A stretch of 55,870 bases of DNA from a virus. A program made the translations under genes and the position numbers. Under the pieces are notes generated by a model that saw only the letters and a program-made list of their open reading frames with translations, did not search any database and was not told where the DNA came from. The stretch's first letter is position 1, and every line of letters begins with the position of its first letter. Location of the stretch: positions 1 to 55,870 of IMG/VR virus record IMGVR_UViG_3300021961_000124; one strand, written 5' to 3'. Shown here piece by piece: positions 1-55,870 of the stretch.

Positions 1-182
1 GCAGGTACATATTCTTTATCTTCGCAGTTATTATCCCAACCGCTAGGCATACCATTATAGCCAATGCTGATAATTCTATCATCTTTTACCACAATCGCAC
101 CTACTTGCAAACGTTTTGCTGAACTTAGTTTTGAAAATCGTTCTGCCACATCCATATAAGCGTCTATAAATTTTTGTTTCAT
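1..182 (-). CDS. Deoxycytidylate (dCMP) deaminase, N-terminal part, cut by window edge
   Basis: The first 60 codons are visible; the rest lies beyond position 1. The translation starts MKQKFIDAYMDVAERFSKLS and continues through a GAIVVKDDRIIS strand to GYNGMPSGWDNNCED, which is the N-terminal pattern of ComEB/dCMP deaminases before the zinc-binding HAE and PCxxC motifs (not in the window). The enzyme converts dCMP to dUMP, the substrate of the thymidylate synthase encoded just upstream, so the pair fits one dTMP pathway. No strong Shine-Dalgarno is seen, so translation probably couples to upstream genes. Confidence 0.8.
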   Translation of the reverse strand, partial: MKQKFIDAYMDVAERFSKLSSAKRLQVGAIVVKDDRIISIGYNGMPSGWDNNCEDKEYVP

Positions 183-201
183 TTAGCAACAAGCCTATAT
201 A

Positions 202-954
202 TCATTCGGGTAAATTGGTATCGTGTGCATCTAATAGATATCGTTTACGAACTCTCATTAATTTTGTCCATCCTTTGAATGACATAAACATTGATTGTAC
301 TATTGAGCTATGTCGAAGGTGTGTACTTTGCCGGATATTTCCAGTTCTACAATGTACAGTGTTCCTATAAATTGGTACTACTTGGCATAAAGGTTCACCC
401 TGCTTAATCAATGTAGTTACTGGTTCTTTTAACATAATATTAATTGGGCTTTGTAAGGCACCAATATCATGGTCAATTATACCGGGCATTGCTTGCCAAT
501 TCTGATCTTCGTGGTATAACATTGGAAGATATAGTAAACTCCAATCTGGTGCTGTATATGTACGCCATGGATTATCTAATTTTACTGGAGTTCTTACTTT
601 GAATGTCTTCTCCATAAAGTTAGATATTTGTTCAGGGTGGTGAAATCCGTGCTTGTAGGTAGGATCACTATAACGGGCTCTAACTGAACCATCATCCATA
701 GGATATATTTCTATATCACACCAAGCTGGAATTACATAACCTAGTCCAATATATTCACTTATACCAGGACATGCCTTAATTGTTTTTGTACTATCAATCA
801 TATGCTCTTGTTTATTAATAAAAGCAGGCATATTTGAAAATTTTTCAGGAACAAACTCTCTTGCAGGACGGATTGGCGCAAACTTTCTTGCAGCCCAATT
901 ATCTGTTTCAAAATATACTTGATATTTTTTCTTTTTGAAAAGATTCTTAAACAT
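202..954 (-). CDS. Conserved phage protein of unknown function (~250 aa)
   Basis: The start is taken at the ATG at 954 (MFKNLFKKKKYQVYFETDN), one base after the thyA stop, which suggests translational coupling. An in-frame upstream ATG at 1002 lies inside thyA. The protein is soluble, without signal peptide or membrane segment, and rich in Trp, His and Pro, with WCDIEIYPMDDGSVRAR and a basic C-terminus. The general look resembles the DUF6065-type proteins of marine phages, but I cannot confirm this. No function is assigned. It sits in the nucleotide-metabolism operon between thymidylate synthase and dCMP deaminase. Confidence 0.7.
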   Translation of the reverse strand: MFKNLFKKKKYQVYFETDNWAARKFAPIRPAREFVPEKFSNMPAFINKQEHMIDSTKTIKACPGISEYIGLGYVIPAWCDIEIYPMDDGSVRARYSDPTYKHGFHHPEQISNFMEKTFKVRTPVKLDNPWRTYTAPDWSLLYLPMLYHEDQNWQAMPGIIDHDIGALQSPINIMLKEPVTTLIKQGEPLCQVVPIYRNTVHCRTGNIRQSTHLRHSSIVQSMFMSFKGWTKLMRVRKRYLLDAHDTNLPE

Positions 955-955
955 A

Positions 956-1822
956 TTATACAGCCATCTCTGCTTTAATACTATCCATTGGATTGTAATC
1001 AATTAATTTATATTGGCTAGGTGTAGTTTTTACAAGTTCTACAAGGTCTTTAAATTTGGGCATTTCAAGTTGAGGTAATTCTCTTGGTTCTCTTGAAATT
1101 TGTTCTTTAACCTGTTCAAAATGATTTTGATAGATATGACAGTCACCGCCAGTCCAGATAAATTCGCCAACTTTAACTTGCAAAAGCTGAGCAAACATGT
1201 GAGTCAGCAAGCTATAACTAGCAATATTAAATGGTACACCTAAGAACATATCAGCACTACGTTGATATAGTTGGCAACTTAATTCACCATTGTGGATATG
1301 AAATTGAAACAGTGTGTGACATGGAGGTAGAGCCATTACATTTACACGATCAGCATTCCATGCACTAACAATATGTCTGCGACTGCTTGGGTTGTAGTAC
1401 ATGTTTTCTAGTACTTCTGCAATTTGATCAACAAACCCAATTTGTGCATCCCATGTACGCCATTGATGACCGTAAACAGGACCTAAATCTTTTTCAGTAT
1501 CAGTATTTGTGTAACCTAATGCTTTTGCCTGATTGTCAGCATTAGCGGTCCAAATAGTAGTCTTGCCTACTAGCTCTTCTCTAGGTTTACCATAGTGTAT
1601 TTCTGCAAGTCTGCGCTCGTCGCTTGATCCTTCAAGCATCCATAGTAGCTCGCTTACTACACTTTTCCATGCTAATTTCTTAGTAGTAACTGCTGGAAAT
1701 CCTTTGCGTAGATCAAAACGCATTTGGTAACCAAACACACAACGAGTTCCTACACCAGTCCTATCGTCAGCATCCTTGCCGTTTTCTAAAATATATTTTA
1801 GTGCATCAATATATTGCTTCAT
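956..1822 (-). CDS. thyA: Thymidylate synthase (ThyA type)
   Basis: Converts dUMP to dTMP with methylene-tetrahydrofolate, yielding dihydrofolate for the adjacent DHFR. At 288 aa it is full length. Visible motifs are DDRTGVGT near residue 20, the ELLWMLEG region, SSRRHIVSAWN (dUMP phosphate binding) around 146-156 and the catalytic Cys at about residue 168 in ALPPCHTLFQFH, followed by the YQRSADMFLGVPFNIASY block. The start is placed at the ATG at 1822, which overlaps the DHFR stop as ATGA and has a GGAAG ribosome-binding site; the more upstream ATG at 1837 would add only five non-conserved residues. Confidence 0.96.
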   Translation of the reverse strand: MKQYIDALKYILENGKDADDRTGVGTRCVFGYQMRFDLRKGFPAVTTKKLAWKSVVSELLWMLEGSSDERRLAEIHYGKPREELVGKTTIWTANADNQAKALGYTNTDTEKDLGPVYGHQWRTWDAQIGFVDQIAEVLENMYYNPSSRRHIVSAWNADRVNVMALPPCHTLFQFHIHNGELSCQLYQRSADMFLGVPFNIASYSLLTHMFAQLLQVKVGEFIWTGGDCHIYQNHFEQVKEQISREPRELPQLEMPKFKDLVELVKTTPSQYKLIDYNPMDSIKAEMAV

Positions 1823-2307
1823 TTTTGTTTCTTCCAAATTTGAAACATAACACCCGGATGTACCTCTTGACTATCTAGTGTAAATTTATCTTCAATATTG
1901 TCTAAAGATAAAAACGTATCACAATCATAATCACCCGGTATACGACTTAAATAAAATTCATCAATAATATCTAAAGTTTGATTAACAATTTTAGGTCCCC
2001 CAATAATCCAAGTAATGAGACCTCTGTGTTCTTCTGCCACATCTTTAACCCATTGATTAAGATCTCCCTGAATGTAATCGTGTGCTCCTGGATAATCGTT
2101 GGGTCTTGTTGTAACTAAAATATTCTTACGTTTGGGCAATGGACGGGGCATATGAGGATCCTCCCAAGTAGTGGATCCCATAATAACAACGTGCCCTGCG
2201 GTATTATTTTTAAACCACTGCAAATCTGTACTGTTATGTGACCAAGGTAATGTTCCATTCCTGCTAACACCACCACGATCGTCACAGGCTAATATTGCTT
2301 TAATCAC
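1819..2307 (-). CDS. Dihydrofolate reductase
   Basis: NADPH-dependent reduction of dihydrofolate to tetrahydrofolate, recycling the cofactor consumed by ThyA. The protein has the DHFR N-terminus [18 protein letters not shown] followed by LPW, then [10 protein letters not shown], and IIGGPKIV near the C-terminal third (the conserved Gly-Gly). I place the start at a GTG at 2307, overlapping the end of the ferredoxin gene by 8 bases and preceded by AGGAGCC; this gives 162 aa, the usual DHFR size. An ATG at 2358 would add 17 residues with no family similarity. Confidence 0.92.
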
Positions 2308-2644
2308 CTTGTCCTGGCTCCTCTGAAAAATGATTCTCAAACTTTTCCGGTACACCATCCCACTCAGATGCGTCTTCAGGAGGTGTACCTTTTTGTGTTA
2401 TATTTGGCCAGATTAAGCTATACTTTTGATTAATTCCAAACCATTTGTCTTTTTCAACTCCTAAAAATGCGTCTGAAAGTATTGCACCAGGGCCGCATTC
2501 TGGTTCGCAAACGCCGCAATCGATGCACTCGTCTGGATTAATTACTAGAAAGTTCTTACCTTCATAAAAGCAATCTACTGGACAAACTTCAACGCAATCC
2601 ATATTTTTACATTTAATACAGTTATCAGTTACTAGATATGTCAT
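2300..2644 (-). CDS. fdxA: 7Fe (3Fe-4S/4Fe-4S) ferredoxin, FdxA type
   Basis: A 114-aa electron carrier. Cys9, Cys12, Cys17 and Cys21-Pro, then Cys40-x2-Cys43-x2-Cys46-x3-Cys50, form the FdxA pattern with the [21 protein letters not shown] segment only slightly different from bacterial FdxA. The C-terminal ~50 residues follow the usual FdxA tail but lack the Cys-Pro after the last cluster (ECGPGA instead of ECP). Located between DHFR and the clamp loader. Possible clients are host ferredoxin-dependent enzymes or phage-coded redox enzymes; none is proven. Confidence 0.93.
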
Positions 2645-2645
2645 T

Positions 2646-3560
2646 TTATAGCCTTGATAGACGAATTAGTGTTGCAGCTAAATTAATTTCAGCATCTACA
2701 ACTAACGTATGATCTACTAATCCTTGTTTAATAATTAATACTGCTTGGTCTTGTTTTTCGTTGTCACCGAACATGTTAATGTTATCATAAAGCCAACGAT
2801 ATATTTCTTCCATTTCTTCTGGTCTAACTGTGCCACATAATAGCTTACGTGCTTCTTGAATTTTACCAGCTTTAAATAATTCTACCATTGCTAGTTTCCA
2901 GTCAGCTTCGTTTTTATCATTTTTATCAGGTGTATTTAAACTACTGTTAATAACATTTTGCTGTAACATGTTAATGCACTTACGTAAGTCTGGATATGTT
3001 GCTTTTACGTATGTGTCTAACGTATCTAGTTCAAACTGAATGTTTTCTTCAAGTAAAATGGTTGCTACTCTAGCAGTGAATTCAGTTTGGTCTACTTTAG
3101 CAATATGAAATCCCTGACAACGACTATGTATTGCTGGAATAATTCTATTTGGATAGTTGCAAGTTAAAATAAAACGTGCTGTAGTATGATACTCTTCCAT
3201 AACACCGCGTAAAATTGCTTGTGCATTTGGTGTTAGATAATCTGCTTCGTCTAACAATACAACCTTAAAGTTTCCAAATGGAATCATTTGGACAAAACTA
3301 GTAATCTTGTCACGTATTGTGTCTGCATTGTTTTCGCGACTAGCATTGATTTCCATTATATCTAATGGATTAATATCTAGCTCATTAAACAAAATTTTAG
3401 CAAGGGTAGTTTTACCAATGCCAGCATTACCGCTAAACAACAGATGTGGAATGGTTTGTTCTTTAATCCAAGAAGTTATTTGTTTTTTCTGTGCTTCATC
3501 ACGAAAAACATATCCTTCTACCGTCTTTGGACGCCATTTTTCTACCCATAGTTCTTTCAT
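2646..3560 (-). CDS. 44: Sliding clamp loader large subunit (T4 gp44-like AAA+ ATPase)
   Basis: Loads the phage sliding clamp (gp45) on DNA for replication and late transcription. The 304-aa protein has the N-terminal [13 protein letters not shown] box of clamp loaders, Walker [10 protein letters not shown] (about residues 44-52), Walker B VVLLDEAD, sensor 1 CNYPNRI and the arginine-finger HSRCQGF motif. Length fits T4 gp44 (319 aa). It overlaps the upstream 63-aa gene as ATGA, indicating coupling. The small subunit gp62 is not found in this window. Confidence 0.94.
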
Positions 3561-3748
3561 TCTTCACCTTCATCAGAGTCAACTTCTGTTTCTTTTTGTT
3601 TTGGTTTCGGCCTACCATAATAGTTTTTATATTCAATTTCACTTCTTTGTCCGTACGGAATTTTTTGAATTATACCACCGTTTTTGATAAATTCTGCAAC
3701 TGCATCTGTAGTCTCTTCTTGATCTTTGGGAACTGGATTCATGCTCAT
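3557..3748 (-). CDS. Small conserved phage protein upstream of gp44
   Basis: A 63-aa acidic-tailed protein with the core AVAEFIKNGGIIQKIPYGQR and YKNYYGRPKPKQKE. Short proteins with the same EFI-NGG and YKNYYGRP pattern accompany replication genes in marine T4-like phages, as I recall; their function is unknown. Both ends overlap neighbours by ATGA (stop/start at 3745-3748 and 3557-3560), so the nuclease, this gene and gp44 form a tightly coupled set. The C-terminal 15 residues are mostly Asp/Glu. Confidence 0.75.
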   Translation of the reverse strand: MSMNPVPKDQEETTDAVAEFIKNGGIIQKIPYGQRSEIEYKNYYGRPKPKQKETEVDSDEGEE

Positions 3749-4281
3749 TTTTTAACTCCTAACTCATTGTATGCTACTTGTACTGATTTAGCCTGAAAGT
3801 AGGCATCTGCAAGTGCGTTGTGAAGATTTGTTTGCATAGCTTTGCGTGGATCAACTTTGCACAAACTAAACAATGTTCGACTATCCTTTACTTGCCAGAA
3901 GTTATAAGGTATAGGTAGTTCTAGTGATCGATACATGTTTTCAACAATAGTAAGGTCAAAACCGTATCCGTGACCCCAAATAGTATCAACACCAACAAAC
4001 CAACGATTGAGCTGTTTTAATGCTTCTTCAACTGTAATAGCGCCGGCCTGATCAAACGCTTCTTCCATTGCTTTAGGATCTTGTTCCGACCACCATTTAA
4101 TAGTGGCATCAGACGTAGTTCTTCCTAAATGATCCTGATCGTCTATATCAATTTTAAAGTATATTTCGTCGTAGGGTTCATCATTGCTAAACGGGTTAAA
4201 TTTTACTGCCCCAAGACTTAGCACAGTTGAACTTGGACGAGTGTCCAAAGTTTCGAGGTCAATCATACCGTGGATTGCCAT
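3745..4281 (-). CDS. dexA: DEDD 3'-5' exonuclease (T4 DexA / RNase T-like)
   Basis: A DnaQ-fold exonuclease acting on DNA or RNA 3' ends. Motif I is HGMIDLETLDTRPS (Asp-x-Glu), the middle has STIKWW-like SDATIKWWSEQDP seen in T4 DexA, motif II is WGHGYGFDLTIVENMY, and motif III is HNALADAYFQAK. The start is set at 4281 (MAIHGMIDLETL), with AGGAAAA upstream and one base after the preceding small membrane gene; an in-frame ATG at 4320 would place 13 unrelated residues before motif I. 178 aa. Confidence 0.85.
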   Translation of the reverse strand: MAIHGMIDLETLDTRPSSTVLSLGAVKFNPFSNDEPYDEIYFKIDIDDQDHLGRTTSDATIKWWSEQDPKAMEEAFDQAGAITVEEALKQLNRWFVGVDTIWGHGYGFDLTIVENMYRSLELPIPYNFWQVKDSRTLFSLCKVDPRKAMQTNLHNALADAYFQAKSVQVAYNELGVKK

Positions 4282-4282
4282 A

Positions 4283-4450
4283 TTAATTTTTCCTATTTTC
4301 TTGTCCAATGCCAGAAACAATTAAAAACACATACAGGATTGGCCATGCCCAGCCTGTTAAAAAACCTGTAACATGCAAAATCATTAACGTAATGCCAGTA
4401 GCACCAGTTGTTCCAATACCAGTTTTTTGTGGTGGAGTAGGTAATTGCAT
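4283..4450 (-). CDS. Small membrane protein, first gene of the replication operon
   Basis: A 55-aa ORF, MQLPTPPQKTGIGTTGATGI at the N-terminus, then a hydrophobic stretch (ITLMILHVTGFLTGWAWPIL and YVFLIVSGIG) able to form one or two membrane segments, with a short basic tail. It has a strong AAGGAG ribosome-binding site at the correct distance and follows a consensus sigma70 promoter directly, and its stop is one base before the exonuclease ATG. Function unknown. Confidence 0.7.
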   Translation of the reverse strand: MQLPTPPQKTGIGTTGATGITLMILHVTGFLTGWAWPILYVFLIVSGIGQENRKN

Positions 4451-4475
4451 AAGAGATCTCCTTAGTTATACTAGT

Positions 4476-4504
4476 ATTATAACACCAGCTAACTAAGGAG
4501 TCAA
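4476..4504 (-). promoter_or_regulatory. Sigma70-like promoter driving the 4450 to 202 operon
   Basis: On the minus strand, TTGACT (4499-4504), a 17-base spacer and a perfect TATAAT (4476-4481), about 26 bases before the ATG at 4450. It lies in the gap after the BAX-inhibitor gene stop and is the best candidate promoter for the nuclease, clamp loader, ferredoxin, DHFR and ThyA genes. Confidence 0.8.
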
Positions 4505-4509
4505 GTAGT

Positions 4510-5184
4510 TTATTCTTTATTGCCGAATAAATTTAGCAACATTTGGAAAAGGTTAATGAAGTTTAGATACAGATTTAATGCAAATTGGATGCCGTATTTA
4601 GGATCGCCGCCTGATTCATAATAAATGTTTTTTGCATTTTGGGTGTCCCAAGCTGTAAGTCCTGTGAAAATTAGTACACCTAGTATACTAATAGTAAACA
4701 TCAAAGCACTACTTGCAAGAAAGATGTTTACAATACTTGCAATAACAATACCAATCAGTCCAATAAACAAAAAACTTCCAAAACTTGTAAGATCACGTTT
4801 TGTGCTATATCCATACAAGCTTGCGCTTGCAAAGGTAGCTGCTGTGATAAAAAATACTTGAGCTATGCTTGCAGCGGTATAAACCGCAAAAACAGTACCA
4901 AGGCTTACGCCCATAACTGCGGTAAATGTGTAATAGAAGTTTCTAATAGACTCGTAACTCCAGTCTCGCCCTGCAAAACTGTAGTATAGAATCATACCAA
5001 GTGGCGCAAAAACAAACAGCCAGAGCAATGACCCCATTGCCTGTAGCGCACCTGTTGAATATGTTAACCATGCAACAATACCACTAATGCCTAAGCCTGC
5101 GGCTGTGTGATTGTACATATTGAGCATAAACTGACGAAGGCCTTCGTCGTATGCTAATTGTGATCTATTTACAATTCTTTCCAT
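4510..5184 (-). CDS. BAX inhibitor-1 / YccA-family membrane protein
   Basis: A 224-aa integral inner-membrane protein with about seven hydrophobic segments. It shows the family features RNFYYTFTAVMGVSLGTVF, a FASASLYGYSTKRDLTSFGSF block (the GYxTKrDLt signature of YccA/TMBIM proteins) and the C-terminal GLTAWDTQNAKNIYY with the conserved Asp, followed by ALNLYLNFINLFQMLL. Bacterial homologues modulate FtsH or form calcium-sensitive channels; a phage copy might protect or tune membrane proteolysis during infection, which is inference. Ribosome-binding site GAAAGGAAAG precedes the ATG. Confidence 0.9.
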   Translation of the reverse strand: MERIVNRSQLAYDEGLRQFMLNMYNHTAAGLGISGIVAWLTYSTGALQAMGSLLWLFVFAPLGMILYYSFAGRDWSYESIRNFYYTFTAVMGVSLGTVFAVYTAASIAQVFFITAATFASASLYGYSTKRDLTSFGSFLFIGLIGIVIASIVNIFLASSALMFTISILGVLIFTGLTAWDTQNAKNIYYESGGDPKYGIQFALNLYLNFINLFQMLLNLFGNKE

Positions 5185-5195
5185 TTACTTTCCTT

Positions 5196-5591
5196 TCATG
5201 TTGTCTTATGTTCTTCGCAAGGTTCTTTGATGTACTGCTCTAAATTCGGAGGAAGCCATCCTTCCGGTTTAAGTACTTTTCCATCTTCACGCTTGCGAAC
5301 TTTTCTAGTCATAGGATCAATTTTTGCCATATTTGTGTTCATGACTTCTTTCCATGCACATTCGCCACACGCACCTAATGAGTTAATAGCACCAATAGTA
5401 ACAACTAGGATATCAATGAGAGCATCTAGCTGCTCAACCTTGTCATCTGCTGCAACGGCATCTCGAAGCTCACTTACTTCTTCATCAATTAAATCTCTGT
5501 AAAGCTTATATTGTGCTTCGTTGTATATGCCTACACTTTGATCGCAGGCTCTCATAAAGTCTGTTTGGTCTCTAAAAGGATTTGATATCAT
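5196..5591 (-). CDS. MazG-like nucleotide pyrophosphohydrolase
   Basis: 131 aa with an all-alpha NTP pyrophosphohydrolase pattern: a helix with LIDEEVSELRDAV (E-x-x-E) and, after a short loop, VEQLDALIDILVVTIGA (E-x-x-x-x-x-D), the metal-binding pairs of the MazG/HisE superfamily. The C-terminal half, with DPMTRKVRKREDGKVLKPEGW, matches the substrate-closing tail common in phage members. It likely hydrolyses (d)NTPs to monophosphates; the preferred substrate cannot be read from sequence. Its start overlaps the upstream 43-aa gene as ATGA. Confidence 0.82.
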   Translation of the reverse strand: MISNPFRDQTDFMRACDQSVGIYNEAQYKLYRDLIDEEVSELRDAVAADDKVEQLDALIDILVVTIGAINSLGACGECAWKEVMNTNMAKIDPMTRKVRKREDGKVLKPEGWLPPNLEQYIKEPCEEHKTT

Positions 5592-5719
5592 TTAAAACTC
5601 TTTGAATGTTCGTCTGTTGTGTCTTTTAATTTGCTGCTAAGATAATGTGCTATCACTACGGTCGCAAAGATTGTCGCAGCAATAATTACCTCATATAATC
5701 CATGAAGATCGTAGTTCAT
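5588..5719 (-). CDS. Small single-span membrane protein
   Basis: 43 codons starting MNYDLHGLYEVIIAATIFAT with one clear membrane segment (EVIIAATIFATVVIAHYL) and a polar charged tail. AAGGAAA precedes the ATG. Its TGA overlaps the ATG of the MazG-like gene (ATGA), so the two are translated together. Function unknown. Confidence 0.65.
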   Translation of the reverse strand: MNYDLHGLYEVIIAATIFATVVIAHYLSSKLKDTTDEHSKSFK

Positions 5720-5728
5720 CACATTTCC

Positions 5729-6142
5729 TTACAGGTCTAGGTCTGGTCGAACAAATGAACCTGGATCAATAGAAGCAGGACCGTCTGTGTATTCAGCACC
5801 GATTCTTACATCGTTAGGTTTTTCTTCCGAGTACATCAGAATGCTTTCAGCTTCCACCATACGAATTTCTACTTCTCCAGATCCTTCGTCAACTTTCATT
5901 CCTCGTGTCCAACGACCGTGTTCAACAAGTATCCAATCTCCAACATTGTATGCATCTTTGTTTTCAGGACCTTTTGCATGTACACGACCCCATCTAGGAT
6001 AGATACCGCGTGTTTTACCGTCGTCACTACCAATAATAATACCACCTTTAGTTGTTTGTTCACCAAAGTACATATCAACTACTAAAACCCTATTTCTTAT
6101 AGGTCGTAGCTTACCTTTTATAGTATTAAGATTCTGAGCCAT
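5729..6142 (-). CDS. 31: GroES-like co-chaperonin (T4 gp31-like)
   Basis: Partner of host GroEL, expected to help fold the major capsid protein. The 137-aa protein has the GroES barrel start LRPIRNRVLVVDMYF, a mobile-loop segment EQTTKGGIII followed by GSDDGKTRG, then GRVHAKGPEN and YNVGDWILVEHGRWTRG, as in gp31-like proteins of marine T4-like phages. The C-terminal ~30 residues are an extra acidic tail. The ATG overlaps the stop of the upstream gene as TAATG. Confidence 0.85.
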   Translation of the reverse strand: MAQNLNTIKGKLRPIRNRVLVVDMYFGEQTTKGGIIIGSDDGKTRGIYPRWGRVHAKGPENKDAYNVGDWILVEHGRWTRGMKVDEGSGEVEIRMVEAESILMYSEEKPNDVRIGAEYTDGPASIDPGSFVRPDLDL

Positions 6143-6489
6143 TAATCACCCTTTTTTACAAAATTGCCTTCGTCGTCCTCAACCCAAAGATCTTCTTCGA
6201 GCATTTCAACTTCTTCAGTAGTTAGCTCTTCTTTTGGAACAACAATTGCTGCTTCTTTTTTACCTGTGTGGCCTCTAGAATCAAGTGGTCTTTTTGAATA
6301 ATGATCCTTGATTATTTCTTCACGCTTTTTAACAATTTGACCGCCTGGCCCTAACTCGTCGCCACGGGCATTTACACGAGCATTTCCTACAGCAGGAGTA
6401 AGCTCATTCTTTTTGCGTAAAAATTCCATATCAATAGGCTTGCCTCTCATTGATCGGTATTGTTTACGTCCGGTTTGCATTTTACTCAT
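6142..6489 (-). CDS. Conserved T4-like phage protein of unknown function
   Basis: 115 aa beginning MSKMQTGRKQYRSMRGKPID, with the segment NELTPAVGNARVNARGDELG followed by PGGQIVKKRE, and a strongly acidic C-terminus. I recall very similar short proteins across marine T4-like phages without known function. The start at 6489 is chosen because an ideal AAGGAGG sits just upstream; 16 extra in-frame codons to 6537 overlap the PolIII-like gene and lack similarity. Confidence 0.72.
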   Translation of the reverse strand: MSKMQTGRKQYRSMRGKPIDMEFLRKKNELTPAVGNARVNARGDELGPGGQIVKKREEIIKDHYSKRPLDSRGHTGKKEAAIVVPKEELTTEEVEMLEEDLWVEDDEGNFVKKGD

Positions 6490-6515
6490 AATAACCTCCT
6501 TAGTTATATTTGTAC

Positions 6516-7049
6516 TTATCTCAAGAACTCTCGCCAATCTAGGCCATATTGAATAGAATTAATGCGATGCACTCCAATCAAATACAGTACATAGCTTGCT
6601 ACAGAGCTACCACGTCCAACACCCCATACAATATTGTTTTCACGCATAAAATCCACAAGATAAATCATATATCGTAATAAGTTAAACATATCACGATTTT
6701 CGTACTCTTTTAATTCTTCCATTACACGTTCAGAAACAGCAGTAGTCCAATAATTGTCTGCTGCTTTTTTTAGAATGTATTTGTATATATCTAAAGTCTT
6801 ATACTCGTCTGGCATAAACCATTCAGAACGTAAAGCTGAATCAAATTGTGTTTTATCAACATCTAAAGGCACATAAGTTGTAAGCTCACTAAGTCCTTGC
6901 TCACGCATTGCAGCATTGAATTTGCTAATTTCTTCATCGGGTGTACATAACACCACATGAACTTTATCTGCATGACCTGAATAGATCATGTCAATAAGGT
7001 CGCGATTAGTGAAGCGGGGTATTCCTAGTTCATCTGTTATCATTAGCAT
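6516..7049 (-). CDS. DNA polymerase III alpha-like fragment lacking the catalytic aspartates
   Basis: 177 aa resembling the end of the PHP-palm region of bacterial C-family polymerases: a helix-rich segment then NNIVWGVGRGSSVASYVLYL and IGVHRINSIQYGLDWREFLR, which aligns with the G-x-GRGSaaGSLvaY...I..idPl...L.FeRFL motif. The ORF stops just where the PDIDxD catalytic loop would follow, so it cannot be a polymerase on its own. It may be a nucleotide- or DNA-binding remnant or a regulatory protein. The promoter at 7056-7084 would start transcription about at its ATG. Confidence 0.72.
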   Translation of the reverse strand: MLMITDELGIPRFTNRDLIDMIYSGHADKVHVVLCTPDEEISKFNAAMREQGLSELTTYVPLDVDKTQFDSALRSEWFMPDEYKTLDIYKYILKKAADNYWTTAVSERVMEELKEYENRDMFNLLRYMIYLVDFMRENNIVWGVGRGSSVASYVLYLIGVHRINSIQYGLDWREFLR

Positions 7050-7055
7050 TCTTAC

Positions 7056-7084
7056 AGTTTAACTGATGTTAATTAAACTGTCAA
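7056..7084 (-). promoter_or_regulatory. Sigma70-like promoter inside the 3' end of the next gene
   Basis: On the minus strand TTGACA (7079-7084), 17-base spacer, TAAACT (7056-7061). The predicted transcription start falls at or within a few bases of the ATG at 7049, so the downstream mRNA would have almost no leader. Confidence 0.65.
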
Positions 7085-7298
7085 GTGAATTATTTGGATC
7101 TTGTTGGTCTTTTAAACGTTGAAACTCTATAGCTCTACGAGTATGAAGTTCTTGTTTATAAATTTCAAGTATATTAACAATTTGTGACTGTACGCTGGTA
7201 TTGTTAGTTTGAAAATATTTGCGCTGGAGATCGTGAATTTTGTTCTCTAGCTCGTGTAGTGTTAAATTGGACAAATTGTCAATTAACGGATTAAGCAT
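7059..7298 (-). CDS. Small helical phage protein
   Basis: 79 aa, MLNPLIDNLSNLTLHELENK start, rich in Leu, Gln, Asn and predicted helical throughout (ELENKIHDLQRKYF and IVNILEIYKQELHTRRAIEF), possibly a coiled coil. It directly follows the fibre gene at 7301-7915 with two bases between. Function unknown; its 3' end carries a promoter for the PolIII-like gene. Confidence 0.6.
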   Translation of the reverse strand: MLNPLIDNLSNLTLHELENKIHDLQRKYFQTNNTSVQSQIVNILEIYKQELHTRRAIEFQRLKDQQDPNNSLDSLINIS

Positions 7299-7300
7299 TA

Positions 7301-7915
7301 TTACTCGCTATAAACGCCTTTGTATTCAGCAAAAACAGTTAGTCCCCCATTATACGACCAAAAATCGATGATAACAGGGTTATCTATTCCGTCAACTAGT
7401 AGTGTAGCTGGCCAATTTGGACTTTTCTTAATTACTCCGCCAGATGTGTTAAATGTAACAGTTTTGGCAACATCGTCTGAGCAAGTTAATTCTACAGTTA
7501 GTTTTGCAAGTCTGTTTTCAATATCAGTACTTGGCCAGTTAGATAGAGTAAATGCCAATCCAGCGTTCTCTGTTCCAATGTTTATATTTACACTCTGGTA
7601 ACGGCCGTCTAAAAATGATATTTCAGGATCTACATCAGTTTCATCTAATGTTATTGAAACAACTGTTACTGATCCTTTATTAAAATAAGTTTCTGTGACA
7701 ACTTCTAAACTTGCATCAATGATGTGCGATCCGTTGAAATCGCTATTTTCATCTTTTCTAGCTGCATTATTTTGTAAATCTGTAATTTCTGTTGCTGCAT
7801 AAGAAAAGTTTTGCTTTATAATAGCAAAATTATCACGGAAACCTTGTGTGTCGTTATCTACGCCTGCAACCGGATATGTTGCATCGATAGTACTGCTTGA
7901 TATGCTACTGGCCAT
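7301..7915 (-). CDS. Virion-associated fibre/adapter protein
   Basis: 204 aa. The N-terminus contains VAGVDNDTQGFRDNFAIIKQ then NFSYAATEI, a diverged version of the N-terminal module shared with the fibre proteins at 11508, 17787 and 18330. The rest is beta-rich with many Thr/Val/Asp and no catalytic motif, typical of tail-fibre or baseplate-attached proteins. A TATAAATA late promoter stands about 24 bases upstream, consistent with structural expression late in infection. Confidence 0.65.
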   Translation of the reverse strand: MASSISSSTIDATYPVAGVDNDTQGFRDNFAIIKQNFSYAATEITDLQNNAARKDENSDFNGSHIIDASLEVVTETYFNKGSVTVVSITLDETDVDPEISFLDGRYQSVNINIGTENAGLAFTLSNWPSTDIENRLAKLTVELTCSDDVAKTVTFNTSGGVIKKSPNWPATLLVDGIDNPVIIDFWSYNGGLTVFAEYKGVYSE

Positions 7916-7938
7916 TTTTTATCCTCATTAGTTAACTA

Positions 7939-7946
7939 TATTTATA
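7939..7946 (-). promoter_or_regulatory. T4-type late promoter (TATAAATA)
   Basis: Exact TATAAATA octamer on the minus strand, about 24 bases before the ATG at 7915, with a GAGGATAA ribosome-binding site between. Confidence 0.7.
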
Positions 7947-7950
7947 CACT

Positions 7951-10900
7951 TTAAACATTGAATTGATAATTTGCGAACAGAATATATTGCTCATTTATAT
8001 TTCCTTCTGTTTTTTGTACAATGTAACGATCAATTTGAAAATCCAATAGCCTAAAATCAAAACCACTATTTTTTATGTTAACCATAATATCATCAGCAGT
8101 ACCAGGTTTACAGTAGCAAATTGGAACGGCACTGACATATCCAAGCTCTTGGAACCCTGTTTGTGTGGTTCTCATCCATAGCGGTAAATAGTTTCGTTCA
8201 GATTTTCCGATATCCTTTATATTTCTACGCATATTATCTATACTAGATATATATCTTCTTTGATCCTTGCCGTCGGAAACTTTAACTGCATTAGAATCTG
8301 TTTTGATTGTATTTGCAGGAGTTGGTCTTCTGCGCATTGGTTCGCTGTCTGATACTTGCAGTTGCACTAATAGTTCAGAAGTATTTGCTATTTCTACGTA
8401 AAAATCATTATTGTCTACGTTTAAAGGTACTCCGCCGTCTCTAGTATCAATAATAATTTTATCTACTTCAGGATAAAAGAATGTAACAGTTTGACGTCCG
8501 TATACAGGAAGCTGCACAGCACCTAGACCTGTTTTAGTTTCGTCATCTTTTGGTGCAAACTGTATACTATCAACAGTTATATTATTTTTTGTATTTATTA
8601 AAAATTCTTTTTGAGTTTTTCCAGATTTTGGCTTAGCCCTATCAATTATATCTATGTAAATAACTTCATAGATAACATCAGATGTTCCGGGTTCCTTTGC
8701 TACAGCTTTTTTAATGTCTCCCATTAAATATCGAGTTTTCTTATGATTTTTTGCAGCCGCCGAAACAAACTTATCTACTGACTTTGCCTCAATGCCTGCA
8801 TACACTAACATTTTTAGTTTTTTCTGTATTCCAAAACTTTCATCATCAGGTCGATATATGCTTTCAGGAGTAAAAACTTCCGGAGTTGATAAAAATACTC
8901 TGTACTGATTTCTTTGTTCTTGTTTTAAGAACGGAGTTGCGTAAATGTTTGTATAACGAGTAGAATCGCTATCATCAACTAGTAGTGTAAATTCTCTACG
9001 TATAGCAACTAGATTGAATCTATCTCTTGCTTCAACAGTAAACTTATACTCTCTATCAAATGTTGTTAGACCAGGTTGATAACCGTCCCAAGTATTAGCG
9101 CCATTATCAAATGTTGTTAAGCCTAGTTTTCCAGGTTCTGGAAATTGTCTAGCTGATCCTATAATTTCTCCGTACGGGTTCATACGCATACCGTTAGGAA
9201 GTTTACCATCAATGATATTGTATATCATTTTAGTACCCGGTACCGTTGTTTCAGCCTCAACTCTTAGGTTACTAATAAAATTAGCATTTATAGTTCCTAA
9301 ATCAGCATCTGTTAGCCATTGTATTGCCGAATCAATATAACCAATTATACTTAATTCAAATGTCTTAGCAGTGCTTGGTATTACAGTTTCATCTTCACTT
9401 ACTATTACAATATTTTTAGAAAAGAAATCATTTTTAAATAAAGCAATACCGATGTTTCTTCCTTGATTAATTTGACTAATTAATGGTACGTCAAAACTAA
9501 TTCTATCTTCGTTGTCTCTTAACAGTTTAACAGTTATTTCGCTACTGTCTGTGCTGGTGTCAAAAAAGTTTTTTACGTTTGTAATAATTCTACTTTCAGC
9601 AGTACTTAGAATTTTAATTTTCCAACGGTTTTGGTCTATAATATCAATATAAGGTGTACCACCAAACTTATATTCTAGAGCCTGATATGTAGCAGTAATA
9701 ACATCTTCATTACTTAAATCACGTATCGTCTCTGCTATTTCAACCCATTTGTCCTCTTCAAAAATAATTTGAACAACTCCATCTACTGTTATTAAATTTC
9801 CGTCAATATCAGTTTGTGGTTGTATGTTATGAGCTGATAAACAGCGATATATTTTGCCGTTGCCACCGGACTCTACAGTATAAACAGCTATGTCGTTTGC
9901 AAAGTAGTTTTCATATAAATCTATGTTTTGCGGAACACCAAATGGAAGTATTGGATCAGTTGAAGGATCTGTTTGAATTATTTCATATTCTATATAAGGT
10001 AGTATGTCTTGTATAACATAACCTTCGTCATCATTAAATCTAATAGTTCTGCCTTGGTATTTTTCTTTGTCTTTTTCGTTTAACCTAGATACAAATATAT
10101 GATCTTGACCGGTTCTAGCTGTTCTGCTTGTTATAAGAGATACATTTGGGCCAATAGTATCGTTGACATAAATTAAATCATAGTCTGCGTTCCTATCATC
10201 TATGTTTATTACAGAATATTCGCGTTTGTTAAGTAGTATTTTTCTTCCTATTAGTTCTTTTAGATCAGAAATACCATCTACACTAGTTAAATCTGTTTTA
10301 TATACTTTAAAGAAATCTTTTCCTAATAAAGTATCTTCATAGAATGTTCCAAAAATTGTAGCTGTTTCTAAATCACCTTCAAATCTAGTTGCTTTAATTG
10401 TAAACTTATAGTCTCGTGTAACAGCTGGTTGATAAGGAACCCTACCTGTTAGTTCCCCTGTTGATGAATCAAGTTCTAACCCCGGAGGCAATATACTAGG
10501 AGTGCCGTCGTCATTTACATCTTCTAAGGTATAAACAACATTTCCGACTAGAGTAGAGTTATCAACTATATCTAAGTAAACAGATACATAATTTGATGCT
10601 CTTTTAAATCCTAAATTTCTAGGGGTTACCCATACTGGAGTTCTAAGATGGGTAACGTCTGCTGTAAACACACCAGTACTTGATTTCATCACAGTATTAT
10701 CTGAGCGTAAAAAGTCATCGCCTACAACGTAAATGTTGAACTCTCTACGAGCAAATGTGTCGCCGTCAGTTACTGTTACAGCAAATGGATAATAGCGGTT
10801 TAGTTTTCTTAAACTAACAGTTGATTCAGAATAGTCAAACGAAGTTGTATCGTAGTAAAAACTGCCGTAACCGTTTCCTGGCAAAACAGCATAATCAAAC

Positions 10901-11469
10901 GGAAAATCTCCGTATGGCATTGAATCGTACTGTCCGCTAGTAAACCTTTTATCTAAACTTAATAAAGGTTCAACTATGCCTGTTAGTTTACCATCTCTTG
11001 ATAATTTAATTCCTGGAGGAAGTGTACCATCACCGTCAGCGATAAAATAATCTAATACATCGCCCGCAGGCAAATCATTATCTGTTGCTAGTAACTGGAA
11101 GTCAATTATTTCGCTATCTAAAATAAAGTAAGTAGTTGCGCTACCTACCGGTAATAGACCTGGAGCGGTTAGCCATACTGGATCGTCAGGACCAACAACT
11201 ATGAATTTTAAAGTTCTGTCGTCAAAGTATCCCTCCCAGTGGGCACGAAGTACAACATTTGAAACAGTATCTGTAACTACTTCAAACGGTGTACCTACAA
11301 CTTTTGTTCCTTCAATACGTAAACCTGCAGGAAGATTTCCGCTGATGATTTCTAACTCGATACCCTGATATCCATTTGCTACAGGCAAGGCTATTTCAAT
11401 AAGGTTTCTTTCTATTAGAAGCCCTATTTGAGTTCCACTTATTACGTTCCAAAGAGATATATCAGCCAT
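7951..11469 (-). CDS. Large virion protein with putative Ig (He_PIG-like) repeats
   Basis: 1172 aa, no signal peptide. At least three repeats have the He_PIG-like ending LPPGIKLSRDGKLTG (about residue 150), LPPGLELDSSTGELTG (about 330) and LPNGMRMNPYGEIIG (about 760), each followed by a YKFTVEA-type strand. Such cadherin/Ig-like repeats occur in tail-fibre and adhesion proteins and may mediate binding to cell-surface glycans. Its position between fibre genes and a late promoter 21-28 bases upstream support a virion role. No enzymatic motif is seen. Confidence 0.75.
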   Translation of the reverse strand: MADISLWNVISGTQIGLLIERNLIEIALPVANGYQGIELEIISGNLPAGLRIEGTKVVGTPFEVVTDTVSNVVLRAHWEGYFDDRTLKFIVVGPDDPVWLTAPGLLPVGSATTYFILDSEIIDFQLLATDNDLPAGDVLDYFIADGDGTLPPGIKLSRDGKLTGIVEPLLSLDKRFTSGQYDSMPYGDFPFDYAVLPGNGYGSFYYDTTSFDYSESTVSLRKLNRYYPFAVTVTDGDTFARREFNIYVVGDDFLRSDNTVMKSSTGVFTADVTHLRTPVWVTPRNLGFKRASNYVSVYLDIVDNSTLVGNVVYTLEDVNDDGTPSILPPGLELDSSTGELTGRVPYQPAVTRDYKFTIKATRFEGDLETATIFGTFYEDTLLGKDFFKVYKTDLTSVDGISDLKELIGRKILLNKREYSVINIDDRNADYDLIYVNDTIGPNVSLITSRTARTGQDHIFVSRLNEKDKEKYQGRTIRFNDDEGYVIQDILPYIEYEIIQTDPSTDPILPFGVPQNIDLYENYFANDIAVYTVESGGNGKIYRCLSAHNIQPQTDIDGNLITVDGVVQIIFEEDKWVEIAETIRDLSNEDVITATYQALEYKFGGTPYIDIIDQNRWKIKILSTAESRIITNVKNFFDTSTDSSEITVKLLRDNEDRISFDVPLISQINQGRNIGIALFKNDFFSKNIVIVSEDETVIPSTAKTFELSIIGYIDSAIQWLTDADLGTINANFISNLRVEAETTVPGTKMIYNIIDGKLPNGMRMNPYGEIIGSARQFPEPGKLGLTTFDNGANTWDGYQPGLTTFDREYKFTVEARDRFNLVAIRREFTLLVDDSDSTRYTNIYATPFLKQEQRNQYRVFLSTPEVFTPESIYRPDDESFGIQKKLKMLVYAGIEAKSVDKFVSAAAKNHKKTRYLMGDIKKAVAKEPGTSDVIYEVIYIDIIDRAKPKSGKTQKEFLINTKNNITVDSIQFAPKDDETKTGLGAVQLPVYGRQTVTFFYPEVDKIIIDTRDGGVPLNVDNNDFYVEIANTSELLVQLQVSDSEPMRRRPTPANTIKTDSNAVKVSDGKDQRRYISSIDNMRRNIKDIGKSERNYLPLWMRTTQTGFQELGYVSAVPICYCKPGTADDIMVNIKNSGFDFRLLDFQIDRYIVQKTEGNINEQYILFANYQFNV

Positions 11470-11478
11470 TTAACACAC

Positions 11479-11503
11479 TTCCTTTACAGTATTTATCGTA
11501 AAG
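11479..11503 (-). promoter_or_regulatory. Late promoter inside a hairpin that covers the ribosome-binding site
   Basis: Minus strand GATAAATA (11490-11497) lies in the loop of the inverted repeat CTTTAC/GTAAAG (arms 11498-11503 and 11482-11487). The downstream arm overlaps the AAAGGAAG ribosome-binding site of the gene starting at 11469. Transcripts starting at the late promoter would lack the upstream arm. Confidence 0.55.
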
Positions 11504-11507
11504 ATTG

Positions 11508-12218
11508 TTATAGTGTGCCGCCTTCAATTGTCCTGTATTCGGGGTGTGGAAATGTGCCAAAGTCTATGTCTAGCTCTGATGATAGCCACTGCACTACATT
11601 TGAGTAATTTACGCCTAATACACCAAAATCCCAGTAGTTATTAAACCACAAGTTAATATCTCTAATATCAATACTGTGTACTAGACCTGTTAAATTGCCT
11701 GTAAAAGACCCTGTTACATTAGTAGCATCAACATTGCCAATGTTTAAAAGGTTATTTCCTTGGCCGTCTAGATCTCCACCTAGCTGCGGAGTTGTATCGT
11801 TGGATAATTCTCTCCAACCTGTATAATTAATTCTTAATGCGTCACCAACAACAGAAGTAACAATATCTTGGCCACCTTGAACATTTAATGTTGCTATTTC
11901 TTCTAAAACAATAGTGCCAGTGTCTGGATTAACTGTTAGTTTTTTTAATCCGCCGTTTGCGTTTATTGTAACACTCTCATTGTTTGATTCTAGGGTTACA
12001 TCTGTTCCGGCAATGATTTTTTTAAACTGTAACTCATAGCCAACAAGCTGTGCAAAAAGTCCTTCGCCGCTATCTCCTAGATTTACAGCAGTTGACCTTT
12101 CGTAATCTCTAAGATCTAACTCCTCAAAGTTGTTGTTTACCTTAACAAAGGCTTCACGGAGGTCATCACCTGTGCCGTCGTTAGCTGTAATTCCTATGTT
12201 TATTAATTGAATTGCCAT
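11508..12218 (-). CDS. Short tail-fibre/adapter protein
   Basis: 236 aa. The N-terminus, INIGITANDGTGDDLREAF then KVNNNFEEL, is the repeated anchor module of this fibre locus. The middle has LTVNPDTGTIVLEEIATLNV and NDTTPQLGGDLDGQGNNLLN, a motif also found in the 1314-aa fibre (DDTSPQLGGNLNGQ), which indicates modular exchange between fibres. The C-terminus is Trp-rich (LWFNNYWDFGVLGVNYSNVV). Likely a fibre subunit or adapter; not assignable to a named T4 gene. Confidence 0.7.
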   Translation of the reverse strand: MAIQLINIGITANDGTGDDLREAFVKVNNNFEELDLRDYERSTAVNLGDSGEGLFAQLVGYELQFKKIIAGTDVTLESNNESVTINANGGLKKLTVNPDTGTIVLEEIATLNVQGGQDIVTSVVGDALRINYTGWRELSNDTTPQLGGDLDGQGNNLLNIGNVDATNVTGSFTGNLTGLVHSIDIRDINLWFNNYWDFGVLGVNYSNVVQWLSSELDIDFGTFPHPEYRTIEGGTL

Positions 12219-12239
12219 GTAATTCTCCGTTTTTAATAT

Positions 12240-13793
12240 TTAGCTAGAGGTTATCTTTAACGTATATGCTCTGTTAAAAGGTTGAAACGCAAATCTATTT
12301 TCACTACCTAGCAAACTTCTAGTATTAGTGTAATCAACTTCGCTACCGCTACTGTATAGTTTTCCATTTCTAGACTTCCCTAGCAGCCATTGAGTAAGCT
12401 CTGCTGTGGTCTTATCTGGATTTAGTTGTAAGTACAATGCAGCTAATCCGGTTATTTGTGGAGCCGCCATACTTGTTCCGCTAATGTTTGTTTGCTTGTA
12501 ATTACTATCTAAATAATAATTTTGCGATCCAGCCCCCCAACTATTTGTATTACTGGTTGAACTCATTATGTTGGTACCGGGAGCCCATATGTTTACTCCG
12601 GGACCACATTCACTACTGATTGCCTTTTGCTCCAAACCTCCAGCATGAATAGCACTATCAACGTTACCAACTATAAATGCTTCATCGGAGTATGGACTAG
12701 AACCCCTATTATAGTAAACAAGACCATTGTTTGTAATAGCATAGTTGTTATAATCGAGACCGTTTTCGACATCTATTTTATGGTATTGATTGCCTGCTGC
12801 AATAACTACATGAACACCTTCGTCAATTAGTTCTTGAACGTCAACATCGATAGAACTTACACGTACATTAGTGTAATAAGTAGTTCCATCGCTTAACGGT
12901 ACAAGGCCAAGTGCCCAACGTTCGCTACCAGTATCTATAGCAGTTCCTGAAAATGTAGTACCTCTATAATTAATGCTGCTTACACTAGTATAGGTGGCAT
13001 AATAGCCCCAACTCATATTAACTATAGTAGGACGTTTAACTCCAGTAATAGGATCAACAGGTTTATTACGATGCCAAAGTTTAATTATATCAAAACAATT
13101 AGATTGTGAAATACCACTGTAAGGATCTGTACTACCTTCTAAACCTGCTACTTTTACTGCATAAATTCTTGCATCCTTAGCCCAACCAAAAGTTTTTCCG
13201 GCGGCAATGCCAGCAACATGTGTACCGTGACCATCATAATCTGTATAAAATTCAGTTGGCATGGTTCCGGTGAGTCCGCTTTCCGCATACCAGTCAATCT
13301 CGTAAACACGACTGTTTCCTTGTGAATCTTGAAACTCTGGATGATCTGCTTGTATGCCGCTATCTTGTATAATAATGTCTACTCCAGTGCCTTCTAGAGT
13401 ATAAGTATAGCCACCGGCTACATTGTTGCCTATATAAGGATTACTTTCGGCAATTATTCTACGTAGACCCCAATTTACATGAGACCCACTATCACTAGTT
13501 GTTTTTGCAAAGTCTGATTCTTGTATTGCTCTGCGCTTTATTATTAGATCGTCTCTTTGTTCGGGCGGAATTTCTACATCATACACTCTAGGATCACTGC
13601 GTAGTTGAGCGGCCTCAGCGTCTGTTAGTGCATAGTGACACATACGCAAACTGCCATCACGATTGTTAACTATGTCTACTCTACGTGTAGGAACAAAGCC
13701 GTCGTCTTCGCTAGCGTTTTCTATTTGTTCCCAAAAGGCATCATAGTCAACATCTCGATTTAAACTAACAATATATTCTTTTGTTTCACTCAC
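12240..13793 (-). CDS. Subtilisin-like serine protease (S8) in the fibre locus
   Basis: 517 aa with a full catalytic triad: Asp about 144 (IIIQDSGIQADHPEF), His about 192 (DGHGTHVAGIAAG) and Ser about 441 (ISGTSMAAPQITG), plus the oxyanion Asn in IAAGNQYHK. Residues ~1-95 look like an I9-type propeptide (KEYIVSLNRDVDYDAFWEQI), so self-processing is likely. No signal peptide, so it probably acts in virion assembly or on the particle, for example on fibre maturation or host surface protein degradation; this is inference from its place between fibre genes. Confidence 0.9.
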   Translation of the reverse strand: MSETKEYIVSLNRDVDYDAFWEQIENASEDDGFVPTRRVDIVNNRDGSLRMCHYALTDAEAAQLRSDPRVYDVEIPPEQRDDLIIKRRAIQESDFAKTTSDSGSHVNWGLRRIIAESNPYIGNNVAGGYTYTLEGTGVDIIIQDSGIQADHPEFQDSQGNSRVYEIDWYAESGLTGTMPTEFYTDYDGHGTHVAGIAAGKTFGWAKDARIYAVKVAGLEGSTDPYSGISQSNCFDIIKLWHRNKPVDPITGVKRPTIVNMSWGYYATYTSVSSINYRGTTFSGTAIDTGSERWALGLVPLSDGTTYYTNVRVSSIDVDVQELIDEGVHVVIAAGNQYHKIDVENGLDYNNYAITNNGLVYYNRGSSPYSDEAFIVGNVDSAIHAGGLEQKAISSECGPGVNIWAPGTNIMSSTSNTNSWGAGSQNYYLDSNYKQTNISGTSMAAPQITGLAALYLQLNPDKTTAELTQWLLGKSRNGKLYSSGSEVDYTNTRSLLGSENRFAFQPFNRAYTLKITSS

Positions 13794-13816
13794 AGTTTAA
13801 TCCTATTAGTTAAATC

Positions 13817-16800
13817 TTATGCGCCAGTTCCGCTATTAAGTGCTTTGACCAGTGTAGCCAATCTGTCAATGGCTGCACCTATAGTTATTGGAGCGGTTCC
13901 GCTCCAGTCCCCTGGTGTTTCTGCTGTATATGCTAGTGATCCATTTACTGTACCGTTAACTAATAAATCTTTAATCGTTAAATCACCAGTAATTATTACA
14001 TCGCCAGTTATGGTGCTAGTGTTAATTATAGTACCAGTCAAGTCACTCCAAAATACGTATAGGTCAACATCAACTTCTGAATTTACTAGAGTCCATGTTG
14101 TAAGATCTGAACTGGCTGCACGATACACTTCTTCGTAATCGTTGCCAATGTAGAAATAACCATTGACGTAGTCCATAGCATCAATGAAAACACCGTGGCT
14201 TGCCCTTGCTGTTGCTGTGCCTGTGAAAGTGTCAAGAGCACTGAAGTCTGAAGGTGTAGTCAATGTTTGATCATCATACAGTATATTTCCAGCACCAACA
14301 TTTAGATAATATGTTCCGTTGTATCCTGCGACGCTAGAACCTGTGATTACAATTTTCTCACCATTTTTAATAACACCGTTGCCTGCTTCTGTTGGGATTG
14401 AAGTGTATGTGAGTGCGCCTGTACTGTTGTTAATATCTGTGACAGTAAAATCAAACGGATGTATTGTAACAAATTCCCAAGTGCTACCGTTGTCTGTAGT
14501 ATAAACCACATGACCATCTTCGGTTCCAGTTGCAATTACACCGTCACCTCCTGCGGCTGTGTCACTGAACGCCGGAACAGTATATCCTATTGCATTTGAC
14601 AGACTGGTTAATGGATTGTTTTCCGTCCAGGTACCTGTGCGTGGATCGGTGCTGGTATTAACGGCACTGGTTGAGTCATTAAACACATACCATGAAGATC
14701 CACTCCATGCTGTAAACAACCCATTCTCCGCATAATCTACGGCAGTGCTAAACTGATTGGCAGTTGTTGGATTGGAGCTCAAATCAGTAATGTAAACACC
14801 GCCGTTCACACTGGTTGCTTGTACTGAAAACGCCCATCCCACACCGTTGTAGTCAACGTCACTGAATCTACTGTTCTCACTTCCACCAGCTGCTAAGTCA
14901 TTTAACAGTCCAGCATCTGTGATAGTTTTCCAAATCCAGTTAATGCCATCTGTAGAATAGCCCCATCCGCAGGTTTGTGGCGTTCCAGCATAATAACCTG
15001 CTGCAACAAAATAATTGTTTGCGTAGAGCATGTTGGTTATGTACAAAGATGTAGATATTGCAACTGCGGTTCCTGGTGAACTGAAACTGGTATATCCAAG
15101 ATCACCACTATCATTTGCCACAACAATAGTTGTTCCATCAGTTGCAATTGAACCAACAAAAATACCAGAATCAACTGGGCTGGACCATGTTGTTCCATCG
15201 GTGGATGTGATTATATTTCCGTCATCATTGCCTACAGCAAACGCATAAGTTGTTGTTGCACTACCAACACCACCACCGCCTGATGGGTCAGCATAGGTTA
15301 ATTCTTTTGTAGTAGCATTATAGTAAACTGCTTTGGCAGTATTACCTGTATCTTCTCTAACTGGATTGATATACAAACCTGATTGATCACCGTTCAATGG
15401 TGTACTTGAAGCATTGATCATAATGCTGTTAGCAGGCTGGTTAGGTGTACCGTCTCCATCCATGTTACCGCGAGCTGCTTTGAAACCAATAGCAACTGAG
15501 TAGTCGCCTTGATCAGTTGCACCAGCACAGAAACCTATACCTACTGCTCCGACGCCTTGTGTAACATTACCTGATCCACGTCCTACAGCAATCGCTTGAT
15601 TACCCTGTGTGTTGTAACCTGCACCTTCACCTAGAGCAACGGCACTATGACCTTGACTAGTTTCTCCTGCTCCTTGACCAAATGCTATAGAATCTCCATC
15701 ATTGTCTTTAATAACAGCGCCGTTGGTTAATGTTATTGTGTTGAATGTAACATCGTCTGCTGAGTTGACTAATTCTACCCAGTTGCCTGCGTGTGCAAAG
15801 TAGCCTTTACCTGTTGCGTGTACATGCGCAAACATACCATGATATATGTTTGCATTAGGTAACTCCCCTAGTGTACCGTAAACATTCGAATATACAATTT
15901 TACCTGTAGTAGTAATATCATATGTTTGGCCATTTAAGTTACCACCTAATTGCGGAGATGTATCGTCGACTAAATTAAATGTAATATCACTTGTTAGTGC
16001 TAGTGTTCCTGTGCCTGCTGGTATAGTATGTGTGTTGAGTGTTCCAACTACTTCAACTCCAGATGAACTAATATTAAATCTAGTTGTTTCTGTAGCACCA
16101 CTTTTTGTTAGAAATGTAAAACTTCCGCCATCTACACCAACAACATTCCCAACTCCGTGTAACTCACCTGGGAGGGTCAGTGTGCCATTACCTTCAAATC
16201 TCCAGTAATTTGAACCAGTTAGTTCACCAATATCTACATAATAAGGGGAGTTGCCAGCGTCAATGCTCATTCCCCAGTTGTTTGATAAATCACCTGTTCT
16301 AGCAAATATAGCTGTTTGAGTTTGTGTCGATTGTAGGGTACCCGGAAATTCTAAAGTAGGAACAGTTCCTTCACCAATGTCACCGTATATAAAACTCCAA
16401 GTCTTATCACCAGTTGTTACAGTCCAGTTACTATCTACTTCTACATTCGCCTTTAATACTCCAGCTACGCCGTCTACTAGTAGTGTACTATCATCTGCAA
16501 ATACAGAACCATTCATGTCGCCATTAAAAAACAATGCCGTGCCACCAACTACCACAGAATCTACATACTGTTTTGTGGCAACATCTTGTAAATTAATTGG
16601 ATCTGAAACATTTGTTATTCTACTACCACTTGCAACTATATCACCTACTCCAGCAGCAGCATCTAAAACAATGTTGTTTCCAGATTCAATCGTAACAATA
16701 CCTAATCCGGTAAATTCTAAACTGTTAGCAGTAATAGTGTCAAGGGTAATGTTTACTGCTGACAAATCTGGAGGTGTATATGTAAATACACCATTTGTAT

Positions 16801-17761
16801 TGTTGTATACTAATGTTCCAGATCCTGATGCAGGATTTGACACTACACTAAAAGCAGTAAGGTCGATACTTCCGCCGCCACCTGCGCCAGTTAAAATGTC
16901 AACACCATTTATTGTAGATCCTGCTGGAAGGTTAACTGCTCCGCCTGTCGATGTAATTGTAGCATCACCAAGGTAAATTGATGTACCACTTAGATACAAA
17001 TCTCTAAATTTGTGTGTAGCATCACCAATATCATATTCTTCATTGGTATTGGGTACTATATGACCTTTAACTGTACCGTCTAAGTTAATGGCATTATTGA
17101 TACCATCTACTAGAACTGTAGAATCGTCACCAAAAACTGAACCAACAAAATCTGCAATTATACCATTTTCAACAATTTCGTTAATAGTTGAGCTAATTAA
17201 TGAATCTACGTCTGCAGAATTTACAAATCCAAGATCATTTGTAAATTCTGATAGTGCTGTTGGTGCGCCGCCTAATGATGCATAAGCAATTTCATTAGTG
17301 TCTGCATTAAATATTAAACTTCCATCTCTACCTCTAAGATTAGCTATTACACTAGATGCATATATAGTTCTCCATCTTAAATAAGATGCACCTATATCAA
17401 ACGCAGCCGTCTCAGTTGGGTTAATAGATCCTGTAACACTCATGTTCCAAACATGTAAATCGTTTAGTTGGTCTAATTCACCAAATTCTAACCTAGTTCC
17501 ATCAGAGCTTACTCTTACGTATTTGTTTTCATGTCCTTCATATGTAGCAGGAGTGTCTTCTAATTCAATAAACGCTGTAGGCAAAACAGGTTTCCCTGCA
17601 ATTTCAATCTTTGCAGCACGTATTGTACCTAACGCATTAATGTCTTTTACTTCTTCGATATTGTTAGTTCGAAGATATAAATTGTCATCAGTTGGTAGTT
17701 CTTTTAATTTATTACCATCCGTTGGATCAATTATTAGTGGAATTCTGTTTGCCATGCTCAA
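13817..17761 (-). CDS. Tail-fibre protein with YadA-like head repeats
   Basis: 1314 aa. Fibre features include DDSTVLVDGINNAINLDGTV-type repeats shared with the plus-strand fibre at 34103, APATKQYV-like region (DVATKQYVDSVVVGG), and around residues 690-760 a run of AVALGEGAGYNTQG, AIAVGRGSGNVTQG and AVGIGFCAGATDQG units, the left-handed helix repeats of YadA/Hia heads that trimerise. A region at about 830-1150 resembles a beta-propeller-like sequence (VAVGNDDGNIITSTDGTTW). The C-terminus, WSGTAPITIGAAIDRLATLV, is shared with the small protein at 17787. Confidence 0.8.
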   Translation of the reverse strand: MSMANRIPLIIDPTDGNKLKELPTDDNLYLRTNNIEEVKDINALGTIRAAKIEIAGKPVLPTAFIELEDTPATYEGHENKYVRVSSDGTRLEFGELDQLNDLHVWNMSVTGSINPTETAAFDIGASYLRWRTIYASSVIANLRGRDGSLIFNADTNEIAYASLGGAPTALSEFTNDLGFVNSADVDSLISSTINEIVENGIIADFVGSVFGDDSTVLVDGINNAINLDGTVKGHIVPNTNEEYDIGDATHKFRDLYLSGTSIYLGDATITSTGGAVNLPAGSTINGVDILTGAGGGGSIDLTAFSVVSNPASGSGTLVYNNTNGVFTYTPPDLSAVNITLDTITANSLEFTGLGIVTIESGNNIVLDAAAGVGDIVASGSRITNVSDPINLQDVATKQYVDSVVVGGTALFFNGDMNGSVFADDSTLLVDGVAGVLKANVEVDSNWTVTTGDKTWSFIYGDIGEGTVPTLEFPGTLQSTQTQTAIFARTGDLSNNWGMSIDAGNSPYYVDIGELTGSNYWRFEGNGTLTLPGELHGVGNVVGVDGGSFTFLTKSGATETTRFNISSSGVEVVGTLNTHTIPAGTGTLALTSDITFNLVDDTSPQLGGNLNGQTYDITTTGKIVYSNVYGTLGELPNANIYHGMFAHVHATGKGYFAHAGNWVELVNSADDVTFNTITLTNGAVIKDNDGDSIAFGQGAGETSQGHSAVALGEGAGYNTQGNQAIAVGRGSGNVTQGVGAVGIGFCAGATDQGDYSVAIGFKAARGNMDGDGTPNQPANSIMINASSTPLNGDQSGLYINPVREDTGNTAKAVYYNATTKELTYADPSGGGGVGSATTTYAFAVGNDDGNIITSTDGTTWSSPVDSGIFVGSIATDGTTIVVANDSGDLGYTSFSSPGTAVAISTSLYITNMLYANNYFVAAGYYAGTPQTCGWGYSTDGINWIWKTITDAGLLNDLAAGGSENSRFSDVDYNGVGWAFSVQATSVNGGVYITDLSSNPTTANQFSTAVDYAENGLFTAWSGSSWYVFNDSTSAVNTSTDPRTGTWTENNPLTSLSNAIGYTVPAFSDTAAGGDGVIATGTEDGHVVYTTDNGSTWEFVTIHPFDFTVTDINNSTGALTYTSIPTEAGNGVIKNGEKIVITGSSVAGYNGTYYLNVGAGNILYDDQTLTTPSDFSALDTFTGTATARASHGVFIDAMDYVNGYFYIGNDYEEVYRAASSDLTTWTLVNSEVDVDLYVFWSDLTGTIINTSTITGDVIITGDLTIKDLLVNGTVNGSLAYTAETPGDWSGTAPITIGAAIDRLATLVKALNSGTGA

Positions 17762-17786
17762 ATCCTGTTCATTTTATATATTTACC

Positions 17787-18194
17787 TTAAATTGGAACTT
17801 CGCCATTTAGCGCATATATTGCACTTGCTATTCTGTCCAATGCTTCGCTAACAGTCTTTGGAGCAGGAGCGTCCCAGTGTACATTTGATTCTGGTATGTA
17901 TTTTAGCGATCCATTGTTGACTATTAGATCTCCTTCTGCTGACATGCTTAGTCTTGTTCCAGTTAAATAAACAAAATCTTTTATGTACACATCCGCCCAT
18001 TGTTTGTTTGAACTACCTATATCATAGCTTCCGTCAGTACCAGGAAGTAACGATGATTCAAGTGCAGACGGATCTGCAAAATTAGCATCATACAACTCAT
18101 TAAAGTTATTGTTAATTTTTGTAAATGCTGCACGTAAAGGATCCCCGTCACCTTTATTTTCACTTGTACCTATATTAACCAGTTGTTTTGCCAT
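17787..18194 (-). CDS. Short fibre adapter protein
   Basis: 135 aa. The N-terminal anchor module (LVNIGTSENKGDGDPLRAAF then TKINNNFNELYD) matches those of the 236-aa and 2912-aa proteins, and the C-terminus HWDAPAPKTVSEALDRIASA resembles the end of the 1314-aa fibre. It is thus an anchor module joined almost directly to a terminal module, likely a short fibre or an adapter. Its 5' end overlaps the 51-aa gene by 20 bases. Confidence 0.68.
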   Translation of the reverse strand: MAKQLVNIGTSENKGDGDPLRAAFTKINNNFNELYDANFADPSALESSLLPGTDGSYDIGSSNKQWADVYIKDFVYLTGTRLSMSAEGDLIVNNGSLKYIPESNVHWDAPAPKTVSEALDRIASAIYALNGEVPI

Positions 18195-18330
18195 TTTGAG
18201 TATTTCCCTTTTGAACAGTGATTCTTAGTTTAGTAGGAGTAACAACAACTTGACGTTGTTGTTTATCCCTACTTACTATAGTTTTTGCCTTACCAGCATC
18301 AACCATACGTTTTATTTGATTTTGGTCCAT
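18175..18330 (-). CDS. Small basic conserved phage protein
   Basis: 51 codons, MDQNQIKRMVDAGKAKTIVS then a basic Gln/Val-rich tail. Its ATG overlaps the stop of the 2912-aa fibre as TAATG and its stop lies inside the next gene, so it is probably expressed by re-initiation. Short IKxMVxAGKAxT proteins are found beside structural genes of T4-like phages; function unknown. Confidence 0.6.
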   Translation of the reverse strand: MDQNQIKRMVDAGKAKTIVSRDKQQRQVVVTPTKLRITVQKGNTQNGKTTG

Positions 18331-21300
18331 TAGTGTTTCCCTACAACGATTTCAATTACACCTTTTTCAGGAGACTCTTTATTTTCCAATGCCTTACCAA
18401 TAACTGTCCCAACTTCTGCTTCGTTATTGACCGTAGCATATCCCGGAATAGCAGCCGAAACTAACAAGTCACCTTTCTTAACTCGTCCTAGAACTTTACA
18501 TGGAACTCGTCCTTGTAGTGCAATTCCTGTTACATTATCACCTGTTAGTTCTGAGTTCATTAAGTGTGCAGGATTTGTAGTAACAACACCAGCAACTCTA
18601 CGATCACCTCTAAATATTGTAGTAGTAACTTCAGCTTCCCCGCCAAATACTAAAACTGTTCCTGGTTCGTAAACATTATCGCCTAAATAGTTTTCTGCTA
18701 AGTCAGCATAGTATGATTCAGTTGCAGTTCCACGGAACGTAGTTGCATACACATTAGCGTACTTTAATGTAGCACTACCTATGTTGTAGATGTTGTCAGT
18801 GTCAGGTAAAGCACCTGCTGAACTAAACTTCATAGGTACAACACTAGAACTTGTAGCACTGTCTGCTGTAACAATAGCAACTTGGCCTGCTGTTGTTTTA
18901 CCAGTATTAGCACCAATAGCAATACCAGTAGAAGCCTGCGTTCTTTCTCCAGGTGCTTCAATAAATGAGCTGTATATCCAGTCAACACCTAGACGCTTTT
19001 CACCTGCAAAGTTAGAAGCAGTTTGTAGCACACTCTGATTTATACCAGTACCGCTAATGTTTACGTTACCTGGTATTTGTAAGTCTGGATATGTTGGACT
19101 TGCGCCGCCAGAACCACCAACTGCACGTAGTATTTCACCTTGTGCTGGTGTTTTTATAACAAGTGTAGTTGTATCCAAACTCAACACTTCGTATGTTGAC
19201 GAGCCGCCAAGTTTCAATGAGTTAACTTGAATACTTCCATTTGCATCTGTCTTAACAATTGAGTTAACCTCGCCTGTCTTTGATACATTAGTATAACCAT
19301 AAATACCTGTACCTGTTTTGATTAGTGCATTTCCAGGATCAGATGCTGTAGGAACTTCAACAGTAAAGTCATTATCCTCAAGGCCGCCGCCATCGTGTAC
19401 TACTGTACTAAATGAAATTTGTGATGCAGGGCCTGTACTTGCTGCGCTTCTGCCTACAACTGTTTTTGTTGCAACGTCCTCAATTGCTGTTAGAGTAATA
19501 CCACCATCCTTTAATGACACAAAACCATTATCAGTAGTAAAGTTAGTTGAGCTAAATGCAGCAACACCTAGGTCGTTTTGCGTAATGCCTGTAGAATTAG
19601 CAAGAGTTGCAGCTTTATTCATTGTCAACTTGCTTTGCAAAATACCTGCACTAGCTGATATGTCACTGTTTACAACAGAGTTTGAACGAATTTGTAAACT
19701 TAGGTTAGTTTGTCTAGCACTAGGAACACCAGTTCCTGTTAGTGCTCTAGTTGCAGTAATAGACACATCACTGCCTGTATCCCAAACACCGTTTGCCCAT
19801 TCATCCATTGGCCCGTCAACTATTGCGCCACGGGTTCCTGTTGGGTTTCCGTTTACATAAACAGTAAGGTTTTGTCCAGTTTCAAATTGTCCACTAGTTG
19901 GCGTGTATATAATAGCTTGGGAGTTGCCTTCATAACTAGTAACACTAAGCACATCTATAACATTACCAGCACCTGTTGGAGTTTGTACTATATCGGCAAC
20001 TTCAAATGGACCTTCGTCGATATTTGTTACTATAACTTTCTTAAATCCTGTTGATAGTAACACTTGTGATGCAGCTATATTGTTGAGTTCAACATCTCTT
20101 AGTTTGTAAAGCGAATCACTATTTGCTTGTGCAGCGTCAACATATGCTTTAGTAGCAGCATCTGAATTTGATGTTGGTGCTCTTAGATTAGTAATAGAGT
20201 TTCCTGCTGCATTCAGGTCGTCAGTCATTGGCACCGCGCCGTTAGGAGCAAGAACACCTGGGCCTAACGGATTTGAAATAGCTGTACCATTGACATCGTA
20301 GCCTAAACGTCTATTAACATACCCACGTACAGCACTTTCTGTTGGTACTGTGTCCGATGCGTTATCAGTCATTGCTGAGTCTGTTGAGAACTCAGTAATA
20401 ACAACACCACGTTTAAAGCCTAGACCGTCAACGTCTGACAGTGCAAGCGAAGCACTAAATGTAACAGTACCAGTACCTTGGTCAACGCTAAAGAAGCGTC
20501 CTACACGGAAGATACCGTTTTGGTCTGTGCTTACATAGAACACACGACCTGCACCACGTTCTATTACTTCTTTGGCTTGATCTGATTCTCTTGGTAGACC
20601 GTAAATAAAATTAGGATAGTTACTTTGGTTAAAACCTCCTGTTCCTACATCTAGGAAGTCATGACCTGTTGCACGACATGTTGAAATGTTAACTGTAACA
20701 TTACCTGTTGCGCCTGACTTTAGACCTGCTCGTAATGTAATTGTTTCGTTACCTAATACAACAGGTCTTGATAAACCTACAACAGGTGTAATATTAATAT
20801 CAGATCCTGGAATTTCTAGCAAATCAACTATACCGTACTCATTACTATCAGACACAGGCCCAATGATGTTTCCTGCATTTACAGCACGATAGTTATAAAC
20901 ATAATATTTTTTGCCTCCCCATGTAGTCATTGGTGCTTCAACTAATGTTGCAGTACTCCATCCTAATGGTCTGTTTTCAATTGGCGTTCTGGCATTATTA
21001 TTAAGTCTAAATATTTCGTTATCGTCTAGTCCTACTTGTAAAGCAAGAACGGTATCGCCTATTGTGCCGCCTTTTGTAGTTCCGGTACCTGATAGCGCAA
21101 CTTCTTGAGCTTTTGCACTATCAATTACTAAACGAATGAAGTCGTAACCTGTGTCAAATCCTGCTTGGGACTGATCATTTGATAAAAGAGTTCCTAAACT
21201 ATCAGATCCTAAGAAACTAATAGATCTGTAAATTTGATCTGGATTCTCATCAAAAATAACAGCAGTTGATGGACGAATTGACAACACATCGGGTCTTACA

Positions 21301-24300
21301 ATATCACCTAATATGTGTGTTTGATTTCGTCTAAAGTTAATGTCATCTCCCCATGATACAGCTTCTAACAGTCCTGTGGATTGATATCGAACATCGGAAG
21401 TTGAAAATGATAGTTTATAAACTTGTCCATCTTTTTTAGGTGTACTTGCATCGACAAAAATATTTCCAGTAACTGATACAGCAGTTATTGCTCCAATTGG
21501 ATCAACTTCTGTAACTTCTACAATAGCATCATTGCCAATCCCAATACTCCCTGACGTACCTCCCATATATGTCCCATCAAGTGTAAAAGTGTCTCCTACA
21601 GTATAATCTGTTCCTGGTGTGGTTATTACTGCTCCGTAACCGTTATCAATTGATTTATATACTGTAAACACAGCCCCAATAGCAGAACCGTTTGCTATAA
21701 CATTAGTAGTTGGTATAGAACTATTAATTCCTTTTAAACCGCCTAGTATATGATTAATCTTAGTTACGTTTGCAACCTCATATCTAGCGAATGCTGGGAA
21801 TACAGGATGCCATAAATCAATTTCAGCTCTATTACTTGGAGCATTTGCCATGTCATATACATGGATATACAATTGCTCTGCGTTATTCCCATATCCAGTA
21901 TTATCAACACTTATTGGAACACTTGTAGGACCTAGATTTGTAACTGTTGAGTCTCCAGTTATTGGTCCTGTAATTTGCAATTCATTAGAGGTATCGAATG
22001 CACCATTTACATCTGTTAGATAAATTACATAAGATCCTGTTCCGCCATCAGATACTTGACTTGTTGATACTACAACTGTTCCTGTTGCACCTGTATTAAT
22101 CTGTGTAATTTCTTCGCCTTCAGTTAATATCTGTGCGCCAGTTAATGTTAAAATAGTATCAGCACTAAACGATTTAGCAGGTTCTGCCATATCTTGTACT
22201 AGGATTACTGCGTCAGGAATTTCGTTTGGATCTGAACCTTCTGCAATTAGACCGTATTCACCGTAACAAGATGATCCAGTAATAGATCTAATTTGTGATC
22301 CGTTTTTAGCATAGTATGAAACCCAGCAATAGTAGGTAAACATAGATACCATTTCTGATAATGCACCGTTCACTGCAACAAGACCATATCCTAAATCGTT
22401 TACCTGTGTAAAGTCATTGCCTAATATACTTCTGTTACCTGCTGTTTGTAGTGTTACTGATAATGGTGACGGAACACTTTGAACAACACGTCTTACAATA
22501 ACAGCAGTATTTGTATCAATCTCAACTTTTGCTTCTATTAAATCTGCTGCAACCCATGCGGTACTTGGATAAGAAGTTGCAGGTAATGCGTTAGTAGTGC
22601 CCGATGATATTACATTTTTTACTATAGTTACTAATGATTCTACTTCAGTTGCTTCGGTTGCACTTGCAGGTGTTCCTGTATTTGTTTGACCAGCATAGCT
22701 TTCTGTTACAATGTCACTAACAATTGATGCTAGCTGTGCCATTGCAGCAGCAGTTACTGATCTTTGGGCCAACGGTAATACACTAACTGCAAATGTAAAA
22801 TAAGATTTTGCAGCGTTAATAGATGCTGTATTGCCGCCATACTGTATATCATAGCTTAATGCATCAACAATATATCCTACGTCTCGGCGACACTTATCTT
22901 CATCATAAGTAAATCCTGCATAGTTACTGTTAATCCAAGTAGTTAGTTCAGTGCCAATGTATGCTCTATTTGCTTGCAGTAGCTCTCTTGCATAGCGTTT
23001 GTTAACATCAACACCTGGGTCTGTCCACACTAAGGGATCAGCATTTCCAGCACCATTTGAAAGAATATCAGTTATTTCATTAAATGCTGCTGTTATTGAA
23101 TTTGTAATTCCTACACTGCTTGAAACACTTGATAGAGCAAGAACTTGATTCTTTGCTTCTTCGATTGCATTTACTGTAACTGCTCTTTGTCCGCCTTCTC
23201 CTGTACTAACAACTAGTTCTGCAGATGTTGTACCACGTTGATAAGCAAGTCCGGAGGTAACTGCATTATAATTTGTACCAAACAACAAGTCATAACTAGT
23301 GCCTTGGATCATTATTTCAGTATCTCTTGCACAAATTTCTGAGTCAAATTCAAAATCACCAATTGCGTCTAGATTAACTCCGGTAATTAAGTTACTTGTA
23401 ATTCCTGAAAAACCATTTCCGTCATTAGAACTTCTATCAAGTATAAGTTGAGCAGTACCATATTCTGCATCGTATGCTGTACATGCGTTAATCTGGAATC
23501 GTCTGCCATCGATATAAAATGCGCTTGGAGTTTCAGGTTTTCTAATGAATAGGCCTTGGCCTGGTAAACTCTTAATGTTTACTCTAAATGGATCACTTGG
23601 ATCAACAAGTCCTACTACTTGAACTGCACTATTTCCTGTAAATGCGTCAACATACATTCCTCCACGGAATGATTGTTTGTTAACTGACTGTGAAAACGAT
23701 GCTGCTACTTGAATGTATGGAGATTTAGTTAGTACCTGTCCCTGCGGATCAAGTACACACATAAATCCACCGTGTCCTTGAACAGTAATATTACTAATGC
23801 GTGTTGCATCGTTCATTAAGAAAACATCCATCTCGTTGTTTCTTTTTGGTGGATTGTAATCTTCGTTAAATGCAAATACAACAGTACCTATTAACTGAGA
23901 TATAGTATCTGATGGTCCAAAAACTTCATCCCAATATGTTACCTGATCTAAAGAGAATGAACTTGACGAAGTATGTTCTGATTTACACTGGAAATAAAGT
24001 TCATCACCTAAACCTGTAACGAATTTAACAACGTTACCAACCCTGTATAAAGTTGACGAGGCCCATAGATCCGGATCTGCTTCTCCATTATAAAGGTCTG
24101 CTTCTGGATATTCTAGGTCAACGCCATATATCATTGCAGGTTCTTCGCCACGCAATAACGATTCTGCTATCGTATGAATGTATTGCATCCCTGCTACACA
24201 TCCATCTACATTAATGCCTCCTAATGATCCGTCGTAGAATTCACCTTGCATTTCTAGAGAAAATTCATTTCCTCCGTTTCTTAAATCTTTTACAAGTGCA

Positions 24301-27068
24301 TCAATAATAAATCCGGTATCACGTTTGCTTTTTGTTTCGCTATAATTACCAATCATAGCAGGGTAAGTATTATTAATGTATTCTACTACTTGCTCTTGTA
24401 TAAATTCTTTGTTATCAATAAGTGTTAGTGCCGCAGTTTCCCATTTGCCAATGTTTTTATAGCCAGCACCTACGTTTTTCTGCCTTCTTGGATCAGCTAC
24501 ATAATGGTATCCAAAATACCCATCAATATCACCTGTTAACGGGTTAACATATTCAACACCATTTGGCACACTAGTAACAGTAAGGATTGCTTTTGGTGCG
24601 CCCCCTTCGCCTAACTGATCATCTAAAATTTCAATAGTATCGCCAACTCTCCAGTCTTTACCTGAATTAACAATATTAATAGTTGTTATAGCACCATTTC
24701 CGTCAACTGTTATCTCAAATGTTGCATCTTTACCATAACCACTAGTTGAATATTGTGTAGGTATAATTGTATATGTTCCTGCTACACGATTTGCATCAGC
24801 AGGAGTAACTGTTTCTACACTTTCAATTAATGACTTACCTAATACTAGTCCATCAAACTCTCTATCTCTATAAAAGAATGAAGTTGCATATCGAGATTGC
24901 GAAACTCGTCTTTTAGGCTTAATAATAGAACGTCTAAATTCGTCACCATTGATTGTTACGTTTGGTGGAATACGAATAGGATAGTCTTCTTCATATACTC
25001 CTGATTCTACCATAACAGTAACTTGGGCTTCTCTAGAAATATTTCCGTATTCTAGTTCTTCGTCAAGTAAAAACACTTTTGGTTCTAATAGCTGAACTTC
25101 AATTTCATCTGTCTCAGTAATACTAACAGGTCTATCTCCTGATTCATGTCTATAGTCGATAATTCTTGCTAGAGCACCTGATGTGCGACCTCTAATAACC
25201 TTGCCTGGAATAATGTCTGTGTTTTCAGGACTAGCTTGATCTACAAATCCAAAGTTTCCGTTTCGTACATTAAGTCTGTAACTTCTTTCGCCGTCTACTA
25301 TTGCTGGCGCATCTAGTAGACCGTCATTAATAACATCTAGAATAACACTAAATTTACCATTGTAGGTTGATCCTGCATCTGGGTCTGGTATGTTTACAGA
25401 GTCATAAAATGGTTGTACGCGAGTCTGATAAAAAGTTTCAGATGGCTCGTCGGCCGGATTTGCACCTTCTGATAACCAAGTACTGTAGTCTAAGATGTAT
25501 TGAACAAGGTCCCTTGCATGTTCGATACCTGCTATAGTCTCAGTTCTTTGAGATCCAATTGCTTTCTTTGCAGAAGGACTTGAATAATATCTAACGCCAG
25601 CCCAGCGGGACAAATAGTTAGCGTTATCACCTAGCATGCCATCTAATGTCACTGCTTCAAGAATGTAACCTACGTCTCTTTGACAGATTTCAACATCGTA
25701 TGTTCCAGCAAAACTTGGATATGTTGCATCTATAAATGCAGTAACTTCTTTTTGTATAAACTCTTTGTTTGCTATAATAAGACTTCTTGCGTTAGTCCTT
25801 TGAATATCAGCACCGGAAATACCTGCCGAAAGTATTGTTGACGCAGTTGCTCCAGTGTTATAGGTCATTGTCTGCATCATTGGGCCTGGAAGATAAGCTG
25901 AGGATAGAATTACTTCTTCTGCTTTTCTTACAGCAGCATTGATTGTTCTGTATGCATATGCAGGATTACGTCCTTCTTTACCAACAGGAGTATTTGTTTG
26001 TCTGTCGTCACCGTTCTGGGCAACAAATATGTTTACAGCACTGGTTGCAGCAGCATTATCAACATAAAGTTTTGTTGCGGCTTGTAAATCATCAGGTCCA
26101 TTTGGCAGACCAAAACCAGAAAGTTCACCTGGATGATCTGATAAATTTAAAATACCTGTCATTGTGTCGCCTTGACGACGAACTACTGACTTTCTTGGTA
26201 TAGCAACATTGTTTAAAAAGTTTCCTGCTAGTGAGGTATCATACGCAGAGTCAGTAATAGTAAAGGTACCAGTACCACCGCTTAATAGTATACGTTCTGT
26301 TCCATTAACAGCGCCTAGTTCTGTTTCGTGTAACGATATTGTGTTTGAGTCTTGCACACGAACATACGCAATGCCGCCTGTAGTTACACCAAATGGGTCT
26401 GTTCCTGTAGAACGGAATATAAATGGAGCGCCATTATATGCTTGTGATAGACCATGTGAAGGAATATTTAGACTTCCTAGTACTAAATTGGTTACTGTTA
26501 AAGTGTAACTATTTGTACTAGTTGGTTCATCTGGCAAACGTAGGCCGCCGCCAGCAATATCTTTTGACTGATAATTTCTATCAGCATATGCTTTATCAAT
26601 TACTAAGGAGTCTATACTTAGGTCTGTTCCATACACAGAGTTAAATGTGTCAATAGCAGCCTGCGTTATTCTAACGTTTGCAATTGGTTGCGAGGCAGCG
26701 TTTAGCGGCCCGCCTAAAATAGGTTCAGGGTCGTTTGAAACTTTTGAAACTAGCTGTCTTACAATTAATTTTCCGTCTACGCTGAAATCAAAACCTATAG
26801 TATCAATAGTTCCATTTAGCTCATTATCAGATGCTAATTCTAAAAACGCTATACCAGAGCCATCTCTTTTAACTGCTGGTACCTTGTTTTCATTTCCTTC
26901 GTATGAATTAGGAGTATCCGAAAGGTCAGTTAAACTAATCTGGCCACCAATACCAAAAACAGCATACAGTTCAGTAAAGTTTTCATTTACCTTACGAAAC
27001 GATTCGCGTATACTATCGCCGGTACCGTCGTTACCTTCTACGCCAATATTAACATTTTGCTTTGCCAT
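18330..27068 (-). CDS. Giant tail-fibre protein (2912 aa)
   Basis: The N-terminal anchor QNVNIGVEGNDGTGDSIRES then FRKVNENFTELY is shared with two neighbours. Around residues 430-490, 880-940 and 1365-1420 it carries repeats of NKEFIQxxVxxYI-NxxYP...CxRDVGYIxDAL...GGN, with a partial copy near 1245. A beta-helix-like piece, SGVYEEDYPIRIPPNVTING, is near 690. The C-terminus from about 2780 (YYADLAENYLGDNVYEPGTV...ATVNNEAEVGTVIGKAL) matches the Peptidase_G2/intramolecular chaperone-like end of phage fibres. Expected to bind the host surface. Confidence 0.85.
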   Translation of the reverse strand: MAKQNVNIGVEGNDGTGDSIRESFRKVNENFTELYAVFGIGGQISLTDLSDTPNSYEGNENKVPAVKRDGSGIAFLELASDNELNGTIDTIGFDFSVDGKLIVRQLVSKVSNDPEPILGGPLNAASQPIANVRITQAAIDTFNSVYGTDLSIDSLVIDKAYADRNYQSKDIAGGGLRLPDEPTSTNSYTLTVTNLVLGSLNIPSHGLSQAYNGAPFIFRSTGTDPFGVTTGGIAYVRVQDSNTISLHETELGAVNGTERILLSGGTGTFTITDSAYDTSLAGNFLNNVAIPRKSVVRRQGDTMTGILNLSDHPGELSGFGLPNGPDDLQAATKLYVDNAAATSAVNIFVAQNGDDRQTNTPVGKEGRNPAYAYRTINAAVRKAEEVILSSAYLPGPMMQTMTYNTGATASTILSAGISGADIQRTNARSLIIANKEFIQKEVTAFIDATYPSFAGTYDVEICQRDVGYILEAVTLDGMLGDNANYLSRWAGVRYYSSPSAKKAIGSQRTETIAGIEHARDLVQYILDYSTWLSEGANPADEPSETFYQTRVQPFYDSVNIPDPDAGSTYNGKFSVILDVINDGLLDAPAIVDGERSYRLNVRNGNFGFVDQASPENTDIIPGKVIRGRTSGALARIIDYRHESGDRPVSITETDEIEVQLLEPKVFLLDEELEYGNISREAQVTVMVESGVYEEDYPIRIPPNVTINGDEFRRSIIKPKRRVSQSRYATSFFYRDREFDGLVLGKSLIESVETVTPADANRVAGTYTIIPTQYSTSGYGKDATFEITVDGNGAITTINIVNSGKDWRVGDTIEILDDQLGEGGAPKAILTVTSVPNGVEYVNPLTGDIDGYFGYHYVADPRRQKNVGAGYKNIGKWETAALTLIDNKEFIQEQVVEYINNTYPAMIGNYSETKSKRDTGFIIDALVKDLRNGGNEFSLEMQGEFYDGSLGGINVDGCVAGMQYIHTIAESLLRGEEPAMIYGVDLEYPEADLYNGEADPDLWASSTLYRVGNVVKFVTGLGDELYFQCKSEHTSSSSFSLDQVTYWDEVFGPSDTISQLIGTVVFAFNEDYNPPKRNNEMDVFLMNDATRISNITVQGHGGFMCVLDPQGQVLTKSPYIQVAASFSQSVNKQSFRGGMYVDAFTGNSAVQVVGLVDPSDPFRVNIKSLPGQGLFIRKPETPSAFYIDGRRFQINACTAYDAEYGTAQLILDRSSNDGNGFSGITSNLITGVNLDAIGDFEFDSEICARDTEIMIQGTSYDLLFGTNYNAVTSGLAYQRGTTSAELVVSTGEGGQRAVTVNAIEEAKNQVLALSSVSSSVGITNSITAAFNEITDILSNGAGNADPLVWTDPGVDVNKRYARELLQANRAYIGTELTTWINSNYAGFTYDEDKCRRDVGYIVDALSYDIQYGGNTASINAAKSYFTFAVSVLPLAQRSVTAAAMAQLASIVSDIVTESYAGQTNTGTPASATEATEVESLVTIVKNVISSGTTNALPATSYPSTAWVAADLIEAKVEIDTNTAVIVRRVVQSVPSPLSVTLQTAGNRSILGNDFTQVNDLGYGLVAVNGALSEMVSMFTYYCWVSYYAKNGSQIRSITGSSCYGEYGLIAEGSDPNEIPDAVILVQDMAEPAKSFSADTILTLTGAQILTEGEEITQINTGATGTVVVSTSQVSDGGTGSYVIYLTDVNGAFDTSNELQITGPITGDSTVTNLGPTSVPISVDNTGYGNNAEQLYIHVYDMANAPSNRAEIDLWHPVFPAFARYEVANVTKINHILGGLKGINSSIPTTNVIANGSAIGAVFTVYKSIDNGYGAVITTPGTDYTVGDTFTLDGTYMGGTSGSIGIGNDAIVEVTEVDPIGAITAVSVTGNIFVDASTPKKDGQVYKLSFSTSDVRYQSTGLLEAVSWGDDINFRRNQTHILGDIVRPDVLSIRPSTAVIFDENPDQIYRSISFLGSDSLGTLLSNDQSQAGFDTGYDFIRLVIDSAKAQEVALSGTGTTKGGTIGDTVLALQVGLDDNEIFRLNNNARTPIENRPLGWSTATLVEAPMTTWGGKKYYVYNYRAVNAGNIIGPVSDSNEYGIVDLLEIPGSDINITPVVGLSRPVVLGNETITLRAGLKSGATGNVTVNISTCRATGHDFLDVGTGGFNQSNYPNFIYGLPRESDQAKEVIERGAGRVFYVSTDQNGIFRVGRFFSVDQGTGTVTFSASLALSDVDGLGFKRGVVITEFSTDSAMTDNASDTVPTESAVRGYVNRRLGYDVNGTAISNPLGPGVLAPNGAVPMTDDLNAAGNSITNLRAPTSNSDAATKAYVDAAQANSDSLYKLRDVELNNIAASQVLLSTGFKKVIVTNIDEGPFEVADIVQTPTGAGNVIDVLSVTSYEGNSQAIIYTPTSGQFETGQNLTVYVNGNPTGTRGAIVDGPMDEWANGVWDTGSDVSITATRALTGTGVPSARQTNLSLQIRSNSVVNSDISASAGILQSKLTMNKAATLANSTGITQNDLGVAAFSSTNFTTDNGFVSLKDGGITLTAIEDVATKTVVGRSAASTGPASQISFSTVVHDGGGLEDNDFTVEVPTASDPGNALIKTGTGIYGYTNVSKTGEVNSIVKTDANGSIQVNSLKLGGSSTYEVLSLDTTTLVIKTPAQGEILRAVGGSGGASPTYPDLQIPGNVNISGTGINQSVLQTASNFAGEKRLGVDWIYSSFIEAPGERTQASTGIAIGANTGKTTAGQVAIVTADSATSSSVVPMKFSSAGALPDTDNIYNIGSATLKYANVYATTFRGTATESYYADLAENYLGDNVYEPGTVLVFGGEAEVTTTIFRGDRRVAGVVTTNPAHLMNSELTGDNVTGIALQGRVPCKVLGRVKKGDLLVSAAIPGYATVNNEAEVGTVIGKALENKESPEKGVIEIVVGKH

Positions 27069-27079
27069 TTATAACTCCA

Positions 27080-27439
27080 TTATCCTATGAATTGTGGTAT
27101 GTGATTGTCAAAATTTACACTTACGCCGCAGCCGCAACTAGTACGTGCGTTGGGATTGCTTATTTCAAACTGTTCGCCTGTTAGGCTACGAGCATAATCA
27201 ATTTGTGTTCCTACAAGAAAGAACAGACTATATGATCCAATGACTAAGTTTCCATCCCCTGCAGAGATTACTTCGTCACTGGGATCTAGCTCGTTTTCAT
27301 TTTTTATAGTTCCCCAGTCGTACTGAAAACCAGCACACCCGCCTCCTGTGACGTTTAGACTAATAGCAAAACAGTCATAGTCTTTGCAAAGTTGATTAAT
27401 TTGAGTTTGTGCAGATTCAGTTAGTGTGCATATTGACAT
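27080..27439 (-). CDS. A-type iron-sulfur carrier (IscA/ErpA/HesB family)
   Basis: 119 aa. It has the family Cys triad at Cys35 (TGGGCAGFQY), Cys102 and Cys104 (SCGCGVSV), and the fold pattern LNVTGGGCAGFQYDW...GSYSLFFLVGTQIDY. Accepts and delivers Fe-S clusters in the cytoplasm. It may support phage- or host-coded Fe-S enzymes such as the ferredoxin at 2300. Seen in several marine phages. Located at the downstream end of the cargo region, after the giant fibre gene promoterless gap of 11 bases on the other side. Confidence 0.92.
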   Translation of the reverse strand: MSICTLTESAQTQINQLCKDYDCFAISLNVTGGGCAGFQYDWGTIKNENELDPSDEVISAGDGNLVIGSYSLFFLVGTQIDYARSLTGEQFEISNPNARTSCGCGVSVNFDNHIPQFIG

Positions 27440-27500
27440 TTTTTACCTCTCTATGTTTATATTTAGCGAACATTTTTATAATCTTAATGTAAATATAGTT

Positions 27501-27788
27501 ATGTTCTTAGGTCAGTTTACAGAAAAAACACGGCATGAGCGTATATCAAAGACAGGTATACGTCATGAATATTTTAGACACAAAACGTTTGTACGTTTAA
27601 GGTGTGACAATTGTGATAATGATTTTGTTAGAGAACGAGGAAATATGGATCCTAAGAGACTTAATAACAACTACTTTCATGTTTGTGAAAGATGTGATGC
27701 CAAAACCTTCGGACAAAAGAAAGGCGTGGAACGCAAACAAGTTTGGGATCTCCACGCCTCTAGTGATTTACCAATTAGTAAACTATAG
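27501..27788 (+). CDS. Zinc-ribbon protein conserved in T4-like marine phages
   Basis: 95 aa from the ATG at 27501 (MFLGQFTEKTRHERISKTGI). Two Cys pairs, RCDNCDNDF and VCERCDAKTF, 30 residues apart would bind one zinc, followed by GQKKGVERKQVWDLHASSD. It is a lone plus-strand gene between two minus-strand genes. I recall close relatives in marine T4-like phages with no function; a role as nuclease-like or DNA-binding protein is possible. No Shine-Dalgarno is obvious; an in-frame ATG at 27426 would add 25 hydrophobic residues with no family match. Confidence 0.75.
   Translation: MFLGQFTEKTRHERISKTGIRHEYFRHKTFVRLRCDNCDNDFVRERGNMDPKRLNNNYFHVCERCDAKTFGQKKGVERKQVWDLHASSDLPISKL
27722..27759 (-). 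terminator. Inverted repeat after the cytochrome gene, possible terminator
   Basis: Arms AGGCGTGGA (27722-27730) and TCCACGCCT (27751-27759), nine perfect base pairs with a 20-base loop, followed on the minus strand by TTCTTTTG. It lies 31 bases after the minus-strand stop at 27790, but inside the C-terminal codons of the convergent plus-strand gene. Confidence 0.4.
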
Positions 27789-27789
27789 T

Positions 27790-29061
27790 TTAATTTCTTA
27801 CTATACCTCTTTGAGCTTTAAGTTGATTGTATCCTTCATCATCTAAGTGTGTAATAGCAAGCCAAGCATGAGTCATCTCATCCGCAGTTCTACTACCGCC
27901 TACTACCCAAAAATCTGGGTCTGGATTGTTTGGATTGTTTGCAGTATTGTCATACCACTGTTTTAAAATAATAACTGCACCTGCAGGTATTAGTGGTGCT
28001 ACATCAGGAGCGTACAAGTGACTGTGATGCCATGTTGCACTCCAGTTTGATATTTGACTTATTGCTTCTGTTCTGCCAGTTTCGGGATAAAATATTTCCA
28101 AACTTGCAGCATTCATACGCAAGTGGCCATGCGGTTGAAAACTATCTAAACGCACAGGATGATCGAAACTGTGAAAGCCCTGCGTCATTGCATATCCATT
28201 GGGTGGGACTACTAAGTCGTCCTGATTGCCAAGGCGATACAAACTCAAATCTTGTTTGTATTTCAGTTGTGCGCTTTCCTCTTCTGTGTATAACCAAAGA
28301 CCAATCTCTACCACGTTGTCTTTGATAACTGATCCTGGAGCCATTGCGCCAAGCCCACCAGGGAACATGTGTATATCCCAACTTACTTCTGCATTTGCTG
28401 GAATAGTACGGCACACCCCTTGTGGTACTATCTCTCCCCACTTTCCCATAGCATACTCTGTAAGCATACCTTCACGCCCTTCTGCTGTTATAATACTTGA
28501 GTTTGCATGATGTACTACACTTTTAGCATTGCCACGTGGTTTAACTTGTACTGCTTTGATACAACGGTCTTCAGTTAACCCTGTTGGTACTAAATGCTTG
28601 TGCCACATATCATTACCACTTGCAGGAATGTCTATTGCTACTGAAGGAATAATTGCATCAGGTAAACCAAAGTCTTCTTCAAAGTTCCACGCTTCTGGAT
28701 CTCGCATTTCTGGTAGTTGTACTACAACATCAGCATTACCATAAGGTGAACCTGCATTTACCCATGCTACTACAGCATCAATTTCTTCTTGTGATAAACG
28801 CCAGTCACCTTGCAGGTCCTGTATGCCAATACCATGATCGTATGCATAAGGAGGCATTTCTCTATTGGCTACTCTCATTTGTATAAGAGGAGCCCACGGT
28901 CTTACTTGCTCGTATGTTTCAAAACTCATTGGTCCGATGCCACCAGGACGGTGACACGTTACACAGTTATTGTTTATGATTTCAGCAACATTATCTGTAT
29001 AGGTTTGTGCAGCCAGTGTAACTGGGATTAAGGCTGCGAATAGTGCAACTAGGTGTTTCAT
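27790..29061 (-). CDS. Secreted cytochrome c / copper monooxygenase-like fusion protein
   Basis: 423 aa. Signal peptide MKHLVALFAALIPVTLAAQ. Residues ~20-108 form a cytochrome c domain with heme site CVTCH (33-37), probable axial Met69 (NREMPPY) and the EEIDAVVAWVNAGSPYG ending. Residues ~130-410 match type II, ascorbate-dependent copper monooxygenases (PHM fold): His184-His185 (VVHHAN) and His231 (DIHMF) as the CuH set, His311/His313 (PHGHLR) and Met396 (DEMTHAW) as the CuM set, plus WYDNTANNPNNPDP. Predicted periplasmic; substrate unknown. Start 29061 is chosen for AGGAGAAA seven bases upstream. Confidence 0.85.
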   Translation of the reverse strand: MKHLVALFAALIPVTLAAQTYTDNVAEIINNNCVTCHRPGGIGPMSFETYEQVRPWAPLIQMRVANREMPPYAYDHGIGIQDLQGDWRLSQEEIDAVVAWVNAGSPYGNADVVVQLPEMRDPEAWNFEEDFGLPDAIIPSVAIDIPASGNDMWHKHLVPTGLTEDRCIKAVQVKPRGNAKSVVHHANSSIITAEGREGMLTEYAMGKWGEIVPQGVCRTIPANAEVSWDIHMFPGGLGAMAPGSVIKDNVVEIGLWLYTEEESAQLKYKQDLSLYRLGNQDDLVVPPNGYAMTQGFHSFDHPVRLDSFQPHGHLRMNAASLEIFYPETGRTEAISQISNWSATWHHSHLYAPDVAPLIPAGAVIILKQWYDNTANNPNNPDPDFWVVGGSRTADEMTHAWLAITHLDDEGYNQLKAQRGIVRN

Positions 29062-29147
29062 ATAATTTCTCCTGAGGAACAATTATATTTAAACACATTT
29101 TTTGCAAAATACAACCTAAACTTGTAAAATGTTACAATTTATTACAA

Positions 29148-29321
29148 TTACTCTGCTTTCCAGATAGTCCAAGCACCATACGCAATAGCGCCGTAAGCTA
29201 CTAGAGCAGCGATTGGCTTGAAGATTAGGAACGCAACGCCTGCAATAATTAATACAGCACCATCCCAGGATGTGCGTTCCTTAAGACGATCGTTTACCCA
29301 TTTTGTTACTAAATTTATCAT
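29148..29321 (-). CDS. Small membrane protein
   Basis: 57 aa: an amphipathic start MINLVTKWVNDRLKERTSWD, then one or two hydrophobic segments (GAVLIIAGVAFLIFKPIAAL and VAYGAIAYGAWTIW). A perfect AAGGAG ribosome-binding site lies upstream, and its ATG overlaps the stop region of the 97-aa gene. I recall the same KWVNDRLKERTSWDGA start in other marine T4-like phages. Function unknown. Confidence 0.72.
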   Translation of the reverse strand: MINLVTKWVNDRLKERTSWDGAVLIIAGVAFLIFKPIAALVAYGAIAYGAWTIWKAE

Positions 29322-29611
29322 TGTTTACTCCTTACATAGCTTTCTAGTGCTTCTAGCGAGCGTTCTTGTCTAGCTAGTTTACGTTCAAGAATATCAAGGG
29401 CTGCTCTCTGCTTTCTTGATTGTTCTTCTAAACTGCGAACATATTCTAGTGTTGGAATTTCTTTCTGAGAGCCGTCTTCAGCAACCATAGTAAAACGATC
29501 GACGCCCTGTGCTTTTAGACCGCCCGTTACACGATTTGGATTTTTATCTGAAGAGTGAGTTAAAGCTGGTTGTTGCCTATTTCTACCATACATTAAATTC
29601 AAATAGCTCAT
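29318..29611 (-). CDS. Coiled-coil phage protein of unknown function
   Basis: 97 aa, MSYLNLMYGRNRQQPALTHS start; the C-terminal half (LEYVRSLEEQSRKQRAALDI then LERKLARQERSLEALESYV) is a clear coiled coil. GGAGG precedes the start, with an AATAAATA late-type promoter at 29630-29637. A small structural or assembly protein is likely, though no homologue is recognised. Confidence 0.65.
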   Translation of the reverse strand: MSYLNLMYGRNRQQPALTHSSDKNPNRVTGGLKAQGVDRFTMVAEDGSQKEIPTLEYVRSLEEQSRKQRAALDILERKLARQERSLEALESYVRSKQ

Positions 29612-30357
29612 TTAATTCCTCCGTTAAAGTATTTATTTAAAATTTCTTTGATTTTGAATAAACTTTTATATTCTAATATGTTATCACTCATGCTATTAAT
29701 ACTATCTACTATGACTTGACGCTTTTCAATGTCATCCCAAAATGTGCTTAAAGGACAGGTTTCAACATTTACAAAAAACAAACTGGTTTCGTTATCTCCT
29801 AACGGCATTGTGGTTTGAGTTTCCATTCTAAAATACAAGTCGTCTATAGTTGTATGCCTAGTAACTTCAGGTTTATTAATTTTAGGATGATTGCTTAATT
29901 CACCTGTTGTACTTATAGTCCATACATATCTACGCATACTACTTTGAGTTGCCATTGTTTCTGCAATTCGTCGACTCATTTTTCTTAACATTTCGCCGTC
30001 ACCCACCGGACCGTGTATTTCTGTTAAACTTAATCCTACACGTTCACTAGGTACCCATGAACTAGGATAGCAAAAACATATTGCTTCTAACACACCTTTG
30101 TGCATAATAGCAACATCTTCTTTGAAGTTTAAAGAAAATTCAACTATATTGTCGGTGATAATTGGAACGTCTAGTAGTCTACAGGCCTGTTTTACTAGAT
30201 CTGGTCTACGAGAGGCATACAAGTCTGTACTAAAACGATTAAGCTCAAATGTTTTATCTTTAATATGCGAAAAGTTTTCAACTGTCTCATAAACTGTGCC
30301 TGTGTTTTTCGACATGACAGGCGTTGTTCGATATGGAACTGAGACTGGAAAATACAT
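29608..30357 (-). CDS. DUF3445-like (heme-dependent oxidative N-demethylase-like) protein
   Basis: 249 aa. The block ICFCYPSSWVPSERVGLSLT then EIHGPVGDGEMLRKMSRR and the later segment DDLYFRMETQTTMPLG then NETSLFFVNVETCPLS follow the DUF3445 pattern (fcFPSsW.p.eK.G..l..IH.PVP and lR.E.QtL.rLP.s.a..F.i.ty.dpl). Bacterial DUF3445 proteins include the alpha subunit of a heme-dependent oxidative N-demethylase. No partner subunit is nearby. The ATG at 30357 lies one base after the uvsE stop; a second ATG at 30315 is possible. Confidence 0.6.
   Translation of the reverse strand: MYFPVSVPYRTTPVMSKNTGTVYETVENFSHIKDKTFELNRFSTDLYASRRPDLVKQACRLLDVPIITDNIVEFSLNFKEDVAIMHKGVLEAICFCYPSSWVPSERVGLSLTEIHGPVGDGEMLRKMSRRIAETMATQSSMRRYVWTISTTGELSNHPKINKPEVTRHTTIDDLYFRMETQTTMPLGDNETSLFFVNVETCPLSTFWDDIEKRQVIVDSINSMSDNILEYKSLFKIKEILNKYFNGGIK
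29630..29637 (-). promoter_or_regulatory. Late-type promoter (AATAAATA)
   Basis: Minus-strand AATAAATAC about 19-26 bases before the ATG at 29611. One mismatch to TATAAATA. Confidence 0.45.
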
Positions 30358-30358
30358 G

Positions 30359-31429
30359 TTAAGCTAATTCAAACTCAGGAATTATACTCACGGGTTCTTT
30401 AAAGCCCTTCCAGAACTTATATAGTTCAATACTTGCTAAGTTCTTATGCTTTGATTCACACATAATATCAAAGTTATCAATAAACGACAGTGCCCATTCA
30501 TTAGCAAAACGGTTAGGATAGTTGTCGCTGTGTGCTCGCAACTTTTGTTTCTTATGTCCTGCTTCAAGTAGTCTATTCATATCAGGAAGACTGTCATGTT
30601 TAAACTCTATAGGCAAATGTTCGTTGCGGCTATATGAATAATGCATTACAGGACGAACACCTCTCCAACTATCTATTATGCGTAGAAGTCTATCGTCGGC
30701 GGGCTGAATGTATTCTCCTGTAGCGACCCAGTGATGGTGTATGTCAAGCACGAGTGCGACATGTTTTTCAAGTTCGAGGCTGGTGTCGATGCCCCATGAC
30801 ATTTCGTCGTTTTCGATTGTAATTGTATTTCGTGCTTCCGGCGAGAGTTTTGGTAAAACATCAATGATGCCTTGTGGGCCTCGGCGACCCGAAATGTGTA
30901 CGTTGACTTTAAAGTCTTGCCACGTCCGGCCGTAACCCATCCATCTCGCCATGTCAACATGATATTCAAACTCCTCTATACTACGCTCTACAATTTCAGC
31001 ATTGTCGCTAGCCAATACAGTAAACTGACCAGGATGCATAGATAGCCTAACGTCAAGACGCCGAGCCAAATCACCAACTTTGATAAATTCTCTTGCACAA
31101 AACTCACGTACACTACTAGTGCGCCAAAAATAACTCCAGCTTGACTCAGTATAAACAGGTAACACATCGCTGCCCAGGCGGACCATTCGTAACTCATTAG
31201 GCAAACTTCCTACATACTCCACTAGGTTGTATATTGCTTGAATATTATGTACCATAATATCCCACAACCTTTGTTCTGCAACTTCGCGTGACTGGCGGTT
31301 AAGCCAGGCAACTGTAGTCGACTTGGTATTTAGTGGACGTTGGATTTCTTCAAGAAGTTTGGGTTTTAGTGTTTGGTCGCGATGCATGTACTTACATGCA
31401 AAACCGATACGCTGCTGTTGTGCCTTCAT
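30359..31429 (-). CDS. uvsE: UV-damage endonuclease UvsE/UvdE
   Basis: Incises DNA 5' of UV photoproducts; a TIM-barrel metalloenzyme. Family motifs seen are RIGFACKY at the N-terminus, SMHPGQFTVLAS, the HVSGRRG-type HISGRRGPQG, the metal site ENDEMSWG and LDIHHHW, and HYSYSR. I place the start at 31429 (MKAQQQRIGFACKY) because the perfect promoter at 31468-31496 would start RNA at about 31462, leaving the upstream in-frame ATG at 31462 without a leader, whereas 31429 has AGGCG upstream and begins like the family. 356 aa. Confidence 0.92.
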   Translation of the reverse strand: MKAQQQRIGFACKYMHRDQTLKPKLLEEIQRPLNTKSTTVAWLNRQSREVAEQRLWDIMVHNIQAIYNLVEYVGSLPNELRMVRLGSDVLPVYTESSWSYFWRTSSVREFCAREFIKVGDLARRLDVRLSMHPGQFTVLASDNAEIVERSIEEFEYHVDMARWMGYGRTWQDFKVNVHISGRRGPQGIIDVLPKLSPEARNTITIENDEMSWGIDTSLELEKHVALVLDIHHHWVATGEYIQPADDRLLRIIDSWRGVRPVMHYSYSRNEHLPIEFKHDSLPDMNRLLEAGHKKQKLRAHSDNYPNRFANEWALSFIDNFDIMCESKHKNLASIELYKFWKGFKEPVSIIPEFELA

Positions 31430-31467
31430 AAAATCGCCTGCTGTTGTAAATTTTAAGTCCATAGTTT

Positions 31468-31496
31468 ATTATATTGCCTTTATTGATAATTGTCAA
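31468..31496 (-). promoter_or_regulatory. Perfect sigma70 promoter of uvsE
   Basis: Minus strand TTGACA (31491-31496), 17-base spacer, TATAAT (31468-31473): both hexamers are consensus. The -35 box overlaps the stop codon of the next gene. Confidence 0.85.
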
Positions 31497-32098
31497 TCAT
31501 ATGTTTCTTTATAGTTAAAACTAATTACAATTCTATTGTCATATTGGTTTTCATCAGTGCCGTGCTCCAACCAACTTGGAAATAATATGCAACGACCTGT
31601 ATCAACTTTTACATCTACATATTTTGATGTATACATAGATCCATCAAATGCTGGTGCTTCAGACATTCTATATATTGAAGTGGGATTGATAAAAAATAAA
31701 TCAGCACAATCTTCACCGGCATCTATATACAGTGCTCCGCTTATTGAAGAACGTTCATGCCTATGGGGTATAACGTTGCTGCCTTTCGGCATTACGTTAA
31801 ACCAGCTGTTAACTAGTGTTTGTTCTCGAAGCCCCAAATGTTGCCTATAATAGTCAACACACTCATCTATATCTTTTCTAAGAGTTTCTAATTCTGGTGC
31901 TGTTAATATACATTTTCCTAAACCCCACGACGACTTACCGTCCGACATTAGAGCATGTTCGTCTGCTTGATTATGTTTTACTTCTTGTTCTATTAGAGAT
32001 TTTGCAGTTAACAAATTGGGATTGTTTGACAGGTCAAACAATCCTATCGGAATTGCAAACAAATCATTAAACGATACTTTAATTTTTGTGTCCGTCAT
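31493..32098 (-). CDS. 2OG-Fe(II) oxygenase family protein
   Basis: 201 aa. Probable iron ligands His and acid in NVIPHRHERSSISGALYI (H-x-H, with the Glu after it) and the distal His in FPSWLEHGTDENQYDNRIVI, where the Arg two turns on would bind 2-oxoglutarate. This is the arrangement of TIGR02466-type phage hydroxylases. Substrate unknown; in cyanophages similar genes sit near structural and surface-modification genes. The start at 32098 is one base after the glycosyltransferase stop; an in-frame ATG at 32155 lies inside that gene. Confidence 0.8.
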   Translation of the reverse strand: MTDTKIKVSFNDLFAIPIGLFDLSNNPNLLTAKSLIEQEVKHNQADEHALMSDGKSSWGLGKCILTAPELETLRKDIDECVDYYRQHLGLREQTLVNSWFNVMPKGSNVIPHRHERSSISGALYIDAGEDCADLFFINPTSIYRMSEAPAFDGSMYTSKYVDVKVDTGRCILFPSWLEHGTDENQYDNRIVISFNYKETYD

Positions 32099-32099
32099 G

Positions 32100-32801
32100 T
32101 CATACCCAATTTTCTTTACACCATTCATCGATACAATTGTGTGGATTAGGATCACCGTGGAATACAGCGATACTAGCTTCGTCTTTTATTTTTGGAACTC
32201 CTGGCTCAATAAAATTCCTATTGCCTCTGTTATCTCGCGTCATCGCAGGTTTTCCTCTCATCTCCCATTTGTAACTTTGTATCCATTCGTCAGGCCAAAA
32301 TTCAAAATCTGTTTTAATTACATCTCTAATCCAGTCTTGGTCACCGTGATATCGTTTAATCACTGCACTAGGTTGTTTGATAAAATTATCATAAACATTA
32401 CGGTGTTGCCCTGTTGTTAACCTAAAAACGCTACTATTAAATTTTTGATAGTTTTTAACTACATACCTATTAAAATCTCGTATAATCAAGAAGTTCCCAG
32501 GTTTGTAAGTAAACAGTTTGTCGATATTACGAAATATAATTAAATCTAAGTCTAAGAATAATATAGTACCATGTAAATTTAACCCAGGATTAAAAAACAT
32601 AGGCTTATACCACCAACCTGACACTCCTGACAGAAGTTTTAAATCTCTTACAGTTACGTTAGTATTGATACCTTTTGAGTTTTCAGTAAAACATATAAAC
32701 TCATGCGGAACTGTTAAATTACGCTGTACCATAGAGTACAGTTTATTAACATATTCCGCAGAATACTTGTCACCGTATTTTAAACAAACAACGTAGTTCA
32801 T
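32100..32801 (-). CDS. Glycosyltransferase-like protein (GT-A fold)
   Basis: 233 aa. It starts MNYVVCLKYGDKYSAEYVNK, a nucleotide-sugar binding strand pattern, with PHEFICFTENSKGI and the metal/UDP-binding D-x-D in GTILFLDLDLIIFRNIDKLF, as in GT8/GT32-like enzymes. The C-terminal HGDPNPHNCIDEW could contribute catalytic-site His. Probably modifies a surface glycan, host or virion; acceptor unknown. The ATG overlaps the queD-like stop as TAATG. Confidence 0.75.
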   Translation of the reverse strand: MNYVVCLKYGDKYSAEYVNKLYSMVQRNLTVPHEFICFTENSKGINTNVTVRDLKLLSGVSGWWYKPMFFNPGLNLHGTILFLDLDLIIFRNIDKLFTYKPGNFLIIRDFNRYVVKNYQKFNSSVFRLTTGQHRNVYDNFIKQPSAVIKRYHGDQDWIRDVIKTDFEFWPDEWIQSYKWEMRGKPAMTRDNRGNRNFIEPGVPKIKDEASIAVFHGDPNPHNCIDEWCKENWV

Positions 32802-33370
32802 TAACCTTCGTAGATCGCAGAATTGGCACTATGTTCAAAAACTTCAGCACTCTTTAGGTTAACACCTTGTCCAACAGGATAACGTGCTTCAAAAGTTTTT
32901 CCGTTTGGAAGTGTGTATGTTCCGCCGTTTTTGTAAGTGTCTAGAATAGCTTTCATGTTATTGAATACAAGCTCTGCAAATTTCTCGCAGCCTACTCCTG
33001 ACACAACTCTAAGATCGCAAACTGCGCCACGCTCGTTTGGAGGAATGTCTGTTGGGATCTTTCCAGTACCTGAATGAAACGGATCTCCTATGTGCGACAA
33101 CTGCACAAACCTATCCAAATAGGGATCGTCTTGTGCAATAATCAGAGTGTGATCGAACATGTATTCTGACCATTCTTTAAATGCTTTAAGTCCACCAAAG
33201 TCCATAACCCAGTTACGATCATCTAGTGTTTCGCTTTCAAAGACAAGTTTAATACCAATTGAATATCCATGTAGCAGTGAACAATGTGAATGTGTACTGC
33301 GCCATTGTCTAAATGTGCAAGATAGACCTCTATCGTTGCCGTATGTTTTTGTTGAATAATATTTTGCCAT
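32801..33370 (-). CDS. queD: QueD-like 6-pyruvoyl/6-carboxy-tetrahydropterin synthase family protein
   Basis: 189 aa. QueD makes 6-carboxy-tetrahydropterin in 7-deazaguanine (preQ0) synthesis, used for queuosine or phage DNA modification. Family motifs are CTFRQWRSTHSHCSLLHGYS (Zn/active-site region, Cys30, His34), VMDFGGLKAF, FDHTLI (Asp73-His74) and the C-terminal SAEVFEHSANSAIY. The usual HGH zinc pair reads His34-Gly-Tyr36. Start 33370 has AAAAAGGAG upstream; 29 in-frame codons upstream of it are unrelated. The other que genes are not in this window. Confidence 0.82.
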   Translation of the reverse strand: MAKYYSTKTYGNDRGLSCTFRQWRSTHSHCSLLHGYSIGIKLVFESETLDDRNWVMDFGGLKAFKEWSEYMFDHTLIIAQDDPYLDRFVQLSHIGDPFHSGTGKIPTDIPPNERGAVCDLRVVSGVGCEKFAELVFNNMKAILDTYKNGGTYTLPNGKTFEARYPVGQGVNLKSAEVFEHSANSAIYEG

Positions 33371-33461
33371 CTCTAGTCTCCTTTTTAGGTAGCAAGTTTG
33401 ATGACACGCAGAGTATTTAGAGTGGGATGAATGCCTAAGGCCACTTGTTGTTAACAATTAT

Positions 33462-33490
33462 ATATTAACTTATATTACTTATTCTGTCAA
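33462..33490 (-). promoter_or_regulatory. Sigma70-like promoter of the queD-like gene
   Basis: Minus strand TTGACA (33485-33490), 17-base spacer, TAATAT (33462-33467). RNA would start near 33455, leaving an ~85-base leader before the ATG at 33370 that contains an AGTGG/CCACT stem and a CTAAATAC late-like sequence. Confidence 0.65.
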
Positions 33491-34052
33491 GAGAAACATT
33501 GCGCTCTTTCCAGGCTTTGGGCAACTCCCAACCGTCTTCTTGATATACTATAAATTTTGTTTTTGGAAAACATTGAAACACCATGCCAATTTGATGTATC
33601 CAATATCTGGAATCAATGGCAGCACTGGTACTTTCTTTGTATCCGTTAGTATCTTTATATACGTTGTTAATTAACTGATTCTTGCTATATAAGTCAAATC
33701 CTAACAACTTAACTTCTCGTTCGTGCGAGTAATTAGCAGCAATTAGTACAGCATACGGCCCACTACCCCAATGATGAGGGTCATCCCATCTATTAATATC
33801 CTGATAAGGAAGATCGGGTACTGCTCTTAAATTAGAAACATTTGGATAACGCAACATCGATTGTTGTCTTGTATAAATCAACGTTGGATAAGTTATTTTT
33901 CGACGAACTGCTTCGTCAACCATTTTTGTATCAATACATACTAGATAATCTAGGTTAAAATCTCGCATTGCACCATTACACCCAACTAATGGACCATTAA
34001 GTGCAGAAACATCAATTCCTGCACGACTTTCACCGTTGCCAATTACTAACAT
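33465..34052 (-). CDS. Conserved phage protein, possible sugar/nucleotide-binding (DUF115-like)
   Basis: 195 aa from MLVIGNGESRAGIDVSALNG, a Rossmann-like start (VIGNGES) seen in motility accessory factor/glycosyltransferase-29-like proteins, then VGCNGAMRDFNLDYLVCID, a GSGPYAVLIAAN segment and EVKLLGFDLYS. This combination is common in phage proteins thought to relate to glycan transfer, but a catalytic role is not established. An alternative ATG at 34076 adds eight residues. Adjacent to the glycosyltransferase-like gene cluster. Confidence 0.62.
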   Translation of the reverse strand: MLVIGNGESRAGIDVSALNGPLVGCNGAMRDFNLDYLVCIDTKMVDEAVRRKITYPTLIYTRQQSMLRYPNVSNLRAVPDLPYQDINRWDDPHHWGSGPYAVLIAANYSHEREVKLLGFDLYSKNQLINNVYKDTNGYKESTSAAIDSRYWIHQIGMVFQCFPKTKFIVYQEDGWELPKAWKERNVSLDRISNIS

Positions 34053-34063
34053 ACGAATATTTA

Positions 34064-34071
34064 AATAAATA
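34064..34071 (+). promoter_or_regulatory. Late-type promoter (AATAAATA) for the plus-strand fibre block
   Basis: Plus-strand AATAAATACAC about 32 bases before the ATG at 34103, followed by TAGGAT as ribosome-binding site. One mismatch to TATAAATA. Confidence 0.5.
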
Positions 34072-34102
34072 CACATAATAAAAATTCATTTTAGGATCTA
34101 TT

Positions 34103-36136
34103 ATGGCAGGTGCAGCATACTACGACTTTTTTAGAAAAATTACTTTACAGCCTGATGGTGTGACGCTGGAGGCTGACAGTACTTCGGACACGCTAACAAT
34201 TACTGGCGGAAATGGTGTTGCGTTTAATCCCGATGCTATTACTGATAGTTTTGAAATTGATGTGAACTACCAAATATACGTTCCTATTGGATCGACTTCT
34301 ATTCATTTACAGGATGTAAATGCAAACACATCAGCAGTTTCGTTAACTCCTGGGTCTAATATTGTTATCAGCAGAATTTCTGATAACGAACTTGAAATTA
34401 TTGCTACAGTTGGCGGCGCAAGCAAAAGTATTTCTACTATAAGTGCTACAAATCCTGTTATTGTTACAACCACTTCTGATCATAGTTTTACAGAAGGTAC
34501 TGAAGTTACTATTACTGATGTTGTAGGTATGATAGAAGTTAACGGTAACGAATACTATATGGATATCCTTACCGGAAACACGTTTGCATTGTACTCTGAT
34601 CCAAGTCTAACAGTCCCAGTTGACGGGACCACATTTACACCTTACAGTACAGGCGGTGTTGCAACTGCTGACTATACCTCTGCTAAAGCAATTAGTGCAT
34701 TAGTAGACGTAACACTAACTTCACCAGTAGAAAATCAGATTCTAATATACGAAGGCGGTGAATGGGTAAACTCAAGTACCTTTACTGGTAATGTAATTGG
34801 CAATGCTTCTTCAGCAACTACAGCAACTACAGCAACTACAGCAACTACAGCAACTACACTAGTAACTGCTCGTACAATTAGTTTAACAGGTGATGTTACT
34901 GGTAGTGTAAGTTTTAATGGTGGCGCAGATGTTTCTATCGCAGCAACAATTGCTGCTAATAGCGTGGCACTGGGCACTGACACAACGGGTAACTATGTTG
35001 CCGCAGGTGCTACAAGTGGTAACGGTATTAGTGGTAGCGTAAGCAGTGAAGGCGGAACATTTACAGTTACATCAAATGCAACTAACGCAAACACTGCTTC
35101 AACTATTGTTTTCCGCGATGCAAGCGGTAACTTTAGTGCTGGCACAATTACTGCTTCACTTAACGGTAATGTAACAGGCAATGTAACAGGCGACCTAAAA
35201 GGATCAGTATTTGGTGACGACTCAACTACTATTGTTGATGGTGTTAATGGCGGAGTATATGCTACCGCTCTTAGAACAAGCGAAACTGCTATTGCTCTTG
35301 GATATCTTGCAGGAGATATAAACCAGGCTGATAGAGCAATTGCCATTGGTAAACTAGCAGGTTGGTCAGATCAAGGTTTAGCCAGTATTGCTATTGGAGA
35401 GACAGCAGGTAATACCACACAAGGGGAAACTGCTATCGCAATAGGTTATCAGGCAGGCAATGCTAATCAAGCTGATAGCACCATTGCTATAGGTTATCAG
35501 GCAGGACAAACTTACCAGAGCCAGTATGGTATAGCTATAGGTGCAGGTGCAGGCAAGGAAAGCCAACAGCAAGATGCTATTGCTATTGGACGCAACGCAG
35601 GCCGTATAGGTTGGGGTATAGGTGCGGGAAGTGATACAATTGCTATCGGTGGACTTGCAGGATATCAGTCACAGGCACAGTACGCTATTGCAATTGGTTA
35701 TACTGCCGGTCGTGGCGGTCAAGGACAAGACGCTATTGCTATAGGGCGTTTTGCAGGATTTGATGGAACTATCTCAGCACAATTACCTAACAGTATTGTA
35801 ATAAATGCAACAGGCAATTACCTGCCGTCGAGCAGCTATTCAGGATTGTTTATTGCACCTATTAATAATAGTGCTAGTGGTAATAATTTTTTAACGTATA
35901 ACACAATTACCAAAGAAATAAAACATACAAGCACACTAACTGGAGATTTGAATGGCAGTGTATTTGCAGATGATTCTACAGTATTAGTTGACAGCGTTAA
36001 TGGAATAATAAATCTAGTAAATAGCACAACAGATAACTTAACAGAAGGTTCAACTAACCTTTACTATACAGATGCAAGAGCACAGACTGCTACAACTGGT
36101 AGAGCTATTGCAATGTCAATGATTTTTGGAGGATAA
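34103..36136 (+). CDS. Tail-fibre protein with YadA-like AIAIG repeats
   Basis: 677 aa, first gene of the plus-strand fibre block. N-terminal half is beta-rich with LEADSTSDTLTITGGNGVAF. Near residue 237-252 a run of five ATT units is encoded by perfect DNA repeats. Residues ~390-580 hold at least eight copies of AIAIGxxAGxxxQG-type repeats (AIAIGYQAGNANQADSTIAI), the trimeric YadA/Hia head fold. Ends with LYYTDARAQTATTGRAIAMS, common in fibres of marine phages. DDSTVLVDSVNG links it to the 1314-aa fibre. Confidence 0.82.
   Translation: MAGAAYYDFFRKITLQPDGVTLEADSTSDTLTITGGNGVAFNPDAITDSFEIDVNYQIYVPIGSTSIHLQDVNANTSAVSLTPGSNIVISRISDNELEIIATVGGASKSISTISATNPVIVTTTSDHSFTEGTEVTITDVVGMIEVNGNEYYMDILTGNTFALYSDPSLTVPVDGTTFTPYSTGGVATADYTSAKAISALVDVTLTSPVENQILIYEGGEWVNSSTFTGNVIGNASSATTATTATTATTATTLVTARTISLTGDVTGSVSFNGGADVSIAATIAANSVALGTDTTGNYVAAGATSGNGISGSVSSEGGTFTVTSNATNANTASTIVFRDASGNFSAGTITASLNGNVTGNVTGDLKGSVFGDDSTTIVDGVNGGVYATALRTSETAIALGYLAGDINQADRAIAIGKLAGWSDQGLASIAIGETAGNTTQGETAIAIGYQAGNANQADSTIAIGYQAGQTYQSQYGIAIGAGAGKESQQQDAIAIGRNAGRIGWGIGAGSDTIAIGGLAGYQSQAQYAIAIGYTAGRGGQGQDAIAIGRFAGFDGTISAQLPNSIVINATGNYLPSSSYSGLFIAPINNSASGNNFLTYNTITKEIKHTSTLTGDLNGSVFADDSTVLVDSVNGIINLVNSTTDNLTEGSTNLYYTDARAQTATTGRAIAMSMIFGG
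34813..34857 (+). repeat. Five perfect tandem copies of a 9-base unit
   Basis: AGCAACTAC repeated five times head to tail inside the fibre gene, coding for an ATT tripeptide repeat. Because the unit is a multiple of three, copy-number changes would alter fibre length without frameshift. Confidence 0.9.
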
Positions 36137-36137
36137 A

Positions 36138-36497
36138 ATGGCAGCACCAAATATAGTAGGTGTAACAACGATTACAGCAAAAACAGCTGGTCAAGCAGTT
36201 ACTACTTCTCCTACGGCTATTGTAACTAATGCTAGCGGTAGCGGAGAAGTATATAAAATTAACACACTAATTGCTGGTAATGTAACAGGTAGTGCTCAAA
36301 CAATAAGTGTTCAAGTTTTTAAAAACCAAGCAACACAATATAGAATAGCAACCGCTGTTTCTGTACCAGGGAATTCAACTATTGTTATACTTGCTAAAGA
36401 CAGTTCAATTTACTTAGAAGAAAATGATAGCTTGAGAATTTCCGCAGGCAATGCAAGTGCATTAGAAGCTGTTTGTAGTTACGAAGTGATCAGCTAA
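36138..36497 (+). CDS. Small virion-type protein of the fibre block
   Basis: 119 aa, start MAAPNIVGVTTITAKTAGQA with an ideal GGAGG upstream. All-beta composition rich in Thr/Ser/Val (VPGNSTIVILAKDSSIYLEE), ending SLRISAGNASALEAVCSYEV, the pattern of small phage decoration or fibre-tip proteins. Located directly after the 677-aa fibre (one base gap). No named homologue. Confidence 0.65.
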   Translation: MAAPNIVGVTTITAKTAGQAVTTSPTAIVTNASGSGEVYKINTLIAGNVTGSAQTISVQVFKNQATQYRIATAVSVPGNSTIVILAKDSSIYLEENDSLRISAGNASALEAVCSYEVIS

Positions 36498-36498
36498 T

Positions 36499-37047
36499 AT
36501 GTTTAGATGGCGAAACGGAGGAGTAAGAGGAGCAAAAATAGGAACGTCTTCTCGTATACTATCTGCTGACCAACCCCGTGGCCGTGGCAATGGCGGAATT
36601 ATTGGTAATCGTCGAATAGATAGCAACCTAGATAACAATGTTAACAAAACCAGCGGCATTTGGGACATTGACGGTATAACACTTGTTAGTCATAACGTTA
36701 CTACTACTGAAACTGTAGATAATTCTTATTATGAATATCCTCCACCTTATGAAGATTTTGCGGAAACTAGCAGAAGTTATCTAGGTGGCGGATATAGATG
36801 GTTTCCGGGTGCTGATGCTACGAATTGCGGAATGCCAACATGGCCGGATGGTGATATGGGTGGACATAGTGGTAGTAATTTACAAAGGACATGGACTCAA
36901 GTAGGGAGCGTAAATTGCTCTGGTTGGATATTTGACGTATATCAAGTAAACGGCTATTATTACACAGTTTATCCTGCTCCAATCTATCACGAAGTCATTG
37001 AAAATATTCAAGTAACGAATACATACAGTGTATGGAATTATTTTTAA
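36499..37047 (+). CDS. Gly/Tyr/Trp-rich fibre-block protein
   Basis: 182 aa. Basic, Gly/Arg-rich N-terminus (MFRWRNGGVRGAKIGTSSRI) followed by an aromatic C-terminal half (YYEYPPPYEDFAETSRSYLG, WIFDVYQVNGYYYTVYP). No signal peptide or enzymatic motif. It could be a fibre tip or receptor-binding subunit, judged only by composition and location one base after the previous gene. Confidence 0.55.
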   Translation: MFRWRNGGVRGAKIGTSSRILSADQPRGRGNGGIIGNRRIDSNLDNNVNKTSGIWDIDGITLVSHNVTTTETVDNSYYEYPPPYEDFAETSRSYLGGGYRWFPGADATNCGMPTWPDGDMGGHSGSNLQRTWTQVGSVNCSGWIFDVYQVNGYYYTVYPAPIYHEVIENIQVTNTYSVWNYF

Positions 37048-37063
37048 AAATAGGATTAATATT

Positions 37064-37453
37064 ATGGCACTAGCATTTCAAATTGACGAATTTCAAACAA
37101 TACTTAAAAAAGCAGACGGAAAAATCTTACGATCCAATGCTAGACCTCCTATGAGCTTTGATTATGAGGTTTTAACATTTACCGAACAAGATAAAAGTCG
37201 ATTTTGGGCAGGTCAGCGATATAATCTAACTACTGACGAAATAGCTGAAGTACAGGCTTATGTTGACAGTGTTGAAGAGGACACTAACCTAACAGATCAC
37301 ATGACTGTGATTCATCAAGCTAAAAAAATACTTGCAGCAACTGACTGGTACGTTGTTAGGTTGTTAGAAACTGGAACTCCTGTTCCAGAGGACATATCTA
37401 ATATGAGAACACTTGCTCGAAAAAATATAAACGATGCAGAATCAAATATGTAA
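37064..37453 (+). CDS. Tail-assembly chaperone-like protein
   Basis: 129 aa from MALAFQIDEFQTILKKADGK, preceded by TAGGAT. The C-terminal part AATDWYVVRLLETGTPVPED then ISNMRTLARKNI fits the phage tail-assembly chaperone pattern (DW...R..E.G.pvP.....R..lR), commonly found after fibre genes. Predicted to help fold or attach the neighbouring fibres. Overlaps the halogenase start by 20 bases. Confidence 0.6.
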   Translation: MALAFQIDEFQTILKKADGKILRSNARPPMSFDYEVLTFTEQDKSRFWAGQRYNLTTDEIAEVQAYVDSVEEDTNLTDHMTVIHQAKKILAATDWYVVRLLETGTPVPEDISNMRTLARKNINDAESNM

Positions 37454-38885
37454 TGTAGTAATTGTTGGTGGCGGCACGGCCGGCTGGAGCACGGCTGCAT
37501 TACTGTCGTCTAATCCTAAAATTAATGTTACAGTAATAGAACCTAGTGACATTCCTACTATAGGAGTAGGCGAAAGTACTATACCTTATATTAACATAAT
37601 TCATCAAAAGATGAAGTTGTCAGTATTCAATACATCAGAATGGCTTAAAGAAGTTAACGGTACGTTAAAATTTAGTATTGAATTTGCGGATTACCACAAA
37701 CTAAATCATAAATGGATTCATCCGTTTACAAGCAACTTAACCCAAGATGACAACATAACTAATCTTACTTGTAGCAGTCAGCTTCCGTTGAATGTATATC
37801 AAGATCAACCTGACTTTGTTATAGACAATTATTCTTTTCCTAACTTGTGTAATCGTCAGTTCACTCACTACTACGACCAAGACAAATTTGTAATGACACC
37901 AACATCTGGCTATCATATTGATGCTGTTCGTTATGCTAATCTACTTAAAAGAGAAAGTCTTAAACGTGATAACTGCAATTGCCTAGATTTAAAAATTAGC
38001 AAAGTTGTAGTTGACGAGAACAACTATGTTAAAGAACTGCTAACAACATCTAACGATGCTATACATGCAGATTTGTTTATAGATTGCACTGGATTCAGTG
38101 CAATACTGTCTAATGCAGTTGGAAGCAAGTGGGATGATTCTTACAGTAAACGATTATTTGTTGATACAGCATTAGCAATACAGTTGCCATACATAGATGA
38201 AAAAACGCAAATGCGCAATACAACGTATTGCCATGCATTAGGATATGGATGGGTATGGAACGTTCCTTTGCAAAATCGTATCGGAACAGGCTATGTATAC
38301 AGTTCAAAATACACATCACAAGAAGCTGCTACTGAAGAATTTAAACAACACTTGCACAGCAAATACGGATATAACAAGGATGAACTAGAATTTAGAAAAG
38401 TTCCGTTCAATGTTGGTATGCGTCCCGAATCTTGGAAAAACAATGTAGTAGCTGTAGGTCTAAGCAGCTTCTTTTTAGAACCAATCGAAAGTACAGCAAT
38501 TGCACATCTGCAACATCAAGCAGTTACTATACTTAATATGTTAGAGTCAAATTGGATTTCAGTTGAAAATAAAAGAAAAAGGTTTAACAGTCTAAACAAA
38601 TCGAGTTTAGATGCTATAGCAAGTTATATTGAGCAGCACTATATCTTCTCTGATAGACAAGATACAGAATTTTGGAGGGCTTTTACTAGCCTAGAACTGA
38701 CTGATGCACAGAAACAAATTTTAAAAGCGTTCACGGACAGTGAAATAACTTTTAATGCACAGTATGCGAAAACACACTATGACGGGCATAGTTTATTTTC
38801 GCAAAGTAGCTATATGTTTCTGTTTTTAGGATACGATATTGCGCCTAATCAGACAACTGACCGGATTCGACAATATCTTTTCTAA
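37434..38885 (+). CDS. Flavin-dependent (tryptophan-type) halogenase
   Basis: 483 aa. FAD motif VVIVGGGTAGWSTAALL at residues 8-24, the GVGESTIP motif at about 44-51, the catalytic Lys79 (NGTLKFSIEF) at the same residue number as PrnA, the halogenase WxWxxP signature as WVWNVP (273-278), and Glu352 in LEPIEST. Uses FADH2, O2 and halide through HOCl to halogenate an aromatic or alkene-type substrate. A flavin reductase is not seen here. Phage halogenases exist (cyanophage VirX1 is characterised), so activity is plausible; the substrate is unknown. The 3' end overlaps a convergent gene. Confidence 0.9.
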   Translation: MQNQICNVVIVGGGTAGWSTAALLSSNPKINVTVIEPSDIPTIGVGESTIPYINIIHQKMKLSVFNTSEWLKEVNGTLKFSIEFADYHKLNHKWIHPFTSNLTQDDNITNLTCSSQLPLNVYQDQPDFVIDNYSFPNLCNRQFTHYYDQDKFVMTPTSGYHIDAVRYANLLKRESLKRDNCNCLDLKISKVVVDENNYVKELLTTSNDAIHADLFIDCTGFSAILSNAVGSKWDDSYSKRLFVDTALAIQLPYIDEKTQMRNTTYCHALGYGWVWNVPLQNRIGTGYVYSSKYTSQEAATEEFKQHLHSKYGYNKDELEFRKVPFNVGMRPESWKNNVVAVGLSSFFLEPIESTAIAHLQHQAVTILNMLESNWISVENKRKRFNSLNKSSLDAIASYIEQHYIFSDRQDTEFWRAFTSLELTDAQKQILKAFTDSEITFNAQYAKTHYDGHSLFSQSSYMFLFLGYDIAPNQTTDRIRQYLF

Positions 38886-39159
38886 TCTGTTCTATTTCTT
38901 TTTTTACTTCATTGAAGTTGGACATAGCACCATACATTACTTCAGTTATTTGTGCTATTTTATGTATAGCCCACCACCACCAAATAATTGCGGTAGTGAA
39001 CATAATTATAAACCCAATGGTTAATGCTCGTTCGTAACTGTTATTAAAATCAAAAAACCATATAAAAAATAAAACAGATAGTCCAACCAATGGTGCTACG
39101 GCTGCAAACCATGCCCAAATTTTAATTTCTTTAATTGCCTTGTTTCGAAAATTTAACAT
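38845..39159 (-). CDS. Two-span membrane protein
   Basis: 104 aa from MLNFRNKAIKEIKIWAWFAA. Two hydrophobic spans (IWAWFAAVAPLVGLSVLFFI and ALTIGFIIMFTTAIIWWWWA) are followed by a charged coiled-coil tail (FNEVKKEIEQIRKDIVESG). The size and topology would fit a holin or a membrane-associated accessory protein; no family match. Its end overlaps the halogenase end by 41 bases tail to tail. The start is chosen for GAGGGAG upstream and the late promoter. Confidence 0.6.
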   Translation of the reverse strand: MLNFRNKAIKEIKIWAWFAAVAPLVGLSVLFFIWFFDFNNSYERALTIGFIIMFTTAIIWWWWAIHKIAQITEVMYGAMSNFNEVKKEIEQIRKDIVESGQLSD

Positions 39160-39170
39160 GCCTGTATCTC

Positions 39171-39197
39171 CCTCTATAAGCAAATTATTTATAGAGG
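39171..39197 (-). promoter_or_regulatory. Late promoter overlapping a hairpin that covers the ribosome-binding site
   Basis: Exact TATAAATA on the minus strand (39186-39193) overlaps the upstream arm of the inverted repeat CCTCTATAA (39189-39197) / TTATAGAGG (39171-39179), 9 bp with a 9-base loop. The downstream arm runs into the GAGGGAG ribosome-binding site of the gene at 39159. Confidence 0.65.
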
Positions 39198-39230
39198 AAA
39201 AACGAGATATTAAATTATAGTTTTTTGGAT

Positions 39231-40349
39231 TTAGCTGGAAATCTGCCCGAAGTTTTTCCATTCGCCGGGCGTTCCGTCTTTTACACACACCCATCCAACG
39301 TAACCTGTTGGTTGTGGATGTATGTTCCAAACAATATCGCCTTTTTGGTAGCTGCCGCTGTTTGGAGCACGATCACCGACCTCTTGTTTCTTTCCTTGGA
39401 ACTTGACCGGACCTGCTGTTACAATATCACAATCTGGATTGTTTACATTAATACCTAGATTACCTTGGACTGTGGTCTTTGATCCTACATTTGCTCCAAT
39501 TGTGATATGACCTGATCCTGATATAGAAATTCTTGCAGTATTATCAGTTATAATTTCTAAATTGCTTGTGGTCCAGTTGCCTATTCTTGTTCCACGAATA
39601 GTCTCGTTATCGATTACAAATTCGCCATCAATGCTTGCAATACTTAATGCACCGTTTGGAGATTCTGTTCCAATGCCTATACGTTGATTTGTGCTTTCGT
39701 AGAAAACATGCTCATCGATTGTCAAATTGCCAGATGTTCTTAGGTTCCTAAGTGTTCCAACTGTTGTTAGATATGATGTTGTAACAGTTGGTCCAAGTTC
39801 TCCTGATCTTAGTACAGCATTCCCTCCGATAGCAAAGAACTTTTCTGTGTTTAGATCAATTGAATCTGAGCTCCAAAAGCGATCTGGATTGCCTCTGTAA
39901 ACTAGTTGTTTCACACCATCTGAAGCTCTCCAAACTAGTCCCTTATTGTATACAGAGTTACTTTGGTCTGGATGGAACTCAATCGGCGATGTTCTTTCTT
40001 GTCTTATATCCGCCGTTATTTCGTTAACGTGTAATTTTTTAGCAGTTATTTCACCTTTAACAAACAAACTTCCTGTAACGTTTGTGTCTCCTAGCAAGTT
40101 TTTAATGTTTATGTTGTCAGTATGTACACCTTTGTCGTTGATCAGTAACACTTGCTTGCTTGCATCGTCTTTGATGCCAACACTTGCAAAGTTAAGTATT
40201 TGTCCACCATTAATATGGTTTCCACTAAGTGTTCTATTTCTTATTTCGGGCATTTGTGGCTCGCGATTAGCAATGCTTTCTACTGCTTTGTAGAGAGCAT
40301 CCATACCCTGTCTAAGATTTAATAAGTCAATGTCTACTGAATCGCTCAT
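39231..40349 (-). CDS. Tail-fibre-like virion protein
   Basis: 372 aa. Fibre hallmarks are NRTLSGNHINGGQILNFASV, the INIKNLLGDTNVTGSLFVKG strand set, NQRIGIGTESPNGALSI and ISGSGHITIGANVGSKTTVQ then GNLGINVNNPDC, typical of phage fibres of the GIGT(T)sP type. The C-terminus (GDIVWNIHPQPTGYVGWVCV) is a Trp/Gly domain found at the tips of fibres and spikes. Expressed from a late promoter set in an inverted repeat. Confidence 0.75.
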   Translation of the reverse strand: MSDSVDIDLLNLRQGMDALYKAVESIANREPQMPEIRNRTLSGNHINGGQILNFASVGIKDDASKQVLLINDKGVHTDNINIKNLLGDTNVTGSLFVKGEITAKKLHVNEITADIRQERTSPIEFHPDQSNSVYNKGLVWRASDGVKQLVYRGNPDRFWSSDSIDLNTEKFFAIGGNAVLRSGELGPTVTTSYLTTVGTLRNLRTSGNLTIDEHVFYESTNQRIGIGTESPNGALSIASIDGEFVIDNETIRGTRIGNWTTSNLEIITDNTARISISGSGHITIGANVGSKTTVQGNLGINVNNPDCDIVTAGPVKFQGKKQEVGDRAPNSGSYQKGDIVWNIHPQPTGYVGWVCVKDGTPGEWKNFGQISS

Positions 40350-40350
40350 G

Positions 40351-40392
40351 AAAGGTTTCCTGTTTATTATTAGTATTTATCAGGAAACCTTT
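40351..40392 (-). promoter_or_regulatory. 12-bp inverted repeat enclosing a late promoter and sequestering a ribosome-binding site
   Basis: Arms AAAGGTTTCCTG (40381-40392 on the minus strand) and CAGGAAACCTTT (40351-40362), perfect, with an 18-base loop. The late promoter GATAAATA (40374-40381) is at the start of the loop. The downstream arm contains AGGAAA, the ribosome-binding site for the ATG at 40349; the upstream arm covers the last codons of the gene ending at 40380. Confidence 0.75.
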
Positions 40393-41660
40393 AGAAGGAT
40401 GGTATCTGCGTTAATGCGCCCGTTAAGTTTAGTGTCAGTTGTGTTAATTTCTTCCAAAAACTTGCGTAAAGCAACTTTTCCCGCTGCTTTAAAGTCTTTA
40501 ATCTGTACATCTGGTTTACGCAGGGTTTTTTGAATACTAAGTGTTTCATCGTATCCAATGATTGTAGTACCTTTAACACTAAGTCCAGTACCGTCTCGAG
40601 CCATGCCTTTAGGGTCAACATTGGCTGCAACATACTTGCCCAACTTTCGAGATTTTGTGTTAAACACCCAAAGCTCACTAGCCCCTACAATATCAATTGG
40701 ACTAATACTTGCAAGTTGATACTTGTCGTCTGCTTTAGCGTACTTGAGCTTTTCTACAAGTTTATCAGCACTACGTGGTTTAGCCTTGCGCGGCTTCCGT
40801 GTAGCCTTTGCTTGGTCGATAATGAAGTCAAGTGCAGACAGCAGACTTTCAATTGCTTCAGAATACTTTTTAATGTCTGCTTTTTTAAGATGTGCATAAC
40901 CCTCTTTTAGCTGTGCCCAAAGATCTGCTTCTTTCTCATCCATCTTAGCAAGTTGACCTGCTGTGGGATAACGTTCGAGTTCTTTAAAGTCGTCCAATTC
41001 GCTTTCATAAAAAGACTTCATTTTACGAGCATGGGCTTGTGTTACACCCTTTTTAGTAAAATGCTTTTTAAAGTCAAATCCTTTGGGATCAAATTTTTCT
41101 TTGTTAACAACAAATCCTTCTAACCAACTTTCAATGTCTTCACAAGCGTCTTGTGCTTGTTCTGTAATACGCTCTTGGATAGACGGAATATATTTGGTTG
41201 ACTTTTCTTTTTCTTCTTCCTGCTTTTCCTCTGCGATCAGACGTCCTTTCGTAATACACTCATCTAGTGACTTACGTACAAATTCCGTTGCAGGTTTTAG
41301 GTCTCCCATTGTGCCAGGAAGACTGTTCCAGTAGTCTGCATGTTTTGGATTAAGGTCTGGCATTCCTGCACGAAGCAGTTTGCAAGAAATAGCCAACGTG
41401 CTACTTGGGCCTTGTTTTTTGGCTGCTTCAATATCTTCTCTGCTGTAACCGTTTTCCTTCATCCAGCCATATACTTCTGGGGCAATGTCACTTGTCTTAA
41501 AGTTCTCATAAATGTCCTGACGATAGATGTGGACTTTGCGATGATAGGTTGCACCATCCCATTCTTCCCAACCTGTAAAGTCATACAGATTTTTCTTGTT
41601 TTTTGGAATGTATACTGCCCGTGTTTTTTTCTTACGCGGAGTCTTTATAGAAAGTGCCAT
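40380..41660 (-). CDS. Conserved phage protein of unknown function (426 aa)
   Basis: A highly charged, Lys/Glu-rich, largely helical soluble protein (MALSIKTPRKKKTRAVYIPK at the start; RLIAEEKQEEEKEKSTKYIP near 160). The last ~110 residues form a beta-rich unit (SELWVFNTKSRKLGKYVAAN, GTGLSVKGTTIIGYDETLSI). No signal, membrane segment or known catalytic motif. The consensus promoter just upstream suggests early or middle expression, unlike the late gene that follows. I do not recognise a function. Confidence 0.75.
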   Translation of the reverse strand: MALSIKTPRKKKTRAVYIPKNKKNLYDFTGWEEWDGATYHRKVHIYRQDIYENFKTSDIAPEVYGWMKENGYSREDIEAAKKQGPSSTLAISCKLLRAGMPDLNPKHADYWNSLPGTMGDLKPATEFVRKSLDECITKGRLIAEEKQEEEKEKSTKYIPSIQERITEQAQDACEDIESWLEGFVVNKEKFDPKGFDFKKHFTKKGVTQAHARKMKSFYESELDDFKELERYPTAGQLAKMDEKEADLWAQLKEGYAHLKKADIKKYSEAIESLLSALDFIIDQAKATRKPRKAKPRSADKLVEKLKYAKADDKYQLASISPIDIVGASELWVFNTKSRKLGKYVAANVDPKGMARDGTGLSVKGTTIIGYDETLSIQKTLRKPDVQIKDFKAAGKVALRKFLEEINTTDTKLNGRINADTILLKVS

Positions 41661-41692
41661 TTTGAATCCCTCTAAAGTTTGTCTATATTGTT

Positions 41693-41720
41693 ATTATATA
41701 GCCGTCTACAGATTTGTCAA
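41693..41720 (-). promoter_or_regulatory. Sigma70-like promoter of the 426-aa gene
   Basis: Minus strand TTGACA (41715-41720), 16-base spacer, TATAAT (41693-41698); AGAGGGA ribosome-binding site follows before the ATG at 41660. Confidence 0.75.
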
Positions 41721-41728
41721 GATAAATA
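41721..41728 (+). promoter_or_regulatory. Late-type promoter (GATAAATA) of the short plus-strand gene
   Basis: Plus-strand GATAAATA abutting the divergent -35 box, 25 bases before the ATG at 41753, with GAGGG between. Confidence 0.45.
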
Positions 41729-41752
41729 TTGATCTACAGAGGGCATTTTTCC

Positions 41753-41977
41753 ATGGCACGAAAAATTTTGGCAAAACCATTTATTCCACCAAATACTTGT
41801 CCCCATATAGACAGGATTTCGGATCTAGTAGACGAAATAGGAGAATGCGTTGACGACATTCGTTTGTTAGAGCAGCTAACCAACACAATAAAAGCAGAGC
41901 TAGAATATATACGAAGGTCAAACGAGCTACTACGGACAGCATCCAAATATTGGCACGATAAAGCTACCCGTTCTTAA
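41753..41977 (+). CDS. Short helical phage protein
   Basis: 74 aa, MARKILAKPFIPPNTCPHID start, then a long helix (EIGECVDDIRLLEQLTNTIK and AELEYIRRSNELLRTASKYW) likely to form a coiled coil. It is a lone plus-strand gene between two minus-strand genes. No function recognised; late expression suggested by the GATAAATA box. Confidence 0.6.
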   Translation: MARKILAKPFIPPNTCPHIDRISDLVDEIGECVDDIRLLEQLTNTIKAELEYIRRSNELLRTASKYWHDKATRS

Positions 41978-41979
41978 CT

Positions 41980-43287
41980 TTACAATTTTTCTCCAATTTC
42001 AAAACCTCTAAATGTTTTAAATCTTGGAAAACGCAGGCTGTAGGATCCGTCTTGATTTTGGGTAACGGCATCTGCTCTTACTTCAACGAGTTGACCAACG
42101 ACAGCACCGCGAGCAGTCCAAAACTGATCTCTATCACTATCGCTGAAACCACTACCAACATTGACGGTAATAGCTTTCCCGTCATCGGATCCGGAGCAAA
42201 CCAGAGCTCCAAGTCTACCCAAATTTCTTCCAGTGCCTTCCTCAACATTGGTTACCTCCAAAGTGACTTCAATAAATGGTTTGGCTTTAAGCCAAGCATG
42301 ACTCCGTTTACATTCGTAGGGTGCATCTACATCTTTGATCATTACACCCTCGTATCCACCGTCTACAGCCGCTTTATTAAGCCCTACAAAGCGTTTGTTC
42401 CCTTCAGGAGTGTCTAAGTCTACTGTTTCCCACTTCAACGCTTGTACGTGCTTTAAAAACGCTGTATGCTTGCTTACCCAAGACTCTACAAGCAAAGAAC
42501 GGATGTGCTGTGGCTTATTCCATACACCTTTTTGAAAGTCTTCCAAAGGAACAACGTCAAACAAATGTAGTACAGCATCACCTGCACTTACATTGTCCTT
42601 ACGATGTACCTGCTTCATTAGGTCTTGGAAATTGGCACTCATTACTTCGCCATCCAAAACCAAATCATAGGGTGGCGGATCATATGAAACTACTTTCTTA
42701 ATCTCATCAACAATATGTCCAAAATTATGGAACTGTTTTCCGTTGCGACTAAACTGTTCAATGAGTCCATTTTTACGAACTACAGTTAGTACACGTACAC
42801 CGTCCAATTTAACTTCAATCTGTTTCTTGCCAGTCATCTTCTTTTCGTGATTGGCACTATCATGTGCAAGTTGGCAAGTAAACACAGGAACACAATCTGG
42901 AACTACCTTGTTTACAGTCTTTTCACTTACGCCACAACGTAGGTCTTTGATAAGGATACGACGATACCAGTCATTCCATTGCGTTTTTGTAGCAATACTC
43001 ATTGCAAGCTCGATGCCATCACGAGCCGCATGACCTGTTAGTTCACGACGTTGCAGTTTGTCTGCTAGGTCTTTGAATACATCCCAAGCAAGTCCTTGTC
43101 CATCTTCCGTTGCTTCCGGAACTTGTTTAACACCAAATGTAACAAGTGGATCCAGTGCCATTCGTACACCATCAAAGAACTCTGGCAGTCCTTCCTTGTA
43201 TGCGGCTTCAATGATTGCTTCCTTGTTAAGGCGGCTTGGATGATCTTCTAATGATCGAATAATAGCATCTGGTTGTGTACGCATCAT
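41980..43287 (-). CDS. 30: ATP-dependent DNA ligase (T4 gp30-like)
   Basis: Seals nicks in phage DNA. 435 aa from MMRTQPDAIIRSLEDH. Active-site Lys about 160 in the motif I EVKLDGVR, motif Ia-like FSRNGKQFHNF, motif III YDLVLDGEVM, motif IV YEGVMIKD, motif V WLKAKPF, and a C-terminal OB-fold (GRLGALVCSGSDDGKAITVN). Size is slightly below T4 gp30 (487 aa). The start at 43287 follows the previous gene's stop with GAGG in between; upstream in-frame codons to 43350 belong to that gene. Confidence 0.95.
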   Translation of the reverse strand: MMRTQPDAIIRSLEDHPSRLNKEAIIEAAYKEGLPEFFDGVRMALDPLVTFGVKQVPEATEDGQGLAWDVFKDLADKLQRRELTGHAARDGIELAMSIATKTQWNDWYRRILIKDLRCGVSEKTVNKVVPDCVPVFTCQLAHDSANHEKKMTGKKQIEVKLDGVRVLTVVRKNGLIEQFSRNGKQFHNFGHIVDEIKKVVSYDPPPYDLVLDGEVMSANFQDLMKQVHRKDNVSAGDAVLHLFDVVPLEDFQKGVWNKPQHIRSLLVESWVSKHTAFLKHVQALKWETVDLDTPEGNKRFVGLNKAAVDGGYEGVMIKDVDAPYECKRSHAWLKAKPFIEVTLEVTNVEEGTGRNLGRLGALVCSGSDDGKAITVNVGSGFSDSDRDQFWTARGAVVGQLVEVRADAVTQNQDGSYSLRFPRFKTFRGFEIGEKL

Positions 43288-43291
43288 GTCC

Positions 43292-43636
43292 TCAACTAAA
43301 ATTAAAATGGAACTGCTGTTTAAATGAGAGGTTGCCTGGTTGGTCCTCACTGTTTAATAATTGTAACACAGGATCAGGAATAAATCTACCAAATTTTTGG
43401 ACGAATTCTTCTCTAGTCAAGTTCTCAGCACCTTGTGCGTAGTAACTGCCAAATTCCTCCACAAACTGTCTTGCGGCGCGAAACTTGGCACTGTTCTTAA
43501 TCGTATGATTTGGATATTCACCTTCATAATCGTCAGCGTAGGGATACGCACGAGTGATGAGCAAACACAAAGTTCTGCCCTCACCCGTAGCGTAATAGTC
43601 ACATGCTAGAAACTGATACAGTTCGTCTATCATCAC
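43292..43636 (-). CDS. Small conserved phage protein
   Basis: 114 aa, MMIDELYQFLACDYYATGEG start, with LITRAYPYADDYEGEYPNHT and a helical middle (AKFRAARQFVEEFGSYYAQG). No motif recognised. The start overlaps the stop of the metallophosphoesterase gene (43633-43636), and its stop is four bases before the ligase start, so the three genes form one unit. Confidence 0.65.
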   Translation of the reverse strand: MMIDELYQFLACDYYATGEGRTLCLLITRAYPYADDYEGEYPNHTIKNSAKFRAARQFVEEFGSYYAQGAENLTREEFVQKFGRFIPDPVLQLLNSEDQPGNLSFKQQFHFNFS

Positions 43637-44199
43637 ATCATAGGTCCGTTACCGTTTCTAAAACCTACACTCCCACCTTCTGCTTCAATGCGTTTGATAA
43701 CATCTTCAAACAGGATAGGAGCAAAGTTTGGAGTCTGTTCTACGCACACACAGTGGTAACGAACGTCAACAACACCATCTTTCTTTACACGATTGGCATG
43801 TAAGTGTCCGTGAATGTTAACTCCAAAGCGACCTAAACTATCCTCGTGGATAGGAATGTGCGACAAAATCATTCCGTTCATCACGTGGTATGCACGTAGT
43901 TCACGGAAGTACTCACGGTACTCTGTATCACGAAAGATATCGTGGTTGCCGCGGATCAACACCTTGTCGCCGTTTAAGCGAGCAAGTGTAGGCAATGCCT
44001 TGCGGTTAATGACAACGTCACCTAAATGGTAGACCTTGTCATTTGGACGCACACGCTCGTTCCAAGCAGCAACCATTGCTTCATCCATTTCCGTAGGATC
44101 ATCCCACGGACGCAATTTGGTAACACCGTCGTCCCGTGTAAAACGGCAAACGCCAGCGTGTCCAAAATGCGTATCGCTTACTAAAAATACGCTAGGCAT
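43633..44199 (-). CDS. Metallophosphoesterase (calcineurin-like)
   Basis: 188 aa. Motifs of the fold in order: DTHFGHAGVC (D-x-H), YHLGDVVINR (GD), IRGNHDIF (GNHD), HIPIHEDSLG and NIHGHLHANRV (GHxH). The order and spacing fit phage-type phosphoesterases/phosphodiesterases with two metals. Substrate unknown. Strong TAGGAGACG ribosome-binding site upstream of the ATG at 44199. Confidence 0.9.
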   Translation of the reverse strand: MPSVFLVSDTHFGHAGVCRFTRDDGVTKLRPWDDPTEMDEAMVAAWNERVRPNDKVYHLGDVVINRKALPTLARLNGDKVLIRGNHDIFRDTEYREYFRELRAYHVMNGMILSHIPIHEDSLGRFGVNIHGHLHANRVKKDGVVDVRYHCVCVEQTPNFAPILFEDVIKRIEAEGGSVGFRNGNGPMM

Positions 44200-44208
44200 A
44201 TTCGTCTC

Positions 44209-44508
44209 CTAAACTTGTGTGGGTTTCGTACCCGTGATTGTGTACAGTTTCATTATAATAGCATCAACTGCTTCTTCTGTCAAATGTCCAAGAACATCAT
44301 CGTCCTCTGCTGTGATTCCGGGCAAGCGAACGAATCCATTTGCTACTCCGTCAGCGGCATTAAACACAGCGATCTCGTAGAGTCCACTGTCGCGACCGTA
44401 GCCGTCGTCAATGATGCTCAGATGGTACTTACCAAAATCCAATACTGCTTGATTACCCAAAATACCTGTGTCGCTCTTAGGCAACAATTGAAAATCTTTT
44501 AGTTTCAT
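44209..44508 (-). CDS. Conserved phage protein
   Basis: 99 aa, MKLKDFQLLPKSDTGILGNQ start, then LDFGKYHLSIIDDGYGRDSG and EIAVFNAADGVANGFVRLPG, and an acidic helical segment near the end (DDDVLGHLTEEAVDAIIMKL). I recall related short proteins in other marine myoviruses but no function. A strong AAGGAG and a consensus promoter lie upstream. Confidence 0.68.
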   Translation of the reverse strand: MKLKDFQLLPKSDTGILGNQAVLDFGKYHLSIIDDGYGRDSGLYEIAVFNAADGVANGFVRLPGITAEDDDVLGHLTEEAVDAIIMKLYTITGTKPTQV

Positions 44509-44528
44509 GACCTATCTCCTTTTTGTTT

Positions 44529-44556
44529 ATTATAAGACAGTTTTTAAAATTGTCAA
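44529..44556 (-). promoter_or_regulatory. Sigma70-like promoter after the tRNA-Cys gene
   Basis: Minus strand TTGACA (44551-44556), 16-base spacer, TATAAT (44529-44534), 20 bases before the ATG at 44508. Confidence 0.75.
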
Positions 44557-44565
44557 TTAAAAAAT

Positions 44566-44641
44566 TGGAGTAGCGGATGGGATTCGAACCCACATTATAC
44601 AGTTTTGCAGACTGCTGCCTAACCGCTCGGCGCACCGCTAC
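44566..44641 (-). tRNA. tRNA-Cys (GCA)
   Basis: Seven perfect acceptor pairs (GTAGCGG/CCGCTAC), discriminator T, encoded CCA. Anticodon loop CTGCAAA closed by GCAGT/ACTGT. T loop TTCGAAT is present. Confidence 0.93.
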
Positions 44642-44646
44642 ATATA

Positions 44647-44733
44647 TGGTGGGGAAGGATGGATTTGCACCAACTCACCTGTAAAGGAACGGATTTACAG
44701 TCCGCCGCGACTCTCTAACTTCGCCGCTTCCCC
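44647..44733 (-). tRNA. tRNA-Tyr (GTA)
   Basis: Acceptor GGGGAAG/CTTCCCC, discriminator A, encoded CCA. Anticodon loop CTGTAAA; long variable arm as expected for bacterial tRNA-Tyr. The T loop reads TGCAAAT rather than TTCGAAT, which is slightly unusual. Confidence 0.92.
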
Positions 44734-44738
44734 AAATT

Positions 44739-44813
44739 TGGCATAGGTGGAGAGATTCGAACTCCCATCGCAAGGTTTTGGAGACCTGCATCTTGCCATT
44801 AGACCACACCCAT
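44739..44813 (-). tRNA. tRNA-Trp (CCA)
   Basis: Acceptor ATGGGTG/CACCTAT with one G-U pair, discriminator G (the bacterial Trp identity), encoded CCA. Anticodon loop CTCCAAA; the outermost anticodon-stem pair is a C/T mismatch. Confidence 0.9.
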
Positions 44814-44824
44814 ATTCAACTCAT

Positions 44825-44858
44825 AAAAAAAGCCCCTAATATTGCTACTAGGGGCTTT
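44825..44858 (-). terminator. Strong rho-independent terminator between the leader ORF and tRNA-Trp
   Basis: Minus-strand stem AAAGCCCCTA/TAGGGGCTTT, ten perfect pairs, 10-base loop, then TTTT extending to a T7 run. Lies 22 bases after the stop of the 20-codon ORF and 12 bases before the 5' end of tRNA-Trp. Confidence 0.85.
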
Positions 44859-44879
44859 CAGAACGTATTAAAAATCACG

Positions 44880-44942
44880 TCAAGACATACCCCACCATTT
44901 TGATAGGCACCAACGATAATACATTGTAGTTGTCTTGAACAT
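44880..44942 (-). CDS. 20-codon leader-type ORF rich in Tyr/Trp/Cys
   Basis: MFKTTTMYYRW then CLSKWWGMS and TGA. It has a good AAAGGAA ribosome-binding site and is preceded by a sigma70 promoter and two late promoters and followed by a terminator, so it is the only coding capacity of a transcript of about 140 bases. It holds three Trp, two Tyr and one Cys codon, the three amino acids of the tRNA genes directly downstream. It could be a regulatory leader peptide or a small functional peptide. No homologue is known to me. Confidence 0.6.
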   Translation of the reverse strand: MFKTTTMYYRWCLSKWWGMS

Positions 44943-44962
44943 GTTAATATTCCTTTGTTTAG

Positions 44963-45000
44963 TATTTATATACTATACTTTATTTATAATCTTTTGTCAA
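44963..45000 (-). promoter_or_regulatory. Compound promoter: sigma70 plus two TATAAATA late boxes
   Basis: Minus strand TTGACA (44995-45000), 17-base spacer, TATAGT (44972-44977). Exact TATAAATA octamers lie at 44981-44988 (within the spacer) and 44963-44970. The unit could thus be read early and late. Confidence 0.75.
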
Positions 45001-45011
45001 CCATTATTTTT

Positions 45012-45037
45012 AAAAAAGATCGGCACGTATGCCGACC
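45012..45037 (-). terminator. Rho-independent terminator after tRNA-Ala
   Basis: Minus-strand stem GGTCGGCA/TGCCGATC (one G-U pair), TACG loop, then TTTTTTA. It separates tRNA-Ala from the compound promoter of the leader unit. Confidence 0.85.
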
Positions 45038-45049
45038 TTCTTGATTGTT

Positions 45050-45125
45050 TGGTGGAGGATAACGGGATCGAACCGTTGACCTATAGCTTGCAAAGCTACC
45101 GCTCTCCCAGCTGAGCTAATCCCCC
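45050..45125 (-). tRNA. tRNA-Ala (TGC)
   Basis: Acceptor GGGGGAT/ATCCTCC with the G3-U70 identity pair, discriminator A, encoded CCA. Anticodon loop TTTGCAA. Confidence 0.95.
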
Positions 45126-45131
45126 GTTTAA

Positions 45132-45602
45132 TTAGAACTTAAAGTTAATACCAACAGTTGCAACATCACGTGGTGTGTTGCCGTCCCAGTCGTTAACGTA
45201 GCGATAACGAACGTCTAGGTCTACTGATTCGGTAATTCCGTAGCGAATTCCACCGCCAACGTTATAGGTCTTTACATCACCTTCTAGTGCCCAACGATAG
45301 CCAACACCTGCTAGTACATATGGTGTAAAACTATTGATTGTAACGCTAGGAACAACGTTTAAAGCGATGTTCTTTTCTTCTGACTTACTGTAGTCGAAAG
45401 TCCCTTCAACGCCAATGTTAATACCAGTCATTGATGCAACGTTCTTGCCTGCAACAACACCGATACTCCAAGGTGCGTCTGTATTAATGCCATCGGATAT
45501 GTTGCCGCCAAATGTGCCGCCAACATATGTATCCTTAGCAAATGCACTAGTTGCTCCTGCCAATGCTAGAGCTGTGGTTAGTGCGATCAAAGTCTTTCTC
45601 AT
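45132..45602 (-). CDS. Outer-membrane beta-barrel protein (opacity/OmpA-barrel type)
   Basis: 156 aa. Signal peptide MRKTLIALTTALALAGATSA with a cut near AFA-KDTY, then alternating strands (TYVGGTFGGNISDG, INIGVEGTFDYSK, TPYVLAGVGYRWAL, VDLDVRYRYVNDW) ending in VATVGINFKF with the C-terminal Phe used by the BAM insertion machinery. This predicts an eight-stranded barrel in the host outer membrane. It may change the cell surface during infection, for example to block superinfection; this is inference. AAAGGAAAC precedes the ATG. Confidence 0.85.
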   Translation of the reverse strand: MRKTLIALTTALALAGATSAFAKDTYVGGTFGGNISDGINTDAPWSIGVVAGKNVASMTGINIGVEGTFDYSKSEEKNIALNVVPSVTINSFTPYVLAGVGYRWALEGDVKTYNVGGGIRYGITESVDLDVRYRYVNDWDGNTPRDVATVGINFKF

Positions 45603-45664
45603 GTGTCATGTTTCCTTTCTATTTGTTGGTCAAAAACCAACATGCTATTTAGTCCATTGAGAAA

Positions 45665-45741
45665 TGGTCCGAGTGGAGAGATTCGAACTCCCGACCCATT
45701 GGTCCCAAACCAATTGCGCTACCAGACTGCGCTACACTCGG
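45665..45741 (-). tRNA. tRNA-Pro (TGG)
   Basis: Acceptor CCGAGTG/CACTCGG, discriminator A, encoded CCA. Anticodon loop TTTGGGA closed by ATTGG/CCAAT. Confidence 0.94.
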
Positions 45742-45746
45742 ATTTT

Positions 45747-45833
45747 TTACCATCTAAAGAATAAAGATGCTATAAACATCCCTATAATCAAAGGTACTGT
45801 TAGTAAAACTGCTGTAAAAACTACTTCAGTCAT
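45747..45833 (-). CDS. 28-aa membrane peptide
   Basis: MTEVVFTAVLLTVPLIIGMF then IASLFFRW: one membrane helix with a basic end. Its ATG overlaps the stop of the lipoprotein gene as ATGA, which supports it as a translated, coupled gene. Function unknown; lysis accessory peptide is one possibility. Confidence 0.55.
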   Translation of the reverse strand: MTEVVFTAVLLTVPLIIGMFIASLFFRW

Positions 45834-46033
45834 GACCAACATACCTTTGATATGTTTACACCAGTACTTGTTTTTTCTTCAGTATATTTACAAAAAAGTA
45901 ATGGTCTCTCTGGGGGTAATGGCATATAATCTGCCGGAATTACCCCCAGAGGTACTATCCGTTCGTCTACATATGTTGCACTACAACCTGCAAGGGTCAT
46001 AGCTAAAAGTATAAAAAACGGTATTTTAATCAT
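45830..46033 (-). CDS. Small lipoprotein, possible outer-membrane spanin-like
   Basis: 67 aa. Signal MIKIPFFILLAMTLAGC has a lipobox LAGC (Cys17), so the mature part is ~51 aa anchored by lipid. It is Pro-rich (VIPADYMPLPPERPLLF), like Rz1-type o-spanins, with two later Cys. The matching inner-membrane i-spanin is not seen; the partner overlapping downstream is only a 28-aa membrane peptide, so the spanin idea is weak. Confidence 0.65.
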   Translation of the reverse strand: MIKIPFFILLAMTLAGCSATYVDERIVPLGVIPADYMPLPPERPLLFCKYTEEKTSTGVNISKVCWS

Positions 46034-46036
46034 AGT

Positions 46037-46399
46037 TTAGCCTGCGCTTCTTGTTATAAAGTTTACTCGTACTTTTGTTGGCTTGAAATACTTTTCGATA
46101 GTATCCTGTGCAATGCCAATGTCAACTGGCTTACACGAGAAAATATCAATATAAGCATCACCATTAATATCAACTAGGTGTCCACTTATATTGCTAGTCT
46201 CAATCATCTGACAGAAACTAATTCCTGCCTTGTCTGGGGCATGGGTAGCAAAGTGTTCAATCATTGGCTCCCCAAATGCAACCATATCAATGGCTGGTAC
46301 TAACTCTTTAATAAACTTATACACATTATCTTTGCTTGCTACTAATTCCTTATCACAAGCGGCGCAATCAAACATTGCATGATAACCCCAGTATGCCAT
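46037..46399 (-). CDS. SpeD-like (AdoMet decarboxylase family) protein, copy 1
   Basis: 120 aa from MAYWGYHAMFDCAACDKELV (AAAGGAA upstream). SpeD family features: the GxHxxxDCxxCD start, KAGISFCQMIETSNISGHLV and AYIDIFSCKPVDIGIAQDTI. Ser69, His74 and Cys89 have the same +5/+20 spacing as Ser63/His68/Cys83 of T. maritima AdoMet decarboxylase, but the Glu before the pyruvoyl-forming Ser is Thr and the following His is Asn. It may be a pyruvoyl-dependent decarboxylase of altered specificity. Longer in-frame codons upstream read through tRNA-Leu and are excluded. Confidence 0.8.
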   Translation of the reverse strand: MAYWGYHAMFDCAACDKELVASKDNVYKFIKELVPAIDMVAFGEPMIEHFATHAPDKAGISFCQMIETSNISGHLVDINGDAYIDIFSCKPVDIGIAQDTIEKYFKPTKVRVNFITRSAG

Positions 46400-46436
46400 C
46401 AACAAATTCCTTTCCGTGTTCTCTAGGCATTGTGAT

Positions 46437-46519
46437 TGGTGCCCTTGGAGGGACTTGAACCCCCACGCTCTCGCACTAGAACCTAAATCTAGCGTGTCTA
46501 CCAATTTCACCACAAGGGC
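46437..46519 (-). tRNA. tRNA-Leu (TAG)
   Basis: Acceptor GCCCTTG/CAAGGGC, discriminator A, encoded CCA. Anticodon loop TTTAGGT closed by CTAGA/TCTAG; long variable arm. Confidence 0.94.
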
Positions 46520-46530
46520 ACTAACATATA

Positions 46531-46604
46531 TGGTGCCGGTACACAGAATCGAACTGCGAATTGATGATTACAAGTCAACTGTTATACCATTTAACTATAC
46601 CGGC
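46531..46604 (-). tRNA. tRNA-Thr (TGT)
   Basis: Acceptor GCCGGTA/TACCGGC, discriminator A, encoded CCA. Anticodon loop CTTGTAA; one T/T mismatch in the anticodon stem. Confidence 0.92.
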
Positions 46605-46622
46605 ACGGCAACTACTTTACTT

Positions 46623-46646
46623 ATTTGCTATTTGAAAATAGCAAAT
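46623..46646. repeat. 11-bp perfect inverted repeat between tRNA-Thr and tRNA-Gly
   Basis: ATTTGCTATTT (46623-46633) and AAATAGCAAAT (46636-46646) separated by only two bases, so a near-perfect palindrome of 24 bases. In RNA it forms a hairpin between the two tRNAs; no T-run follows, so it is more likely a processing signal or protein site than a terminator. Confidence 0.8.
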
Positions 46647-46652
46647 GAATTC

Positions 46653-46726
46653 TGGAGCGGGGTGCGGGAATCGAACCCGCGACTCTAGCTTGGAAGGCTA
46701 GGGTAATACCATTTTACGAACCCCGC
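46653..46726 (-). tRNA. tRNA-Gly (TCC)
   Basis: Acceptor GCGGGGT/ACCCCGC, discriminator T, encoded CCA. Anticodon loop CTTCCAA closed by CTAGC/GCTAG. Confidence 0.95.
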
Positions 46727-46734
46727 TTACTAAA

Positions 46735-46930
46735 AGTGCTTCCTCCCTGCGGCGGTAATTATACTGCATCAAGAGCCAGGAACCCCCAACCCCATCACAC
46801 ACAGCCTCCACCCGCTCCCCGACCAGGGAGGATTCTCGCATTGCCAGCGCCAGTTCGGTTAGACTGGAACCACCCGTGGCTATCACACCACTTCTCATCC
46901 TCCGGGTCAGAGTATCCGTTGATTAAACGG
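46735..46930 (-). other. GC-rich island of foreign character between tRNA-Gly and the second speD-like gene
   Basis: About 64% GC over 46771-46880 against under 40% around it. On the minus strand a frame from the ATG at 46898 reads MRSGVIATGGSSLTELALAM with about two-thirds G/C third positions, and runs into tRNA-Gly, stopping at 46698 inside it. Local hairpins are also possible (CCAGT/ACTGG and CTCCC/GGGAG). A TATAAT at about 46758 lies upstream of tRNA-Gly. It could be a foreign gene fragment, a structured RNA or an assembly artefact. Confidence 0.5.
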
Positions 46931-46939
46931 AACGTCCTT

Positions 46940-47305
46940 TTAATCCGCTTGTCGTGTAAGATAGTATTTTCGATATTTTTTGCATCCAAAAAACTCTTTC
47001 ATACTAGTCTCTACAACTGCTTGATCAAACGGTTTACAACTAAAAACATCCAAATAAATGTGTCCTAAGCTATCTACAAAGTGTGCTGTAATACTACTAG
47101 TTACTATTACCTGAACTACAGTAAAGCCCGCTTTGTCTAAGAATTTTTCCGCCGTATATTCGATTCGAGGTTCGCCAATTGGTTCCATATCAATATCAAC
47201 AACCAACTTTCGAATCCATCGATCAACGTTTGAAAAATCTGACATTAAACTATTATCACAGCCTGAACAATCTAATATTAGATGGTAACCCCAAAACGTA
47301 TTCAT
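46940..47305 (-). CDS. SpeD-like (AdoMet decarboxylase family) protein, copy 2
   Basis: 121 aa, MNTFWGYHLILDCSGCDNSL start with GGGAGG upstream. It parallels copy 1 along the whole length: KAGFTVVQVIVTSSITAHFV and HIYLDVFSCKPFDQAVVETS. Ser70, His75 and Cys90 keep the family triad spacing (+5, +20), and the residue before the Ser is again Thr instead of Glu. The two copies differ at most other positions, so the duplication is old or they came from different sources. May form a hetero-oligomer with copy 1 (inference). Confidence 0.8.
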   Translation of the reverse strand: MNTFWGYHLILDCSGCDNSLMSDFSNVDRWIRKLVVDIDMEPIGEPRIEYTAEKFLDKAGFTVVQVIVTSSITAHFVDSLGHIYLDVFSCKPFDQAVVETSMKEFFGCKKYRKYYLTRQAD

Positions 47306-47353
47306 AATCCTCCCATATTGAAAAACACTCAGAAATGCGTTTCAATATAGAAT

Positions 47354-47443
47354 TGGCGGAAGTGGTAGGATTCGAACCCACGGAAGAGTCTCCCCTTCAA
47401 CTGATTAGTAATCAGCCGCCTTAAGCCACTCGGCCACACTTCC
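47354..47443 (-). tRNA. tRNA-Ser with unusual anticodon ACT
   Basis: Acceptor GGAAGTG/CACTTCC, discriminator G, encoded CCA, long variable arm. Anticodon loop TTACTAA closed by CTGA/TCAG gives ACT, where bacterial genomes normally have GCT for AGC/AGT. Confidence 0.88.
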
Positions 47444-47449
47444 TAACTT

Positions 47450-47524
47450 TGGCTCCCCAGGATGGACTCGAACCACCGACCAAAAGATTAACAGTCTTCT
47501 GCGCTACCACTGCGCCACTGGGGA
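47450..47524 (-). tRNA. tRNA-Asn (GTT)
   Basis: Acceptor TCCCCAG/CTGGGGA, discriminator G, encoded CCA. Anticodon loop CTGTTAA. Confidence 0.94.
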
Positions 47525-47577
47525 ATATAACTATTCAATTGTCAAAGATCGATACAACTATGTTGTATATGTAACGT

Positions 47578-47605
47578 ATTATATAGCCTATAGAACTCTT
47601 GTCAA
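47578..47605 (-). promoter_or_regulatory. Sigma70 promoter at the head of the tRNA cluster
   Basis: Minus strand TTGACA (47600-47605), 16-base spacer, TATAAT (47578-47583), about 54 bases before the 5' end of tRNA-Asn. Consensus in both hexamers; it directly follows the stop of the gene ending at 47606. Confidence 0.82.
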
Positions 47606-47806
47606 CTACTTTTTTGACAAAATTTTATTTAAAATTGCTTCTGCATCTGGATAAGACTTCATTGCATCAATAATGTTGTCTACTGCTTCAATGCGTATCA
47701 TCTCTGCATTCGTGTTTGCAGGTTTAGGATAATCAAAAGACTGGAAATTATAAGGTTGCCAATTCTGTTGCCAAGAATATGAAATGCTGTAATTTTTATC
47801 TGCCAT
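47606..47806 (-). CDS. Small phage protein
   Basis: 66 aa, MADKNYSISYSWQQNWQPYN start, aromatic/Gln-rich, then a helical C-terminus (MIRIEAVDNIIDAMKSYPDA). The ATG overlaps the SWIM-protein stop as TAATG; an in-frame ATG at 47866 lies inside that gene. Function unknown. Confidence 0.62.
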   Translation of the reverse strand: MADKNYSISYSWQQNWQPYNFQSFDYPKPANTNAEMIRIEAVDNIIDAMKSYPDAEAILNKILSKK

Positions 47807-48195
47807 TATGCTAGTTCCAATGTATGCTTGCAGGTGTGACGGAAAGTAAAACCAGGACAAGTGCAAGTGACCTTGCCTGCTTCTTTAACTACAATGTAAC
47901 TGTTGCCTTTTGAACCTTGTACTACTTTTTCAATTCGCTGTTCTTGCTTAGGCTGTTCGTAACTTACTGGAAGATCGTTAACTCCAACAATACGTTCACG
48001 TTGAATCACACGAACAGGAAAATCACGAAGACCTGTAGTCAAACCCACTTCGTTGGGCTTGTACCATTTTTCGTATACAACTTTGCCTGTGTATGTGTTA
48101 AACTCTTGTGAAACGACACCTGGTGCGTACAAGTGTCGTTTGTCCCACATGATGTTTTTAACACGAACAGTTACTTCACGACCTGCTTCTAACAT
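47806..48195 (-). CDS. SWIM zinc-finger protein
   Basis: 129 aa. The C-terminal CTCPGFTFRHTCKH is a SWIM motif (CxCx8CxH) that binds zinc and mediates DNA or protein contacts. The N-terminal ~70 residues, with VRVKNIMWDKRHLYAPGVVS, form a small beta-rich domain. GGGAG ribosome-binding site. A DNA-binding or regulatory role is likely; the target is unknown. Confidence 0.8.
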   Translation of the reverse strand: MLEAGREVTVRVKNIMWDKRHLYAPGVVSQEFNTYTGKVVYEKWYKPNEVGLTTGLRDFPVRVIQRERIVGVNDLPVSYEQPKQEQRIEKVVQGSKGNSYIVVKEAGKVTCTCPGFTFRHTCKHTLELA

Positions 48196-48207
48196 GATAA
48201 ACTCCCG

Positions 48208-48729
48208 TTACGGTCTAGGGCTAACACTCATGTACAATTTTACACTATCACCAACGCTGTAAGCTCTTTTGCTTATAAAAGATCCGCTAAATTCTTTCCA
48301 AGTCCAAAACACTTGATAATCACGAATTTTTTCTTTGTAGCTAGAAGTTACAGTTTCTGTACATTGCTCTACTCTACGATAGCCTACAATGTTTCCATTT
48401 CTTCCATTGTTGGATCTGCTGCCTATTACAGCACCAGTAGCAGCACCTACTCCTGTAGCGGCTTCTCGGCCTCGACCGTTCCCTACTTGATTGCCAATAA
48501 TGCCACCGATAATAGCACCTACTACTGCGCCACCAACGTTAGTCTCATCACTACTAGAATCATAGATTGGAACCTCTATATCTCTACATTCAGTTTTTGG
48601 TATCCAAATTTGTTCCATGTAAGAGTTAGTATCAACTCGTGTTACTTCACCAACAATCATAGTTGGTTGCGCTAAAGCGGTGCTAGCAAGTCCAAATGTT
48701 GCAATTGTAATTGCGATAAAACGCTTCAT
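48208..48729 (-). CDS. Secreted glycine-zipper (17-kDa antigen/SlyB-like) protein
   Basis: 173 aa with a signal peptide MKRFIAITIATFGLASTALA. A glycine-zipper segment, VGGAVVGAIIGGIIGNQVGN followed by AATGVGAATGAVIGS (about residues 66-103), is the Rick_17kDa/2TM pattern of envelope-inserting proteins. The C-terminal half is beta-rich with two Cys (ECRDIEVP and EQCTETV). Probably periplasm/outer membrane. No lipobox Cys is seen after the signal. Driven by its own sigma70 promoter. Confidence 0.8.
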   Translation of the reverse strand: MKRFIAITIATFGLASTALAQPTMIVGEVTRVDTNSYMEQIWIPKTECRDIEVPIYDSSSDETNVGGAVVGAIIGGIIGNQVGNGRGREAATGVGAATGAVIGSRSNNGRNGNIVGYRRVEQCTETVTSSYKEKIRDYQVFWTWKEFSGSFISKRAYSVGDSVKLYMSVSPRP

Positions 48730-48762
48730 ATAAGTATCCTCTTTTAGTTATACTATGCTTAT

Positions 48763-48790
48763 AGTATAGCATACTTATATAGGATGTCAA
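48763..48790 (-). promoter_or_regulatory. Sigma70-like promoter of the glycine-zipper gene
   Basis: Minus strand TTGACA (48785-48790), 16-base spacer, TATACT (48763-48768); GAGGATA precedes the ATG at 48729. Confidence 0.75.
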
Positions 48791-49405
48791 CTATTTTTTA
48801 AACAAATTTCCAGAAATACTAATACGATACTCGTCACTGGTATAAAATGGATATACTTGATGGCTTAGAGATGCCGGAAACATAATCATTTTCCCTTCAA
48901 AACTTTTGTCAACTGGAATTAGCCAAGGTTGTATTTGTCCAATTGTGTTAATGAATTGGAACGAAAAATGTCCTGCATTATTTCTTTCCTTTTCTATGTC
49001 TGGAAATACTGCTACCTCGTCGTCTATGTTATACGGAACTTTAATCCATAGCACAAAAACAAATTCACCGTTGTGGGTATGCAACGGATTAAACTCGTAC
49101 TTTTCTTGAAAATTAACCCAAATTTCTCTAACACACAGATCGTTAGACGATGTGTCTGCATATCTATGCGTTAATTTATAATGCTCTGCTAATCTTAATG
49201 CTATTTTTTCTAAATGTGCGCTACACTTAGTTAATTTAAATTCTTTTCGTATATGACCAACTAAATTGCTATTCCATTTAGTAGAAGACTGGAAATTATT
49301 GTATATCTCGTCTATTTCATCTTTTATAGGTTTTAGATCAATTTCTTCTAAGTCGCAACCAACAAAACCTAAATTAGGAAAATGACAATAAAAAAATTTA
49401 TCCAT
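48791..49405 (-). CDS. 2OG-Fe(II) oxygenase-like phage protein
   Basis: 204 aa. Iron-site candidates are HTHNGEFVFVLWIKVPY (residues ~113-129) and the C-terminal FPASLSHQVYPFYTSDEYRI, where His and, seven to ten residues on, Arg match the distal His and 2-oxoglutarate Arg. FQFINTIGQIQPWLIPVDKS lies between. The family is common in T4-like marine phages; substrates are unknown. GAGGTA ribosome-binding site overlaps the preceding stop. Confidence 0.72.
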   Translation of the reverse strand: MDKFFYCHFPNLGFVGCDLEEIDLKPIKDEIDEIYNNFQSSTKWNSNLVGHIRKEFKLTKCSAHLEKIALRLAEHYKLTHRYADTSSNDLCVREIWVNFQEKYEFNPLHTHNGEFVFVLWIKVPYNIDDEVAVFPDIEKERNNAGHFSFQFINTIGQIQPWLIPVDKSFEGKMIMFPASLSHQVYPFYTSDEYRISISGNLFKK

Positions 49406-49407
49406 TA

Positions 49408-49776
49408 CTACCTCTGAATGTCTAAGTGTATTTTAGCTTTGGTTATCTCATCTGCGTCTAAATATACTTCTTGGACTCGATCGTATCTAAAACTCCTAAA
49501 CGCTTGTGCATTAACGTCCCAAACTACAACTGTTTTATCTGATAGTTCTCGAACTTTCTTTTGAGTTAATGGATCGTCTTTTTTTGGAACTGGTTTAAAT
49601 TCTTCCATTAACGTACAAGTCATTAGTCTTTCGTCTCCATCTAATTTAAGGAAACGCACCATAATGATGTTACTTTCTAGGAGGCTGATCAGTTCCTTTT
49701 TTGTCGGTATCCCTTTTATCCTTGCTACGGTCTCGCTGGCCAAAGATTCTGTCCCAGCCATCTCGGTACTTTGCAT
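49408..49776 (-). CDS. DUF2693/WYL_2-type small phage protein
   Basis: 122 aa (123 if the ATG at 49779 is used). The core, IIMVRFLKLDGDERLMTCTL then KTVVVWDVNAQAFRSFRYDR, fits the SH3-like barrel called DUF2693 or WYL_2 in phages, possibly nucleic-acid binding. The start pair ATGATG has AAGGAGC at good distance although it lies ~110 bases inside the preceding gene, so the two genes overlap strongly in different frames. Confidence 0.7.
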   Translation of the reverse strand: MQSTEMAGTESLASETVARIKGIPTKKELISLLESNIIMVRFLKLDGDERLMTCTLMEEFKPVPKKDDPLTQKKVRELSDKTVVVWDVNAQAFRSFRYDRVQEVYLDADEITKAKIHLDIQR

Positions 49777-49816
49777 CATCTGCTCCTTTTCTTCTTTTGT
49801 CGCCTTTTCCGCTCAT
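49670..49816 (-). CDS. MSGKG-type small basic phage protein
   Basis: 48 aa, MSGKGDKRRKGADDAKYRDG then WDRIFGQRDRSKDKRDTDKK. The MSGKG-x-K/R-R...WD-x-IFG pattern is a very common tiny protein of marine and T4-like phages with unknown role. Its ATG overlaps the upstream stop (ATGA), and its last ~36 codons overlap the WYL_2 gene in another frame. Confidence 0.7.
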   Translation of the reverse strand: MSGKGDKRRKGADDAKYRDGWDRIFGQRDRSKDKRDTDKKGTDQPPRK

Positions 49817-49974
49817 AACTCCTCCCATATTCCTATTAGTTCAGCAACAGCGAATAGTATTACAAACCAGCCAATTGCATTAGTAGCAAACGCAGCAGCA
49901 CAACCTGCAAGGCGCAGTCCGCTTTTAATCATGCTTAATTTAAAATGTTTATTACTTGGGTCTTTTGGTTCCAT
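49813..49974 (-). CDS. Small membrane protein
   Basis: 53 aa, MEPKDPSNKHFKLSMIKSGL, one to two hydrophobic segments (LAGCAAAFATNAIGWFVILF). GGAG ribosome-binding site; the stop overlaps the MSGKG gene start. Function unknown. Confidence 0.68.
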   Translation of the reverse strand: MEPKDPSNKHFKLSMIKSGLRLAGCAAAFATNAIGWFVILFAVAELIGIWEEL

Positions 49975-49975
49975 A

Positions 49976-50563
49976 TTATTCTCCGTTCCATAATCTTTTT
50001 AAGTTAATATTAAACGACAAACTCATTCTTACATTATCTGTTGTATTTTCAGTTACTTGATGATGTAACCATCCTGGAAATAAAATAAGAGCACCCTCTT
50101 GAGGAGGATAAACTGCTAAATGCTCTGTAAAAAAAATAGTTGCATCATATGCAGGGTTTGGGTTTAAAAATTGTATTGATCCGTCTTTACCGTTTGTTTT
50201 ATAATAATAAACACCAGCTATGTCATTTTTTGCATGATTGTGCATAACTGTATGTTCGCCTTTTTTTGTATAAGTCATCCATGACTGTTGTATTTCAAAT
50301 TTGAGCGGCGTTCCATTCATTGAGTTGATATAAGCATTGGTGTGCTTTTTAATAAACTTTTTTAATAGTTGTAGATCATATTGGTCAATAAGATTATCTG
50401 TAAAAGATACATCGCTTAGGCTATGATTACTACTAACCCAATCTGGTCTTTTAGAATACTGTATATCTTTACACTTGCTAGAAATTTCGTTATTAATAGC
50501 AAGTGTATCTATCTTAGTTGCCAGTGTTCTGTAAATTGGAGTAGAAAAAATTGCTTCATTCAT
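49976..50563 (-). CDS. 2OG-Fe(II) oxygenase (TIGR02466-like)
   Basis: 195 aa. It has the family layout: MNEAIFSTPIYRTLATKID start, a SWMTYTKKGEHTVMHNHAKN segment (iron His), DIAGVYYYKTNGKDGSIQFL, PPQEGALILFPGWLHHQVTE (distal His) and NVRMSLSFNI (2OG Arg). Predicted hydroxylase of unknown target, third such gene in the window. Lies between ClpP and a set of small genes. Confidence 0.87.
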   Translation of the reverse strand: MNEAIFSTPIYRTLATKIDTLAINNEISSKCKDIQYSKRPDWVSSNHSLSDVSFTDNLIDQYDLQLLKKFIKKHTNAYINSMNGTPLKFEIQQSWMTYTKKGEHTVMHNHAKNDIAGVYYYKTNGKDGSIQFLNPNPAYDATIFFTEHLAVYPPQEGALILFPGWLHHQVTENTTDNVRMSLSFNINLKRLWNGE

Positions 50564-50566
50564 TGA

Positions 50567-51187
50567 TTAAGATCTTTTTTCTGCTATCTTATCTGCTAGA
50601 CCCCAATTGATTGCTTCTTGAGCAGATAAAAAGGTGTCAAATTTCATTGTATCAAGAAGTTCTTCGTATGTTTTGTTGGCACTATTATGTCGCGCATATA
50701 GTTCAACAAGGCGTTTGTTTAAACGCTTTGATTCTTCAAAGTGTCGAATGTTATCTTCCATCTCAAGTTCCTGCACATAAACTGATCCGCCTGTACCTCG
50801 TGTACCTGAGCTTACACGGTGGATCATTGTACGGCTTTCTGGAAGAACAACTCGTTTACCTGGTGTGCCTGCTTGTGCTAAGAAACTACCCATACTTGCG
50901 GCTTGACCCATCACAATAGTACGCACATCAGATTTAATGTACTGCATAGTGTCATAGATAGCAAGTCCGGCAGTAACTGAACCACCCGGACTATTAATGT
51001 ACAAATTAATATCCTTGTCAGGATTTTCACTTTCTAAGAATAGCATCTGTGCTACAATTAGATTAGCCATCATATCTTCAACTGGACCGTTTAGCATAAT
51101 AATACGGTCTTTGAGCAAGCGGCTATAGATATCGTATGAACGTTCGCCGCGAGCTTCTTGTTCTACTACAATTGGTACTAATGGCAT
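50567..51187 (-). CDS. clpP: ClpP-family serine protease
   Basis: 206 aa. Catalytic Ser98 (GQAASMGSF) and His123 (TMIHR), the [18 protein letters not shown] strand and the C-terminal Asp in [13 protein letters not shown]. Length and sequence match bacterial ClpP. It should form the two-ring protease core that works with host ClpA/ClpX; in phages it may redirect proteolysis or process virion parts. No ClpX/ClpA in this window. The ATG overlaps the upstream gene stop as TAATG. Confidence 0.95.
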
Positions 51188-51429
51188 TAACGGCCTCTCC
51201 CTTGATAAGTTACAGTTTCTTTAGGTCCTTTTGAGATAAACTCTAATCCCGCCATTGAACCCACGTACATTTTTTTATTAGTTACGTACGAAAGCGTTAA
51301 TTTAATTTTTCGTTGGATACTTACTGACAAAGAAACTAAAGGCCTAAATTCTAAAATTTCTGCTTCAATATCCTGTCCTTTATCAACATTGTGCAATATG
51401 CATGTATCGTCGTATCTTGATTTAATCAT
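51187..51429 (-). CDS. Small conserved phage protein
   Basis: 80 aa, beta-rich: [20 protein letters not shown] then [20 protein letters not shown] and [21 protein letters not shown] small barrel-like fold is suggested. I recall the same pattern beside clpP-like genes of marine phages, but no function. Overlaps both neighbours by a few bases. Confidence 0.62.
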
Positions 51430-51682
51430 TTTTTTGTGCCGTTACAAGAAGGTTAAGTATATAATTCTCTACTAACAATTTAGTTATTGTTGCCATGGCT
51501 ACAGCAGCAAAATTTGCTTCTGCAATTCCATCAAACTGGTCAACAACATTACCAGCCATCATTTTAAATGCTTCTGCTTTGTTAACTCCCATAGCCGCCC
51601 AATCAATTGGATATGCCAACTGAGCTTCCATAGCTAATGTGGCTAGTTGTGTTACAATTTCTTCTCTGTTTTCCATTGGCAT
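51422..51682 (-). CDS. Small helical phage protein
   Basis: 86 aa, MPMENREEIVTQLATLAMEA start. Mostly helical, no motif recognised (GVNKAEAFKMMAGNVVDQFD). Function unknown; overlaps its neighbour by 8 bases. Confidence 0.6.
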   Translation of the reverse strand: MPMENREEIVTQLATLAMEAQLAYPIDWAAMGVNKAEAFKMMAGNVVDQFDGIAEANFAAVAMATITKLLVENYILNLLVTAQKND

Positions 51683-51685
51683 CTC

Positions 51686-51892
51686 CTAATGTATCATTTT
51701 TGTATCTTCGTCATTGTTTACGTCAATGCCAAAAACATCTTTGCATAATTTAACTATTGTTTCAGGAACTATATCATCTTTACCTGTTGGTATCCAAAGT
51801 CCTTTAAGCCTACCTGTTGATCCGCACACAATAAGTCCATAATCGTTTTCAGTCAGTGCTTCATCAAATTTAATTAACTTAGTCATAGTCAA
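51686..51892 (-). CDS. Small phage protein
   Basis: 68 aa, MTMTKLIKFDEALTENDYGL with IVCGSTGRLKGLWIPTGKDD. It is short, acidic and unassigned. Preceded by GGAGT and a sigma70-like promoter; a second in-frame ATG is two codons downstream. Confidence 0.6.
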   Translation of the reverse strand: MTMTKLIKFDEALTENDYGLIVCGSTGRLKGLWIPTGKDDIVPETIVKLCKDVFGIDVNNDEDTKMIH

Positions 51893-51907
51893 CTCCTGTC
51901 CTGTATT

Positions 51908-51936
51908 AGAGTAACATGTTTAGACAGTTTTGTCAA
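51908..51936 (-). promoter_or_regulatory. Sigma70-like promoter
   Basis: Minus strand TTGACA (51931-51936), 17-base spacer, TACTCT (51908-51913; a weak -10). It overlaps the last codons of the gene ending at 51920. Confidence 0.5.
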
Positions 51937-52138
51937 ACTCTTTATTAAGATAAAATTCGATAATTCTTCTGTCAATAATTCCTTTAGGATTACCAAAGCT
52001 GTTTGAAACAACAAATCTAAAAGGACACTTGCCCCAAGATTTATCTTTTAAAAAGTTAAAATAAAGTCTACGGTGTTCTCTGTTATCTACATCAAATTCA
52101 ACAATTGGTCTCATATGTTTATATAGTGAATCTAACAT
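51920..52138 (-). CDS. Small phage protein
   Basis: 72 aa, MLDSLYKHMRPIVEFDVDNR start, then FVVSNSFGNPKGIIDRRIIE. Basic and aromatic; no recognised family. Directly follows the 52139 gene. Confidence 0.58.
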   Translation of the reverse strand: MLDSLYKHMRPIVEFDVDNREHRRLYFNFLKDKSWGKCPFRFVVSNSFGNPKGIIDRRIIEFYLNKEFDKTV

Positions 52139-52345
52139 CTAGTTTTTACCTTTCTGAAAGAGATATTCTCTCTTCAGCCACCATTTATACTTGTTAAAGT
52201 ATTCTTTTACATTGCCACAAGGAGTTGTCTTCCAAAGGTTGCACTCATCAACGTGGTCGTACCATTTCTCCTGCAACCAAAGTCTAAAGGGCTTTGGTCT
52301 AGTCCCAAAGACTTTGGTAGTATTTTCCAAAGAGTCTAAACCCAT
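52139..52345 (-). CDS. Small phage protein
   Basis: 68 aa, MGLDSLENTTKVFGTRPKPF with many Trp/Lys (YFNKYKWWLKREYLF). No family recognised. Its 5' end overlaps the 238-aa gene by 47 bases. Confidence 0.5.
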   Translation of the reverse strand: MGLDSLENTTKVFGTRPKPFRLWLQEKWYDHVDECNLWKTTPCGNVKEYFNKYKWWLKREYLFQKGKN

Positions 52346-53015
52346 TTTGAATCCTCGCTTCGTATGCTTTGCGTCCTTCCCAGTCGTACACTTTAGTATC
52401 GTTAGGCCCGTGTATCATTTGACTCATACCGCCTTCCAGTTGTACCCACTGTAGATCGCTTTCACCAGTTTCAAACTGATCTTCCCAGCCGTCATTGACC
52501 TTGCTGTCAAACGCAAAGATCATTTCGCCCATGACCCAATCCCAGCGTTCATGATGCTTGTCATCTACTTCACCGTTGTCTTTCTGCTTCTTAGTAAGTT
52601 TCTTACCGTGCAGTTCCTTGGGCACATCTTCCAAGTCAACGTAAGGAGCACCGTGCTTTTTTTCTTTCAGTTGCTTGAGCATAGGCAACACGATGTAGGC
52701 AAGTGTGTGATCCATGCTCCAGGTGTCCCAACGATCAATGTGTACTTTAATTGTACGCTTCTGCTTGCTGTGGATCCAGCTAAGGAAACGATACAGCAGA
52801 GTCATGTGACGCTCACGACTCCACGAACGGATTTCGCCTACTTGTGCTTCTGGTTCAACCTCTCCGTGAGCAAGCCATTCTCCAAAGTTGTGAACCCACT
52901 CTGGCTTGCGAGGAATACCGTACTCGTCCTTTTCTTCTTTAGCCCAGAAGCAGAGAAATTCTGCTAGTTGGTAAGGTCCAAACCAGTCTTTGTAGGGTCC
53001 TATGCGTACTTTCAT
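52299..53015 (-). CDS. Conserved phage protein of unknown function (238 aa)
   Basis: MKVRIGPYKDWFGPYQLAEF start; Trp-rich, with HIDRWDTWSMDHTLAYIVLP then MLKQLKEKKHGAPYVDLEDV and WDWVMGEMIFAF. I recall very similar proteins in many T4-like phages and no function has been reported to my knowledge. GAAAAGAT is the only ribosome-binding candidate, and it overlaps the upstream stop by 4 bases. Confidence 0.72.
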   Translation of the reverse strand: MKVRIGPYKDWFGPYQLAEFLCFWAKEEKDEYGIPRKPEWVHNFGEWLAHGEVEPEAQVGEIRSWSRERHMTLLYRFLSWIHSKQKRTIKVHIDRWDTWSMDHTLAYIVLPMLKQLKEKKHGAPYVDLEDVPKELHGKKLTKKQKDNGEVDDKHHERWDWVMGEMIFAFDSKVNDGWEDQFETGESDLQWVQLEGGMSQMIHGPNDTKVYDWEGRKAYEARIQNGFRLFGKYYQSLWD

Positions 53016-53491
53016 ATATCTTTTCCTAAAATCCGTTCACATTCCTCACGGAGGATATTCTCCATGTGCTGATTAAATGTAATATCTTGATCATGTGCTT
53101 GTTTCATTAGAGTATACAACACATCGTCAGATATGTCAACTGGAATACTTATACGAGTGTCATATTCTTCGCCTGCAATGATAGCCTGCGCTTTTTGGAT
53201 GAAGTCACCGTCGGACTCTAGATCCGTCCAGTTAACATCGTCCCATGCTTCCTTATCTACAGCAAGATCTTGATCATAAATGCGATAAGCTCTATTATTA
53301 GCATAGTCACAAACTTCTACGCAATAGACTCGTTGATTATCTTTGGGTGCAAAAATAATGTCCAACGAATAACCGTCTTGCTCTCCACTCCAAGAATTTA
53401 AACTATAGAGAGCAGGTACACTACCATAATAATCACCACCTTCGGTGATTTTGTAATCTACTAGTTCCATCCATTCTTTAAGTGTAATCAT
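53012..53491 (-). CDS. Phage protein with a ribbon-helix-helix-like C-terminus
   Basis: 159 aa. Residues ~1-105 are beta-rich and acidic (MITLKEWMELVDYKITEGGD start). Residues ~112-155, TRISIPVDISDDVLYTLMKQ then AHDQDITFNQHMENILREE, have the strand-helix-helix layout of Arc/MetJ-type DNA-binding domains. May be a small DNA-binding regulator; no target known. Confidence 0.62.
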   Translation of the reverse strand: MITLKEWMELVDYKITEGGDYYGSVPALYSLNSWSGEQDGYSLDIIFAPKDNQRVYCVEVCDYANNRAYRIYDQDLAVDKEAWDDVNWTDLESDGDFIQKAQAIIAGEEYDTRISIPVDISDDVLYTLMKQAHDQDITFNQHMENILREECERILGKDI

Positions 53492-53494
53492 TTT

Positions 53495-53809
53495 TCATCT
53501 CCAAGTTCTATGATTTTCAGCAACATGCTCACGACCGTCGTATTCGTGAATGTGCCATTCGATGTTATCCGGGATTTCAACAACTGCAAGATCAGATGCA
53601 AAGCCGTTGGCTTTTGAACCAAGTGTTTCTACAATCTCTACAAGGATTGGATCGTCTCGAGTAATATCGTATATATCTAGATACGAGTATCCTTCGTAAG
53701 ATTTGGTCCACTTGCCGGGATCAAGGTTTTTCTTTTGGGCATATAGTTCTTGGGCTTCTTTCGACAAACCAAACCCACCAAAACATCGATTAATTACAAC
53801 TTTGACCAT
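53495..53809 (-). CDS. Conserved phage protein (CFGGFGLS type)
   Basis: 104 aa, MVKVVINRCFGGFGLSKEAQ start. A CFGGFGLS start of this kind is widespread in tailed phages and prophages; function unknown. It includes DITRDDPILVEIVETLGSKA and ends EWHIHEYDGREHV. Overlaps the upstream gene by 20 bases. Confidence 0.72.
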   Translation of the reverse strand: MVKVVINRCFGGFGLSKEAQELYAQKKNLDPGKWTKSYEGYSYLDIYDITRDDPILVEIVETLGSKANGFASDLAVVEIPDNIEWHIHEYDGREHVAENHRTWR

Positions 53810-54263
53810 TTTCTTTTTCCTTTGCTAGTTCTGCTACCATTAAGAATCGGTCATATGCTTTGCGAACAGTTGGGTTCTTCAGCAACTTGTCTGCTTCTTC
53901 CTGCATTGCCTTTACACCAACTTCGGCAAGGTCTCGTGTGCTACTGAATGTTAGGCTGAAGAACTCATCTCCAAACGCTGCCTTCATTTCTTCCCAAGCC
54001 TTACGCTGCCGTTCCGTGATAGGACGTTCTTTTGGACGAGCTTCGCTTTCTGTATATATTGCACGAGCGATAGCATCTTCAGCAACTCGCCCTGCGGCAA
54101 TCATTGGTGCATAAGCAGGGTCAATGCCATAGCGAGTAGACTTGCCACCAGGATAAGACATAATGATGTGACAACCTTTTGGAAAACTATCCATAAGATC
54201 GCTGTCATATTCTGAAACCGGAACATATCTGCGTCCTTGTTTAATGTAGTAAAGTTTTTTCAT
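53790..54263 (-). CDS. Conserved phage protein of unknown function
   Basis: 157 aa from MKKLYYIKQGRRYVPVSEYD, with GCHIIMSYPGGKSTRYGIDP and a helical C-terminal half. The start at 54263 is chosen because it overlaps the upstream stop as ATGA. No motif recognised. Confidence 0.65.
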   Translation of the reverse strand: MKKLYYIKQGRRYVPVSEYDSDLMDSFPKGCHIIMSYPGGKSTRYGIDPAYAPMIAAGRVAEDAIARAIYTESEARPKERPITERQRKAWEEMKAAFGDEFFSLTFSSTRDLAEVGVKAMQEEADKLLKNPTVRKAYDRFLMVAELAKEKENGQSCN

Positions 54264-54493
54264 GTCCATCGCAGTATAAAAAGAGTTAGAGCTCGGTCGT
54301 TAGGAATTCTTACAGTCATTCCTTCTTGTGTACAGTTGTTATTATTACACCACTCAACAAGATTGTCAAGCTCTAAAGTCCAATAAGCAAAGTCTGTTAG
54401 AACAACAATGTGTTCATTTTTGAAATCATGTAAATCTACACCTGCTACTATGAAACGGTTACGTTTCCAGTCAGCTAGGATGTCAGAACTCAC
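54260..54493 (-). CDS. Small phage protein
   Basis: 77 aa, MSSDILADWKRNRFIVAGVD start with FKNEHIVVLTDFAYWTLELD and EWCNNNNCTQEGMTVRIPND. No family recognised. Overlaps both neighbours by four bases. Confidence 0.6.
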   Translation of the reverse strand: MSSDILADWKRNRFIVAGVDLHDFKNEHIVVLTDFAYWTLELDNLVEWCNNNNCTQEGMTVRIPNDRALTLFILRWT

Positions 54494-54732
54494 TTTTTGC
54501 TTTCCTCGTATTTTGCTACCATGCGATAAACTGGTTCCATTTTTTCTTGAAAAACATCTGGAGCAGCCTCAGAAGCTCGTTGTAGGTCCCATTCATTCGG
54601 ATAATGTCTTAAACACCAGATAGCCTGTTCACGAACTTCCTTAGGAACACGAGCATACTTACGTGTAGCTAAGTCTCGCAAGAATTGATATGTATTCCGT
54701 ACTGCACGATATCTTTCGTCAGGTAGAGTCAT
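54490..54732 (-). CDS. BPSL0761-like small phage protein
   Basis: 80 aa, MTLPDERYRAVRNTYQFLRD with VPKEVREQAIWCLRHYPNEW. The MTxPxERxRAVxxTxxFL...LRHYP pattern resembles the BPSL0761 family of unknown function found in phages and bacteria. Overlaps its upstream neighbour as ATGA. Confidence 0.68.
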   Translation of the reverse strand: MTLPDERYRAVRNTYQFLRDLATRKYARVPKEVREQAIWCLRHYPNEWDLQRASEAAPDVFQEKMEPVYRMVAKYEESKK

Positions 54733-55205
54733 AGGTCTTCCAATTTAACACGTTTAATGTCATCAACAAAGATTTTTAAAGTCTTGTTGTCGTCTTGTAG
54801 ATTATAACGCACTCTTTGATCTTTGTCAATATATTTTACATATGATCGACCTTCTTCGTCAATTACTTCTAGGCGATCAATGCCGCTCATCTTTTGATAT
54901 TCTTCTCCGTCAAAGATAGCATTGTGGATAGCCATGTATCCACAGTCCATACCTGCGCCATACATGCCTGGATCAAATCCAAATATATCGTACAACACAT
55001 AACGGTAGGTTCCGTTATATTTGATATCGCCTAACCAAATACGTTTACAAACAGCATAGAAGGCATCTTCACGCTCTTTCTCAGAAAGATTATTCCACCA
55101 AGTGTCATTCTCAGCCTCGTACTTTTCTTTGGCCTTTTCCATTTCTTGACCAATATCGCTTAACGCTTGTAGAGCTTCTTGGGTTTGTTTTTCTTTATCG
55201 TTCAT
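54729..55205 (-). CDS. Conserved phage protein
   Basis: 158 aa, MNDKEKQTQEALQALSDIGQ start. N-terminal helix, then WWNNLSEKEREDAFYAVCKR and YDIFGFDPGMYGAGMDCGYM, and a beta-rich C-terminus. Function unknown. Overlaps the upstream gene as ATGA. Confidence 0.62.
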   Translation of the reverse strand: MNDKEKQTQEALQALSDIGQEMEKAKEKYEAENDTWWNNLSEKEREDAFYAVCKRIWLGDIKYNGTYRYVLYDIFGFDPGMYGAGMDCGYMAIHNAIFDGEEYQKMSGIDRLEVIDEEGRSYVKYIDKDQRVRYNLQDDNKTLKIFVDDIKRVKLEDL

Positions 55206-55447
55206 TCTTCAACTCCGAAATGTTTTAGGATCATCTCGCTCACAGCAATCTCACCAATCGTAGTCATTTCCCCAGTGGATTTGAAAGGAAGATTGGCACA
55301 TTCTCTCACAATCAACTCGGCGAACTTTTCAGCAAAGCAATCCGGGATATACATCTTTTCCAGTTCATCATTTAGCGGATTACCTGGAAATGGGTTATCA
55401 ACTGCTATTACAACCTGTTCAGCAAGTTCTCGGATTCGTTCGTTCAT
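55202..55447 (-). CDS. Small phage protein, paralogue of the gene at the window end
   Basis: 81 aa, MNERIRELAEQVVIAVDNPF. The FAEKFAELIVRECA core and MILKHFGVE ending are shared with the partial gene at 55653. The start at 55447 overlaps the upstream stop (ATGA). Function unknown; such FAELIVREC...HFGVE proteins occur in several copies in marine phages. Confidence 0.68.
   Translation of the reverse strand: MNERIRELAEQVVIAVDNPFPGNPLNDELEKMYIPDCFAEKFAELIVRECANLPFKSTGEMTTIGEIAVSEMILKHFGVEE
55298..55330. repeat. 33-base direct repeat, copy 1
   Basis: Identical to 55755-55787; codes for KFAELIVREC in both paralogous genes. Confidence 0.92.
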
Positions 55448-55656
55448 AGCCAACTCCCAGGTAATACATAAGGCTTCTTATTAGCACCACGCTCACGTAC
55501 ATCAATCTGACGATGCTTGACTTTCAACTTCTTGGCAAAGTACCTAGCCCTACCAAGATAAGGAGTAGCAATAAAATTACGCCAACCACCATCGGGAAAT
55601 GTTTGTGGCTTATTCAATGCCACATAGTAACGTTTCTTATGATAACACTTCATCAT
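55444..55656 (-). CDS. Small basic phage protein
   Basis: 70 aa, MMKCYHKKRYYVALNKPQTF start, ARYFAKKLKVKHRQIDVRER later. No family recognised. Lies between the two paralogues and overlaps both. Confidence 0.58.
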   Translation of the reverse strand: MMKCYHKKRYYVALNKPQTFPDGGWRNFIATPYLGRARYFAKKLKVKHRQIDVRERGANKKPYVLPGSWL

Positions 55657-55870
55657 TCAACTCCAAAATGTTGTTTGATAATAACCTGAGCAAAGTTCAA
55701 ACCAGCAGCAACTTGCGGAGGAGCAGTATCTTTCTGATCTTCGATTTTATTTGAACATTCTCTCACAATCAACTCGGCGAACTTTTCTATACTCTCAAGT
55801 ATTTTTAATCCACCTCTGCCGTCATCCGACCCATTCCATTGTTGAGATTCTTCCCACAGTTGTTTAGTTC
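55653..55870 (-). CDS. Partial paralogue of the 55202 gene, cut by window edge
   Basis: Only the C-terminal ~72 codons are visible, reading WEESQQWNGSDDGRGGLKIL, EKFAELIVRECSNKIEDQKD and ending VIIKQHFGVE. The stop overlaps the ATGATG of the next gene. Confidence 0.65.
   Translation of the reverse strand, partial: TKQLWEESQQWNGSDDGRGGLKILESIEKFAELIVRECSNKIEDQKDTAPPQVAAGLNFAQVIIKQHFGVE
55755..55787. repeat. 33-base direct repeat, copy 2
   Basis: Identical to 55298-55330, about 457 bases apart, same orientation. Confidence 0.92.

Follow-up and report, generated by a model that had tools for sequence, protein, structure and literature searches.

A Trp-led tRNA operon in large uncultured phages is predicted to be controlled by a trp-type attenuator with several tRNA inputs

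In a family of large uncultured phages, a tRNA operon headed by tRNA-Trp is very probably (at about nine chances in ten, in our estimate) governed by a ribosome-mediated transcription attenuator of the trp type that is tuned to several tRNAs. This reading is comparative and computational throughout, and concerns a unit on the minus strand of a virus record of 55,870 bases (the window, which here designates the whole stretch of DNA analyzed) together with 59 distinct leader/array combinations, from 63 IMG/VR loci, that keep the order promoter, leader, terminator, and tRNA-Trp. Each of the 59 has an open ORF of ~15–22 codons, a terminator and a tRNA array, and tRNA-Trp is the first gene of every array (59/59). 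The parts of the unit, their conservation, the matching of leader codons to the tRNA array and the alternative RNA pairings were computed here. Taken alone, the codon match seen in the window could be luck; judged from their sequences, the relatives settle the question against luck.

The elements of the unit (Table 1) had been proposed in the initial annotation of this DNA, which placed a terminator, a promoter, a ribosome-binding site, a 20-codon ORF, a second terminator and genes for tRNA-Trp, tRNA-Tyr, and tRNA-Cys in that order on the minus strand, and all of them were located as described. The upstream terminator is the insulator that separates the leader unit from a unit formed by tRNA-Ala and an outer-membrane protein. 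The latter gene (45132–45602, minus strand) encodes a beta-barrel protein (PF13505) with an apparent signal peptide and lies directly 5' of tRNA-Ala. The leader contains three TGG, two TAT, and one TGC codon, as had been counted, and has no Pro codon, which is usual at the sensor in the relatives; the tRNA-Pro of the window lies outside the operon, at 45665–45741. Two copies of TATAAATA at the promoter had been taken for late boxes. The strings exist, but the window holds four of them against 6.7 expected by chance, and the late-promoter reading is not supported; what nearly all relatives keep is TTGACA and a TATA-like -10 element upstream of the leader.

Table 1. Elements of the leader–tRNA unit and its surroundings in the window.
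Feature	Position	Strand	Basis or remark
Intrinsic terminator GGTCGGCATACGTGCCGATCTTTTTT	45012–45037	−	Read directly and by terminator scan (the scan lists the reverse complement)
Sigma70-type promoter TTGACA-17-TATAGT	44972–45000	−	11/12 match
Leader ribosome-binding site AAGGA	44951–44955	−	Read from the sequence; aaggaatattaac-type spacing kept in relatives
Leader ORF MFKTTTMYYRWCLSKWWGMS, 20 codons, stop TGA	44880–44942	−	ORF translation; open in 59/59 distinct relatives
Sensor codons TAT TAT CGT TGG TGC (Tyr Tyr Arg Trp Cys)	44907–44921	−	Tyr, Trp and Cys correspond to the downstream tRNAs
RNA region 1 CAUGUUCAAGACA	44931–44943	−	Predicted partner of region 2 (1:2 helix, anti-antiterminator); fold and start/stop covariation
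RNA region 2 GGGGUAUGUCUUGACGUG	44876–44893	−	Spans last codons and stop codon; predicted partner of region 1 or region 3
RNA region 3 CUGAAAGCCCC	44851–44861	−	Predicted partner of region 2 (antiterminator) or region 4 (terminator)
Terminator of the attenuator (3:4 hairpin, T7 run)	44825–44858	−	-20.8 kcal/mol, z -6.1; separates the leader from the tRNA genes
tRNA-Trp (cca), first regulated gene	44739–44813	−	tRNA scan
tRNA-Tyr (gta)	44647–44733	−	tRNA scan
tRNA-Cys (gca), last gene of the unit	44566–44641	−	tRNA scan
Next promoter TTGACA-16-TATAAT, after tRNA-Cys	44556–44529	−	Promoter scan

The relatives were gathered in two ways. A first search used a neighboring 99-aa protein as query and was therefore blind to the leader; it recovered the leader unit in all seven loci showing a Trp-led array (L007, L008, L009, L012, L013, L016, and L017). 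Later pattern scans of IMG/VR took the end of the leader and the 5' part of the terminator as search criteria, so that these two features are conserved partly by construction, while the open ORF, the codon matches, the position of tRNA-Trp, and the 1:2 pairing were not among the criteria. One further leader (L057) is followed by a tRNA that was missed by ARAGORN but has a CCA anticodon loop, and then by tRNA-Cys. A covariance model of the leader RNA, built from 54 leaders, found a single copy in every one of 13 large records, the largest of 275 kb, and gave no match in four cultured jumbo phages (phi30-3, Phosso, Atu_ph07, and XacN1); in a DNA similarity search against cultured phages, essentially only the tRNA genes matched. 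With the leader as query, the sole match was to an unrelated terminator of Vibrio phages. Bacterial and archaeal genomes yielded one real copy among 67 pattern hits, on a contig of a Marinimicrobia MAG that we take to be phage, and the leader unit was absent from the relatives of the upstream outer-membrane protein (L003–L006). The clamp loader of the window is closest to those of PA5oct-like jumbo phages (Arenbergviridae), at 55%. Elsewhere, the window encodes a flavoprotein of the tryptophan-halogenase family (37434–38885, plus strand; PF04820, E 3e-102) and a protein with a likely signal peptide and, near its N-terminus, a cytochrome c-like stretch with a weak match (27790–29082, minus strand). 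The tRNA genes of the window (45665–47524, minus strand) and its relatives fall into two sets, with Thr, Leu, Gly, Ala, Asn, and Ser(gct/act) mostly outside the attenuated array, which in the window and relatives holds Trp, Cys, Pro, Ser(tga), Ile, Gln, and Tyr tRNAs.

The attenuator interpretation, first put forward in the initial annotation, is supported by leader codons that vary with the tRNA array across the 59 distinct loci. A comparison of relatives for joint conservation of the small ORF and the tRNAs, which that annotation had suggested, finds the ORF intact and a Trp codon present in every leader (59/59 for both), with the other codons following the array; frameshifted ORFs or freely varying Trp, Tyr, and Cys codons, which it had named as evidence against attenuation, were looked for in the 59 loci and are absent. 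When arrays were permuted 20,000 times within leader types, a cognate sensor codon was expected for 78.4 of the 115 non-Trp array tRNAs (sd 3.0, maximum 91), compared with the 105 observed. Individual leaders illustrate the fit: an array of Trp, Cys, and Ile(tat) tRNAs follows ATA TGT ATA ATA TGT TGG (L016), and one of Trp, Pro, and Cys follows ACA AAC ATT ACT TGT TGG (L012); where the array carries tRNA-Arg(acg) and no tRNA-Pro (L048), CGC CGC replaces the CCN CCN of other leaders, and where it carries Trp, Tyr, and Pro but no Cys (L154), TGG TAT replaces TGG TGC. The originally proposed sensing of Tyr and Cys along with Trp would apply to the window, but across the family the inputs are interchangeable, with Trp accompanied by Cys, Pro, Ser, Gln, Ile, Tyr, Arg, or Gly.

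The match extends to synonymous codons. At least two ATA codons are present in the leaders of all 14 arrays with an ATA-reading tRNA, against none of the 45 without (Fisher p=7.5e-14), and the choice among Ile codons, as ATA to ATT/ATC, is 42:5 in the former and 4:42 in the latter. Being a match at the synonymous level, it indicates, on comparative grounds, that the leader is built to read isoacceptors and not amino acids, and the earlier proposal that charged tRNA-Trp, -Tyr, and -Cys are sensed is thus upheld as to attenuation and amended as to the unit sensed, which would be the codon or isoacceptor. The ATA-reading class includes tRNAs annotated as Met(cat), counted as Ile2 because C4-G69 is present in six of six and their leaders carry ATA, not ATG; these tRNAs (arrays of L016, L022, L055, L092, L117, and L130) are probably lysidine-modified tRNA-Ile2 and not Met, a match against E. 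coli tRNAs for their identity having given no hit. With Met(cat) left out and Ile(tat) alone considered, the association gives p=7e-7. One Ile(tat) array (L088) was kept outside the codon test, as its contig ends inside the leader. Extra scans for family members returned many hits that were unrelated and few new leaders, none of which broke the ATA rule. The Ile(tat) tRNA is itself unusual for an isoleucine tRNA, being 92–94 nt in length and of class II shape, with an extended variable arm; it occurs in this form at L016:1851–1944 and in the arrays of L022, L051, L060, L081, L093, L109, L118, L129, and L157.

The loci are mutually related metagenomic contigs. The best tree, for which sequence outside the leader was used, implies ten changes of the ATA trait, and the codon trait equals the tRNA trait in 57 of 57 rows; support on this tree is weak, with only three well-supported independent pairs for ATA. 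A held-out case points the same way: the leader of L052, MIKTNATQSLSWCPPKGGMS, lacks ATA and has codons for Ser, Trp, Cys, and Pro, and the array, seen afterwards on the full contig, consists of Trp, Pro, Ser(tga), and Cys. A Gly codon 5' of Trp is restricted to the three leaders whose arrays include tRNA-Gly, even though tRNA-Gly(tcc) occurs 15 times outside the regulated array in the same loci, from which it follows that the leader mirrors its own operon and not the whole genome. Unmatched codons are nevertheless common, with a Cys codon in 18 of 24 arrays without tRNA-Cys and a Pro codon in 27 of 32 without tRNA-Pro, and Arg(gcg) arrays are a clear exception, a cognate codon being present in none of four. 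As far as the sequences can tell, the fit runs in one direction: almost all array tRNAs are matched by a sensor codon, but not every sensor codon has its tRNA in the array.

The leader RNA is predicted to adopt three mutually exclusive pairings. Region 2, from its GGGG onward, can pair with the 5' arm of the terminator (region 3). The initial annotation had noticed this GGGG:CCCC complementarity and thought it weak; it is predicted here to form the center of an alternative hairpin of 43 nt and -13.0 kcal/mol (z -2.6), and the antiterminator thus suspected is predicted in nearly all relatives (in L022, at -20.9 kcal/mol and z -5.7). Over 57 leaders, antiterminator and terminator are nearly equal in mean energy (-17.4 and -17.6 kcal/mol). 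A further pairing, beyond those in the annotation, joins region 1, from the start codon to codon 4, with region 2, that is, the start-codon region with the stop-codon region (-22.2 kcal/mol, z -3.6 in the window). Its two ends vary together: among 57 leaders, 42 combine ATG with TGA, 15 combine GTG with TAA, and none is mixed, and in 54 aligned leaders position 1 of the start codon forms A-U (39) or G-C (15) with the base opposite, with no exception. In the modeled folds, this third pairing completes the classical three-state attenuator. The pairs of the 3:4 terminator covary above shuffles. Fixed-column covariation of the 2:3 helix is at shuffle level (107/500) because the partner slides in register, and the same shift of register made RNAalifold unsuccessful on the antiterminator alignment; the predicted 2:3 helix draws its support from thermodynamics and conservation.

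Folding with and without a ribosome footprint, as had been suggested, gives the expected switch only when modeled co-transcriptionally. In such snapshots, placing a ribosome at the Trp codon gives a mean P(2:3) of 0.95 and placing it at the stop gives 0.00; without a ribosome the 1:2 helix forms first, with P(1:2) of 0.97. Full-length equilibrium folds give the terminator in nearly all loci and states and lack the antiterminator in most; since equilibrium favors the terminator, the predicted switch depends on the assumed order of folding and on an assumed separation of regions 1 and 2 by a stalled ribosome. The Trp codon lies 10–22 nt (mostly 13–19) upstream of the GGGG, a spacing that, in a model of stalling, corresponds to about the front edge of a ribosome stopped at Trp.

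Under the proposed mechanism, RNA polymerase would start at the sigma70-type promoter and a ribosome would enter the ~20-codon leader. With all the needed tRNAs available, this ribosome would reach the stop codon and cover region 2, allowing the 3:4 hairpin to form and transcription to end before the tRNA genes. Should any one of the sensed tRNAs become scarce (Trp in every case, Tyr and Cys in the window, and elsewhere Cys, Pro, Ser-UGA, Gln, AUA-reading Ile, Arg, or Gly), the ribosome would stall on the cognate codon and keep region 1 off region 2, so that region 2 would pair with region 3, no terminator would form and the tRNA operon would be transcribed. An RNA lacking a ribosome would form the 1:2 helix first, and termination would be favored. 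The product of the operon would be the very tRNA whose scarcity caused the stall, closing a negative feedback loop at the level of the isoacceptor. Stalling, read-through, and the tRNA shortage that triggers them, as well as transcription and ribosome occupancy in a real infection, are what we infer from the comparative evidence.

Three other accounts of the locus bear on this reading. The leader might encode an arrest peptide of the TnaC/ErmCL kind, or a small functional phage protein, whose sequence would matter in itself and to which the correlation with tRNAs would be secondary. An invariant Trp, a recurring C-W-P-P or W-C-P-P core, a G-M-S end and Pro codons retained even without tRNA-Pro could all be read in this manner, and Pro-Pro is known to slow ribosomes. 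The sensor residues, however, vary with the array, and so does the synonymous choice between ATA and ATT/ATC; the conserved N-terminus is explained by its pairing with the stop region, including the swap of start and stop codons, and the C-terminal residues are explained by region 2, with two leaders (L058 and L077) lacking the GMS end and stopping earlier, directly at the GGGG. We regard an arrest peptide as highly improbable. Even less credible is an ordinary constitutive promoter followed by a leaky terminator that sets a fixed tRNA level, with the ORF as an incidental feature. A promoter and a terminator alone could set expression, but they would not account for an ORF with a Trp codon that is open in 59 of 59 loci, for array-matched codons, for the covariation of start and stop codons (ATG/TGA versus GTG/TAA), or for the alternative pairings, and in its strict form this explanation is already refuted by conservation.

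The remaining account accepts the attenuator and differs in the signal, which would be host amino-acid starvation, as in the biosynthetic trp and his operons, and not the loss of tRNA. The mechanism would be identical to that of trpL and hisL, and Trp and Cys, which most leaders contain, tend to be the scarcest amino acids. Yet the genes controlled make tRNAs, not amino acids, and starvation would go unrelieved; moreover, the specificity for ATA points to an isoacceptor, since isoleucine starvation would also stall ribosomes at ATT and ATC. Starvation is accordingly an unlikely, though not negligible, signal for an attenuator that we otherwise read as tuned to tRNAs.

The reason why phages carry tRNAs has been debated for more than 50 years, with codon compensation on one side and replacement of tRNAs destroyed in the host on the other. 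Should the proposed attenuator operate, the phage would itself reveal when tRNAs become limiting and which ones, and this debate could be tested directly. Phage tRNA arrays have been proposed to counter host tRNA depletion by replacing the depleted tRNAs (PMC10264068), and this proposal makes host tRNA-cleaving defenses an attractive candidate for the trigger; plain demand arising from codon use in the phage would be equally compatible. The cited work deals with the sequences of tRNAs, and its text, which was searched, does not mention promoters, operons, leaders, or attenuation; the phage leader, by contrast, appears to measure the depletion. We give even odds to a more specific proposal, in which the leader would be a re-programmable, multi-input sensor of host isoacceptor loss during infection (for example, through anticodon nucleases) that switches on replacement tRNAs on demand, the set that it senses changing one codon at a time with the gain or loss of tRNA genes by the operon. 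The attenuator itself, should it work as proposed, would be, to our knowledge and among the papers searched, the first leader-peptide attenuator of tRNA genes; it would make the tRNA operon demand-driven and would serve as a natural tRNA sensor, codon-resolved, with inputs readable from sequence and perhaps reusable as a reporter.

Ribosome-mediated attenuation is known; what appears to be new is its application to tRNA genes and the evolution of its inputs in step with the tRNAs of the operon itself, a combination not found in the open-access literature searched or in Rfam. The papers searched described neither tRNA operons under attenuation nor regulation of tRNA arrays in phages, and Rfam showed no attenuator of tRNA genes. 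An Rfam scan of the window returned nothing at the gathering threshold for the leader, which scores 16.9 bits against Trp_leader (RF00513), below its 41-bit threshold, and no Rfam T-box match was obtained in the leader. Like T-box riboswitches, the phage unit would sense tRNA charging to control transcription termination, but T-boxes bind uncharged tRNA directly and without translation, whereas the phage unit has a translated ORF. The closer parallel is with trp-type attenuators (trpL, hisL, pheL, ilvL/thrL, and pheM before pheST), with which it shares a short leader ORF carrying regulatory codons and would share, as predicted, 1:2, 2:3, and 3:4 pairings that exclude one another and antitermination upon stalling; as for trpL, the ribosome is assumed to keep regions 1 and 2 apart. 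Among these, ilvL and thrL sense several amino acids. The phage leader departs from trp-type attenuators in controlling tRNA genes instead of biosynthetic enzymes or synthetases, in including the start codon in region 1 and the stop codon in region 2, and in having as its apparent inputs the products of its own operon, up to six tRNA species matched at the level of the codon.
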